Positions 1 through 49,288 of a stretch of DNA of 49,288 nt are shown piece after piece. The notes beneath the pieces were generated by a model that worked only from the letters and a program-made list of their open reading frames with translations, was not told the origin of the DNA and searched no databases. The position numbers and the translations under genes are program-made. Each line of letters starts with the position of its first letter. Position 1 is the first letter of the stretch. Origin of the DNA: Arcobacter sp. CECT 8986. GTDB lineage: Bacteria; Campylobacterota; Campylobacteria; Campylobacterales; Arcobacteraceae. The DNA lies in contig NZ_PDKG01000012.1 of the NCBI RefSeq assembly GCF_004116725.1, forward strand, positions 1-49,288. The letters are read 5' to 3'.

Positions 1-117
1 GGTGGAAAAAGCGAAGTGGAAATACCCAGCTCCATTCCGAACCTGGAAGTCAAGCACTTCAGCGCTGATAATACTGCACCTTTCAGGTGTGGAAACGTAG
101 GTCTCTGCCAGCTCTTG
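1..117 (+). rRNA. rrf: 5S ribosomal RNA (5' end at the window edge)
   Basis: The sequence has the typical bacterial 5S layout: a conserved CCATTCCGAACCTGGAAGTC block at about 31-50, the loop region that follows, and a 3' strand ending near TCTGCCAGCTCTTG. The 5' end is at or just before base 1, so a base or two may be missing. It is followed directly by an intrinsic terminator, so this is the end of an rRNA operon whose 16S and 23S genes would lie to the left of the window. Confidence 0.93.
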
Positions 118-128
118 AGTTTATTTTT

Positions 129-179
129 AGGCTTAGTTATTTATACTTTCTCAAGTGTCTTTAACTAAGCCTTTTTTTT
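129..179 (+). terminator. Intrinsic terminator of the rRNA operon
   Basis: A perfect 10-bp stem (AGGCTTAGTT at 129-138 pairing with AACTAAGCCT at 163-172) is followed by a run of T to 179. It lies just after the 5S gene and should end the rRNA transcript. Confidence 0.85.
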
Positions 180-641
180 ACCCTGATTTTTATCCCCCTT
201 TAATCTCTATTTTTATTCTATTCTATATTCTATTTCATTTATCTTTATTATTTATCTATTTTATTGTTCTTACTGTTTATTTTATATGATTCATCTCTTT
301 CCTTTGTTTCTTTTCCTATTACTCCGTTTTCATTCATTTCTTATTAATCTTTTATGGATATAATTCCTTCTTTTTTTACTACTTTAATTAATTATTTTAT
401 TTAATAAATAAAATAAAAACTAATCATAATCAAATATCCATTTTTAGGCTTTTTTAGTTATTTTTTTTACTTTATTTTTACATAATATTTTAGTTATTTT
501 TAATAATTATTACACTTTTTATTCAATATAGTTACAATTAATTGTTTTTTTCTGTAATTTGGCTTTAATAGCTAAAATTATTACATTTTTATAAGTTTTA
601 TATTATATAATCATAAACTTTATATAAAGGAAATATTATAT
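180..641. other. AT-rich intergenic stretch with the probable transporter promoter
   Basis: This 460-base gap between the rRNA terminator and the DASS transporter has no coding frame of note and is rich in T tracts. A TATAAT at 606-611 is a plausible -10 element for the next gene, with no convincing -35, and AAAGGA at about 626-631 is a good ribosome binding site ten bases before the ATG at 642. I see no RNA gene or repeat here. Confidence 0.5.
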
Positions 642-2075
642 ATGTTAGGTAGACTTAAGAATAGGAAGATTAAATTTTCTATTAAACATGCAGTTTCAAA
701 ATTTATACTTTCTTTTTTAATTGCTTTTTTTATAGCTATAGTTCCAAACTATATTGGACTATCAAAAGAAGCAGGATTAATGTTATTTATTTTATGTTTT
801 TCAGCTTTATTATGGATGACAGAAGCAATTCCTACATTTGCTGTGTCATTTTTGATTATTGTGCTAGAAATATTTCTTCTAGGCTATCATGATTTTAATT
901 TTGATAGTAATTCAAAAGAGTGGGTTTACTATCTAAAACCATGGTCTTCACCATTAGTATTTTTATTTTTATCCGGTTTTATTTTGGCTATTGCTGCATC
1001 CAAGACAAAGTTAGATTTATGGTTAGCTAAAAAGGTAATCTTTTACTTTGGTTCAAAACCTCATAATATCTTAACAGGTTTAATGCTAATTACTTTTATT
1101 TTATCTATGTTTATTTCAAATACTGCTACAACTGCTATGATGATGACTATGTTACTTCCAATACTTAAAAATATGAAAGAGAATAATCCTTTCCAAAAAG
1201 CAATACTATTAGGAATTGTTGTTGCTGCTAATATTGGAGGAATGGGTACAATTATAGGAACACCACCAAATGCTATTGCTATTGGTATATTGGGTGATAA
1301 AGCTCCATCTTTTGTTGGTTGGATGATGCTTGCATTACCACCAAGTATTATAATTGCGGTTATATTAAGATTTATACTTTTAAAAAGGTATCCTTCAACA
1401 GAAGAGACAATTAATATTAACAAATTAAAAAAAGTATCACATTATGATGATTCAACAACTGAATTTTCAAAAATTCCAACAATTCCAAGTTGGAAAAAAC
1501 TTTTAGTTATTGGTGTATTTATTTTTACTATCTTGCTTTGGTTAACTGGACCATTTCATCATATACCTACTCCTGTGGTATCTTTACTTCCTATTGTATT
1601 TTTTACAATTTTTGGAATAATAACAACAGATGATATAAGACAAATTAGATGGGATGTAATTATTCTAATCATTGGTGGACTTTCTTTAGGTTCTGGTGTA
1701 GTTAAAACAGGTCTAGACCAATGGCTTGGTGCACAAATTGATTTAGAGGGATTAAATATATTCTTAATTATTTCAATATTTGGATTTATAGTAATCTTAA
1801 TTTCAAACTTTATGAGTAATACAGCAGCGACAAATATTATGTTACCTTTAGTTGTAGCATTAGGGAGTACTTTAGGTGGTAGTGTTGTTTCTTATATGAT
1901 TATTAGTGTTGCATTATGTGCTTCATGTGCAATGGTACTACCAGTATCAACTCCTCCAAATGCAATAGCTTATGCAAGTGGACATCTAGAATCTAAAGAT
2001 TTCTTATTTATAGGCTTAGTTGCAGGTATTGCTGGGCCTTTTCTAATTATAACTTTATTAAGTTTATATTCATAA
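642..2075 (+). CDS. DASS/SLC13 family sodium:anion symporter
   Basis: A 477-residue integral membrane protein of the divalent anion:Na+ symporter (DASS/SLC13) family, which imports dicarboxylates, citrate or sulfate with sodium. It has many hydrophobic segments and the two family SNT motifs in inverted-repeat halves: SNTATTAMMM near residue 160 and SNTAATNIML near 392, each followed by a proline hairpin (GTPPNAIAI near 206; STPPNAIAY near 437). These motifs form the sodium and carboxylate sites. The substrate cannot be told from sequence. The gene stands alone between the rRNA terminator and a weak hairpin at 2077-2102. A ribosome binding site AAAGGA supports the ATG at 642. A second, only distantly similar DASS protein is encoded at 14538-15974. 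Confidence 0.88.
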   Translation: MLGRLKNRKIKFSIKHAVSKFILSFLIAFFIAIVPNYIGLSKEAGLMLFILCFSALLWMTEAIPTFAVSFLIIVLEIFLLGYHDFNFDSNSKEWVYYLKPWSSPLVFLFLSGFILAIAASKTKLDLWLAKKVIFYFGSKPHNILTGLMLITFILSMFISNTATTAMMMTMLLPILKNMKENNPFQKAILLGIVVAANIGGMGTIIGTPPNAIAIGILGDKAPSFVGWMMLALPPSIIIAVILRFILLKRYPSTEETININKLKKVSHYDDSTTEFSKIPTIPSWKKLLVIGVFIFTILLWLTGPFHHIPTPVVSLLPIVFFTIFGIITTDDIRQIRWDVIILIIGGLSLGSGVVKTGLDQWLGAQIDLEGLNIFLIISIFGFIVILISNFMSNTAATNIMLPLVVALGSTLGGSVVSYMIISVALCASCAMVLPVSTPPNAIAYASGHLESKDFLFIGLVAGIAGPFLIITLLSLYS

Positions 2076-2076
2076 T

Positions 2077-2105
2077 AAAACTAGCTAATCTAAGCTAGTT
2101 TTATA
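2077..2105 (+). terminator. Hairpin after the DASS transporter
   Basis: AAAACTAGCT at 2077-2086 pairs perfectly with AGCTAGTTTT at 2093-2102, making a 10-bp stem and 6-base loop right after the stop codon. The T tail is short, so termination may be partial. Confidence 0.6.
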
Positions 2106-2131
2106 AATTCATATATTTATATAAATTTTTC

Positions 2132-2187
2132 TTGACAATCTTCTTTTTCAAATGATATAATCATCATATGATAAAAATATCATATGA
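2132..2187 (+). promoter_or_regulatory. Copper operon promoter with overlapping ArsR-type operator
   Basis: A near-consensus promoter is visible: TTGACA at 2132-2137, an 18-base spacer, and TATAAT at 2156-2161. Immediately downstream, across the expected transcription start, is a perfect inverted repeat: TCATATGATA (2164-2173), AAAA, TATCATATGA (2178-2187). An imperfect, alternating AT-rich palindrome at this place is typical of ArsR/SmtB operators, and the operon encodes such a regulator. I infer that metal-free regulator binds here and blocks transcription until metal releases it. The last bases of the right half-site run into the copZ ribosome binding site. Confidence 0.8.
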
Positions 2188-2199
2188 AAGGATTTTAAT

Positions 2200-2403
2200 A
2201 TGAAAAAAACATTTAAAGCAGATAAAATAGCTTGTTCTGGATGCTCAAATATGATTAAAGCATCTTTAGAAGATACATTTGGTGAGATTGTTGTTAATCT
2301 TGACGTTACACCTAAAGAAGTAACAGTAGAGATAGAGAATGAAGAACAAGAACAAGTATTTAAAAAAGAGATGAAAGAACTTGGATTTGAGATAATAGGT
2401 TAA
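2200..2403 (+). CDS. copZ: Heavy-metal-associated (HMA) domain copper chaperone, CopZ-like
   Basis: A 67-residue single HMA domain protein. The metal-binding CxxC is at C12-S-G-C15, in the usual loop after the first beta strand, although the family's usual GMTC lead-in is replaced here by KIAC. Soluble proteins of this size bind Cu(I) and pass it to P1B ATPases; a CopA-type ATPase lies two genes downstream. The start is supported by AAAGGA eight bases upstream, just after the operator palindrome. The stop is followed after one base by the regulator ATG, so the three genes are surely one transcript. A Zn or Cd role cannot be fully excluded but the partner ATPase points to copper. Confidence 0.85.
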   Translation: MKKTFKADKIACSGCSNMIKASLEDTFGEIVVNLDVTPKEVTVEIENEEQEQVFKKEMKELGFEIIG

Positions 2404-2404
2404 T

Positions 2405-2761
2405 ATGTTAAATCTTGATGAATTAAAACGTTCATGTTGTGAAGGTACAAGTCATATTCCTGAAATAAGAGAAGTTCTTCCTTCCGCTGAGAATTTAGTA
2501 AATATATCTTATATTTTTAAAGCCCTTGCAGATTCTACAAGATTAAAAATGTTGTATGCTTTATTAGATTATGAGATTTGTGTTGGAGAAATGGCAAATT
2601 TACTTGAAATACCTCAATCTCATGTCTCTCATCAATTTAGAATCTTGAAAAAGTATGGAATAGTTGATTTTAGAAAAGATAAAAAAATGTCTTTTTATCA
2701 CATAAAAGATGAATATATAAAAGCACTTTTAAAAACTATGTTAAAAAATATAAAGGAGTAA
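2405..2761 (+). CDS. ArsR/SmtB family metal-responsive repressor, CadC-like
   Basis: A 118-residue winged-helix repressor. Residues 36-98 hold the ArsR fold (FKALADSTRLKMLYAL, then recognition helix region IPQSHVSHQFRILKKYG and wing FRKDKKMSFYHI). Metal ligands can be guessed: C11 and C12 in the N-terminal tail and C59 in EICVGEM. In CadC the corresponding motif is ELCVCD, so here the second cysteine is replaced by Gly61, giving a likely three-thiolate site. It sits between the chaperone and the ATPase genes, and the palindrome at 2164-2187 is its probable operator. What is unusual is an ArsR protein, rather than CueR or CopY, in charge of a Cu(I) exporter; the sensed metal is inferred. Confidence 0.87.
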   Translation: MLNLDELKRSCCEGTSHIPEIREVLPSAENLVNISYIFKALADSTRLKMLYALLDYEICVGEMANLLEIPQSHVSHQFRILKKYGIVDFRKDKKMSFYHIKDEYIKALLKTMLKNIKE

Positions 2762-2762
2762 T

Positions 2763-4940
2763 ATGTCAAAAGAGAAAATAAATTTAAATATCTCGGGAAT
2801 GACTTGTGTAAATTGCTCTAATGGTATAGAAAACTTTTTGAAAAGAAAAGAGGGTGTATTAGATACAAAAGTTAGTTTTGCTTCAAATGAAGGAGAATTT
2901 ACTATTGATACAGACCTTTTTTCAAAAGATAACTTGATTGCAAATATTGAAAAATTAGGTTACAAAGTAGAAGAAGATTTTTCAAAACTTGAAGAAGAAC
3001 AGATAAAAAGTTTTGAGAAATTAAAAAAACTATTTTTTACTTCACTTATTTTTACTCTAGGAATTTTTGCTCTAGTTTTTCTACAATTATTTGATGATAA
3101 AACAACAAAAACAGTTATATTTGTATTTGCCTCAATTGTTCAGTTTTATAGTGGTGCAAGATTTTATAATCTTGCTTATAAATCATTAAGCAATAGAAAC
3201 TATGATATGAATGTATTAGTAGCTCTTGGAACTAGTGCTGCTTATTTTTATTCTACATTTGTACTGTTTCTTCCTAGTTTATTTCCTGAGCATTTAAGAT
3301 TTGTCTATTTTGATGGTGCAGCAGTAATTATAACTTTTGTTTTACTTGGTAGATATTTAGAAGCACGTTCTAAACAAAAAGCAAGTGATTTTTTAAAAAA
3401 ATTAATGAATTTAGCCCCACAAGAAGCAAATCTAGTTTTAGAAAATAGTGAAGTAAAAACTGTTTTAGCAAATAGCTTAGAAATTGGAAATGTAATATTA
3501 ATTAAATCAGGTGAAAAAATACCAGCAGATGGAAAAATCATAGAGGGTAAGGCAGATATAGATACTTCAATGATTACAGGAGAATCAATGCCTGTATTTA
3601 AACAAGTAGATGATGAAGTTTTATCGGGAACTTTAAATACAAATGGAGTAATTAAAGTGGAAGTTTTAAAACTTTCAAATGATACAACTTTATCAAAAAT
3701 AATTACGCTTTTAAAATCTGCACAAAGTAAGCAAATTCCAATTAGTAGATTTGCAGATAAAATTGCAAATATATTTGTTCCTACGGTTATTATTATCTCT
3801 ATTCTTACATTTATAGTTTGGGCATTGCTTGGAGAGTTACAAAATGCAATATTAACTTCAATTAGTGTATTAATTATATCTTGTCCTTGTGCTTTGGGAC
3901 TTGCAACTCCAATTGCAATTGTAAGTTCAGTTAGTAGAGGTGCGAAAGAGGGACTTCTAATCAAAAATCCAGAAATATTAGAGATAATAAAAGATATAAA
4001 ATATGCAGTTTTTGATAAAACTGGAACACTAACTAAGGGTGAAATCAGTGTAGAAAATACTGATATTAACTCTAAATATTTTGCTACTATTTTATCAATT
4101 GAGAGTCTTAGCGAACATCCTATTTCAAAAGCAATAGTAAATTATATAAAAGAGAAAAAAGATTTTGAAAATATCAGTGTGGATAGTGTTGATATAATTG
4201 CTGGAAAAGGTATCAAAGCAAAAATAAAAGATGATATTTTCTTATTAGGAAATGAAAAACTTCTACTTGAAAATGATGTAAATATATTAGCTAAACATAA
4301 ACAATTTTTTGAAGAGCAATTAGAAAAATCAAATGGTGCAATACTAGTATCAATAAACAGTGAAACAATAGGTTCTTTCTCTTTAGTTGATAAACTAAAA
4401 GATGATGCAATAAGTATGATAAATGATATAAAAAAAGAAGGAATTAAACCTATACTATTAACTGGAGATAATAGTATAACTGCTAAAAAAATTGCACAAC
4501 AGTTAAATATAGAAAAAGTATATAGTGAAGTGATTCCTACTCAAAAATATGAAGTAATATCACAACTTCAAAAAGAAGGGAAAGTGATGTTTGTAGGAGA
4601 TGGAATAAATGATGCTCCTTCTATTAAAAAAGCTGATATTGGAATTACATTAAATTCTGGTTCTGATATAACTAAAGATGCCGGAGATATAATTTTAGTA
4701 AATAATGAATTGTCTTCAATTTCAAAAAGTATTCATTTGTCAAAAGAGAGTATTAAGATTATAAAACAAAATCTATTTTGGGCTTTTGCATATAATGCAG
4801 TTGGAATTCCTTTGGCTGCTGGAGTTTTTTATTCTTTATTAGGTCATATGTTAACACCGATGTATGCAGGAATAGCTATGAGTTTTAGTTCTGTAACGGT
4901 AGTATTAAACTCATTAAGATTAAAAATCAAAAAAATATAA
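2763..4940 (+). CDS. copA: P1B-type Cu(I)-exporting ATPase, CopA-like
   Basis: A 725-residue inner-membrane ATPase that would pump Cu(I) out of the cytoplasm. Visible in order: an N-terminal HMA domain with GMTCVNCS (C15, C18); membrane helices from about residue 85; actuator motif TGES near 270; the intramembrane CPC at 374-376 in CPCALGLATP; phosphorylation motif DKTGTLT with Asp418; the HP dipeptide in SEHPIS near 453; GDGIND near 615; and the final helix pair with MSFSSVTVVLNSLRL. CPC followed by ALGLATP together with the last-helix MSxSS fits the Cu(I) subtype, not Zn/Cd (which usually has CPCALVISTP). AAGGAG precedes the ATG, one base after the regulator stop. Confidence 0.93.
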   Translation: MSKEKINLNISGMTCVNCSNGIENFLKRKEGVLDTKVSFASNEGEFTIDTDLFSKDNLIANIEKLGYKVEEDFSKLEEEQIKSFEKLKKLFFTSLIFTLGIFALVFLQLFDDKTTKTVIFVFASIVQFYSGARFYNLAYKSLSNRNYDMNVLVALGTSAAYFYSTFVLFLPSLFPEHLRFVYFDGAAVIITFVLLGRYLEARSKQKASDFLKKLMNLAPQEANLVLENSEVKTVLANSLEIGNVILIKSGEKIPADGKIIEGKADIDTSMITGESMPVFKQVDDEVLSGTLNTNGVIKVEVLKLSNDTTLSKIITLLKSAQSKQIPISRFADKIANIFVPTVIIISILTFIVWALLGELQNAILTSISVLIISCPCALGLATPIAIVSSVSRGAKEGLLIKNPEILEIIKDIKYAVFDKTGTLTKGEISVENTDINSKYFATILSIESLSEHPISKAIVNYIKEKKDFENISVDSVDIIAGKGIKAKIKDDIFLLGNEKLLLENDVNILAKHKQFFEEQLEKSNGAILVSINSETIGSFSLVDKLKDDAISMINDIKKEGIKPILLTGDNSITAKKIAQQLNIEKVYSEVIPTQKYEVISQLQKEGKVMFVGDGINDAPSIKKADIGITLNSGSDITKDAGDIILVNNELSSISKSIHLSKESIKIIKQNLFWAFAYNAVGIPLAAGVFYSLLGHMLTPMYAGIAMSFSSVTVVLNSLRLKIKKI

Positions 4941-4943
4941 TCA

Positions 4944-4979
4944 AAAAAAAAGGCCAGTTGTAAAACAACTGACCTTTTA
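4944..4979. terminator. Bidirectional terminator between copA and rpsU
   Basis: AGGCCAGTTGT at 4951-4961 pairs with ACAACTGACCT at 4965-4975 (one G-U type mismatch), with an A run before it and a T run after. The arrangement can end transcription from both converging genes. Confidence 0.85.
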
Positions 4980-4997
4980 CTTGGAAAGAATGACAGC

Positions 4998-5210
4998 TTA
5001 CAGTCTACTTTCGTATCTTCTAAGCATGTATAATCTTTTAAGCATTTTCTTTCTAGCGTTAATTTTTTGTTTTTTTCTGATCTCTGTCATTGGTTCAAAA
5101 AATCTTCTAGCTCTAGTTTCAGTAACAATTAGATTTCTATCACATTGTTTCTTAAACCTTCTATATGCTTCGTCAAAAGATTCATTCTCTTTAACTTTAA
5201 TGCCTGGCAC
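4998..5210 (-). CDS. rpsU: 30S ribosomal protein bS21
   Basis: A 70-residue basic protein with the bS21 signature: [20 protein letters not shown] at the start and a basic C-terminal end [17 protein letters not shown]. bS21 binds the small subunit near the anti-Shine-Dalgarno region and helps translation start. The reading frame opens at a GTG at 5219, but I choose the GTG at 5210: the family starts MPGIK, the protein is then 70 residues, and AGAGGG lies at the right distance before it. It is divergent from moaC and convergent with the copper operon. Confidence 0.95.
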
Positions 5211-5239
5211 TAAAATCACCCTCTTTCTTTTAAAATTTG

Positions 5240-5300
5240 AACTCGCATTATATTTAAAGTTAACTTAATTCCTATTTAATCAATTTAAGATATAATAATT
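5240..5300. promoter_or_regulatory. Divergent promoter region for rpsU and moaC
   Basis: A TATAAT on the minus strand at 5252-5247 fits a -10 element for rpsU. A TATAAT on the plus strand at 5291-5296 fits a -10 element for moaC. No good -35 is visible for either, which is common in Campylobacterota. This is inferred from position and consensus only. Confidence 0.5.
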
Positions 5301-5325
5301 AAATTTGAAAAGAAAGGTTGAACAA

Positions 5326-5805
5326 TTGAATTTAACTCATTTAGATGATAAAAATAGACCTAAAATGGTAGATGTTTCAGCAAAAGATGATACTTCAAGA
5401 GTTGCCGTTGCTTCTGGTGAAATCTCAATGTCACAAGAGGCATTTGATGCAATTATCTCAAATAATACAAAAAAAGGGCCAGTTTTACAAACAGCAGTTA
5501 TTGCAGCTATTCAAGGTGTAAAAAAGACTTCTGATTTAATTCCTATGTGTCATCCTTTGTTATTAAGTGGTATTAATTGTGATATAGAAGAGTTACCTCA
5601 ATTACCAGGATTTAAACTATTTGTTACTGCAAAATTAAAAGGCCAAACTGGTGTTGAGATGGAAGCTTTAACAGGTGTTAGTGTAGGGTTATTGACTATT
5701 TATGATATGGTTAAAGCAATTGATAAATCAATGATTATCTCTGAGGTTCAATTAGAGCATAAATCTGGTGGAAAAACAGGTACATTTGATAGAAAAGATA
5801 TATAA
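5326..5805 (+). CDS. moaC: Cyclic pyranopterin monophosphate synthase MoaC
   Basis: A 159-residue enzyme that, together with MoaA, turns GTP into cyclic pyranopterin monophosphate in the first stage of molybdenum cofactor synthesis. Family motifs: [16 protein letters not shown] at the N terminus, [36 protein letters not shown] and the C-terminal KSGGKTG loop. The frame could open at TTG 5305, but the TTG at 5326 gives the canonical MNLTHLD start and has AGAAAGG eight bases before it, so that start is preferred. The gene next to it starts only eight bases later, suggesting co-transcription. Confidence 0.94.
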
Positions 5806-5813
5806 GGTTTGAA

Positions 5814-6077
5814 ATGATTGATTTAAGTAAAGAGACTTTAAAGTTAGACTATCCTTGTAATTGGATTTATAAATTAGTATGTCATCATGATAAAGATATA
5901 AAACAAATTATGAAAGATGTATTAGATGATAGAGAACACAGTGTAAAGCCATCTAAAGTAAGTAGTAAAGGTAAATATAAAAGTTATGCTTTAGAGCTTT
6001 TAGTTCATAATGAAGATGATAGAAAAGAGTTGTATCGACTTCTAAGTGATCATGAACATATAAAAATGATAGTGTAA
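5814..6077 (+). CDS. DUF493 family protein
   Basis: An 87-residue small protein of the DUF493 (YbeD-like, HP0495-like) family, a ferredoxin-like alpha/beta fold possibly related to ACT regulatory domains. Seen are the core YPCNWIYKLVCHH strand and a C-terminal half with SYALELLVHNEDDRKELYRL. The biochemical role of the family is not settled. It follows moaC closely and is probably in the same transcript, but that placement does not by itself indicate a molybdenum cofactor function. Confidence 0.75.
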   Translation: MIDLSKETLKLDYPCNWIYKLVCHHDKDIKQIMKDVLDDREHSVKPSKVSSKGKYKSYALELLVHNEDDRKELYRLLSDHEHIKMIV

Positions 6078-6087
6078 GACTCAAAAA

Positions 6088-6888
6088 ATGAATAGAAGAG
6101 ACTTTTTCGATAAAATAAAAGTTGCAACTGTATTAGGAATAACATATCCTACAATTTCAAGTGCACATACCAAAATAGCTGATTCAATAATCACAGCAAG
6201 TGATGAACAAACTCATAAAAAAGATCTTTTTGTAGAAGATATTGAGATAAAAGATTTTGAGAGTGTAAGAAGAAAGTTAAGACAAGTTCAAAGATATGTG
6301 GGATATGGAAATTTTAATATCATTAGCTTTGATGATATGTTAAGAACTGCAAAATATTCAAATAAAATTGAGGCTTTTTCAAAAGCTGAATTAGAATTTT
6401 TAGAAAAAACATTTTATATTAATCCTTCTCAATATGGATTTTATGGTAAAAAAATATCTCCAAAAATAACAGAAGCTATAAATAAAAAAGATGTTGTGAA
6501 AATACCAAGAACGGGGCATTATTTATTTAGAGGAAAACCAGAACATACATATTATGAGATGAAAAAAGATATTGGTGATACAATGGTTTTAACTTCTGGT
6601 GTTAGAAGTGTTGTAAAGCAAATGAAACTCTATTTAGATAAAGTGTATAGAACAGAAGGTAATATAACAAAAGCATCAAAATCTTTAGCTCCTCCTGCAT
6701 ATACATATCACTCTGTTGGTGATTTTGATGTGGGTAAAAAAGGTTTTGGTTACAATAACTTTACTGCAAGGTTTGCATTGACAAAAGAGTTCTCTGAAAT
6801 GAAAAAATTAAAATATATAGAGATGAGATATACAATCAATAATAAGGACGGTGTAAGATATGAACCTTGGCATATTAAGGTTATTTAG
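6088..6888 (+). CDS. M15 family D-Ala-D-Ala carboxypeptidase (VanY-type)
   Basis: A 266-residue predicted exported peptidase. The N terminus NRRDFFDKI followed by a hydrophobic stretch looks like a twin-arginine signal. The M15 zinc site is visible near the end: H208 and D214 in YHSVGDFDVG, and catalytic E259 with ligand H262 in EPWHI. The upstream SGVRSVVKQM holds the expected substrate-binding arginine. Such enzymes trim the terminal D-Ala of peptidoglycan stem peptides. Its last 29 bases overlap the start of a Csd4-like carboxypeptidase, so the two wall enzymes are likely translated together. The family is well supported; the exact peptide substrate is inferred. Confidence 0.85.
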   Translation: MNRRDFFDKIKVATVLGITYPTISSAHTKIADSIITASDEQTHKKDLFVEDIEIKDFESVRRKLRQVQRYVGYGNFNIISFDDMLRTAKYSNKIEAFSKAELEFLEKTFYINPSQYGFYGKKISPKITEAINKKDVVKIPRTGHYLFRGKPEHTYYEMKKDIGDTMVLTSGVRSVVKQMKLYLDKVYRTEGNITKASKSLAPPAYTYHSVGDFDVGKKGFGYNNFTARFALTKEFSEMKKLKYIEMRYTINNKDGVRYEPWHIKVI

Positions 6889-8245
6889 TTTTTTATTTAT
6901 TTGTTTATTTGTAACAAATTTAAATGCAGCAATTAAAGATTTGGATTTTGATTTAATAAAAAGAGGAGATAACTCTTTAGATAATACTATGCTTATTGTT
7001 GGTGGAATTCAAGGTGATGAGCCTGGTGGATTTATGGCAGCTTCTTTAATAACAACACATTATACAATTGAAAAAGGTTCTGTTTGGGTTATTCCAAATT
7101 TAAACTTCTATTCGATTATTAAAAGAAATAGAGGTCCTTTTGGAGATATGAATAGAAAGTTTGCAAAAATTTCTAAAAATGACCCAGATTATACAAAAAT
7201 TGAAAGAATAAAAGATTATATATTAAAAGATAATGTAAAACTTGTATTAAATTTACATGATGGAAGTGGATTTTTTAGAAAGAAGACTGTAAATGGAATT
7301 TATGCTCCTTATAGATGGGGACAAAGTTCAATTATAGACCAAACAAAAATTGATGTAAAAAAATATGGAAATTTAGAAGAGATTTCTACTTTAGTATGTA
7401 AACATGTAAATGATAATCTAATTAGACAAAGAGATAGATATCATGTAAAAAACACTCACACAAGAATGGGTGATAAAGAGATGGAAAAAAGTCTTACATA
7501 TTTTGCAATAAATCATGGAAAACCAGCTTTTGGAAATGAAGCTAGTAAGAATTTACCTTTACATGAAAGAGCATATTATCATCTTTTAGCAATTGAAAAA
7601 TATATGGATATTATGGGTATAAAATTTCATAGAAATTTTGATTTAAATCCAAAATCATTAAAAAATGTAATAGATAATGATATTTATATCTCTTTTTATA
7701 ATGATAAAATAAGACTTCCTTTAGGTGAAATAAGAAATAAAATAGGATATTTTCCTGTAAAAAAAGATGGAAAAATTGATTTTAAACCAAGTAACCCTTT
7801 AATGGTAATTATTAAAAATGATGAATCATATAGTATTCATTATGGAAATAGAAGATTAGCAAGACTTTTCCCTGATTATTTTGATATTGTAAATGAACTT
7901 GATAAAGTAAAAGTGAATATCGATGGTGTTGAAAAAGAAGTTGAAATTGGCTCTATTGTAAATGTTGAAGATAATTTTTTAGTAAAAAAGAGTAAAGATA
8001 TTAGAGTTAATGTGATTGGTTATGTAAATAATACTTTTGAAAATGAGTCAGGATTAAAAATATCAAAAAGTGATATTATAAAAAGATTTTCAATTGATAA
8101 AAAAGGTAAACTTTACAGAGTTGAATTTTATAAAGACAATAATTTTGTAGGAATGATTATAGTAAACTTTGATAATAAAAGTCCTATAAGCAATAAAGAC
8201 TTATCAGTATTAAAAAACAATAAACTAAGCTCAACTAGTCTTTAG
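6860..8245 (+). CDS. csd4: M99 family peptidoglycan carboxypeptidase, Csd4/Pgp1-like
   Basis: A 461-residue periplasmic zinc carboxypeptidase matching Csd4 of Helicobacter and Pgp1 of Campylobacter, DL-carboxypeptidases that cut tripeptide to dipeptide stems and set helical cell shape. Residues 1-24 are a signal peptide ending NLNAA. Zinc ligands fit Q51 and E54 in GGIQGDE and H133 in NLHDGSG; the glutamine in place of the usual histidine is the known odd feature of Csd4. NRKF near 98-101 and E227 in FGNEAS fit the substrate and catalytic residues. C-terminal residues from about 250 would be the accessory beta domains. The ATG at 6860 overlaps the M15 gene by 29 bases. Confidence 0.9.
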   Translation: MNLGILRLFSFLFICLFVTNLNAAIKDLDFDLIKRGDNSLDNTMLIVGGIQGDEPGGFMAASLITTHYTIEKGSVWVIPNLNFYSIIKRNRGPFGDMNRKFAKISKNDPDYTKIERIKDYILKDNVKLVLNLHDGSGFFRKKTVNGIYAPYRWGQSSIIDQTKIDVKKYGNLEEISTLVCKHVNDNLIRQRDRYHVKNTHTRMGDKEMEKSLTYFAINHGKPAFGNEASKNLPLHERAYYHLLAIEKYMDIMGIKFHRNFDLNPKSLKNVIDNDIYISFYNDKIRLPLGEIRNKIGYFPVKKDGKIDFKPSNPLMVIIKNDESYSIHYGNRRLARLFPDYFDIVNELDKVKVNIDGVEKEVEIGSIVNVEDNFLVKKSKDIRVNVIGYVNNTFENESGLKISKSDIIKRFSIDKKGKLYRVEFYKDNNFVGMIIVNFDNKSPISNKDLSVLKNNKLSSTSL

Positions 8246-8254
8246 TGAGCTTAG
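8225..8254. terminator. Hairpin between converging genes
   Basis: CTAAGCTCA at 8225-8233 pairs perfectly with TGAGCTTAG at 8246-8254. It spans the stop codon of csd4 and the stop of the facing gene. There is no strong T run, so it may act as a weak terminator or an RNA end-protecting hairpin. Confidence 0.5.
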
Positions 8255-8517
8255 AATTGTAAATCAATAAGTTCTTTTTTAAATAGTTCTTGATTTAGTT
8301 TTTTACAAGCATTTTTATAAAGTTCTTCGATTCTTTCTTTATCATCTTTCATTGTTTCTTGTAAATTTTCAATAGTTTCACCAGATTCAATTGCTATAAA
8401 AACTTTATACTCTTTTTTTGTAAATTTTCTTTTTAAAACTTCTTGTAACTCTTCTTCTGATTTTAATGTTCCAACAAGTTTTTCAATCTTATTTGTAATT
8501 GATTGTGTAAAATTCAT
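8251..8517 (-). CDS. Small hypothetical protein with a possible sigma-region-4-like helix-turn-helix
   Basis: An 88-residue, mostly helical charged protein. I do not recognise a named family. Residues 34-76, from FTKKEYKVFIAIESGETIEN through a second helix to LYKNACKKLNQ, resemble the layout of sigma-70 region 4 or LuxR-type helix-turn-helix units (a TxxEYxVF start, then a turn and second helix), so DNA binding is possible. It stands alone, convergent with csd4, and is followed upstream by surE on the same strand after a 55-base gap, with no shared operon evident. Confidence 0.6.
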   Translation of the reverse strand: MNFTQSITNKIEKLVGTLKSEEELQEVLKRKFTKKEYKVFIAIESGETIENLQETMKDDKERIEELYKNACKKLNQELFKKELIDLQF

Positions 8518-8572
8518 TACTTTTAATCCTTTGATTTTATAAAAATGTATTATATATTATTGGTGCTTTATT

Positions 8573-9361
8573 TTAACTCTTTATCCATTCATTTAATCTA
8601 TTTATATCTTCATATGATGTCATATCAAGTTTAATAGGTGAAATAGATACATAGTTCGCTTTGATTGCTTCAAAATCACAATCTTTATTTTCACTCTCTT
8701 TCCAAATTAGAGGATGAAGTCCAATCCAATAATACTCTTCACCTCTTGGATTTAGATGTCTTGAAGTATCATTTCCATACTCTCTATATCCAGCTTTTGT
8801 AATTTTTATGCCTTTACATTCATCCTTTTTTACAGGAGGAATATTTATATTTAAAAATTTTCTTTTTCCTATTGGAAATTCATCTTTTAATATTTTTTTT
8901 GCAACTTTAGCAATAACATCTTTTGCAAGTTCAAAATCCCATCCATTTTTAATATCATGACAACGGTCTTTGCAAACTTGTGAAATTGCAATTGCTGGAA
9001 CTCCATGTAAAACAGCTTCCATGGCTGCTGCTGCAGTTCCACTATAAGTCACATCTTCACCCATATTTGCACCAATATTAATGCCACTTACAACTAAATC
9101 AGGTTTATAACCATCTTTAAATAGATTATGAATAGATATAAACATACAATCAGTTGGACTTCCATCATCTATTTTATAAAAATCATCTTTTACATTTTCC
9201 ATTCTTAGTGGTTTATCTAATGTAAGTGAGTGACCACATGCAGATTTATTTCTAGCAGGTGCAACAACTGTAAGTTTAGCAATAGGAGAGAGTGCTTTAA
9301 TTAATGCTTTTATTCCTATTGCATCAAAACCATCATCATTTGTAATTAATATTTGTTTCAT
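8573..9361 (-). CDS. surE: 5'/3'-nucleotidase SurE
   Basis: A 262-residue survival protein SurE, a metal-dependent nucleoside monophosphate phosphatase. The N-terminal ITNDDGFDAIGI holds the Asp pair that binds the metal; SGINIGANMGEDVTYSGT near residue 93 holds the conserved Asn and Ser/Thr loop; GSPTDCM is also family typical. The ATG overlaps the dnaE stop by one base (TAATG), so it is translated after dnaE in the same transcript. Length is normal for the family. Confidence 0.94.
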   Translation of the reverse strand: MKQILITNDDGFDAIGIKALIKALSPIAKLTVVAPARNKSACGHSLTLDKPLRMENVKDDFYKIDDGSPTDCMFISIHNLFKDGYKPDLVVSGINIGANMGEDVTYSGTAAAAMEAVLHGVPAIAISQVCKDRCHDIKNGWDFELAKDVIAKVAKKILKDEFPIGKRKFLNINIPPVKKDECKGIKITKAGYREYGNDTSRHLNPRGEEYYWIGLHPLIWKESENKDCDFEAIKANYVSISPIKLDMTSYEDINRLNEWIKS

Positions 9362-12300
9362 TAGTCTACTTTATAAACTCCCTCTATTGATTCTAGTAAA
9401 GACTCTACATTATTAGCAACTTTAAAACCTGTATCAAGTTCAATATCTCCAAGTTTTGATTTTACTAATATTTTTAATTCTCTTTTTCCTTGATTGTTTG
9501 CTACAACTTCGAAAAGTTTATACATAATATCTTCACTATTTGAAAAAGGTACAGCAATAGTTAAAGGAGGCTCAATTTTTTCAGCTCTTTTAACTCTTTG
9601 TTTATCTTTTTTTGCATCATTTAAATCTTCGATTTTTCTAAGACTCATTCTTGTGAACTGGTCATCTTTTGATATTCTTACTTTAAATGCAAGTGGTTCT
9701 TCTTGGTATTTAAAATCATTTTTCAATTCATTTAATTTATCTTCAAACATCATAAGTTCAATATTTCCATGTAAGTCCATGATATTTAATATTGCAAACT
9801 TATTTCCTTTTTTAGAGATTTTTTCAGTTATTGTTTCTACTTTTCCAACAAATAAAACTTCACTCCCATCACTAAGTTCATCTATTTCAGAACTTAATGT
9901 ATAACTAATTCCATCTAATTGTTCTCTATATTCATCTAATGGGTGACCAGATACATAAAATCCTAGAGTATTTTTTTCAAACTCTAAAATCTCTTTTGAA
10001 CTATATTCTGGTAAATGGTCAAGTTCAACAGTAACTGTTGTTAGTTCTTCATCATCTCCAAAAAGTGAACCTGTTGCAAGTTTTTTTGCTTGCATAGCTT
10101 TTCCTGCACCCTCAACAATAAGTTCTATTTGTTCTAGTAATGCTTTTCTACTATATTCAAAACAATCCAGCGCTCCAGCTTTAATTAGAGATTCTATTAC
10201 TCTTTTATTTACTTTACTTGCATCAATTCTTGAAATAAAATCACTTAAGTCTTTAAATTCTCCACCATCATTTCTTGATCTTAGAATGGATTTAATGGCA
10301 ACATCACCAGCACCTTTAATAGCACCCATACCAAACATAACAACTTCTTTGTCATCAATTTTTTTAGCTGAGAAAACTAAGTCTGATTTATTAATATCAG
10401 GTGGGAATAAGTCAAATCCTAATCTTTTTACTTCATCTACGTATTTAACAACTTTATCAGTATTATCTTTTTCAAGAGTAAGAAGTGCTGCCATAAATTC
10501 TGATGGATAGTAACATTTTAAGTATGAAGTATAGAATGTTACCATTGCGTAGGCTGCTGAGTGAGATTTATTAAATCCATAACCAGCAAACTTAACGATA
10601 AGGTCAAAAAGTTCTTCGCAGTGTTCTTTAACATAACCTTTTTTTACACCACCTTGGGCAAACTCACCTTTTAGTCTGTCCATCTCTTCTTTAATCTTTT
10701 TACCCATTGCCCGTCTAACAAGGTCAGCTCCACCAAGTGAGAAGCCACCCACACTTTGTACAATCTGCATAACTTGCTCTTGATAAACAATAACTCCGTA
10801 TGTTGTTTCAAGTATTGGTCTTAGTGGTGCATCAAACTCATCATAGAAATAACTAATTTCTGCACGACCATGTTTTCTATCAATAAAGTCATCAAGCATT
10901 CCTGACTCCATTGGTCCTGGTCTATAAAGTGCAAGAACGGCAATAAGATCTTCGAAGTTTGATGGAGCAAGTCTTTTACATAAATCTTGCATACCATCAG
11001 ATTCTATTTGGAATAATCCAATTGTATTTCCTGTTTGAATTAAATCATAAACTGCTTTATCATTTTCATCAACATGAATAAAATCAATTCTTTTTCCATG
11101 TCTTTGTTCTATTAGTTTATTTGCTTCTTCAATAACTGTTAGGGTCTTAAGACCCAAGAAGTCGAATTTAATTAAGTCGACGTCTTCAACAAATTTACCA
11201 TTATATTGAGTGGCTAAAGTATCCATACCAGAAGGTTTAAATAGAGGTGTTTTTTTCCATAAAGGTTCATTTGAAATAACAACACCAGCAGCATGAGTTC
11301 CTGCATTTCTATTTAGACCTTCTAGTGCAAGTGCAAATTCCCAAACCCTTTTCGCTTGTGGGTCAACTTCGCATAACTCTTTTATTTTTGGTTCTTTTTC
11401 CCAAGAATCCGTTAAATTAATACCAAGTTCATCAGGAATAAGCTTAGCCATTGCATCAGCTTTTGCATATGGCATATCAAGAACTCTAGCTACATCTCTA
11501 ATTACCCCTTTTGCAAGAAGTTTACCAAATGTGATAATTTGAGCAACGTTTGCACGACCATATTGTTGAATAACGTACTCAATGATTTCACCCCTTCTAC
11601 TTTGGCAGAAGTCCATATCAATATCGGGCATTGATACCCTTTCTGGATTTAGAAATCTCTCAAAAAGTAATCCATATGGCATTGGGTCAAGGTCTGTAAT
11701 AAAAAGACAATATGCAACTAAACTTCCTGCTGCTGAACCCCTTCCTGGACCTACTGGAATTCCCATTTTTTTAGCAACAATTACGAAATCCCATACAATA
11801 AGCATATAACCTGGGAACTTCATTCCATTGATAATATCTATCTCTGTTTGTAATCTTTGTCTATACTCTTCGTGTTTTTCTTTTGGAACAATCTCTAATC
11901 TTTTTTCTAATCCTTCCCAACACTTCAATTCAAATAGTTTAATATCATTTAATAAAGAATACTCTTCATCTGGTTCTGGCATATCTTCATTTAATTCTGT
12001 TAATTTTTGTCTTGTAAATTTAAAGTTTGGTGGAGTAGGGTTTCCTAGTTTTATCTCTAAATTACATTTTTCAACTATCTCTTGAGTATTTTCGATTGCT
12101 TCTGGAATATCTGCATATAGTTTTGCTATTTGCTCTGGTGATTTTAGATAAAATTCATGAACCGAGTGTCTTAATCTATTTGGGTCATCATAAAGTTTAT
12201 TCATCGCAATACACATAAAAGCTTCATGTGGTTGAGCATCTTTTTGTTCTAAATAGTGAGTATCGTTTGTTACAATAACTTTAATACCTGTCTCTTTTGA

Positions 12301-12909
12301 GATTCTTAATATTTGGTCATCTACAAATAACTGGTCACCAATACCATGTCTCATAATCTCTAAATAAAAATCATCTCCAAATATCTCTTTATACTCTAAA
12401 GCAATCTCTTTTGCTTTTTCATACCCTTTTGCACCATTTCTTACATTTCTTTCATTTTGAGTATTTAAATGCCAGTTTACTTCCCCTTGTAAACAAGCAG
12501 CAGAACAAACTAAACCTTCAGAATTTTCTCTTAATAGTTTTTTATTTATTCTTGGATAGTAGTAGAACCCATGCATATAAGCTTGCGAACTTAGGAACAT
12601 TAAATTTTTATATCCTGCATCATTTTTAGCATATAAACATAAGTGGTATCTTTGTTTTGTTGTCTTATCATCAATCTCTTCACTATTATGAATATAAGCT
12701 TCCATTCCAATGATTGGCTTTATTCCTTCTGCTCTCATAGCATTATAAAAAGCAATGGCACCAAACATATTTCCATGGTCTGTCATGGCAACACTATTCA
12801 TTCCTAATGCTTTAATTTTTTTAGCTAATGGCTTAATTTTATTTGCACCATCAAGTAGTGAATATTCTGTATGTAAATGTAAGTGGGTAAACTTTGGAGT
12901 ATCTGACAT
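9361..12909 (-). CDS. dnaE: DNA polymerase III subunit alpha
   Basis: An 1182-residue replicative polymerase catalytic subunit. Domains in order: an N-terminal PHP domain (THLHLHTEYSLLDGANKI; MTDHGNMFG); the C-family polymerase core with GPGRGSAAGSLVAY and catalytic PDIDMDF near residue 430, then DFLGLKTLTVI; a helix-hairpin-helix region around 830-900; and a C-terminal OB fold (VLFVGKVETITEKISKKGNK). Length agrees with Campylobacterota DnaE proteins. The gene is followed by surE with a one-base overlap and preceded by a patatin gene after 27 bases, so several unrelated housekeeping functions may share a transcript. Confidence 0.97.
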   Translation of the reverse strand: MSDTPKFTHLHLHTEYSLLDGANKIKPLAKKIKALGMNSVAMTDHGNMFGAIAFYNAMRAEGIKPIIGMEAYIHNSEEIDDKTTKQRYHLCLYAKNDAGYKNLMFLSSQAYMHGFYYYPRINKKLLRENSEGLVCSAACLQGEVNWHLNTQNERNVRNGAKGYEKAKEIALEYKEIFGDDFYLEIMRHGIGDQLFVDDQILRISKETGIKVIVTNDTHYLEQKDAQPHEAFMCIAMNKLYDDPNRLRHSVHEFYLKSPEQIAKLYADIPEAIENTQEIVEKCNLEIKLGNPTPPNFKFTRQKLTELNEDMPEPDEEYSLLNDIKLFELKCWEGLEKRLEIVPKEKHEEYRQRLQTEIDIINGMKFPGYMLIVWDFVIVAKKMGIPVGPGRGSAAGSLVAYCLFITDLDPMPYGLLFERFLNPERVSMPDIDMDFCQSRRGEIIEYVIQQYGRANVAQIITFGKLLAKGVIRDVARVLDMPYAKADAMAKLIPDELGINLTDSWEKEPKIKELCEVDPQAKRVWEFALALEGLNRNAGTHAAGVVISNEPLWKKTPLFKPSGMDTLATQYNGKFVEDVDLIKFDFLGLKTLTVIEEANKLIEQRHGKRIDFIHVDENDKAVYDLIQTGNTIGLFQIESDGMQDLCKRLAPSNFEDLIAVLALYRPGPMESGMLDDFIDRKHGRAEISYFYDEFDAPLRPILETTYGVIVYQEQVMQIVQSVGGFSLGGADLVRRAMGKKIKEEMDRLKGEFAQGGVKKGYVKEHCEELFDLIVKFAGYGFNKSHSAAYAMVTFYTSYLKCYYPSEFMAALLTLEKDNTDKVVKYVDEVKRLGFDLFPPDINKSDLVFSAKKIDDKEVVMFGMGAIKGAGDVAIKSILRSRNDGGEFKDLSDFISRIDASKVNKRVIESLIKAGALDCFEYSRKALLEQIELIVEGAGKAMQAKKLATGSLFGDDEELTTVTVELDHLPEYSSKEILEFEKNTLGFYVSGHPLDEYREQLDGISYTLSSEIDELSDGSEVLFVGKVETITEKISKKGNKFAILNIMDLHGNIELMMFEDKLNELKNDFKYQEEPLAFKVRISKDDQFTRMSLRKIEDLNDAKKDKQRVKRAEKIEPPLTIAVPFSNSEDIMYKLFEVVANNQGKRELKILVKSKLGDIELDTGFKVANNVESLLESIEGVYKVD

Positions 12910-12936
12910 ATTTTAAATCTCTGTATATTAAATTTA

Positions 12937-13707
12937 TTACATTATATCTAAAAAATGATTTTGAGCCTCTTTAAAACCAAGATTAAAACAATCTTCAAGC
13001 TGTTTAAAAGTAAATAGTGAGAAGTTCCTTATATGCGCACTTGCTAGATAATGAGTAGAAAACTCTTTTGAATATGCATGATTTTCATATAAAGATTTTA
13101 AAAGATTTCTTTTTAAAATTTTTAAAGGATTTATTTTTTTAGTTATTGAGTATTCTCTTTTTGGAAATAAATCTATTGTAAGAATCTCATACCCTTTATT
13201 TTGCAAAGGTTTTATTGGAATATTATCAAAAAAACCTCCATCTATTAAATTCATATTTTCATATTTAACTGGTCTAAATAGTGGAATTAATGCACTTGAT
13301 GCTAGACATAAAGGAAGAATTTCTCCTTTATCAAAATAGTGAAGTTTCTTTTCTCTTAAATCATAAGAACACATAAATACTGGTTTTTGTAAATCTTCTA
13401 ATTTTTTAATAGGAAGTAACTCTTCAACTATTTTACTTGTTTGTTCAATTCTAAATAGTCCATTTCTAAAAAAATTAAATTTAAATATTTTTTTTAAATC
13501 TTTTGAAGAGAAAATTCTTAATTGTTCTTTTGCAGGCACACCACTTGCATGGGATGCACTTATAATACTTCCAATAGAAGAGCCACTATATGCTTCTATT
13601 TGTATATTGTGTCTTTCACAAAAGTGTAAAAATCCTAAATGAAAAGCACCCCTTGCTGCACCACCACCTAATGCTAATGCGAGATTATTGTTTGAAGTTT
13701 TATTCAT
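12937..13707 (-). CDS. Patatin-like phospholipase (RssA/YchK type)
   Basis: A 256-residue patatin-fold acyl hydrolase. The oxyanion loop is LGGGAARGAFHLG (14-20 region), the nucleophile is S44 in GSSIGS, and the catalytic Asp is in LIDGGFFDNIP. Such proteins act on phospholipids or lysophospholipids in the cytoplasm or at the membrane; the substrate is unknown. A TTG at 13722 could extend it by five residues, but the ATG at 13707 overlaps the upstream stop as ATGA, the usual coupled arrangement, so I choose it. It sits with an LpxH2-like phosphoesterase, hinting at a lipid link, though this is only context. Confidence 0.87.
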   Translation of the reverse strand: MNKTSNNNLALALGGGAARGAFHLGFLHFCERHNIQIEAYSGSSIGSIISASHASGVPAKEQLRIFSSKDLKKIFKFNFFRNGLFRIEQTSKIVEELLPIKKLEDLQKPVFMCSYDLREKKLHYFDKGEILPLCLASSALIPLFRPVKYENMNLIDGGFFDNIPIKPLQNKGYEILTIDLFPKREYSITKKINPLKILKRNLLKSLYENHAYSKEFSTHYLASAHIRNFSLFTFKQLEDCFNLGFKEAQNHFLDIM

Positions 13708-14444
13708 TCTTTTTCTAACCAATCAATTATTATAAATTCTCCATCATATGTTTCTGCTATTGCAGTACAATTTTCTACCCAATCTCCACAATTTAAGTAT
13801 TCAATATCATCAATTTTTCTGATTTCTGCTTTATGAATATGTCCACAAATAATACCATTATATCCTTTATTTTTTGCATGAGTAGAGAGTACTTTTTCAT
13901 AATCATTTATAAAAGAGATAGAGGATTTAACGCTATCTTTTACATATTTAGAGAGTGACCAATATTTTTTTATTCCTACTTTTTTTCTAACAAGATTTAA
14001 AAATGAGTTAATATAAAGAAGTAAGTCATATCCATAATCGCCTAAAATTGCTAACCATTTTTTTGTCATAGTAATAGAATCAAAAAAATCACCATGGGTT
14101 ACATAATAGGTTTTCCCATTAATTGCTTTATATTCGATTTCATTTGCAATTTTTAAAGAGTTACCTAATACTAATGGTATAAAAGGTCTTAAAAATTCAT
14201 CATGATTCCCTGTAATAAATGTTACATTACATCCTTTTCTTGCTTTTTTGAGAATCTTTTGAATTACATCTGAGTGTGTTTGAGGCCATATAAATTTTCT
14301 TTTTATTGCCCAGCCATCAATTATATCACCTACTAAAATAAGGTTTTCACTTTGGTTATTTTTTAAAAAATCTAGTAGGTTTTTTGCTTTAGAAAAGCGT
14401 GTACCTAAGTGAATATCAGAGATAAATATACTTTTGTATTTCAT
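13704..14444 (-). CDS. Calcineurin-like metallophosphoesterase, LpxH2-like
   Basis: A 246-residue dinuclear-metal phosphoesterase. Motifs in order: SDIHLGTRF, LVGDIIDGW, ITGNHDEFLRP, YVTHGDFFD and ICGHIHKAEI, followed by YLNCGDWVENCTAI. This ordering and wording match the UDP-2,3-diacylglucosamine diphosphatase-like LpxH2 group. True LpxH activity is not shown for that group in general, and Campylobacterota usually use the unrelated LpxJ for this lipid A step, so I avoid calling it lpxH. The ATGA overlap couples it to the patatin gene. A terminator just upstream separates it from the transporter gene. Confidence 0.8.
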   Translation of the reverse strand: MKYKSIFISDIHLGTRFSKAKNLLDFLKNNQSENLILVGDIIDGWAIKRKFIWPQTHSDVIQKILKKARKGCNVTFITGNHDEFLRPFIPLVLGNSLKIANEIEYKAINGKTYYVTHGDFFDSITMTKKWLAILGDYGYDLLLYINSFLNLVRKKVGIKKYWSLSKYVKDSVKSSISFINDYEKVLSTHAKNKGYNGIICGHIHKAEIRKIDDIEYLNCGDWVENCTAIAETYDGEFIIIDWLEKE

Positions 14445-14493
14445 GAAGAAATTATAAGTTAGAATGATTACAGAGTAATTACATTAATAATTA

Positions 14494-14524
14494 GAAAAAA
14501 AGCATATCTCAAAAGAGATATACT
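14494..14524 (-). terminator. Intrinsic terminator after the second DASS transporter
   Basis: Reading the minus strand, AGTATATCTC pairs with GAGATATGCT across a TTTT loop (14501-14524), followed by a run of T at 14501-14494. It lies just after the transporter stop at 14538. Confidence 0.8.
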
Positions 14525-14537
14525 TTAAAATATTTTT

Positions 14538-15974
14538 TTAATACAATCCAATCATTTTCCACCATAATAGACCAACAGTAAGGAATATTATTTGGTTTAG
14601 TAGATTTATTTTAAATCCTGCGCTCCACCACTCTTTAGTAGTAATATATCCAGAACCAAATAAAATAGGTCCTCTTGCATGGCTATATTGTGTCAAAGAA
14701 CAGTATAAACTACTAGAAAAACCTAATAGTAAAGCTAAAGGATAAGCAGGTATTCCTAATTTTATACCAACACCTAAAAATACAGAATATAGTGCAGCAA
14801 CTTGAGCTGTTCCACTTGCAAAAAAGTAGTGTGTGTATGTATAAATTGCAGTTAATACAAATAAAATAGCTATCCAATGAATTGATGTCATAAATTGTAA
14901 TTGTGTACCAATTTCATTTCCAAACCATTGAGTAAAACCTAATTTATTTAAAAATGTTGCCATCATTAATAAAGCAGAAAACCAAATAAGTGTATCCCAT
15001 GCAGCTTTTTCACTTTTTATATCATCCCAAGTTAAAACACCTGTGATAATTAAAGCAGAAAGTCCTATAAGTGCTGTTGTTGTTGAGTGTAAACCAAATT
15101 GTTTTCCAAAAATCCAAAGAATTAATATACCTAAAAAAGTAAAGCACATGATAATCTCATCTTTTGAAATTGGTCCCATCTTTTCAAGTTCTCTTTTTGC
15201 AAACTCTTTTGCTTCTGGTGTATGTTTTATCTCTGGTTTCATAATGAAATAAAGAGCTATTGGTACAATAATTAAAGAGATTAATGCAGGTCCAATTGCA
15301 GCCATAAACCAACCAACCCAAGATAATTGAACTCCAAAACCTTCAGCAAGTTTTACAATTAATGGATTTGCAGCATATGCAGTAATAAACATTGTTGCAG
15401 TTATATCATTTACATTTCCTATACAAGCAATCAAAAAAGTCCCCATCTTTTTTCTACTTGAATCATTTGGAAGTGAGTTAAAACTTTGTGATAGTGAGTT
15501 AGCAATTGGATAGATAACTCCTCCACATCTTGCAGTATTACTTGGAGTAGCTGGTGCTAAAATCAAATCAGCAATAGATAAACCATATACTAAGCCTAAA
15601 GTTCTTTTCCCCAAAAACTTTATCATAATTAGTGCAATTCTCTTACCAAAACCAGTTTTGATAAAACCTTTTGCAATAAAAAATGCAACAACAATTAACC
15701 AAATTAGATAACTATCAAGACCACTTAATGCATCCATAATAGCTTGTTTTGATGAGGTTGCACCAGCTGCACTTGTTATTGCAAAAACTGTGATACCTAA
15801 AAGACCAACAGCTCCAATAGGCATCACATTTAAGACAATACCAACAATTGTTGCTAAAAATATTATTAGTGTATGCCATGAGTTCACATCAATACTTTGA
15901 GGGCGAATAAACCAGGCGATTGCACCAATAACAAATATGCTAAGTAAAGGTAAAACCTTTATTTGCTTATTCAT
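14538..15974 (-). CDS. DASS family dicarboxylate/2-oxoglutarate transporter
   Basis: A 478-residue polytopic membrane protein of the DASS family, nearest in wording to the plant plastid 2-oxoglutarate/malate translocator (SodiT1) and CitT/TtdT branch. Seen are PATPSNTARCGGVIYPI near residue 145 and, in the second half, the FASGTAQVAALY and SLTQYSHARGPILFGSGY motifs. These proteins exchange or import C4/C5 dicarboxylates. Substrate is inferred from family only. It is a lone gene: a terminator follows, and the upstream DJ-1 gene lies 96 bases away. It differs clearly from the DASS protein at 642-2075 in motif wording. Confidence 0.87.
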   Translation of the reverse strand: MNKQIKVLPLLSIFVIGAIAWFIRPQSIDVNSWHTLIIFLATIVGIVLNVMPIGAVGLLGITVFAITSAAGATSSKQAIMDALSGLDSYLIWLIVVAFFIAKGFIKTGFGKRIALIMIKFLGKRTLGLVYGLSIADLILAPATPSNTARCGGVIYPIANSLSQSFNSLPNDSSRKKMGTFLIACIGNVNDITATMFITAYAANPLIVKLAEGFGVQLSWVGWFMAAIGPALISLIIVPIALYFIMKPEIKHTPEAKEFAKRELEKMGPISKDEIIMCFTFLGILILWIFGKQFGLHSTTTALIGLSALIITGVLTWDDIKSEKAAWDTLIWFSALLMMATFLNKLGFTQWFGNEIGTQLQFMTSIHWIAILFVLTAIYTYTHYFFASGTAQVAALYSVFLGVGIKLGIPAYPLALLLGFSSSLYCSLTQYSHARGPILFGSGYITTKEWWSAGFKINLLNQIIFLTVGLLWWKMIGLY

Positions 15975-16070
15975 AAAAACTCCTTATTTCAAATAACTAA
16001 ATTAAAAATCTTAGATATTATAGAAAAAAAAGCTTTATTATAAATAATAATTTTAATTATTGAAAAATAA

Positions 16071-16610
16071 TTAAGAAAGCAATGAGTTTTTAACTTCTTG
16101 ATAGCTATTATTGTCTTTTAATAATTTTACAATCTCCAATGCAAACTCCATTGCAGTTGCTGGTCCTTTTGATGTGATAACTCTATCATCTATTACGATA
16201 TTATCTTCATGGTAACCATCAAGTCTAATTTTTTGTTCAAAACTTGGATAGCAAGTGAAGTTTTTGTTTAGCACTTCTGCTTTGTGTAAAGCATAAGGTG
16301 CAGCACATATAGCTCCTATATGTTTGTTTTGCTCTTTGAACTCTTTTAATAACTTTTGAACATGCTCATTTTCTGCTAGAATAAATGCATTTGGAAGACC
16401 TCCTGGTAATACAACCATATCAAATTCATTTGCATTTATTTCTTCTATTTTTTTATCTGCAAGAACTTTGATATTGTGTGCTCCATTTGTTTGAATTTCT
16501 TCTACTGCTGCAATGGTTACTTCAATGTCAGCTCTTCTTAAAACATCTATAATTGAGATTGCTTCAATCTCTTCAAATCCTTCTGAAATAGGTACTATTA
16601 CTTTTGACAT
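16071..16610 (-). CDS. DJ-1/PfpI family protein (YajL/ThiJ type)
   Basis: A 179-residue protein of the DJ-1 branch. The nucleophile elbow is GAICAAPYAL with Cys102, the conserved acid lies in EGFEEIEA (residues 10-17), and VVLPGGLPNAF is also typical. Members have been reported as chaperones, deglycases or glyoxalases; the true role is debated. The start ATG has AAAAGGA upstream. A 9-bp hairpin (TTAATTATT 16053-16061 with AATAATTAA 16066-16074) overlaps its stop, without a clear T run. Confidence 0.85.
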   Translation of the reverse strand: MSKVIVPISEGFEEIEAISIIDVLRRADIEVTIAAVEEIQTNGAHNIKVLADKKIEEINANEFDMVVLPGGLPNAFILAENEHVQKLLKEFKEQNKHIGAICAAPYALHKAEVLNKNFTCYPSFEQKIRLDGYHEDNIVIDDRVITSKGPATAMEFALEIVKLLKDNNSYQEVKNSLLS

Positions 16611-16785
16611 AGAAATCCTTTTTTGTTAAATATTTTTTTAAATCTTACTATTGTTGTACTCAATTTGCCATAAATAAAATGAAAATATAGTGAAAGTACT
16701 ATTATAAGGGAGTTAAAGCTTTAGTTTTCAAGAGTTTATAAGTTTGTTTTAAATAAAATTTAACTAATTATACAAAGGGGAATAC

Positions 16786-17478
16786 ATGCTTAAATCTTTT
16801 ATTAAGACTTGCTTGAGTGTTTCAGCAGTTGCATTACTTGCTACTGGATGTACAGCAATCAATAATAACAACACTACTACACCTTCACTTAACACAAACG
16901 CACAGTTCGATCCAAGTGTACAAAAAGAGAATAAAAAAGTTCAAGTAACAAAAGAGTTTTTAAAAGTAGCTCAAGATAAACAATATCACGTTACAACTCA
17001 AAATTCACTTGAAGGAACAATTGATTCTTTAGCTACTCAAATGATGAGAAACACAAAAGTACCTTCAAATAGACCAGTACTTTTTACTTCATTTGTAAGA
17101 CTTGATAATCTTAAAAAGACTACTGAATTTGGTAGAGTAATCAGTGAAAGTTTAATTAATGAATTATCAAATAGAGGATTCAATGTAATTGAATTTAGAG
17201 GACAATTAAATGTTTCTATTGATGATAAAGGTGAATACTTTATCTCTAGAGATATTGGTAAATTAAAAGATAAAATCCCTAATACTTATGTTGTTGTAGG
17301 AACTTACTCTAGACAATATGGTAAAGTAGTTTTAAATGCAAGAGTAATTGATAATATCTCTGGTAGAATTATTTCAAGTTCAAGAGCTATTTATCAACAT
17401 AATAAAAGAAATGATTGTGTGATTTTCAAAGATTGTAAACCTCCAAGAACAATAAGTATTGTAAAAGAGACAAAGTAA
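16786..17478 (+). CDS. FlgO-domain lipoprotein
   Basis: A 230-residue predicted outer-membrane lipoprotein. The signal peptide ends in the lipobox LATGC with Cys22. Residues 70-210 match the FlgO domain, an alpha/beta fold seen in Vibrio FlgO: TSFVRLDNLKKTTEFGRVIS, LINELSNRGFNVIEFR and a TYVVVGTYSRQYGKVVLNAR strand pair. In Vibrio, FlgO helps flagellar stability and motility; that role here is inferred. AAAGGGG just before the ATG is a strong ribosome binding site. The second FlgO-like lipoprotein starts eight bases after its stop, so the two form a pair, likely after one duplication. Confidence 0.82.
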   Translation: MLKSFIKTCLSVSAVALLATGCTAINNNNTTTPSLNTNAQFDPSVQKENKKVQVTKEFLKVAQDKQYHVTTQNSLEGTIDSLATQMMRNTKVPSNRPVLFTSFVRLDNLKKTTEFGRVISESLINELSNRGFNVIEFRGQLNVSIDDKGEYFISRDIGKLKDKIPNTYVVVGTYSRQYGKVVLNARVIDNISGRIISSSRAIYQHNKRNDCVIFKDCKPPRTISIVKETK

Positions 17479-17486
17479 GTTATTAG

Positions 17487-18062
17487 ATGAATAGATACTC
17501 TTTAAAGATAGTAAAACAGTTTTTAGTTTTACTATTTTTAGCAATTAGCCTAAATTCTTGTGTTTATGTAAACATTGATGGTTCTACTAGTTTTAATAGA
17601 CTGGTAGATTCAATGGTTCAAAAAACAGTAAAGAAATTAAATCAAGAACTTTATTTAACGGATACTGTTTTAGTTTCCGATTTTGTAAATATAGATAGAT
17701 TAGAAAATAGATCAAGATTAGGTTTTTTACTATCTGCAACATTAAAAGATAGATTGCTTGCTAATAATATTATTGTAAAAGAGATAGAGTTAAGAAAACA
17801 CTTTGCCTTAGGACCAAATGGTTTTACTGCATTAAGTAGAGATACTACAAATATTCATACTAAAATTGATGATGCTAGATATGCATTTGTTGGAACTTAC
17901 TCTATTACTACAAAGACATTAATTGTATTTATTAAAATGATTGATTTAGAAACAGGAAATATTATTCTTTCTTCTCAAGAGAGTACTTTTATTACTGATG
18001 AAATTTTAGATTTAGAAAATACAAATAAAATGCAACAAGTATATACTCCTATAGTATTATAA
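17487..18062 (+). CDS. Second FlgO-like lipoprotein
   Basis: A 191-residue lipoprotein with lipobox SLNSC (Cys25). The body repeats the FlgO pattern: VSDFVNIDRLENRSRLGFLL, LKDRLLANNIIVKEIELR and YAFVGTYSITTKTLIVFIKM. It seems a diverged partner of the gene before it, with which it is surely co-transcribed. Its last 6 bases overlap the stop of the facing recJ gene, so the two transcripts collide with no spacer. Function beyond the FlgO family is unknown. Confidence 0.78.
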   Translation: MNRYSLKIVKQFLVLLFLAISLNSCVYVNIDGSTSFNRLVDSMVQKTVKKLNQELYLTDTVLVSDFVNIDRLENRSRLGFLLSATLKDRLLANNIIVKEIELRKHFALGPNGFTALSRDTTNIHTKIDDARYAFVGTYSITTKTLIVFIKMIDLETGNIILSSQESTFITDEILDLENTNKMQQVYTPIVL

Positions 18063-19628
18063 GAGTATATCTTCTATTAGAAACTGAGCGTTAACTTCAC
18101 CTCTAAATTCGTTTTTATTTATTGATACTATTAAATCAATATATTCTTCATTTATAGCTTCATTATGGTGAAATTTTAAAGCTTCAAATATAAAGCCATC
18201 ATTATTAAGAAGTAGTTTTATATGATTTTTATCTTTTCCCATAAATTCACATTTTAGTACTTTTGAATTTGAAACTCTAAAAATTGGCTTTTTATTTTCA
18301 AGCCCATATGGCTCAAATTTTTCAATAATTGATAGAAAATCTAAATCAACACTTGATACATCAAGTTCACCTAGACATTCATATTCTATATGTAAATCCT
18401 CTTTTGAAGTATTTATTAAAAGTGAGTTTATCTTTTCTTGAAAGGCTTTTAAATTCTCTTGTTTTAAAGATAATCCAGCAGCATTTTTATGTCCACCAAA
18501 TCCTAATAATAAAGATGAACATTCACTAATTAATGTATGAAGATTTATCTTTGCATTTGCTCTTGCACTTCCTTTTGCAATTCCATTAGTAATAGAGAAT
18601 ACAAAAGTAGGTTTTTTAAATTTATTTGATAATTTAGAAGCAACAATACCAATAACACCTTCATGCCAATTTTCACCCCAAACTACAATTGCATTATGCT
18701 TATGAATAATTTCTTGAGTTGCTTTTTTAGTTATCTCTTCTTGAAGAGATTTTCTATAATTATTAAGTTCATCTAATAGTGTTAATGAGTCATTTGCTTC
18801 CATATCATTTTTAGATAATAAAAAGGATAGGGCAACTGAAGCATCATCCATTCTTCCTGCACTATTTATTTTTGGAGCAATCATAAAACCAATATCATCA
18901 GATACATAGAACTTTTTGGAAAATACTTCATTTAACTTTTTAAATGCAGGTCTATTTGATGATTTTATACTTTTTAGTCCATGTCTTACAAGAGTGTAGT
19001 TTAAATCTGTCATAGGCATAATATCTGCAACTATTGCAACACAAAGTAAATCAAAGAAGTCAGACATATTTATATCTAAATTTAGCTCTTTTTTAATTCC
19101 TGCACATAAATACCAAGCAACTTGAGCTCCACAAATCTCTTTGAAAGGGAAAGTACAATCATGCTGTTTTGGATTTACAATAGCAAAAGCTTCAGGTAAA
19201 GTTTTCCCAACTGTATGATGGTCAGTAATAATTAAATCTATATCTTTTTCTTTTAATTTTTTTGAAGCTTCAACTGCACTAATTCCATTATCAACTGTGA
19301 TTACTAAACCACCATCTATTAAGTCTACTATTTTTGTTGATAATCCATATCCATGCTCAAATCTATTTGGAATAATGTGATTGATTTTGTATCCTACTTT
19401 ATTAAAAAAATCAACCATTATTGTAGTAGAAACAACACCATCAACATCATAATCTCCCACAATAGTAATTGGTTCATTATTTAAAATAGCGCTTTTGATT
19501 CTTTTAACAGCTTTTGGTAAGTCTTTTAATAAAAAAGGATTGGGTAAGCTTGATAGCTTTGCATAAGGATTATCCTTATGCCTTGCTAATAGAAGTTCAA
19601 AAAGTCTTTCTTTTGTAACTTTTTGCAT
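18057..19628 (-). CDS. recJ: Single-stranded-DNA-specific exonuclease RecJ
   Basis: A 523-residue 5'-3' exonuclease used in recombination and repair. DHH-family motifs are clear: VGDYDVDGVV, ITVDNGIS and ITDHHTVG, then the DHHA1 domain with GIVASKLSNKF, GSARAN and LLGFGGHKNAAG, followed by a C-terminal OB-like part. The frame is open back to 19730 inside pyrG, but the ATG at 19628 overlaps the pyrG stop by one base (TAATG) and gives MQKVTKERL, so I take this start. It is coupled to pyrG. Confidence 0.93.
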   Translation of the reverse strand: MQKVTKERLFELLLARHKDNPYAKLSSLPNPFLLKDLPKAVKRIKSAILNNEPITIVGDYDVDGVVSTTIMVDFFNKVGYKINHIIPNRFEHGYGLSTKIVDLIDGGLVITVDNGISAVEASKKLKEKDIDLIITDHHTVGKTLPEAFAIVNPKQHDCTFPFKEICGAQVAWYLCAGIKKELNLDINMSDFFDLLCVAIVADIMPMTDLNYTLVRHGLKSIKSSNRPAFKKLNEVFSKKFYVSDDIGFMIAPKINSAGRMDDASVALSFLLSKNDMEANDSLTLLDELNNYRKSLQEEITKKATQEIIHKHNAIVVWGENWHEGVIGIVASKLSNKFKKPTFVFSITNGIAKGSARANAKINLHTLISECSSLLLGFGGHKNAAGLSLKQENLKAFQEKINSLLINTSKEDLHIEYECLGELDVSSVDLDFLSIIEKFEPYGLENKKPIFRVSNSKVLKCEFMGKDKNHIKLLLNNDGFIFEALKFHHNEAINEEYIDLIVSINKNEFRGEVNAQFLIEDILL

Positions 19629-21244
19629 TATATATTTTTCGTTGCCTGCTCTACAAATTTTAAAATAATAGGATTTGGCGTTTCTAAGTGAGAAGTAAAC
19701 TCTGGATGGAATTGAACACCAACAAACCAAGGATGGTCTTTGATTTCAACTGCTTCAATTAATCCATTTGATTCACCAGAAATAATCATTCCAGCTTCTT
19801 CTAATACTTCTTTATATTTTGGATTTGCTTCATATCTATGTCTATGTCTTTCATAGTAAATCTCTTCATTTCCATATGCTTTTTTAAGATTTGTTCCATC
19901 TTTTGGTGTAAATGGATACTCTCCAAGTCTCATAGTTCCACCCATTGGTGATTCGTGAGTTCTTAATTGTTTTTCACCATTTTGGTCAATAAATTCATCA
20001 ATTAAGTAAATTACTGGATCTTTTGCATCTGGATTAAACTCAACTGAGTTTGCATCTTCTAAACCTAATACATTTCTACAATACTCAACAATAGAAAGTT
20101 GCATTCCTAAACAGATACCTAAATAAGGAATTTTATTCTCTCTTGCATATTTAATTGCTTCTAGTTTTCCAAGAACACCTCTGTGTCCAAATCCACCAGC
20201 AACTAAGATTGCATCAGAATTTCCAATTACTTCATATGCTCCAACATCTTCAATTCTTTCACTATCACACCAGTTGATATTGATTTTAGTATTTAAATGT
20301 GCTCCAGCATGAGTTAATGCTTCTGTTAAAGATTTGTATGATTCTTTTAAGTCAAGATATTTACCAACAAATGCAATATTTACTTCATTTTGAGGTAAGA
20401 TAATATGTTTTACTAAAGTACTCCATTTATCCATATTTGGTTTTATTTTGATATTAAAATGATTTGAAATAGGATTTAAAATACCTTCTTTTATGAAGTT
20501 TAATGGAACTTGATAAATTGATGCAGCATCGCCACACTCAATAACTCCATCATATTCAATATCACATGACATCGCAAGTTTTCTTTTTAAATCTTTTGGA
20601 AGAGGTTGTTCAGTTCTACATACTAACATATGTGGAGTGATACCAATTCTTCTTAATTCTTGAACAGAGTGTTGTGATGGTTTAGTTTTTAATTCCCCTG
20701 CCGCTGCAATATAAGGAATTAATGTAACATGAATATTCATTGTATTTTGTTTTGGTAATTCATGTCTTAATTCTCTGATTGCTTCCATAAATGGTAACCC
20801 TTCGATATCTCCAACAGTTCCACCTAGTTCTACAATAAGAAAATCATAACCTTCACCAGCATTTAAAACTCTGTTTTTAATTTCATCTACTACGTGAGGA
20901 ATTACTTGAATAGTTTTACCTAAGTAACCACCTTCTCTTTCTCTTTTAATTACTGTTTGATAAACTTGCCCTGTAGTAAAGTTATTCTTTGCACTTAAAG
21001 TCGCGTCTATAAATCTTTCATAATGTCCTATGTCAAGGTCTGTTTCTGCACCGTCTGCTGTTACAAAAACTTCTCCATGCTCTAATGGACTCATTGTTCC
21101 TGGATCAACATTTAAGTAAGGGTCAATTTTAAGCATACTTACTCTAAGTCCAGACTGTTTTAATATTGTTGCAATTGAAGCTGAAGTAATCCCTTTTCCT
21201 AAAGAACTTAGAACTCCACCCGTTACAAAAATGAATTTTGTCAT
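19628..21244 (-). CDS. pyrG: CTP synthase
   Basis: A 538-residue enzyme that aminates UTP to CTP with glutamine and ATP. The N-terminal synthase half begins [20 protein letters not shown] with the P-loop-like GKG; the C-terminal class I glutamine amidotransferase half has the nucleophile in GICLGMQLS and the His-Glu pair in GVQFHPEF. Full length. CGGAG precedes the ATG. It is followed by recJ with a one-base overlap. Confidence 0.97.
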
Positions 21245-21316
21245 TAATAACTCCGTAAAAATTGATAATAATAATTTCGCGATTTTATCGTAGATTGGAT
21301 TAAGAAGAAGTTAAGC

Positions 21317-21340
21317 AAAAGAAGTTTTAAAACTTCTTTT
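21317..21340 (-). terminator. Palindromic hairpin after ccoG
   Basis: A perfect 24-base palindrome (AAAAGAAGTTTT and its complement) lies six bases beyond the ccoG stop. It can form a stem ending in TTTT on the minus strand, a likely intrinsic terminator of modest strength; it could also work on the other strand. Confidence 0.6.
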
Positions 21341-21345
21341 ACAAA

Positions 21346-22728
21346 TTATTTAAGTTTATCTGCTCTTGGGTAGATAAACACAGCTTTTCTAATAACACTT
21401 ACTTTTGGGTCATCTTCTGCAAATGCTCTAAGTGTTAATGTGATTGGCGTATCTTTTGTATCATTTTTTACTAATTGTTTTGTTGTACTTAAAATAACAA
21501 CTTTTTTTCTCATTTTATGAGGTGCTAATGAAAACGGTCTAAATCTTTCTATTTTTATATCTTTGTTATCTACAACCTCTAAATTATATTTATGTTTTTT
21601 AGAATCAGTATTTTGGAAAAGTAATAGATAGTTATTTGATACTTTATTGTTATCTTCTACTTTATAAAGTTCAGTTGTTTTATTTACATTTAACAACATG
21701 TACTCTTTTTCTCCACCCATAACAAATAGTAAACCTAATACTACTAATAATGCAACTGCGTACATAATTGTAGATTTTCTTATAAGTTTTGTCTCTTTGT
21801 TATATTTGATTTCATTAGTACTTGACCATTGAACAAGTGATGGTTTACCTAATTTACCCATTACTTTTGTACATGCATCAACACACTCTAAACAGTTAAT
21901 ACATTCAAGTTGTAAACCTTTTCTAATATCAATGTGTGTAGGACACACAGTAACACATGATTCACATGTAGTACATTCATTTTCAACATTTGGTAAATCT
22001 TTTTGTTTAAAGATAATTTTTTCTTTATTATCATTATAGATGTTACCACCTCTATTTGTAGAGTAAATTGCTTGAAGTGTATTATTGTCATAAAGAACAG
22101 ATTGAACCCTTGAATAAGGACAAACATATGCACAGAAATCTTCTTTTAAGAAAATTACATCATAAATTATAAACCCAGCAATTGCTAAAACAGTACCAAT
22201 TAAAAACATATGGTCAGTTGGATTTTGTAAATATGCAAAGAAATCTTCAGGTGGAACAAAATACCACATAAAATCTGATGCAATTACAAGAGCAATTAAT
22301 GCCCAAAGAATTATTGCAATAACTCTTTTTGATGCATTTTCTGGTTTTTTCCAATCAGGTTCTTTTTGTTTATTTTTAATTCTTCTTAATTTTAGAAGTT
22401 TTGTTTCTATTAAATCTCTATAAATAACCCTAAAAATTGTTTGAGGACATGTCCATCCACACCAAGCTCTACCACCAATAGAAGTAACGGCAAAAATACC
22501 TAAAAATAATAACATTAATAAAAATGGCATAAGATAAAGCTCTTGCATATCAAAGGCAACACCCATTAAATGTAGTTGTTTTTTGTCAAATGATAATAAA
22601 AATATATGATTATCATTGATTCTAATGAAAGGTAAAGATAATCCTACAATAGTAGCAATAATATATGCGTAGTATCTTTTTATTCTATAAGGAGATTTTT
22701 TAAGATACTCACCCTTTTCAGTACTCAT
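21346..22728 (-). CDS. ccoG: Cytochrome c oxidase accessory protein CcoG (RdxA/FixG)
   Basis: A 460-residue membrane ferredoxin-like protein needed to mature cbb3-type oxidases, shown in other bacteria to be a Cu(II)-reducing protein in the CcoA-SenC copper path. The N-terminal half has membrane segments around residues 18-38, 65-85, 137-160 and 172-192, with GRAWCGWTCPQ and DFCAYVCPYSR cysteine motifs. Then come two 4Fe-4S motifs, CTTCESCVTVCP and CINCLECVDAC, one further helix near 320-340, and a C-terminal periplasmic Ig-like FixG domain. AAAGGAAAAAAT precedes the ATG. No cco structural genes lie in the window. Confidence 0.93.
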   Translation of the reverse strand: MSTEKGEYLKKSPYRIKRYYAYIIATIVGLSLPFIRINDNHIFLLSFDKKQLHLMGVAFDMQELYLMPFLLMLLFLGIFAVTSIGGRAWCGWTCPQTIFRVIYRDLIETKLLKLRRIKNKQKEPDWKKPENASKRVIAIILWALIALVIASDFMWYFVPPEDFFAYLQNPTDHMFLIGTVLAIAGFIIYDVIFLKEDFCAYVCPYSRVQSVLYDNNTLQAIYSTNRGGNIYNDNKEKIIFKQKDLPNVENECTTCESCVTVCPTHIDIRKGLQLECINCLECVDACTKVMGKLGKPSLVQWSSTNEIKYNKETKLIRKSTIMYAVALLVVLGLLFVMGGEKEYMLLNVNKTTELYKVEDNNKVSNNYLLLFQNTDSKKHKYNLEVVDNKDIKIERFRPFSLAPHKMRKKVVILSTTKQLVKNDTKDTPITLTLRAFAEDDPKVSVIRKAVFIYPRADKLK

Positions 22729-23020
22729 ATTTTTTCCTTTGTTAATTAATAACAGAATTGTTACAATTATTGTATATAAAGTAACCTTATATAAAACATA
22801 AGTAAATATAAGCTGAACTTATAATAATAGCTCTAATTAAGTTAATTTGATGATTTAAGTGATATTTAGGGTTGTTCTATAATTACTAAAATAAAATGTT
22901 TTAGAATCTAAAATTAAAAAAAGTAGAGATTTAATTTAAAAGTTTTAAAGTTAAATTAAACTGCCCAAAGCAAAAAAAATATTTTTGTAATATAAATAAA
23001 TTTTATATAATGAGAAAGTT
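22729..23020. other. Intergenic stretch upstream of ccoG
   Basis: About 290 bases of AT-rich sequence between ccoG and the next chemoreceptor, both on the minus strand. It should hold the ccoG promoter, but I cannot place it with confidence. A partial dyad (GTTAATTAATAAC at about 22741-22753) is visible. I see no RNA gene or repeat. Confidence 0.4.
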
Positions 23021-23032
23021 TTAAAAACTTTC
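23014..23032 (-). terminator. Hairpin spanning the chemoreceptor stop codon
   Basis: GAAAGTTTT (23014-23022) and AAAACTTTC (23024-23032) are perfect inverted repeats, and the TAA stop of the chemoreceptor is part of it. No T run follows directly, so it may be a weak terminator or an RNA end hairpin. Confidence 0.4.
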
Positions 23033-25390
23033 CCACTCATCATGTTCTTTATTTTGTTCTATTTGTTTTTTTTCTTCTTTTTCAATATTTTGAGGTTTTG
23101 AATCTATTGTATGTTTTATTGTTTTTGCTTTTACATTATTTTTTCCAATAAACTCTTTTTTATTTGCTTCTTGAACAATTTGATCAGCGATTGCATGTGT
23201 TTGATTTGCAATTGTTTTTGTATCATTTGCAACTGATGCATTTTGTTGAGTCTGTCTATCTAAAGTATTTACAGCATCATTTATTTGACTAATTCCTGTT
23301 CGTTGTTCTTTACTTGCATTTGAAATTCCATTAATTAACTCTAACGTACTATTTATATTTTCATTTAAGTGTTTGTACCCTTCAATCATTTTATCAGAAA
23401 TTGTTTTTCCATCATTCGCTTTTATTGTTGCAGTCTCAACTATTTGTTTTATCTCTTTAGCAGCTTCTGCACTTCTACTTGCAAGATTTCTTACTTCTTG
23501 TGCTACAACTGCAAATCCTTTTCCAGCTTCACCTGCTGTTGCTGCTTCTACTGCTGCATTTAATGAAAGAATATTTGTTTGAAATGCAATTTGGTCTATT
23601 ACTGTTATTGCTTCATTTATTGAAGTTACTTGTGTATTGATTTCATCCATTGCTGATGTAGTTTGTGTTGCTAGTGTTTCACCTTCATTTGCTGATTGTT
23701 GTAAGACATTTGCTTTTTGTGCCATTTTTAATACATTTTCATTATTGTGAGCTATATTTGATGTTATCTCTTCAATAGCAGCAGCTGTTTCTTCAATACT
23801 TGCAGCTGCTTCATTTGAAGATTGACTTAGTGTATGTACATTTGATAATAATAAGTTAGCACTCTCTTGTAGTGTTAATCCATTTGTTTTATTTTCAACA
23901 AGCATATCATTTATAATATTTGCTAAGTCATTAAATCCTTCAACAGTATCTCCTTTAGCATCTTTTACTCTATATGTAAAATCTAATTTTTGATATTTAC
24001 TTAAAGCCTCTTCTAATTTATTTAAATCATCAGAAGTACTTGTCGCAATAGCGTGCAACATCTCATTAAATATTACTTTTAAGTCTTCTAAGTTTTGATT
24101 TGAAGTTGATTGAGTAATTCTATGTTTTAAATTACCATTTTTAACTTCAGTTGCAATATCTTTTACATTTTGAATTAGATTATTATCTTGCTCTATTAGT
24201 TTTTGGATTTTTATTGTATTTTCATTTATCATTTTAGATACTTGTCCAAATTCATCATTCGAGTTAATTTTTATTGTTGTGTGCTCTTTATTTTGATTAT
24301 TTAGATATTGGAAAAATGAATCAAGACCATTTGTGATTATTGTAAGATTTTTACTTAAAGATTTTGTTCCTAATAAAATAACAATTGCAATAACAATAAA
24401 GCTAACAATACCAATAATTATAGAAAATAGTTGTAAATCATTTGCATCTTTTAGGTATTCTTCTTTTGGCATACTAAGTCCAAGTGCCCATTTTACACCA
24501 CTTTTACCCAACTCTATTGGCTCAATGTGATAAAAAGAGTATATACCAGTTGATGGAGATTTTTGTTCATATGTATATGTTTTGTTTTGATTTATTGCTT
24601 CTATTATCTCATCTGCTTGAGTTGTATTTTTATCATTTGATATTTTTTTTGTTAATAAACTTTTATTTGGATGACCAACTATTGTTCCTTTATCCGATAA
24701 TAAAAATCCATAACCATTTTCAAAAACTTTAATTTTTGCAATCTCATTTACCAAACTATTTAATGAAATATCAATTGTTGTTGCACCTAAAAATTTATTA
24801 TCTGATGTAATAATAGGTGCGGAAACTGTAACCATTAGTACATTTTCACCATTTACTTCATAGTTATAAGGTTCTGTTACATAAACTTTTTTTGTCTGTC
24901 TTGGAACATCAACCCATTCTCTACCTTCTTGTATTGTAGTTAGTCCATCAAGAACTATTTTAGAATCTGATTTATATAAATAAGGAGCAAATCTACCATC
25001 TTTATCGTGACCGTTTTTACTAGCTAAACTTTTATCATCTTTAAATAATATATTTGAGTCTAAATCAACGGCCATTGCAAGTGCAAAATCAGCATTTGAT
25101 AGCATATCTTTTGCTACATCTATTATCAACTCTTTAGAGTAGCTATTTTTTTCATACATCTCTTTTATAACACTAGCAAGTGAACTTACAGATGTTAAGG
25201 CTTTTTCTAAATCTTCTTTTGATTCAAAAGCATATTTATTTGCAAGTACATCAATATACTCTTTTGAAGATTTTTCTGCAGAACTATATGCATTTGATGA
25301 GATTAAAAAAATGCTAATAATTGAAGATATAAGTACAACAGAAAGTACGCTAATTAATAGTTTTTTTGCAAATGTTAAATTTGAAAACAT
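23021..25390 (-). CDS. Methyl-accepting chemotaxis protein with periplasmic dCache domain and C-terminal WESF tail
   Basis: A 789-residue chemoreceptor. A membrane helix near residues 10-30 and another near 320-342 enclose a ~290-residue periplasmic part of the double-Cache type ([20 protein letters not shown] and [17 protein letters not shown] are typical). After the second helix is a HAMP-like region and then the signalling domain with the conserved tip [20 protein letters not shown]. The last residues are DEWESF, which fits the xWxxF docking pentapeptide used by other receptors for CheR/CheB binding. The ligand is not predictable, though dCache domains often bind amino acids or organic acids. 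The gene stands alone. Confidence 0.9.
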
Positions 25391-25731
25391 TATAGTACCT
25401 TTAATTTTTTGAAAAAATTATAGCACTTTTATGGAATTTTGGATTTTTAAATTAGGTTATTTTTTATACTAACATATAAAAAATAGGCATTATGAAGAGT
25501 TATTTAAGAAGCAAAGAAAATAAAATTTCTTTGCTTTTTTATTATTACTATTTTTTTATGTCATATGAAAAATAAATTGAAAATAAAAGAAAATTCCCCT
25601 TACTTCCTAAAGTTCATACTTTCTTTCACCCAGCTTATCAATGACTTTTTAAAACGATATCAAATAAATACTGATAACAAGCTAATAAATAGTGATAATA
25701 CGAATAAGGTATAATATCGAGTATTTTAAAT
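25391..25731. other. Intergenic stretch with a plus-strand terminator-like hairpin
   Basis: A 341-base gap between two minus-strand genes. It should hold the promoter of the dCache chemoreceptor and the end of the HD-GYP operon. The one clear structure is a plus-strand hairpin at 25509-25540. A further imperfect dyad (AGCTTATCA near 25638 and TGATAACAAGCT near 25674) is seen. No convincing gene is present. Confidence 0.45.
25509..25540 (+). terminator. Orphan intrinsic terminator-like hairpin
   Basis: AAGCAAAGAAA at 25509-25519 pairs perfectly with TTTCTTTGCTT at 25526-25536, followed by more T on the plus strand. No protein gene on the plus strand ends here, so it may be the 3' end of a small RNA or a block on antisense transcription. 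Confidence 0.55.
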
Positions 25732-26243
25732 TTATCTTTTTTTTCTTTTTTTAGGTAGTCTATATTTAAAAGTTTTTAATTGCTTTACTAGCTTAGATGA
25801 TAATCTATACATATTATTAATAATTTCTTTCTTTTCTTCTTCAAGTAGCCATTCACTTAGTAATATTAATACTAATAGCTCTGGAATCCATTTATAGCCA
25901 TTGCTAAGGTTATTACCAAGGGTTTTAGTAATTACATCAAAATATGTAATTAATGCATCTTCTTGCTTGAGTAAAAGTTTATATCTATTGTCATATTGTG
26001 CTTTTAGAAGAATTTCATTTAATTGATGTGTAGAAATAATAGTTTTTTCTAAATTAGAAAGAAGCTTTTTGATAATTAGATTTATTTCAATAGTATCTTC
26101 TTTCACACTTAAATAAGCATAAGTATTTTTTTCGTCAATTTCTAAAAAAAAAATTCTAACGTTGTTCTTATAAATAATAATAAAGCTTCAGTTTTCTGTT
26201 CTCTCAAAAGTTTAGGTTTTATTCTTTTTTCTAACTTTTGCAT
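25732..26243 (-). CDS. Hypothetical basic helical protein, apparent frameshift at a run of ten T
   Basis: I do not recognise this family. The downstream piece (25732-26106, GTG start, 124 residues) has no own ribosome binding site of note. Just two bases after the HD-GYP gene stop an ATG at 26243 opens a frame of 33 codons (MQKLEKRIKPKLLREQ...) that stops at a TAG directly after ten T (26153-26144 on the minus strand). A one-base gain in that run, or a -1 slip, joins both frames without any stop, giving one helical protein of about 170 residues ending in a very basic tail (RLPKKRKKR). So the gene is either frameshifted, slippage-dependent, phase-variable, or miscalled in a homopolymer. It would be the last gene of the sensory operon. 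Confidence 0.6.
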
Positions 26244-26245
26244 AG

Positions 26246-28393
26246 TTAATCTTTGAAACACTTTTTTAATTCTAAAAACTCATCTAAGTTATCAAAGAAT
26301 AGATTTATTAAATTTGGATCAAAATGTTTTCCTTTTTCTTCCTTTAATAACTTTAAAATCTTTTCAAGAGGCCATGCTTTTTTATAAACTCTATCATGTG
26401 CTAACGCATCAAAAACATCACATATTGCAGTAATTCTTCCAAAAACATGAATCTCTTCACCCTTTAAACCTCTTGGATACCCAGTACCATCCCATTTTTC
26501 ATGATGCTCATTAGCAATAATTGCAGCTGCTTTAAATATTTTTCTATCAGAGGTATTTAAAAGGTTGTAACCAATATTTGCATGTTCTTTCATATGCTCA
26601 TACTCTTCAGCCGTAAATTTCCCTGGTTTATTTAAAATTGAATCTGGAATACCAATTTTTCCAATATCATGCATTGGTGATGCTAAGTTTAATAGTTGAG
26701 CTGTTTCTTCATCTAGTCCAGCTTTTAGTGCTAAAAATTTAGAATATTCAGCAACTCTTTTTACATGATTTCCTGTTTCTTTTGATCTAGTTTCAGCGAT
26801 CTCTCCCATCTTATAAATAATTTCTTTTTGAGTATTTTCCAACTCTTTATGTAATTCTTCAACTTTTGTAATATCATTTCTAACAGCCATATACTCAATT
26901 GTTTCATCATTTCTATCTTTAATAGGCACTATAGTTGTTATAAAATGTAACTCTTTACCATTTTTATGAAAACCTTTTAGCTTACCTTTCCAAAGTCCAT
27001 TAATTTTAATTTCATCAACTATTCTTAGCATATTAATAACATCATTATCTTTATGAATTATTTTTGAGTAATGTAAATTTACTAGTTCATCTTTTGTATA
27101 TCCAGTCATTTTAGAAAAATTATCGTTAACATAGATAATTTTAAAATCTTTAGATACTCTTATTATGATACTACTTTTGTCCATTGCCTTTTCATAGTAT
27201 TCTGATAGTCTAAGGACTTCATCAAATTCTTCACTTTTAATTAAATATTTCTCTCTTAATTGAACTTTTTTCAACTCTTTTTTTGTAATGTCTCTTCTTA
27301 TCCCAATGAATTCAATTATATTCCCATTTTTATCTAAAATTGGATTAATTACAGTATCTACATAATAGGTAGAACCTTTTTTTGTTTTATTTTTTAATTT
27401 TCCTACCCAAGGCTTTTTATTTTCTTTTATTGTTTTCCATAAATCTTTAAAAAACTCTTTTCCCATATCTGGATGTCTAACTATAGAGTGAGGCTTTCCA
27501 ACCAATTCTTCTTTTTTATAGCCTGATATTTCTTCAAATTTTTTATTTACATAAGTAATATTTCCATTTATATCTGCTTTTGAAACAATATTTGTTAAGT
27601 CAACTGTCTCTTTATATTGATTTAATAAGTTAACATTTCTATTTATTTCAATATCTTTTCTAATACTATTAACTTGAATCTCAACCTTTAAAAGAACTTC
27701 TTCAAGTAGAAATGGTTTTTTAATAAAATCACTTGCCCCTTGTTTTAAGGACTCACGGTATGTTTTTGCATCATAGTTACCTGATAACACTACAACACTA
27801 AGATTTTTATTTATATTCTTTTTTATATTTTTAAGAAGCTTTAGTCCGTGAATATCTGGAAGTTCTAAGTCTAGTATTACTAAGTCAATATTCTCTTTTT
27901 TTAGAATTTGATATGCCTCTATACCTGTCATAGAGGAATAAAGCTTATAACCTCTTGGAGTTAAAATATCTTGTAGCTGTTTTTGTATAACTGTTGAATC
28001 ATCAATAATTAGAATTGAATTTTCTTTATTTTTCTCAATATCATTTATAAAATTAACAATTTCATTAATATTGTCTTCAATTGATTCTTTCTTGTTTAAA
28101 AAATCCAAGATACCTTTTACAAATAGCTTACTTCTTATCTCTTCATCTTCAGAAGAAGTTAAAACAATTATTTTGGAGTCTTTATAACTATTAATTTTAT
28201 CAACAAGTTCTTCACCTTGAGCATCTTCAAGATGTAAATCTAATATGATATAATCATAAGCTTCTTTATCTAAATTTTTTTTTGCATCTTGAAGAGAAAA
28301 TGCACTAGTACATTTAAATCTTTTTTCTTCTAATAAAGATTTTATTGCACTATTTAAACTTTTTGAATCTTCTACTACTAAAATTTTTACCAT
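26246..28393 (-). CDS. Double-receiver, PAS-PAS, HD-GYP cyclic-di-GMP phosphodiesterase
   Basis: A 715-residue multidomain regulator. Residues 1-118 are a receiver (LVVEDSKS; phospho-acceptor Asp52 in LDLHLED), about 124-245 a second receiver (LIIDDSTV; LVILDLELPDIHG), about 265-375 and 400-510 are PAS domains (SIVRHPDMGKEFFKDLWKTI is Aer-like), and from about 525 an HD-GYP domain: METGNHVKRV-like ETGNHVKRVAEY, HDIGKIGIPD and HHEKWDGTGYPRGLKGEEI. The HD and GYP residues are all present, so c-di-GMP hydrolysis is expected. It lies 15 bases after a chemoreceptor gene, linking chemotaxis-type sensing with second-messenger output. Confidence 0.9.
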   Translation of the reverse strand: MVKILVVEDSKSLNSAIKSLLEEKRFKCTSAFSLQDAKKNLDKEAYDYIILDLHLEDAQGEELVDKINSYKDSKIIVLTSSEDEEIRSKLFVKGILDFLNKKESIEDNINEIVNFINDIEKNKENSILIIDDSTVIQKQLQDILTPRGYKLYSSMTGIEAYQILKKENIDLVILDLELPDIHGLKLLKNIKKNINKNLSVVVLSGNYDAKTYRESLKQGASDFIKKPFLLEEVLLKVEIQVNSIRKDIEINRNVNLLNQYKETVDLTNIVSKADINGNITYVNKKFEEISGYKKEELVGKPHSIVRHPDMGKEFFKDLWKTIKENKKPWVGKLKNKTKKGSTYYVDTVINPILDKNGNIIEFIGIRRDITKKELKKVQLREKYLIKSEEFDEVLRLSEYYEKAMDKSSIIIRVSKDFKIIYVNDNFSKMTGYTKDELVNLHYSKIIHKDNDVINMLRIVDEIKINGLWKGKLKGFHKNGKELHFITTIVPIKDRNDETIEYMAVRNDITKVEELHKELENTQKEIIYKMGEIAETRSKETGNHVKRVAEYSKFLALKAGLDEETAQLLNLASPMHDIGKIGIPDSILNKPGKFTAEEYEHMKEHANIGYNLLNTSDRKIFKAAAIIANEHHEKWDGTGYPRGLKGEEIHVFGRITAICDVFDALAHDRVYKKAWPLEKILKLLKEEKGKHFDPNLINLFFDNLDEFLELKKCFKD

Positions 28394-28408
28394 TTATTTA
28401 CCTAATAA

Positions 28409-30499
28409 TTATTTTGTTTGAACTTCATTCTTACCTATAAATTCTTTATTATCTGTATTAGCAACTACAAGCTTAGCTATCTTGTCTGTTGTTCCTGCTA
28501 TATCATGAGTTTGAGAAGCTACCATTGCATTTTCTTGTGTTTGTCTATCTAACTGGGTAATTGCATCATTAATTTGTTCAATACCTAATAGTTGTTCTTT
28601 AGAAGCAGAATCTACATCTGAAATTAATGAAGTAGTTTGATTAATGTTTTCATTTAATTGATTATAGCCCTCAATCATATTTTGAGAAATTTTCTTTCCA
28701 TCATCAGCTTTTAATGTTGCAGACTCTACTAATGACTTAATTTCATTTGCTGCTTCTGCACTTCTACTTGCTAAATTTCTTACTTCAGCTGCTACTACGG
28801 CAAAGCCTTTCCCTGCTTCGCCTGCAGTTGCAGCTTCTACTGCTGCATTTAGTGATAAAATATTTGTTTGAAAAGCTATTTGATCTATTACAGTAATTGC
28901 TTCATTAATAGCAAGAACTTGTTCATTTATTTCATCCATTGAACTAGCAGTTCTATTTGCTAAGTTTGTTCCTTGCTCTGCGGATTTTTTAACATCATTA
29001 GATAGGCTTGTCATTTTTGAAATACTTTCACTATTACTTCTTATAGTACTTGTTATTTCTTCTAATGCAGCAGCAGTTTCTTCTAAAGAGCTTGCAGCTT
29101 CAGTAGAACTAGCATTCAGCTTATCAACGTTTTTTAATAGGCTATGAGAACTTTTTTCTAGAGTTAATCCATTTGATTTATTTTCAATTAGCATTTCAGT
29201 AATTGAGTTCCCTAAATTATTAACACCATTCGCTAGATTTAGTAAATGCTCTTTTAAATTTTTATTATCAATTTTATTTAAATAGTTATACTGTGAATAC
29301 TGTTCTAATACATTTAAGATTTTATCAATATTATTTTCTAGATTTTCAGCCATTTTGTTTAAAACAGTTTTTAATTCCATTAATGCAGGGTTAGATACCT
29401 CCATTTCTAGTCGTTGGCATAAATCTCCACTTTCAAATTCACTTAATACAGTAATTGTTTCATCAATAAGCTTTCTATCTTCTTCAATATTTTTTTGTGT
29501 TTTTATAATATTTTCATTTACAACTTTTGCCATTGAAGAGAATTCATCATTACCTTTATCTTTAAGATAAACTACATCTTCTGTTTTCCTATTTAAATAA
29601 TTAAAAAAGGATAAAAGACCGCTTTTAAAAGAATTCATTGATTTTATAATATTTGTTAATACATAATATGTAATTAATATTACTAGTAGAATATTTATTA
29701 CTATAACCAATGTTGCAATAAAACTAAATAATTTATTTTGACTTGTAATTTCATCAGTAATGTTTTTTTCAAGCTTTAATAGTGTATCTTCTTTTGATTG
29801 AATTGTTGTTCTAAGTTCATGTATTAAACCATCTTTAGATGTTAGACCTTTTTGTTTTTCAGCTTCAACTAATGCTAAGAAGTTTTCTTTATATGTTTGT
29901 AGATTTTTTTTGTAAATAAAGAAACTAGGGTTATTTAATAATTTATTTACACTATTTTCAAATTTCTCTTTGTACTTTAAATCTCTTCTGATAATAAAAT
30001 CTTTTCCATGTTTTCTTAATTCATATACATATGCTAATAATTCAAAGTTTTTTGAATCTCTCACATCTTTTTGAACTTTATGTACAGCAGATCTTAATTT
30101 ACCTCTTAATCCACTATTTTTATCTAAACCTATTTTCTTCTCAATGTTTACAATGTTATGAAATTTTTTGTTGTACTCTTCAATAATTAAAAGTAAATCT
30201 ACTGCACCTTTATCATTTATGCCAAGATCTTTCAAAATCTCTATTAGATGTTTTGTTTCTTGTTTTAGTTCAACAAAAGTTTCATTAAATTTTTTTTCAT
30301 ATTTTAGATCTAGCCTTTGAAAAAAATCTTTTTCATGCTTACGTAAAGTTAAGGTTGCTATTTCTATTTCTTCTACATGACTAAATGCGCTGTTTAGTTT
30401 TTCAACTTTTTTTTCTTTAAACTGTTGTATGCCAATAATCGTTCCAAAACAAATCATGGTTGTTACTGCCATTGCAATTAATTTATTCTTAATAGTCAT
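28409..30499 (-). CDS. Methyl-accepting chemotaxis protein with helical periplasmic sensor
   Basis: A 696-residue chemoreceptor. A helix near residues 7-24 and one near 262-283 bound a ~235-residue all-helical periplasmic part with two similar repeats ([20 protein letters not shown] and [20 protein letters not shown]), the mark of an HBM (helical bimodular) sensor. The signalling tip [20 protein letters not shown] matches that of the dCache receptor. The C-terminal end [13 protein letters not shown] resembles the section before the WESF tail of the other receptor, but it lacks the pentapeptide. It is probably co-transcribed with the HD-GYP gene 15 bases downstream. Confidence 0.88.
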
Positions 30500-30590
30500 A
30501 ATAATCCTTATATAAGTAAATGTAATACTTTATTAAATTATTATAATAAAAAAAAATGATTTTTTTATGAGTAATTAGTCGTTTAAATAT

Positions 30591-32171
30591 TTATTTGGCA
30601 ATTAAAAGAGTTATTTTAAAAGATAATCCATTATTTATCTTAAAATATTGAATCTTTCCATCAAGGTTTTTATTAATTATAGTTTTAGCAATAAATAGTC
30701 CCATCCCTGTACCTTCTGGCTTTGTAGTAAAATATGGGTCAAATATTTTTAAAAATGTTTCATGACTTTTAATTCCACCAGCATTATCACTAATAAGTAT
30801 TTCTGCTTTATTGCTAATTTTTTTTATATCTATTTTAATTTGTGGTTTTTTTATATTATTTAGAATCAAAGCATCTTTAGCATTATTTAAAATATTTAAA
30901 ATTGCTTGCTGAAGTTGACCTTCAAAGTTAAATAAATATATCTCACTGGAACAATTAATCTTTACTAGAATTCTATGAAGATCAAACTCTGGAATAAGTA
31001 AACTTATCATTTGATAAATAGATTTTTCTAAATTAAACCTTTTTTTATTCTCATCATGCTTGAAAAAGTTTCTAAAGTCATCAATAGTTTGAGACATATA
31101 TTTTAATTGGATATTTACTTTATCACTCCATTTTTCTATATATTCATTATCTAAATTTCCTTCAAACTCTAATTTAGAGTTTAACGTAGAAACAAGTAAA
31201 GAAGTTGTATTTAATGGCTGCCTCCAATTATGAGCAATTGAATTAAGAACTTCACCCATCGATGCTAATTTTGATTGATGAAGTAACATTTCTTCTTTTT
31301 CCCTTCTTTCTGTTACTTCATATTCGATTTTTTCTTCCAATTCCAATTGAGTACGTTTAAGTTCTGTTATAATTGAAAATGTACATACTAAACCATTTTC
31401 AAATTTTACTAATTTATTAGATATCCACTCTTTTATTCCATGATCATTAAAATAATACTCTATTGTTTTTTTTTCACCTGTTTCAACTACATCCTTAAAA
31501 ATATCAAATAAGCTATTGTTCTCTAAATCTGATAAAGGTTTAAAGCAACCTGGAAATAAAGACTTAAGTGTTTTATTCTTTATTTGCTTTTCTTCATATT
31601 TTAATGTTTCACATGCAGCTTCGTTGAGTAATGTAAATTTAAAATCAATTATTTCATAGCTATCTTTTGAAAGAATAGACTCAAAAGCCATTATTGAGTC
31701 CAATGAACTATCAAGAATAGCTTTTAAAAAGAAAGATGTTTTAGATATCTCTTCTTCAGGACTTTTATTTAAAGTTATATCACCATGAATACCTAGCCAC
31801 CTAATTGGCTTTCCTAGCTCATCTTTTATAACAATTGCTTTTAGTCTAACCCATACTATATGGCCTTTTTTATGTATAAATCTGACTACTATGTTATATG
31901 TAAATCTCGGATCTGCAATATGTTTTCTAGCATTTAGCCTTGCCATTTCTAAATCATCAGGAAATACTAACTTTTCCCATTCTGAATAAGTTTGTTTTTC
32001 ATCTTCATATTTGTATCCTAGGTACTCCCAGAAACTTGGACTAGTCCAACCTTCCTCAGGGTTTTCTAAGTTCCAATACCAGACCCCGTAAATTGAATTT
32101 TCTTCTACAAATTTTTTTGCATTAAAGTCTTTAGTGATTAATTCATTATACTCTTTTTCTAAATAATGCAT
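30591..32171 (-). CDS. PAS-domain sensor histidine kinase
   Basis: A 526-residue cytoplasmic kinase without membrane helices. A PAS_3-type domain is at about 20-135 (WTSPSFWEYLGYKYEDEKQ; FIHKKGHIVWVRLKAIV; IRWLGIHGDIT), a second weaker PAS at about 145-265, and a kinase core with phospho-acceptor His314 in SIAHNWRQPLN, N box NILNNAKDAL, and G boxes DNAGGI and GTGMGLFIAK. The WRQPLN H box is common in Campylobacterota and Desulfobacterota kinases. Its start directly follows the stop of the response regulator gene, its likely partner. Confidence 0.9.
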   Translation of the reverse strand: MHYLEKEYNELITKDFNAKKFVEENSIYGVWYWNLENPEEGWTSPSFWEYLGYKYEDEKQTYSEWEKLVFPDDLEMARLNARKHIADPRFTYNIVVRFIHKKGHIVWVRLKAIVIKDELGKPIRWLGIHGDITLNKSPEEEISKTSFFLKAILDSSLDSIMAFESILSKDSYEIIDFKFTLLNEAACETLKYEEKQIKNKTLKSLFPGCFKPLSDLENNSLFDIFKDVVETGEKKTIEYYFNDHGIKEWISNKLVKFENGLVCTFSIITELKRTQLELEEKIEYEVTERREKEEMLLHQSKLASMGEVLNSIAHNWRQPLNTTSLLVSTLNSKLEFEGNLDNEYIEKWSDKVNIQLKYMSQTIDDFRNFFKHDENKKRFNLEKSIYQMISLLIPEFDLHRILVKINCSSEIYLFNFEGQLQQAILNILNNAKDALILNNIKKPQIKIDIKKISNKAEILISDNAGGIKSHETFLKIFDPYFTTKPEGTGMGLFIAKTIINKNLDGKIQYFKINNGLSFKITLLIAK

Positions 32172-32867
32172 TTACTTAACTTCTAGTTTATAACCTAATT
32201 TTGAAACATTTTTAATAAGATCATATTTTATTTTTTTTCTTACATTTTTAATTAATGTGCGCAAACTACTCATTGTCATATTTTTATCATCAATAGTCCA
32301 AACAATATCTTCTATTTTTTCATAACTTAGAGGTTTGTTTATATTCTTTACAAAAAGACTTAATAATCTTTTTTCTTTTAATGTCAAAGGAATACTCTCC
32401 CCATCAATTATTAAGTCATATGTATTTAAATCAAACCTTATATTATCATTTAAAACTATGATGTTTTTATTTTTATTAAAAAATTGTAATGCTATTTTTT
32501 TTAATATATCTTTGATATCTTTAAATGATATAGGTTTTTCAAGAAATCCATGAATATTAGAATTAGATGCTTTTAATAATGTTCTTTTATCAGTATATGC
32601 AGAAGTGATTATAATAGGAATATTAAAATCTTTTTTTCGAATATATTCAATTACATCAAATCCATTTAATTTTGGTAAATCGATGTCACAAAAAACTGTA
32701 TGAATATCATTATCTTCATAAATAGAGACTGCAGATAAACCATCTTTCGCTGCATAGACCTTTGCAAAGATAGGAGTCATGATTTCACACATTAGATTTA
32801 GTGCATCAATCTGGTCTTCTATAATTAAAATTGATTTTTCTTTAAAAAGGTCACTTATATCATTCAT
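32172..32867 (-). CDS. OmpR-type response regulator
   Basis: A 231-residue regulator: receiver domain at 10-125 (ILIIEDQIDA; phospho-acceptor Asp61 in FCDIDLPKLNGFDV; conserved Lys in FLEKPISF) and a winged-helix DNA-binding domain in the C-terminal part (LTLKEKRLLSLFV; SSLRTLIKNVRKKI). It pairs with the adjacent PAS kinase. A dyad ACTGC(14)GCAGT at 32928-32951 upstream could be its own site, but that is a guess. The first gene of the sensory operon, divergent from the transposon remnant. Confidence 0.88.
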   Translation of the reverse strand: MNDISDLFKEKSILIIEDQIDALNLMCEIMTPIFAKVYAAKDGLSAVSIYEDNDIHTVFCDIDLPKLNGFDVIEYIRKKDFNIPIIITSAYTDKRTLLKASNSNIHGFLEKPISFKDIKDILKKIALQFFNKNKNIIVLNDNIRFDLNTYDLIIDGESIPLTLKEKRLLSLFVKNINKPLSYEKIEDIVWTIDDKNMTMSSLRTLIKNVRKKIKYDLIKNVSKLGYKLEVK

Positions 32868-33302
32868 AAATGTAGTGTATAATCTTTTCTCTAACTTTTT
32901 CTTTAATTTTATTAAAAATATTGATTTACTGCTAGAAATTATTTAGGCAGTATAATTTAATTAAGTATAGAGATATTTAATAGAAAACTTTATGTAATCT
33001 ATTAAAAACTTTGATTATAAATATATTTTATATATTTACATTTTTTTAAATTACAAAACACTTAATATACTAAAATCATTTATTTAGTTAAATGCAATTA
33101 CTTCTTTTATCTATTATATTTATAAATATTTATTCTACATTTAACTTTTATTAAATACAAACTACTAAGGTAATTGACAAAAATTTCAATTCTTTTTTAT
33201 ATGAAAATGTAAATTTGTGTTTTTTATTAAAAATATTAATTTCTAAAGCTAAAACATACAAACTTTTTTGTTTAATCCTATTTTTATACTATAGGAGAAC
33301 GT
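32868..33302. other. Intergenic region holding the proposed left end of the transposon
   Basis: A 435-base AT-rich gap between the response regulator (minus strand) and the recombinase fragment (plus strand). It contains the dyad ACTGC/GCAGT (32928-32951), then TTTAT at 32989-32993 followed by TGTAATC, and TAAAAACTTTGATTAT at about 33003-33018, which resembles the repeat unit at the right end of the element. A TATACT at 33285-33290 and AGGAG at 33292-33296 serve the recombinase gene. No coding frame is seen. Confidence 0.45.
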
Positions 33303-34019
33303 ATGACAGTTAGTTCATTAATAGAAGAGTTTATATTTCATTGTAAATTTGAAAGAAATCTTACTGCTAAAACAATAAAAGCTTATGAAAATGACTTTAA
33401 ACAATTTAAAGAGTTTAAAGATGTTTCTAATTTAAATGTTATAGAAGTTGATAAAGTTTTATTAAAAGAGTACATTAGACATTTATATACTTTATGTTTA
33501 AAACCAAAATCCATAAAAAGAAAAGTCGTGGTATTAAAAGGTTTATTTAACTATTTAGAGTTTGAAGAAATTATTGAGATAAATCCTTTTAGAAAAATGA
33601 GAATATCTATAAAGCAAGAGAAGACTTTCCCCAAAACAATAGAAATGAAAAATATTAGAAAGTTATTAAAATATGTGTATGAAATAAAACATAATATTAA
33701 AGATAAAAATAGCTTTAAATATAAATCAGTAGTTAGAGATATAGCAGTGTTAGAACTACTCTTCTCAACTGGTCTTAGAGTGTCGGAAGTGAGTAATTTA
33801 AAGTCTAGTTCAATCAATATAGTTTCTGGATATATTAAAGTAATGGGTAAAGGGAATAAAGAAAGAACTATACATGTGTGTGAACAAGAGTCTAAAAGCA
33901 TTTTAAAAGAATATTTCTCTCTATTTAAAGAAGAGATTCAGAATAAAGAATATTTTTTTATTAATAGGTTAAAAAAAAGATTATTAAAGAGTCTATTGAA
34001 GAAAAAACTCAATCTTTAA
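33303..34019 (+). pseudogene. Truncated tyrosine recombinase (XerC/D-like integrase)
   Basis: The 238-residue frame has the SAM-like N-terminal core-binding domain (LTAKTIKAYENDFKQF) and the first half of the catalytic domain with the first Arg in FSTGLRVSEVSNL and the Lys hairpin VMGKGNKERTIHV. It ends at EYFFINRLKKRLLKSLLKKK. The second half, with the HxxR box, His/Trp and the nucleophilic Tyr, is missing; intact relatives are about 60-80 residues longer. The last 15 codons overlap an open frame in another register that leads into tniB, so the end is probably a junction left by a deletion. AGGAG precedes the ATG. Catalysis is not expected. Confidence 0.75.
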
Positions 34020-34072
34020 ATAAGGATATAGATGATGACAATGATGGTTATGAAATTTATCCAATTGGCTAG
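33968..34072 (+). pseudogene. Orphan C-terminal tail, probably of the deleted transposase TniA/TnsB
   Basis: In the frame one base behind the recombinase, an open stretch runs from just after two stops (at 33962 and 33965) to a TAG at 34070-34072, with the residues KKIIKESIEEKTQSLN, an acidic DIDDDNDG and YEIYPIG. It has no start codon and stops eight bases before tniB, the place where tniA ends in Tn5053/Tn7-like operons. I infer that it is what remains of tniA after a deletion joined it to the recombinase gene at the A-rich sequence near 33971. The homology itself is not proven from so short a piece. Confidence 0.45.
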
Positions 34073-34080
34073 GCAATGTA

Positions 34081-34920
34081 ATGAATGATAGAAATTTGAT
34101 AAAAGATGCTTTAGAGTGCTTAAATAAAAGTGATGAAGAAAGAATAGTATTCTGTAAGAAAGATCATTGGATAGGTTATAAAGCAGCAGTAAAATTAATA
34201 AAAATATTAGAAGATCCTCCTCAAATGAGACATGAAGGATTACTTATCTATGGTGATTTAAATAATGGTAAAACAGCAATATTAAAAAAGATGTATTCTT
34301 TGCATAAAGTTAAATTAGAACCTGTTCAAAGAGAAGATGTAATAACTTATGAAATACCTATTATATATTTCCAAGCACCTACAATACCTGATGAGAGTAG
34401 ACTTTATAGTCTTATCTTAGATGAACTTTGTGTACCATATAAACATAATGATAAAATCCAAACAAAAGCTAAGTTAGCAGAGCATTACTTGCATAAATTA
34501 GGAACAAAAATGATTTTAATAGATGAAATACATAGTGCTTTACAAAGAACTTTTATTGATGACCTAAAACAATTAAGTAATAGGCTCTCTCTTACTATAA
34601 TACTAGCAGGTACCAGGGAAGCTCATTCAGCTTTATCAATAGGTAGTGAAACAGGTTCAAGATTTCCATCACTTGAACTTCCTAGATGGAATAATGATAA
34701 AAAGTTTAGATCTTTTGTTGCAACTTATGAAAGATGTTTACCTTTAAAAGAGGCTTCAAATCTAGCAGATAATCCAGATATAATAAATGCTTTGTTTCAT
34801 CAGTCTGAAGGACTTATAGGTATGACTGTAAATCTGCTCAAAAAAGCTGCTGTAAAGGCTATTAAAACTAAACGTGAATATATAATAGTTGAAGATATAG
34901 GTTATTTACCAAAGTTGTAA
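34081..34920 (+). CDS. tniB: TniB/TnsC-like AAA+ transposition ATPase
   Basis: A 279-residue AAA+ ATPase of the TniB family, the regulator that links target choice to the transposase in Tn5053/Tn7-like elements. Walker A is YGDLNNGKTAIL near residue 60, Walker B is MILIDEIHSAL near 146, sensor 1 is in IILAGTREAH near 178, and a C-terminal helical lid follows with GLIGMTVNLLKKAA. The N-terminal WIGYKAAVKLIKILEDPP region is typical of TniB. The frame is intact. It is followed by tniQ after one base. Without its transposase it has no obvious partner here unless one is supplied from elsewhere in the genome. Confidence 0.88.
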   Translation: MNDRNLIKDALECLNKSDEERIVFCKKDHWIGYKAAVKLIKILEDPPQMRHEGLLIYGDLNNGKTAILKKMYSLHKVKLEPVQREDVITYEIPIIYFQAPTIPDESRLYSLILDELCVPYKHNDKIQTKAKLAEHYLHKLGTKMILIDEIHSALQRTFIDDLKQLSNRLSLTIILAGTREAHSALSIGSETGSRFPSLELPRWNNDKKFRSFVATYERCLPLKEASNLADNPDIINALFHQSEGLIGMTVNLLKKAAVKAIKTKREYIIVEDIGYLPKL

Positions 34921-34921
34921 T

Positions 34922-36097
34922 ATGAAAAAAATAAAAAGAAATAAAGATTGGGTTCAAGACTATTTCTTTTTAATTGTACCTAGACCATTAAAAGATGAAC
35001 TTCTTAGTTCTTGGTTGATGCGTATGTCAATAGAGTATAAAAGAAATCTATCTGAATTTATTTCTTTATTTATTTGGCATGAGGGCAATGCTATATCAAG
35101 AACAGATATAGATTTTCTATATAATGAAAAATTATTTAATCATTTGACTCAAAAAAGTCATCTTTTAAAGAAAGAAATATTTAGTCTTTCTTTGCATAGT
35201 GAAGAAGGTCATTTATTTTTATGTGATGAAAATAGTTTATATCCTCCTTTACAAATTAGAAAATTAAAAGATAAAAGAACTCATAATGGTTTAATGTATT
35301 GTCCTAAGTGTTTAGCTGAAGATAAAATATCATATTTTAGAAAAAAGTGGAGATATAACTTTTATAATGCTTGCCCAAAACATAAAGTATTTTTAACAGA
35401 TAAGTGCTGGGGATGTTATAATAAAATTAGTTTATCTAAAATAAAACATGAAAAAGAACTTTGTTTTTGCTATAACTGTGAAAGAGATTTAAGAGAAACT
35501 GTTAGTTTACCTATTGAATCAAATTATGAATATGGATTGAAAGCTATAGAATGGTTTGAAAGAGGATTAACTAGAGGATACTTTGTGATAAATAAGAAAA
35601 AAGTAAAATCAGTATTTGTTTTTGAAAGTATTACTTATCTTAGGTTTTTACTTGATAGAAAAGAAAAATTAAATTTTAAAAAATTTCCTTTAATTGAAGA
35701 GTATAAAAATATTTGTAAAAAACTTGATAGATATAACTCTAAAAAAACTTTATTTATAAAAAAAGAGTTTATTTTAACTTCTATGGTGTATTATATTTTT
35801 CAAAATTATCCTAAAATTTTAGTTGATTTTTCAAAGGACAATCATTTGACACATAGAGATTTTATTCATGGTTTTAAAGATATCTCCTTCTGGTATAAAA
35901 GTATGATAGATGAACTTATTCCTATGAAAAATAAAATTGGGAGAGAAATAAGTGAAAGTGAAGTCCTGGGGGCTACTAAATATCTTAAAAATCAAGGTAA
36001 AGTTGTCAATCAAATTAGTGTTGCAGAAATAGTTGGATGCCCTTTTTCAATTCATAAAGGTTTTGTAAAAATTTATAAGAAACTACACAATAAATAA
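34922..36097 (+). CDS. tniQ: TniQ-family target-selection protein
   Basis: A 391-residue protein of the TniQ/TnsD family. The N-terminal VPRPLKDELLSSWLMRMSIE is the family signature. Zinc ligands are seen as YCPKCLAED near residue 123, then WRYNFYNACPKHK with Cys and His, DKCWGC, and FCYNCERDL. The C-terminal part (from about 290) ends with NQISVAEIVGCPFSIHKGF, a helix-turn-helix-like stretch that may read the target DNA. TnsD proteins direct insertion to the end of one conserved gene, and this element lies at the 3' end of mnmG, so that this TniQ chose mnmG is a reasonable but unproven inference. The frame is intact. Confidence 0.85.
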   Translation: MKKIKRNKDWVQDYFFLIVPRPLKDELLSSWLMRMSIEYKRNLSEFISLFIWHEGNAISRTDIDFLYNEKLFNHLTQKSHLLKKEIFSLSLHSEEGHLFLCDENSLYPPLQIRKLKDKRTHNGLMYCPKCLAEDKISYFRKKWRYNFYNACPKHKVFLTDKCWGCYNKISLSKIKHEKELCFCYNCERDLRETVSLPIESNYEYGLKAIEWFERGLTRGYFVINKKKVKSVFVFESITYLRFLLDRKEKLNFKKFPLIEEYKNICKKLDRYNSKKTLFIKKEFILTSMVYYIFQNYPKILVDFSKDNHLTHRDFIHGFKDISFWYKSMIDELIPMKNKIGREISESEVLGATKYLKNQGKVVNQISVAEIVGCPFSIHKGFVKIYKKLHNK

Positions 36098-36101
36098 CAT
36101 T

Positions 36102-37805
36102 TTATAGATTAATTTTTCCCAATAATCCAGCATACCATTTAGCTAATTGAATTTCATCCAAATTTTCATTTCTTTCATAATTTTTTTTAGTAAATTTTGG
36201 GTTGGTCTTTTTATAATTCATTACAATATCTGGGATAGAGTTATTATCTTTAAAATATAAATTTATAAAAAAGTTAAAAGTATTATTTGTAATAACTAAA
36301 TCAGAAATTATCACCTAAGAAGAGGCAGATGAAGAGGAATAGTTTTCTAATTCTAATAATCCTACATTAAAATTTTCATATCTAAATGTTGAAGTTAAAT
36401 ATTGTCTAGTCCTTTTGTTCATTTTACATTTAGGATTTATCTTTTTCTATCCATCTTTTTCGATTAAAAATTCAGGTAAGTTTCTTATTTCACTTAATGT
36501 AAAATTTTCAATAATAGACTGTTGTTTTAAAAATTCCATATATTGTCTAAATACAATAAAATTATCTATTTCATTTAAAGGTCTTGTTTCTTCCTTGTCA
36601 AATTTACTTGAGATTATAACTCGTCTAGTAGCCTTGTCTCCTTTTAAAGAAGATTCAGTAAGACTTTGATCTAGCTTATCCTTATTTTCTTGCTCTTGGT
36701 ATATTTTTAGTAGATCTTTAATAATATCTTTTGTTTGTGTTTCATGTTTTATTTCAATATTTAGTAAACTTTCACAGCTCTTTTTTTTATCTTTTCTGTG
36801 TTGTGTACTAGTGTGTTTTTTATTTGCATCTTTTATTTTTAAGATCTCTGTCGTTTCTTCTGGAATTTCTCTATCAACTTTTGATAAGTTTTCTAAATCC
36901 TCAAGGTCTGTTATTATTTTATTTTGTTCAACTATCTTTGTGAATTTATCAAATCCTATATCAGAATTATCATTAGTGATTTCATGTATAAAATAGTAAT
37001 CTTCCTTTGTTTCTTTATTAGTAACAAGACTTACTCTTGTATCTATTTTAAACTTCTCTTTTACTGGAAAATTTATTTTTAAATGAATTCCCTCAATCTC
37101 TTCATCTAAGTCATGTCCTCTCATATACTTTAAGTAGTGATGGATGTATTTACTTATATTTTCAAATTCATTATGTGCTTTTTGTTGACATGCATATCTG
37201 TGAATGAATGCTGCATCTTCATCTGTTCTTGGAGTTGGTAAAACAACTTTTGCATTACTTCTATTATCATCACACATAACATATAAACTTTCAATATTAC
37301 AATCCAAAACAGCTTCTCTCATCTCAGAGAATCTAAAATAATAATAAATTCCTATAGCAAAGTGAGGAATGATGATTTTTATATCATCTTGTTCAATCAA
37401 ATAACAGTTAATGTATTTTGCAATATCTAAGTATTTATAACTCCACCCAAGTAAAGTTCCAATAGTTTTTTCATCTAATAGTTCATTTAGTTTTTTTTCA
37501 ATTGAGTTATTTATTAATGATGAATTAATAGTAAAAACTTTTTCTAAGATTTCTTTACTTGGATAATATTCAGTTTTTTCACCATTTTTAAAAGATTTAT
37601 AAAGAGGGAAATGAGTAAATAAAAGTTCTGGAGATACTTGATGAGTAAAAACTTCATTTTGAGTCATATTTTTTATTACAACTTCATAATGACTGTTTCC
37701 AAACTTATCTTCATCAAGTATTAGTTTTAAAGGAAATAAAAATTTAAAAGTATCATGTGGATTATTTGACATAAAGTCTGGAATGATACTTTTACCTTTT
37801 GACAT
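36102..37805 (-). pseudogene. tnsE: TnsE-like transposition protein broken by two in-frame TAG codons
   Basis: One reading frame runs from ATG 37805 to TAA at 36102-36104, stopped only by TAG at 36447-36449 and 36315-36317. Read through, it is 567 codons, close to Tn7 TnsE (538 residues). From memory of TnsE the layout agrees: IPHFAIGIYYYF against the IPQLELARSLFL helix; an acidic linker around residues 300-340; and a C-terminal domain whose parts (RQYLTSTFRYENFNVGLLEL; FNFFINLYFKDN; IQLAKWYAGLLG) fit the TnsE DNA-binding domain across both stops. TAG at the second site could come from a TGG Trp codon by one change. It converges on tniQ. TnsE sends Tn7 to replicating plasmids. The N-terminal 452 residues may still be made. 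Confidence 0.65.
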
Positions 37806-37821
37806 ATTAAAATATACTCCC

Positions 37822-37889
37822 ATTATCAAAGTTTATTTTACATATTATCACTTTTTATTTCCTATTATCATTTTTTATTGCTTTTGACA
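37822..37889 (-). repeat. Three TnsB-site-like repeats at the transposon right end
   Basis: On the plus strand, ATTATCA starts at 37822, 37844 and 37864, each followed by T-rich sequence of the form xxTTTATT (spacings 22 and 20 bases). The outermost unit leads to TTTTGACA ending at 37889, so the minus strand reads TGTC from the edge. Tn7-like ends carry repeats of about 20-22 bp bound by the transposase and end in TGT/ACA. The repeats overlap both the start of the tnsE-like gene and the last codons of mnmG. Confidence 0.6.
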
Positions 37890-39745
37890 TTTATATTTAT
37901 ATACATATGTAAAATATCAATAGCAGCTGGAGTTACACCAGAAATTTGACTTGCATTGAATAGTGTAGGTGGATTAAATTTTTCAAGTTTTTCAATTACT
38001 TCATTTGATAATCCAGAAATTTTTGAATAGTCAAAGTTTTCAGGTATTTTCATTTTTAACATTTTTTGCATTTTTTGAATCTGTTTTTGTTGTTTTACAA
38101 TGTATCTATAATATTTAGCTTCTACAATTATTTGCTCTTTTAAATATGGTTCTACATCTTTTAAACTTGGAACTAATTCATCAAATTTAGCTGCATCAAT
38201 GCTACTTCTACCAACAATATCAACTAATAGTGCTCTATCTTTGATTTTGTCTTCGCCTAATCTTTCTAATAGCTCAAGATTTTCTTTTTTTGAAGTGAAC
38301 CACTCATTTGCCATAAATTCGATTGCATCATTGATAACTTTTCTTTTATGTTCAACTTGATTCATAGTTTTATCATCAATTAAACCTATTTCATGTCCAT
38401 ATTGGCTAAGTCTTAAGTCTGCACTCTCTTCTCTTAAAAGAAGTCTATATTCTGCACGGCTTGTGAACATTCTATATGGTTCATTTGTTCCTTTAGTTAC
38501 TAAATCATCAATAAGTACACCAATATAAGCTTCATCTCTTCTTAGAACTAAAGGCTCTTTATTATCTACTGATAATGCTGCATTTATTCCTGCCATTAAT
38601 CCTTGAGCTGCTGCTTCTTCATAACCAGTAGTTGCATTTATTTGTCCAGCTAAGTAAAGGTTATTTATTTTTTTAGTTTCTAATGTATGTTTTAATTCAG
38701 TAGGGTCAATATAGTCATACTCAATTGCATATCCATATCTTACTACTTTTGCATTTTCTAAACCTTTGATTGAGTGAATCATCTCTTTTTGAACATCAAT
38801 TGGTAAAGAAGTACTCAATCCATTAATATAGTATTCAGTACACATAGCTGTTTGTGGTTCTAAGAATAATTGGTGTCTTTCTCTTTCACTAAATCTATTT
38901 ACTTTATCTTCAATACTTGGACAATATCTTGGTCCACTTCCTTGAATTTGACCTGTAAATAAAGGTGCTCTATAGAAGTTTGAAGTAATTGTATCATGTG
39001 TACTTGTGTTTGTATATGTGATATAACATGGATACTGTTTTGGATTAAATGTTGATTTATCTGTTCTAAAAGAGAAAGGAGTTGGTATCTCATCTCCTCC
39101 ATGTTTTTCCATTACAGAAAAATCAATAGAGTTTGCATCAATTCTTGAAGGTGTTCCTGTTTTTAATCTTCCTACTTTTAATCCTAACTCTTTTAATTGA
39201 GTAGATAGAGTAGTTGATGGTAATTCCCAAGCTCTTCCTGCTTCATATTTGTTTTCTCCAATATGAATAAGACCTTTCATAAATGTACCAGTTGTAAGAA
39301 TTACTTTTTTTGCTTTAAACTCTTCTGTAAGTTTAGTCTTAACTCCTGCAACATCTCCATTTTCATCAATAATTAATCCAGTAACTTCATCTTGATATAC
39401 TTCTAAATTAGGTGTATTGTGACAAACTTTTCTCATATAGTGTCTATATTCATCCATATCAATTTGTGCACGACTTCCTTGTACTGCAGCACCTTTTGAG
39501 GCATTTAAAATTCTAAATTGAATCCCAGCAGAGTCAGTACAAAGTCCCATTTCTCCACCTAATGCATCTAATTCTCTAACTAGGTGTCCTTTTGCAAGTC
39601 CTCCAACAGCAGGATTACATGATGCAGCACCAATTTGTTCAACTAGCATAGTAATAAGAAGAGTTTTTTTACCCATTCTTGCACTAGCTAAAGAGGCTTC
39701 AATTCCTGAATGTCCGCCTCCAACGACGATAATGTCATAGTTCAT
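37868..39745 (-). CDS. mnmG: tRNA uridine-5-carboxymethylaminomethyl(34) synthesis enzyme MnmG
   Basis: A 625-residue FAD protein that with MnmE modifies wobble U34 of several tRNAs. The FAD motif is [12 protein letters not shown] at the N terminus; [20 protein letters not shown] and [11 protein letters not shown] are family typical; the C-terminal helical domain ends [16 protein letters not shown], as in relatives. The last six codons (after ININ, i.e. VKSNKK and stop) lie in the transposon end sequence TGTCAAAAGCAATAAAAAATGA, so the native C terminus has been replaced by an element-borne one. This region is a flexible tail, so function is likely kept. Confidence 0.95.
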
Positions 39746-39875
39746 TTTATCTCCATAAAATCTTATGTATTTTTTTGTTTAAAAAACAGTTAGTTTCAAC
39801 AATTTAAGGCTTATCTGTTTTCACTTAAGTTCTATATGTAAGGAAGCATTTCGTATAGTAAAAATTAATAAATAT

Positions 39876-39903
39876 TTGCTTCTCAATATTTTTTCGGTAT
39901 GAT
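39876..39903 (+). promoter_or_regulatory. Probable ribE promoter
   Basis: TTGCTT at 39876-39881, a 16-base spacer and TATGAT at 39898-39903 make a reasonable sigma-70 promoter about 60 bases before ribE. The -10 lies in a small palindrome (GGTATGATACC, 39896-39906). I looked for an FMN riboswitch in 39746-39966 and saw none of its conserved blocks. Confidence 0.45.
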
Positions 39904-39966
39904 ACCAAAAAATTCAAATTATTCCAAATATTTTGAAGCATATTTAATATTTATTGAAGGATTTAT

Positions 39967-40578
39967 GTGTTTACTGGATTAATAAGAGAGATGGCCGAAG
40001 TTTTAAGTTTAAAAAATGGCTTTCTTACAATAAAAGCAAAATATAAACCAAAGATTGGAGATTCGATTGCTGTAAATGGAGCTTGTCTTACAGTAGTAAG
40101 AGTTGCAAGTGGCACTTTCACAGTTGAGTTATCACTAGAATCTCAGAAAATATTAGCAATGGAAAACTATAAAGGTCAAGTTCATATGGAACCTGCAATG
40201 ATGATGGGTGATAGATTTGAAGGTCATATTGTCCAAGGACATGTTGATTGCTTAGGAACAATTACTTCAATAAAACAAAATGGAAAATCAACAGATTTTA
40301 TAGTTTCATTGCCAAAAGAGTATTCAAAATATATAATTCCAAAAGGAAGTATTGCCATTGATGGAGTTTCACTAACAGTAAATGAAGTTTTTTCTAATAG
40401 TTTTAGATTAACTATAATTCCTCACACAATAGAAAATACACTTTTCAAAAGATATAAAGTTGGAACAAAAGTAAATCTTGAAACTGATATGTTTGCTAGA
40501 TATATTTTTAATATGTTTAAATCAAATGATGAAAAATTAACTTGGGAAAAAGTTGAAGGAATTATGGCAAGATATTAA
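39967..40578 (+). CDS. ribE: Riboflavin synthase, alpha chain
   Basis: A 203-residue riboflavin synthase that dismutates two 6,7-dimethyl-8-ribityllumazine molecules to riboflavin. It has the two tandem lumazine-binding barrels: MFTGLIREMAEV...GDSIAVNGACLTVV in the first and FEGHIVQGHVDCLGTI...GSIAIDGVSLTVNEV in the second, then a C-terminal helix. It begins at GTG 39967 (canonical MFTGL), with GAAGG seven bases earlier; the overlapping ATG at 39965 is out of frame. The gene is alone, convergent with mreC. Confidence 0.94.
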   Translation: MFTGLIREMAEVLSLKNGFLTIKAKYKPKIGDSIAVNGACLTVVRVASGTFTVELSLESQKILAMENYKGQVHMEPAMMMGDRFEGHIVQGHVDCLGTITSIKQNGKSTDFIVSLPKEYSKYIIPKGSIAIDGVSLTVNEVFSNSFRLTIIPHTIENTLFKRYKVGTKVNLETDMFARYIFNMFKSNDEKLTWEKVEGIMARY

Positions 40579-40581
40579 TAA

Positions 40582-40615
40582 AGATAAAAAAGAGTTTTAT
40601 TTACTCTTTTTATCT
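40582..40615. terminator. Terminator shared by ribE and mreC
   Basis: AGATAAAAAAGAGT at 40582-40595 pairs with ACTCTTTTTATCT at 40603-40615 (one bulge), with T runs suitable for the plus strand. The right part lies in the last codons of mreC. Confidence 0.65.
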
Positions 40616-41403
40616 TCTTCTATTTTTTCTGGTTTTGTTTCTGTATCTTGTGTAGAGTTTTTATAAATATAAAAAAATCTTCTTTTTAGAACTTCTGCAT
40701 ATGGATCAATTACTGCTTCTTGCATATCTGGCATTTTATTTATAGATACAACTTTTCCTACTTTTAAACCTTTGAAGAAAATATTATCCATTCCTGAAGT
40801 TATAACTTCATCACCAATATTTATATCAATCCAAATAGGAATATATTTTGCAAGAATATATTTGCTTTTACTTAAGTTATGAATAATTCCAGGAGCTTTT
40901 GTTTCACCTATATAAACAGCATAATTTGCTTTTTCATTTCCATTTAATAAAGCAAGTGCTTTACCATTTTTCTTAATAACAATTCCAGCTGCATAGTTAT
41001 CAACAATCAGACCTTCAATTTTGTCATCTTGTTTATCTTTATCTAACCATACTTTTGTAAAATCATCAAATTCAACGTATGATAGAACTCTACTTTGAGT
41101 AACTTTCTCATTTATTTGGTCAATACTATTGATACTATTTTCTATATCTTTTAGTTTTTGATTTTTGCTTTCATATAAGAATTTGTATTGCTTTAATTCA
41201 GAGTTCTCTTTTTTAAGATTATCAATACTACTTGCTTGATAAAAGTACATATCTAAGAAGTTGTCAACTGCTTCAACTTTATTTATATAAAATTGTTTTA
41301 CATTATTTAGAAGGGTGAATTTTTCACCAAAAAGTTTGTTTACATCTAAGATGTATAACAAACTTATGATTAGAAAAAGAATAATAAATATTAGTTTATT
41401 CAT
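40597..41403 (-). CDS. mreC: Rod-shape-determining protein MreC
   Basis: A 268-residue bitopic inner-membrane protein of the elongasome, linking MreB to periplasmic wall synthases. A helix at residues 3-20 is followed by a coiled coil (about 60-95, DNLKKENSELKQYKFLY) and the two-barrel MreC domain, with VLSYVEFDDFTKVWL, IEGLIVDNYAAGIV and WIDINIGDEVITSGMDNIFFKGLKVGKV. A charged tail follows. The start overlaps mreB by eight bases. The lpxA-clpX-mreB-mreC order is that seen in Campylobacter jejuni. Confidence 0.92.
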   Translation of the reverse strand: MNKLIFIILFLIISLLYILDVNKLFGEKFTLLNNVKQFYINKVEAVDNFLDMYFYQASSIDNLKKENSELKQYKFLYESKNQKLKDIENSINSIDQINEKVTQSRVLSYVEFDDFTKVWLDKDKQDDKIEGLIVDNYAAGIVIKKNGKALALLNGNEKANYAVYIGETKAPGIIHNLSKSKYILAKYIPIWIDINIGDEVITSGMDNIFFKGLKVGKVVSINKMPDMQEAVIDPYAEVLKRRFFYIYKNSTQDTETKPEKIEEDKKSK

Positions 41404-42424
41404 TACTGATTAATTTAAGTAGCTCCGCTTGATTTAATACATTACTTGTACCGTATGCAACTGCAAGTAATGGTTCATCTGCAACTTTTACAGGAAGTTT
41501 AATAATATCAGCTAAATAAGTATCTAGCCCTTTAATTAAAGCTCCACCACCAGTTAAAATAACTCCATTATCAACAATATCACTTGCTAAATCAGGTGGC
41601 ATATCCTCTAATACACTCTTAACTGCTGAAACAATCTCTTTAAGAGGTTCTTTTATAGCAGTTCTAACACCTTCACTTCCTAATTCAATAGTAGAAAGTA
41701 ATCCAGAGTTATCTCTACCTTTTACTTTGATTTTTAACTCTTTTTCAAGTTTTATAGCAGTACCAATCTCAATTTTGATATTTTCTGCTGTTCTTTCACC
41801 AATGTATAAGTTATAGTTTTGTCTTACATAATCCATGATAGATTTATCAAATCTATCTCCAGCTACTTTTATAGATTTACATAATACTAATCCACCAAGT
41901 GAAGTTACACCAATTTCAGTTGTACCACCACCTATATCAACTACAACATAACCAGAAGGGTCAGATACTGGAATTCCTGCACCAATTGCTGCTGCCATTG
42001 GTTCTTCAACTAAGAAAACTTCTCTAGCTCCTGCACTTAATGCAGACTCTTTTACAGCTTTTTTTTCAACTTGAGTAATTCCAAAAGGAATACAAATTAT
42101 TATTCTAGGTCTAATGAAAGATTTTCTTGAGTGAGCTTTTTCAATGAAATATCTAATCATTCTTTCAGTCATCTCAAAATCTGCGATTACACCATCTTTC
42201 ATAGGTCTTACAGCTTGAATATTTAAGGGGGTTTTTCCTATCATTTGTTTGGCTTCTTGCCCAACAGCTAATATCTTATCTTTTCCATATCTATCATGCT
42301 GCACAGCAACAACAGAAGGTTCATTAATAATAATACCTTTCCCTCTTATAGAAACAACAGTATTTGCTGTTCCTAAATCTATAGCCATATCATTTGAAAA
42401 TAGACCTATTAATTTGTTTAACAT
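41396..42424 (-). CDS. mreB: Actin-like cell-shape protein MreB
   Basis: A 342-residue bacterial actin that guides lateral wall growth. ATP-binding motifs: MAIDLGTANTVV, YVVVDIGGGTTEIGV and VILTGGGALIKGL. Full length. AAAGGAAAAAA lies before the ATG. Together with MreC and the Csd4-like peptidase found at 6.9 kb it makes up part of the cell shape set of this organism. Confidence 0.97.
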   Translation of the reverse strand: MLNKLIGLFSNDMAIDLGTANTVVSIRGKGIIINEPSVVAVQHDRYGKDKILAVGQEAKQMIGKTPLNIQAVRPMKDGVIADFEMTERMIRYFIEKAHSRKSFIRPRIIICIPFGITQVEKKAVKESALSAGAREVFLVEEPMAAAIGAGIPVSDPSGYVVVDIGGGTTEIGVTSLGGLVLCKSIKVAGDRFDKSIMDYVRQNYNLYIGERTAENIKIEIGTAIKLEKELKIKVKGRDNSGLLSTIELGSEGVRTAIKEPLKEIVSAVKSVLEDMPPDLASDIVDNGVILTGGGALIKGLDTYLADIIKLPVKVADEPLLAVAYGTSNVLNQAELLKLISNE

Positions 42425-42433
42425 TTTTTTCCT

Positions 42434-43657
42434 TTATGCTACTTCTACTTCTTTTTCTTTTAATACTACTTGTTTTGTAATAGTAATCTTCTTGTCTTTA
42501 TATTTTGGTAAATCATACATAATATCTAACATAATATCTTCCAAAATAGACCGAAGACCTCTTGCCCCAGTTTTTCGCTCAATTGCTTTTTTAGCTACTT
42601 CTTTTAAAGCATCTTTTTTAAAGCTAAGCTCAACCCCATCCATTTTAAATAGTTTTGTATATTGTTTTACTAAGGCATTTTTTGGTTCAGTTAAAATATG
42701 AATCATATCATCTTCACTAATTTCATTTAGTGTTGCAATCATATGAAGTCTACCAATTAGTTCTGGAATTAAACCATATTTTACTAAGTCATGTGCCTCT
42801 ACATCACTTAATATATCTTTTTCTTCTTTAACACTTCTTTTCTCTTGATTAAAACCAAGAACATTTGCACCTTTTTTCTTTTTGATGATATCTTCAAGAC
42901 CATCAAAAGCTCCACCACAAATAAATAAGATATTTGTAGTATCAACTTGAATAGCATCTTGTCCTGGATGTTTTCTTCCACCTTTTGGTGGAACATTTAC
43001 AACAGAACCTTCAACTATTTTAAGAAGTGCTTGTTGAACACCTTCCCCTGATACATCTCTAGTAATAGATCTGTTTTCACTCATTCTAGCAACTTTATCA
43101 ACTTCGTCAATAAAGATAATTCCTTTTTGTGCTTTTTCAACATCACCATCTGCTGATTGAAGAAGTCTTGTGATAACGTTTTCAACATCATCACCAACAT
43201 ATCCAGCTTCAGTTAAAGAAGTTGCATCTGCAATTGCTAAAGGAACATCAAGATGTTTTGCAATAGTTTGTGCAAGAAGAGTTTTACCACTTCCTGTTGG
43301 ACCTATTAAAAGCACATTTGATTTGTTGATTTCTGTATCATCTTCATTGTCAAAATCTTTTTTGAAGATTCTTTTATAGTGATTATAAACAGCAACAGAA
43401 AGTACTTTTTTTGCTCTGCTTTGTCCTACAACATAGTCATCTAAAATTGCTTTTAATTCTGCTGGAGTTCTAAGTTTAATCTCTTCTTGTGGTTTGTTTT
43501 CATTCTCTACATCTTCATCTATTTGAGGTTCATTCCCATTTAAGATATCATTTGCTGCTGTTACACAAGCTTTACAAATATATCCATTCTCACCAGCGAT
43601 TATTGGATTGTCTTGTGTCTCTTCTACTCCACAAAAATTACATACTACTTTACTCAT
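42434..43657 (-). CDS. clpX: ATP-dependent Clp protease ATP-binding subunit ClpX
   Basis: A 407-residue AAA+ unfoldase that feeds ClpP. The N-terminal zinc-binding domain has CNFCG and YICKACV. Walker A is [12 protein letters not shown], pore loop AGYVGDDVE, Walker [13 protein letters not shown] loop GRKHPGQ, then sensor 2 in [10 protein letters not shown]. Full length. It lies 9 bases upstream of mreB in what looks like one transcript from lpxA or before. Confidence 0.97.
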
Positions 43658-43675
43658 GTTTTTCCACTTTTCTTT

Positions 43676-44458
43676 TTATTTTCTGTTAAAAGGAATACCT
43701 CTTTTTGTATCAAGTACAAATTGAGCTAAGTCCTTTACATAAATATTATTACTAGTTTCTAGTAACCTTTTAGAAACATCAGAAATAGACTCTTTTGAGT
43801 TAAAAATTGCTTTATAAGCTTTTTTTATTTCATCAATATCTTCTCTATTATCTAATCTTCTTCTAAGACCTGTTAAATTAAGTCCTCTAAGAACAGCACG
43901 ATTTCCTTCTGCTAAACAAAATGGAGGAATATCCTGAGTTACAACAGAACCTCCACCAACCATTGCATAGCTTCCTATTTTACAAAATTGGTGAATTGGA
44001 GTTAATCCTCCCACAACAACTGCATCACCACACTCAACGTGACCAGCTAAAGTTGCAACATTTGCAAATATACAATTATCCCCAATAATACAATCGTGTG
44101 CAACGTGAGTATAACCCATAAATAAGTTATTGCTTCCTATTACAGTTTTACTTCCACCACCAATTGTTCCTGGGTTGAAAAGGGTATATTCTCTAATTTT
44201 GTTATTGTCTCCAATTATAAGTTCAACATCTTCACCTTGGAATTTTAAATCTTGAGGAATAGAACCAATTGTTGCATGTGAAAAAATCTCATTATTTTTT
44301 CCAATTGTTGTTTTCCCTTCGATTAATGTATGAGAACCAATAGTTGTACCATCACCAATTTTTACATTTTTTCCAATAACTGTAAATGCTCCAATAGTTA
44401 TATTGTCTCCAAGTATTGCACCATCTTCAATTATTGCTGTTTTGTGAATATTATTCAT
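43676..44458 (-). CDS. lpxA: UDP-N-acetylglucosamine acyltransferase LpxA
   Basis: A 260-residue left-handed beta-helix enzyme, first step of lipid A synthesis. Hexapeptide repeats cover residues 3-190 (IHKTAIIEDGAILGDNITIG), with the catalytic His in MGYTHVAHDCIIGDN and the C-terminal helices LRRRLDNREDIDEIKKAY. AGGTTTGAT precedes the ATG. Next to fabZ and near lpxB, it forms the lipid A set. Confidence 0.95.
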   Translation of the reverse strand: MNNIHKTAIIEDGAILGDNITIGAFTVIGKNVKIGDGTTIGSHTLIEGKTTIGKNNEIFSHATIGSIPQDLKFQGEDVELIIGDNNKIREYTLFNPGTIGGGSKTVIGSNNLFMGYTHVAHDCIIGDNCIFANVATLAGHVECGDAVVVGGLTPIHQFCKIGSYAMVGGGSVVTQDIPPFCLAEGNRAVLRGLNLTGLRRRLDNREDIDEIKKAYKAIFNSKESISDVSKRLLETSNNIYVKDLAQFVLDTKRGIPFNRK

Positions 44459-44471
44459 ATCAAACCTAAAA

Positions 44472-44915
44472 TTATTTATCTACAACCATTGCTTTTAATT
44501 CAGCTTCTGCAACTAACTTATCATCTACATAAGCTTTCCCATCTAATACAATTAAGCTACCTCTTAATTTCAGAATCTCAATTCTATATTCTAATTTATC
44601 ACCTGGTTTAACAGGGTTTCTAAATTTTGCTTTATCTATACTCATAAAGTAAATAACTTTACTTTTTAGTTCTTCTGCTGATAAGTTATTACTTTTTAGT
44701 GCTAAAACTCCACCAGCTTGAGCCATACCTTCAAGAATCATTACTCCTGGGTAAATAGGGTGTCCAGGGAAGTGTCCCATAAATGCAGGCTCACTTATAG
44801 AAATATTTTTATATCCTGTGATACTTTTTCCTGCTTCCATTTCAGTTATTCTATCAACTAATAAAAATGGGTATCTATGAGGTAAAATCTCTTGAATTTC
44901 CATAACGTCTAACAT
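44472..44915 (-). CDS. fabZ: 3-hydroxyacyl-ACP dehydratase FabZ
   Basis: A 147-residue hot-dog fold dehydratase of fatty acid elongation. It starts [20 protein letters not shown]; the active site His is in [12 protein letters not shown] and the Glu in [16 protein letters not shown] precedes the ATG. Its closeness to lpxA is the usual linkage, as both use hydroxyacyl-ACP. Confidence 0.96.
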
Positions 44916-44972
44916 TCTTAATATCCTAATTTAGTATCTTTTTAATAGTCATACATTTTATCTAAAAAAAAA

Positions 44973-46016
44973 TTAGTTTTGTATTATTTGAGCAACATTT
45001 TTTGAACTACCATTTTGTAAGTAATCTCTTAATACTTTTGAATTATTTAAAAATTGCTTTTTGTCCATATTGTTATACTCAGCTAAAAGATTTTTTGCTG
45101 TAACATCCTCTTGGAAAAATTCTTTATGAATAGCATCTTTACCCATTTTGTCAAAGAATATATTTGCAAGACCGATGTATGGAAGTTTTACAAACATTCT
45201 TCCTAAAAAATAATCAAACTTTTTAGCAACATATGATAAAACAAACGGAGTTCCTATTAAACTTGCTTCTAAAGTTGCTGTTCCAGAACAAATAAATCCA
45301 AATTCTGCATCAATTAAACTTTGGTGTGCATCGTTTGAAATAATAAAATCACTTGTATCTCCATAGGTTCTTTTTACATACTCTTCATCAAATTTTGAAG
45401 GAATAATTAAAATATGTTGTTTATTTGGAAGCTCTTTTGCAATTTCTCTAAAAATAGGCATATGATTTGTTATTTCTGTTTTTCTACTTCCTGGCATAAA
45501 AACTATTTTATCTGTTTGTTTGTATTCATGTTTAAATTCAGTTATTTCATCTAAAAGTGGATGGCCCACATAACTTATCATTTCTTTTTTTGAGTATAAC
45601 TCTTGCTCAAATGGAATAATAGAACAAAGTTTTGTACAATATTCTTGAAGTTTTTCAACTCTTTTTTTCTTCCATGCCCAAGCTTGAGGAAGTATATAGT
45701 AAATAATCTCTTTATTTGGATAAGTTTGTTTAAGTTTTTTTGCTAAAGGTAGATTAAATCCTGAGCTATCCATTAGTAAAACTTTGTCACAATCCTTTGC
45801 AAGTTCTACTAACTCATCTCTTAATTTAAAAAAGAATCTTAGTTTTTTTAGTGCATCTACAAATCCCATAATCGCTAAAGCTGTTAAATCATAAAGTGGA
45901 TTTCCTAACTCTTTATCAAAAACTCCTACAAGTTCAATATCATCATCAAGATGTTTTTTTAGCTCTTTTAGATGAATATTTGATGAAGTTTCCAATGCAC
46001 TTACTAAAATTTTCAT
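44973..46016 (-). CDS. lpxB: Lipid-A-disaccharide synthase LpxB
   Basis: A 347-residue GT19 glycosyltransferase that joins UDP-diacylglucosamine and lipid X. N-terminal VSALETSSNIHLKEL and the C-terminal half with IVFMPGSRKTEI, FGFICSGTATLEASLIGTPFV and LPYIGLANIF match the family. Somewhat short but within the range for Campylobacterota. It overlaps the queH stop by four bases. Confidence 0.94.
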   Translation of the reverse strand: MKILVSALETSSNIHLKELKKHLDDDIELVGVFDKELGNPLYDLTALAIMGFVDALKKLRFFFKLRDELVELAKDCDKVLLMDSSGFNLPLAKKLKQTYPNKEIIYYILPQAWAWKKKRVEKLQEYCTKLCSIIPFEQELYSKKEMISYVGHPLLDEITEFKHEYKQTDKIVFMPGSRKTEITNHMPIFREIAKELPNKQHILIIPSKFDEEYVKRTYGDTSDFIISNDAHQSLIDAEFGFICSGTATLEASLIGTPFVLSYVAKKFDYFLGRMFVKLPYIGLANIFFDKMGKDAIHKEFFQEDVTAKNLLAEYNNMDKKQFLNNSKVLRDYLQNGSSKNVAQIIQN

Positions 46017-47086
46017 ATAATTTCTTCCTTTACATCATCATAAGTTACAGTGTTTAGTTCTATATCAAATTTGCCTTCTATTATCTCATCAATAATAATT
46101 ACAGCACTTAAATCATATGGATTATTTACTATTTTATCTCTTATATTTAGTTCCTCTTTTATAATAGGAGGATTATACATAAGCTCTTTTACATTTTTAT
46201 ATGAAGTTTGTGCTATTTGATTAAAAGTATTTATATCTAATACTTTTATCTCTTCTCTATTTAAATAGTGAATACCATCTTTAACGTATTCAACTCTTCC
46301 GTTTGTTTTTGTTCTATTTATTGTAGAATAAAAAAGAAAATATGATGGAACTGGTTTCTTATTTATATCAACTTTTCCATTAAATAAACGATAATTTAGA
46401 AATCTTTGTTTGATTATTTTGTATTGTTCATTTTTATCTTCAAGTTCATTTCTTTTATTGTAAAGTTCAAGTCTTTGTTCAATTGATTCTGGAAGGATTT
46501 GATTTGAAATAGGATTAAACATCTCATCCATTACTTTTTTTTGAGCTTCTCTTTGTGGAGTTAGACCAAATAGACAACCACAATAATTTTGTCTATAAAG
46601 TGAATGTTGTTTTACAACTTCTCCTTGTATTTGGGTACCATTTCCAGCTCTATAATCTCTAAATATAAACTCTAATCCCGTTTGTTCTTGAAGTTTTGCT
46701 CCAATTTTTTCAAGTTTTTCTTGAGATTTTTTAGGAGAAATTAAAAGAGTAGTTGTAAATTTGTCATGACCTAATTCTATTGCTTTTTTTACACTAGTTT
46801 CTAATCTATCATCATAACAAACTGTGCATCTATCACCTTTTTCTGGAAGATGCTCCATACCTTTTACTTTTTTTAGCCACTCTTCTAAATTGTAAGCACC
46901 TTCTATTAGTTTAATCCCCAACTTTTTACATGAATACTCTACATCTAAATATCTTAATCTGTATTCACTATATGGATGAATATTTGGGTCATAAAAATAT
47001 CCAACAAGTTCTTCATTTGGGTACTCTTCTTGAATTTTTTCTAAAAAATAGTGACTATCTACTGAACAACAAATATGAACTAACAA
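46013..47086 (-). CDS. queH: Epoxyqueuosine reductase QueH
   Basis: A 357-residue DUF208 protein that reduces epoxyqueuosine to queuosine in tRNA, the non-cobalamin alternative to QueG. Cysteine ligands for the Fe-S and metal sites are seen: ICCSVDS at residues 5-11, RCTVCYDDRL near 88, and YCGCLFGL near 172. The N-terminal third is the core; the C-terminal extension from about 190 is longer than in short QueH proteins. The start codon is TTG (47086), supported by AAAGG upstream and the canonical LVHICCS beginning. Confidence 0.9.
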   Translation of the reverse strand: MLVHICCSVDSHYFLEKIQEEYPNEELVGYFYDPNIHPYSEYRLRYLDVEYSCKKLGIKLIEGAYNLEEWLKKVKGMEHLPEKGDRCTVCYDDRLETSVKKAIELGHDKFTTTLLISPKKSQEKLEKIGAKLQEQTGLEFIFRDYRAGNGTQIQGEVVKQHSLYRQNYCGCLFGLTPQREAQKKVMDEMFNPISNQILPESIEQRLELYNKRNELEDKNEQYKIIKQRFLNYRLFNGKVDINKKPVPSYFLFYSTINRTKTNGRVEYVKDGIHYLNREEIKVLDINTFNQIAQTSYKNVKELMYNPPIIKEELNIRDKIVNNPYDLSAVIIIDEIIEGKFDIELNTVTYDDVKEEII

Positions 47087-47150
47087 AACAAACCTTTAAT
47101 CTTATTTTTTCGCAATTATAGTAAAATAATCCAAAACAAAAGGAAAAGCT

Positions 47151-47531
47151 ATAAATAAATATATTTTTTTAATCATTACTTTACTTTTCAGTGCTTGTGC
47201 AGTAAAACAACCAGTTAAAAGTAGCAGTGCTACAATTTTGATTAAAACTCCTAATATGAGATTTTATGATACTGGATTTATTAATAGATATAAAGACTAT
47301 ACACAAGTTCAGATTTTTACTGCTGGTAAAAGTATATTAAATCTAAAAATGTATAAAAATCAAATATGTAGTGATACTTTTAGTTGTTTAGATTATAAAA
47401 GTTTTAATAAACAATATTTAAATAATAGCTATGAAAATGGCTTTATCAAAAAACTTTTTGAAAAAGATGATAAAAATATCATCTTTAGAGATAGACAAAA
47501 TAGTATTTTGATAAAAGTTAGAAAGAATTAG
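47151..47531 (+). CDS. Small putative lipoprotein with apparent AUA start
   Basis: The frame from 47151 reads (M)NKYIFLIITLLFSAC, a full lipoprotein signal with lipobox LFSAC, followed by about 110 residues with no recognised family (MRFYDTGFINRYKDYTQVQI is a typical part). No ATG, GTG, TTG or CTG lies between the in-frame stop at 47127 and the lipobox; the codon at the expected place is ATA, with AAAGGA six bases before it. The first usual start is a TTG at 47238, which would drop the whole signal, so I favour ATA as start or as a recent mutation of ATG. Total length 126 residues. Function unknown. Confidence 0.6.
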   Translation: MNKYIFLIITLLFSACAVKQPVKSSSATILIKTPNMRFYDTGFINRYKDYTQVQIFTAGKSILNLKMYKNQICSDTFSCLDYKSFNKQYLNNSYENGFIKKLFEKDDKNIIFRDRQNSILIKVRKN

Positions 47532-47592
47532 GTTAAACAATAGTGATGATTTTTACTTTGCTCTTTGCTAACTTTCTCTTTTATTAAACTTT

Positions 47593-47985
47593 TTATTCTT
47601 TAGTCTTTCTCCAACCAAACTGAGATTTTGGTTTAAGTTTATCTTTCATATTTACATAAGTAGCTTCACCTGTTTGAGAATCGATACTTACTCCTGAAAG
47701 TTTTACCTCTGGAATTTTCGGATTATAATATGGAGTAAAAATATACTTATCATTTATAATAAAAAATAGGGGAGAACCAATAATTTTTTCTCCATTCTCT
47801 TCATAATATTTCAATTGTAAGTCCCAAGCTTTTTCTAGATTAATCGGAGCTTTTTTAACAAATTCTTCAAATTCTGGTGTCCCATATGCGATTATTTTCA
47901 TTTTATCTTCCCTTTTTGTACAAGATGATAGTATTAAAACTATTAATATTATAGCTAAATAGCTTTTTGATTTTATGGATTCCAA
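47593..47985 (-). CDS. Putative lipoprotein, possible immunity protein
   Basis: A 130-residue lipoprotein with lipobox LILSSC (Cys22) and a small alpha/beta body (IIGSPLFFIINDKYIFTPYY; VSIDSQTGEATYVN) of unknown family. It starts at TTG 47985, inside the last codons of the hydrolase gene, behind a perfect AAGGAGG (47993-47999) seven bases upstream. That tight coupling to a secreted-type wall hydrolase, and an exported location, fit an immunity protein for a peptidoglycan-cutting effector. This is inferred from context only. Confidence 0.6.
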   Translation of the reverse strand: MESIKSKSYLAIILIVLILSSCTKREDKMKIIAYGTPEFEEFVKKAPINLEKAWDLQLKYYEENGEKIIGSPLFFIINDKYIFTPYYNPKIPEVKLSGVSIDSQTGEATYVNMKDKLKPKSQFGWRKTKE

Positions 47986-48941
47986 TCTTCTGCCTCCTTT
48001 TTAATAAGTGTTATTATAGCTTTTTCATTTTTATGTTGGATTGATGTACTTCTTATCTCTGTTTGTAAGTCTTCAAAAATTCCATCAGGAGTTAAAGTAT
48101 CCCAATCAATATTATTAATACCACCATAAGCTAAAGCTTTTTTAACTGTTGTTGTACATTGTTCTCCTGTCCAAGGTTTAACACTATATATTTTCAAATG
48201 TTTATACCTCTCTTCCCACCATTCAAGTATTTTATCTGATTGAGATTTTTTTATATAAAACTCTATTTTATATACTGTTCCATAAACATTATTATTCCTC
48301 CAATTTAAGGATATAAAACTTAATACTTGAGATAAAGTTACATTTTCAGGTTCTTTTGAAATCATCTCAGCCCACCAAGGACGACCTGGAGCAAAATAGA
48401 ATCCAGCATTTGGTATATCGTTAATTCTTACATTATCTTCCATATCACCATCTTGATTTAAATCTGCTTGATATATTTCTTCATTAAATATTTTGTTATT
48501 ACTATAATCAGGACCATAATCAAAAAAACGATTTCCAATTGCCATTGCTGTATGTCCAGCTAATCCTTTTGCTCCCCATCCTGTTTCTTTTGAATGAGGA
48601 AGTTCAACTATAATAGTAATTTTTTCTTCACCTTCAACTACTTCAATCCAAACCTCTTTTTCATACTCTCTTGTTATCTTTTCATTATTATCTGCATCAA
48701 TCCATCCTGAAACATATTTAACTTTTGAAGAGTCTATATTTAATTCATTTGCTAAGCTTAAGATTGTAAATCTTTTCTCTACTTTTGTATTCTCTTGTAC
48801 TTTCTCTTCGTATTCTTTTTGTGCTAATACTTTTTTATTCTTATCATAAAGTTTTAAAATTACTTTTACTTCTTGTCCTATTTTTACATTTACTGTTTTT
48901 GCTGTTAGTTTTATATTATCATCTAGTTTCTTAGTTATCAT
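47973..48941 (-). CDS. Putative secreted permuted-papain-fold amidase, effector-like
   Basis: A 322-residue protein. The N-terminal ~100 residues form a beta-rich linker (VKIGQEVKVILKLYDKNKKV) without a signal peptide. From about 118 comes a domain with His130 in GLAGHTAMAIG followed by FFDYGP, and Cys262 in WTGEQCTTTVKKAL. His before Cys suggests a circularly permuted NlpC/P60-like hydrolase, a type met in type VI effectors. A calcium-loop-like DLNQDGDMED lies between. The ATG at 48941 (AGGA upstream) is preferred over a TTG two codons earlier. It overlaps the upstream partial gene by 11 bases and the downstream lipoprotein by 13. No secretion gene is visible in the window. Confidence 0.55.
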   Translation of the reverse strand: MITKKLDDNIKLTAKTVNVKIGQEVKVILKLYDKNKKVLAQKEYEEKVQENTKVEKRFTILSLANELNIDSSKVKYVSGWIDADNNEKITREYEKEVWIEVVEGEEKITIIVELPHSKETGWGAKGLAGHTAMAIGNRFFDYGPDYSNNKIFNEEIYQADLNQDGDMEDNVRINDIPNAGFYFAPGRPWWAEMISKEPENVTLSQVLSFISLNWRNNNVYGTVYKIEFYIKKSQSDKILEWWEERYKHLKIYSVKPWTGEQCTTTVKKALAYGGINNIDWDTLTPDGIFEDLQTEIRSTSIQHKNEKAIITLIKKEAEDWNP

Positions 48942-49288
48942 CTTCAAATCCTAAACTACTTATATATTTTCCTTCTTCATCATATGTTAATTTACTATTT
49001 GCACTATCTTGAATTTTACCTTCAATGTATGCTAAAAAGTTAATCTCATATACTTTTTCTTCTTTTAGATTATGAATGATTGTCTCTTTTCCATTATAAA
49101 TCTCTCTTTGTGTATCTTCTATATTCCATCTAATTTGTGCTAACTCTTCTTGCCTTGGACTTTCTACATTTAGTACAGCTATACATTCACCTTCTTCTTG
49201 TGAAATATGAGAGCTAACTATATCTTCAACTTCTAAATATCTTGCAAGTTGTGTTTGTGTATATCCTTCTTCTTCACTATTACTTACA
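48931..49288 (-). CDS. Partial gene at the window edge, unknown protein
   Basis: An open frame enters from the right edge and ends at TAA 48931-48933. The visible 118 residues are acidic and contain TQTQLARYLEVEDIVSSHIS, then YEINFLAYIEGKIQDSANSK. The start is outside the window. Overlap with the amidase-like gene by 11 bases says they are co-transcribed and translated together. I do not recognise a family; a carrier or adaptor of the following effector-like protein is possible. Confidence 0.55.
   Translation of the reverse strand, partial: VSNSEEEGYTQTQLARYLEVEDIVSSHISQEEGECIAVLNVESPRQEELAQIRWNIEDTQREIYNGKETIIHNLKEEKVYEINFLAYIEGKIQDSANSKLTYDEEGKYISSLGFEDDN

Follow-up and report, generated by a model that had tools for sequence, protein, structure and literature searches.

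A decayed Tn7-like transposon with its right end at the 3' end of mnmG in an Arcobacter genome, and a family of related elements with mnmG as a probable attachment site

Genes and transposon ends at the mnmG locus

We analyzed a 49,288-nucleotide stretch of the genome of Arcobacter sp. CECT 8986 (contig NZ_PDKG01000012.1; here, the window). Next to the 3' end of its mnmG gene lie a broken tnsE-like gene, tniQ, tnsC, a tnsB remnant, and cargo genes, which together with two transposon-like ends make up an element of 12,331 bp (positions 25559 to 37889; Table 1).

Table 1. Features of the mnmG locus and of the adjoining element (window coordinates)
Feature	Position	Strand	Basis or remark
mnmG (gidA), 625 aa	37868..39745	-	Pfam GIDA and SAM_GIDA_C; final 6 codons and stop inside element; tail compared with relatives
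mnmG 3' end supplied by element: third base of Asn codon (37889), VKSNKK (37871-37888), TGA stop (37868-37870)	37868..37889	-	Sequence; native tail INIKK plus stop in G002 and past the left end in the window
Target flank TTTAT (ATAAA on mnmG strand)	37890..37894	.	Duplication off by one A at left end
Right end (RE): TGTC tip and three TnsB-site-like TGATAAT (= ATTATCA) repeats	37815..37889	-	Inner limit approximate; conserved in right ends of relatives
tnsE-like gene, broken by two in-frame TAG codons; longest open stretch 36447-37829	36105..37805	-	Profile A1 match, E 1.2e-256
tniQ, 391 aa, candidate target selector	34922..36097	+	Pfam TniQ, 7.6e-21; tree
tnsC/tniB, 279 aa	34081..34920	+	Pfam TniB, 3.8e-43
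tnsB/tniA 3' remnant after deletion	33972..34072	+	97% identity to G062 tnsB 3' end over junction stretch
Xer-like tyrosine recombinase, truncated (cargo), fused to tnsB remnant at deletion junction	33303..34019	+	96% identity to intact 312-aa gene in G062 cargo
Response regulator (cargo)	32172..32867	-	Pfam
PAS histidine kinase (cargo)	30591..32171	-	Pfam
Methyl-accepting chemotaxis protein (cargo)	28409..30499	-	Pfam
Response regulator-PAS-HD protein (cargo)	26246..28393	-	Pfam
124-aa ORF (cargo), without Pfam match	25732..26106	-	Pfam scan
Left end (LE) TGTCATATG..., TnsB-like sites at 25578 (degenerate), 25672, and 25693	25559..25708	+	Homologous to duplication-bounded LE of G062 and to LE in G003; inner limit approximate
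Displaced native mnmG end (TAAAAAAATAG), reading ...INIKK plus stop once joined to RE flank	25548..25558	-	Same tail in G002
ccoG/fixG-like gene, outside element	21346..22728	-	In L065, L066, and L067 (all element-free), ~0.4 kb or less downstream of mnmG

The initial annotation had described three repeats and a TGTC tip inside mnmG, and both were found exactly as described. ATTATCA begins at 37822, 37844, and 37864 and is followed by TTTTGACA up to 37889, where the terminal TGTC starts within mnmG, at the third base of the Asn codon that precedes VKSNKK. The TGA stop of mnmG doubles as the TGA of the outermost TnsB-like site. Three copies of ATTATCA on one strand within 50 bp or less occurred only once in the window and in none of 200 first-order Markov simulations. 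The lone motif is frequent in the window (19 and 20 copies on its two strands), and a looser 13-base form was found at chance level (81 versus 73 expected); thus, the weight is carried by the repeat cluster and its conservation, not by the motif.

By its gene content, the window element is a decayed copy in which most of tnsB and any tnsA have been lost and tnsE carries nonsense codons, while tnsC and tniQ are kept. No TnsA match was found among the window ORFs scanned with Pfam. Relative to the element of G062, a deletion joined the recombinase gene to the 3' end of tnsB across a short shared run. Because the transposase is gone, the window copy is presumably no longer mobile unaided. A candidate left end near 22584, inside the ccoG-like gene, was dropped after comparison with G062 and G003.

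The cargo between 26246 and 32867 is devoted to signal transduction (a chemotaxis receptor, a histidine kinase, and response regulators), unlike the defense genes often described as cargo of such elements. The Xer-like recombinase gene is 96% identical in DNA to positions 3688 to 4626 of L051 (G062), which suggests a recent exchange of element parts between the two.

The codons for VKSNKK and the stop had been proposed to be element DNA, to be checked against relatives lacking the element. The congener G002, with no TnsC match and no TnsE-like match, bears this out: its MnmG ends in HMYINIKK, without the repeats. The same ending is obtained in the window when the minus-strand TAAAAAAATAG past the left end is joined to the right-end flank by a 4-base overlap. 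The duplication in the window is imperfect, with ATAAA at the right end versus TAAAA at the left end, one A apart in an A-run. G003 carries the same repeats as the window but also holds an element remnant with a left end. In G002, ~6 kb of other genes separate mnmG from ccoG.

Two further arrangements were seen near mnmG. In L060 (G003), a 437-bp mini-remnant with both window-type ends adjoins a right end of a second type (TGTAAGACA...). By eye, an AACTAGA...TCTAGTT-like inverted repeat lies downstream of mnmG in L059, L062, L063, and L066 and also at the start of tnsE in L057 and L058; it is thus common to element-free genomes and the first codons of type-2 tnsE-like genes.

Related elements at mnmG

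We searched 120 relatives for mnmG and TnsC; 117 genomes bore mnmG, 22 of which were not fetched. All nine tnsC homologues with at least 43% identity (the window included) sit ~3 to 13 kb downstream of mnmG, as does none of the 11 weaker homologues. A profile of the 565-aa gene adjoining mnmG matched in 35 of 299 relatives and in 39 of 397 genomes of the class, a set that overlaps the 299. Of 30 matches fetched from the 299 relatives, 24 are beside mnmG. Among named records (Aliarcobacter, Arcobacter, and Sulfurimonas metagenome-assembled genomes), mnmG was directly upstream in seven of eight loci, the eighth being a short contig; at least four of these loci are probably the G011, G141, G147, and G288 records and are not independent. 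As judged by sequence, the TnsA-TnsB-TnsC-TniQ-TnsE elements of these relatives occupy the same place at mnmG, and the window copy is one of the family.

Right ends were compared at 26 sites, the window among them. Left out of this set were G070 (a tnsE-like fragment at mnmG whose right end was not recognized), G209 (a stretch without mnmG), the plasmid-like copy G288b, and the candidate scars G015 and G043, the last three being described below. Counted from the conserved TPAA codons of mnmG, the tip lies at +33 nucleotides in 15 right ends, at +32 in 8, and at +35, +37, and +80 in one each, so that 23 of the 26 fall at +32 or +33. The tip finder had given +26 for G046, G001, G005, G123, and G141 and deeper positions for G288a and G047; these were reset by hand to +33 (G047 to +35). 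A profile scan placed the seven reset tips at the same starts, although five of them (all except G001 and G047) were training sequences with hand-set starts. Upstream of the insertion, at a distance like that of the TnsD site in glmS, sits a near-invariant ISG-TP-A block of mnmG.

Most right ends (24 of 26) lie within the mnmG ORF, to which they give 5 to 14 codons (whole or in part) and a stop, and 23 of these 24 begin with a TG(T/C) tip. Those of G062 and G003 lie 3' of the mnmG stop; rebuilding of the C terminus is therefore usual, not obligatory. The two main offsets open two reading frames, with tails such as CQKQ, CKKQ, and CHKH at +33 and VKSNKK, VTSNKK, and VKNTKK at +32. In all 26 right ends, a frame-0 stop is found at codon 5, 6, or 14; its position varies more in the 14 left ends described below. 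We considered coding selection on the right-end reading frames; in frame 2, the stop is provided by the TGA of the TnsB-like site and is present in left ends too, so such selection is unsupported.

A left end was accepted when it had a CA tip, a TnsB-like site 12 to 31 nucleotides inward, and an exact copy of the 5 bp in front of the right end. Such an exact duplication was found at 14 of the 26 sites (the window is not among the 14), compared with 24 of 636 in a control in which each locus was searched with the duplications of other genomes. For 2 of the 14 (G062 and G251), the duplication is TTTTT, which is weak in such DNA, and a second candidate left end is present in G044 and in G134. By this test, the exact duplication is missing at 12 of the 26 sites, some of which are decayed, at a contig end, or one base off (the window, G051, and G143). 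No qualifying left end was found in G005, G001, G124, or G221 over the 37 to 47 kb searched.

For 10 of the 14 bounded elements, the native tail can still be read in frame past the left end. The changes from native to element tail are MRTKK to MRCKKQ (G011), MFSKKQ to MFVKNTKK (G139), LFNKKA to LFCHKH (G134), VKSVKHTN to VKCQKQEKLIIGNKK (G046), LQNKTVKNATA to LQCKIQK (G044), VKQKEA to VKCQKQ (G141), IKQKEA to INVRSNKN (G147), and IFNKK to IFCKKK (G251); the native tail is also readable past the left end in G283 and G104. G051 has four of the five duplicated bases, and its displaced tail, MFLKQK, is the tail of G031, of the same genus. The exact 5-bp duplications and readable displaced tails of these relatives bear out the proposal that a Tn7-like element inserts into the 3' end of mnmG and rebuilds the C terminus of its product. 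Tandem arrays at mnmG, with an older-looking right end after a newer left end, were seen in G087, G132, G123, G003, and G001; in the first three, a newer element seems to have landed before an older one.

Gene content, target selection, and fate of the elements

Matches to TnsA, TnsB, TnsC, TniQ, and the TnsE-like protein were found in 13 of the 14 bounded elements; the remaining one, G104, is a remnant of 3.4 kb that retains tnsA and tnsE in part. The 13 elements range from 13.5 to 26.8 kb and combine this common set with differing cargo. TnsA matched in all 14 (broken into two frames in G011, incomplete in G104; the Tn7_TnsA-like_N match in G046 was 7e-11), and TniQ and TnsC/TniB matched in 13 of 14 each. 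TnsB/TniA has rve and Mu C-terminal domains in the relatives, of which the window retains the 3' remnant only. The ends are Tn7-like: they carry TnsB-type sites in arrays and have TGT...ACA tips.

The tnsE-like gene is set apart from the core genes and read in the opposite direction. Pfam TnsE_C matched 5 of 23 members of this protein family (best, 1.4e-5). In a scan of genomes, it scored above the cutoff in three of eight, in ORFs that the family profile had also matched; of 14 control genomes, 3 gave a match below the cutoff and none gave one above. It matched neither the four mnmG-type TnsE-like proteins scanned nor the genomes G046 and G005. We therefore infer the TnsE assignment of the mnmG-type protein from linked homology through divergent members of the family. 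AlphaFold models were poor (mean pLDDT of 41 for the TnsE-like protein and 46 for TniQ), and when the TnsE-like family was run as a profile against the PDB, it gave three weak matches (E of 0.02 to 0.1), two to single-strand DNA-binding proteins and one to a myosin-tail interacting protein, which were set aside. Divergent TnsE-like elements were also seen right after a truncated dprA (L102 and L104) and at comM-like genes (L109, with L105 nearby); dprA and comM are linked to natural transformation.

The gene content and a TniQ tree point to TniQ as the probable selector of mnmG. Of the 29 rows in the tree, 19 labeled as mnmG were split from 10 other-site elements by a 100/100 branch, although several of the 10 are long branches and the 19 include the plasmid-like G288b. 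The tniQ of G221 runs in the opposite direction and is a candidate component only of the mnmG element there. We consider it very probable that the sequence at the end of the window mnmG belongs to a decayed Tn7-like transposon, as its right end, and that the family of this transposon has the mnmG 3' end as its attachment site; targeting there is probably by TniQ.

It is unlikely that mnmG is chosen by a selector other than TniQ, namely, the TnsE-like protein or the Xer-like recombinase, in the manner of TnsF at comM in Tn6022. A tnsE-like match does lie beside the mnmG end in all 14 bounded elements (a fragment only in G104), and Tn6022 employs the recombinase-like TnsF together with TniQ (PMC10293859). 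On the other hand, the role known for TnsE is that of a plasmid or replication selector (PMC10293859 and PMC11406308), and elements at dprA and comM-like genes encode proteins related to the TnsE-like one. The TniQ proteins at mnmG, at 355 to 412 aa, are near the 400 aa given for direct selectors in dual loci (PMC10293859), a length that may be read in favor of another selector. The Xer-like recombinase was ruled out in this role, since a tyrosine recombinase is present in only 2 of the 14 bounded elements.

We regard as highly improbable the reading of the mnmG end in the window as native 3' sequence with a terminator, near a Tn7-like remnant by chance. The motif is common in this AT-rich DNA, and some element-free relatives have K- and N-rich tails of their own (e.g., NVKNKK), but native tails displaced past left ends with exact duplications already refute this reading. 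The recurrence of the same right-end type at an almost constant offset and the different, repeat-free tail of G002 also speak against it. Insertion directed by an RNA guide against mnmG, as in a CRISPR-associated element, is extremely improbable on the gene content compared: guides against conserved genes are described for some CASTs (PMC11406308), but the 13 bounded elements share the TnsA, TnsB, TnsC, TniQ, and TnsE-like set and differ in cargo.

Under TniQ targeting, TniQ would recognize the conserved upstream codons of mnmG, as TnsD does in glmS, and TnsC and TnsAB would then insert the element at a fixed distance downstream, right end first, just inside mnmG. As the relatives show, five base pairs are duplicated, the native last codons are displaced to the far side of the left end, and the element's own tip becomes a new short tail and stop. 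MnmG would be expected to stay functional, with the change confined to the variable tail after its conserved C-terminal domain. The TnsE-like protein would probably serve a second pathway, into mobile plasmids. A candidate for such TnsE-type targeting is G288b (G288:C49; L130, L202, and L203), a copy of the mnmG lineage away from mnmG with an exact CTATG duplication on a 28-kb contig. The contig encodes plasmid-like genes (Lin1244_N and a RepB_primase-like match of E 0.005, below the cutoff), which fits this role. The TnsE-like protein had no match in a plasmid collection; the tnsC matches there were all below 60% identity (37% for the best listed) and are uninformative.

A decaying element may retain its right end because that end now terminates an enzyme gene. 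With a right-end profile, 28 of 107 mnmG ends scored above the best of 2,140 simulated controls, 20 of the 28 being training sequences. Of the 107, 90 had been fetched irrespective of a tnsE-like gene, and 11 of these were above the limit; the other 17 had been fetched for a tnsE-like or tnsC match. Right ends are present in G015 and G043, both outside the training set, where no TnsC or TnsE-like match was found and no tns gene was seen by eye among the nearby ORFs. These look like candidate scars, in which right ends have been left as MnmG tails. G019 and G057 resemble scars by eye and score under the control limit. We tentatively suggest, as a possibility somewhat short of even, that the lineage lives by grafting its tip onto a housekeeping enzyme. 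In this view, the right end would be kept readable in the frames that it meets, the graft would make the element hard to lose, and decay would leave permanent transposon-coded C termini on MnmG, as in the candidate scars.

The mnmG site among known systems

The initial annotation had called the mnmG 3' end a new attachment site for Tn7-like elements. This claim is supported as far as the literature searched, outside which lay the supplementary tables of the large Tn7 surveys. Neither mnmG (gidA) as an attachment site of Tn7-like elements nor such elements in Arcobacter were found in that literature. A word search of the main texts, as distinct from the supplementary files, of PMC10293859 and PMC8649781 found neither mnmG nor gidA. 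One paper in the literature searched combines mnmG with a genomic island and an integration site, and it concerns Lactobacillus. The sites named for Tn7-like elements in the covered sections of PMC11406308, including part of its Table 1, are glmS, yhiN, comM, parE, and tRNA.

With mnmG, a conserved landing site for Tn7-like elements would be added for the Campylobacterota (Arcobacter- and Sulfurimonas-type bacteria). Its geometry is unusual, in that insertion is intragenic and the transposon end becomes the new protein end, which would explain part of the variation in MnmG tails. The TniQ proteins of the family are open to direct tests of mnmG recognition, and the candidate scars suggest a route by which mobile DNA may be permanently incorporated into a housekeeping gene.

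Integrase-type elements restore the 3' ends of genes by means of site-specific recombinases and a shared att sequence. The mnmG family likewise uses element DNA to finish a host gene at its 3' end, but it is a DDE-type Tn7-like transposon and brings unrelated codons. For Tn7, the TnsD site comprises the final 36 bp of the glmS ORF; insertion takes place ~25 bp beyond, ~20 bp past the glmS stop, and leaves the ORF intact, and the 5-bp duplication spans attTn7 positions -2 to +2 (PMC2918618). The mnmG family resembles Tn7 in its TnsA, TnsB, and TnsC proteins, TniQ-family selector, TnsE, fixed orientation, and set distance from conserved 3' coding sequence (PMC2918618 and PMC11406308). Unlike Tn7, which inserts after the glmS stop, it targets mnmG and inserts within the coding sequence, replacing the last codons. 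With Tn6022, it shares a TniQ and a remote TnsE that lies off the core genes, on the opposite strand and near one end (PMC10293859). Unlike Tn6022, which inactivates comM and uses TnsF, it leaves an intact mnmG ORF and has no recombinase-like selector common to the family (PMC10293859 and PMC11406308). A likeness to the new protein end is found in engineered CAST right-end linkers, in which a transposon right end is read as the C-terminal codons of a host gene; those linkers had stops removed and a tag added (PMC10201428), whereas the mnmG ends, as a natural counterpart, bring a short tail and a stop.
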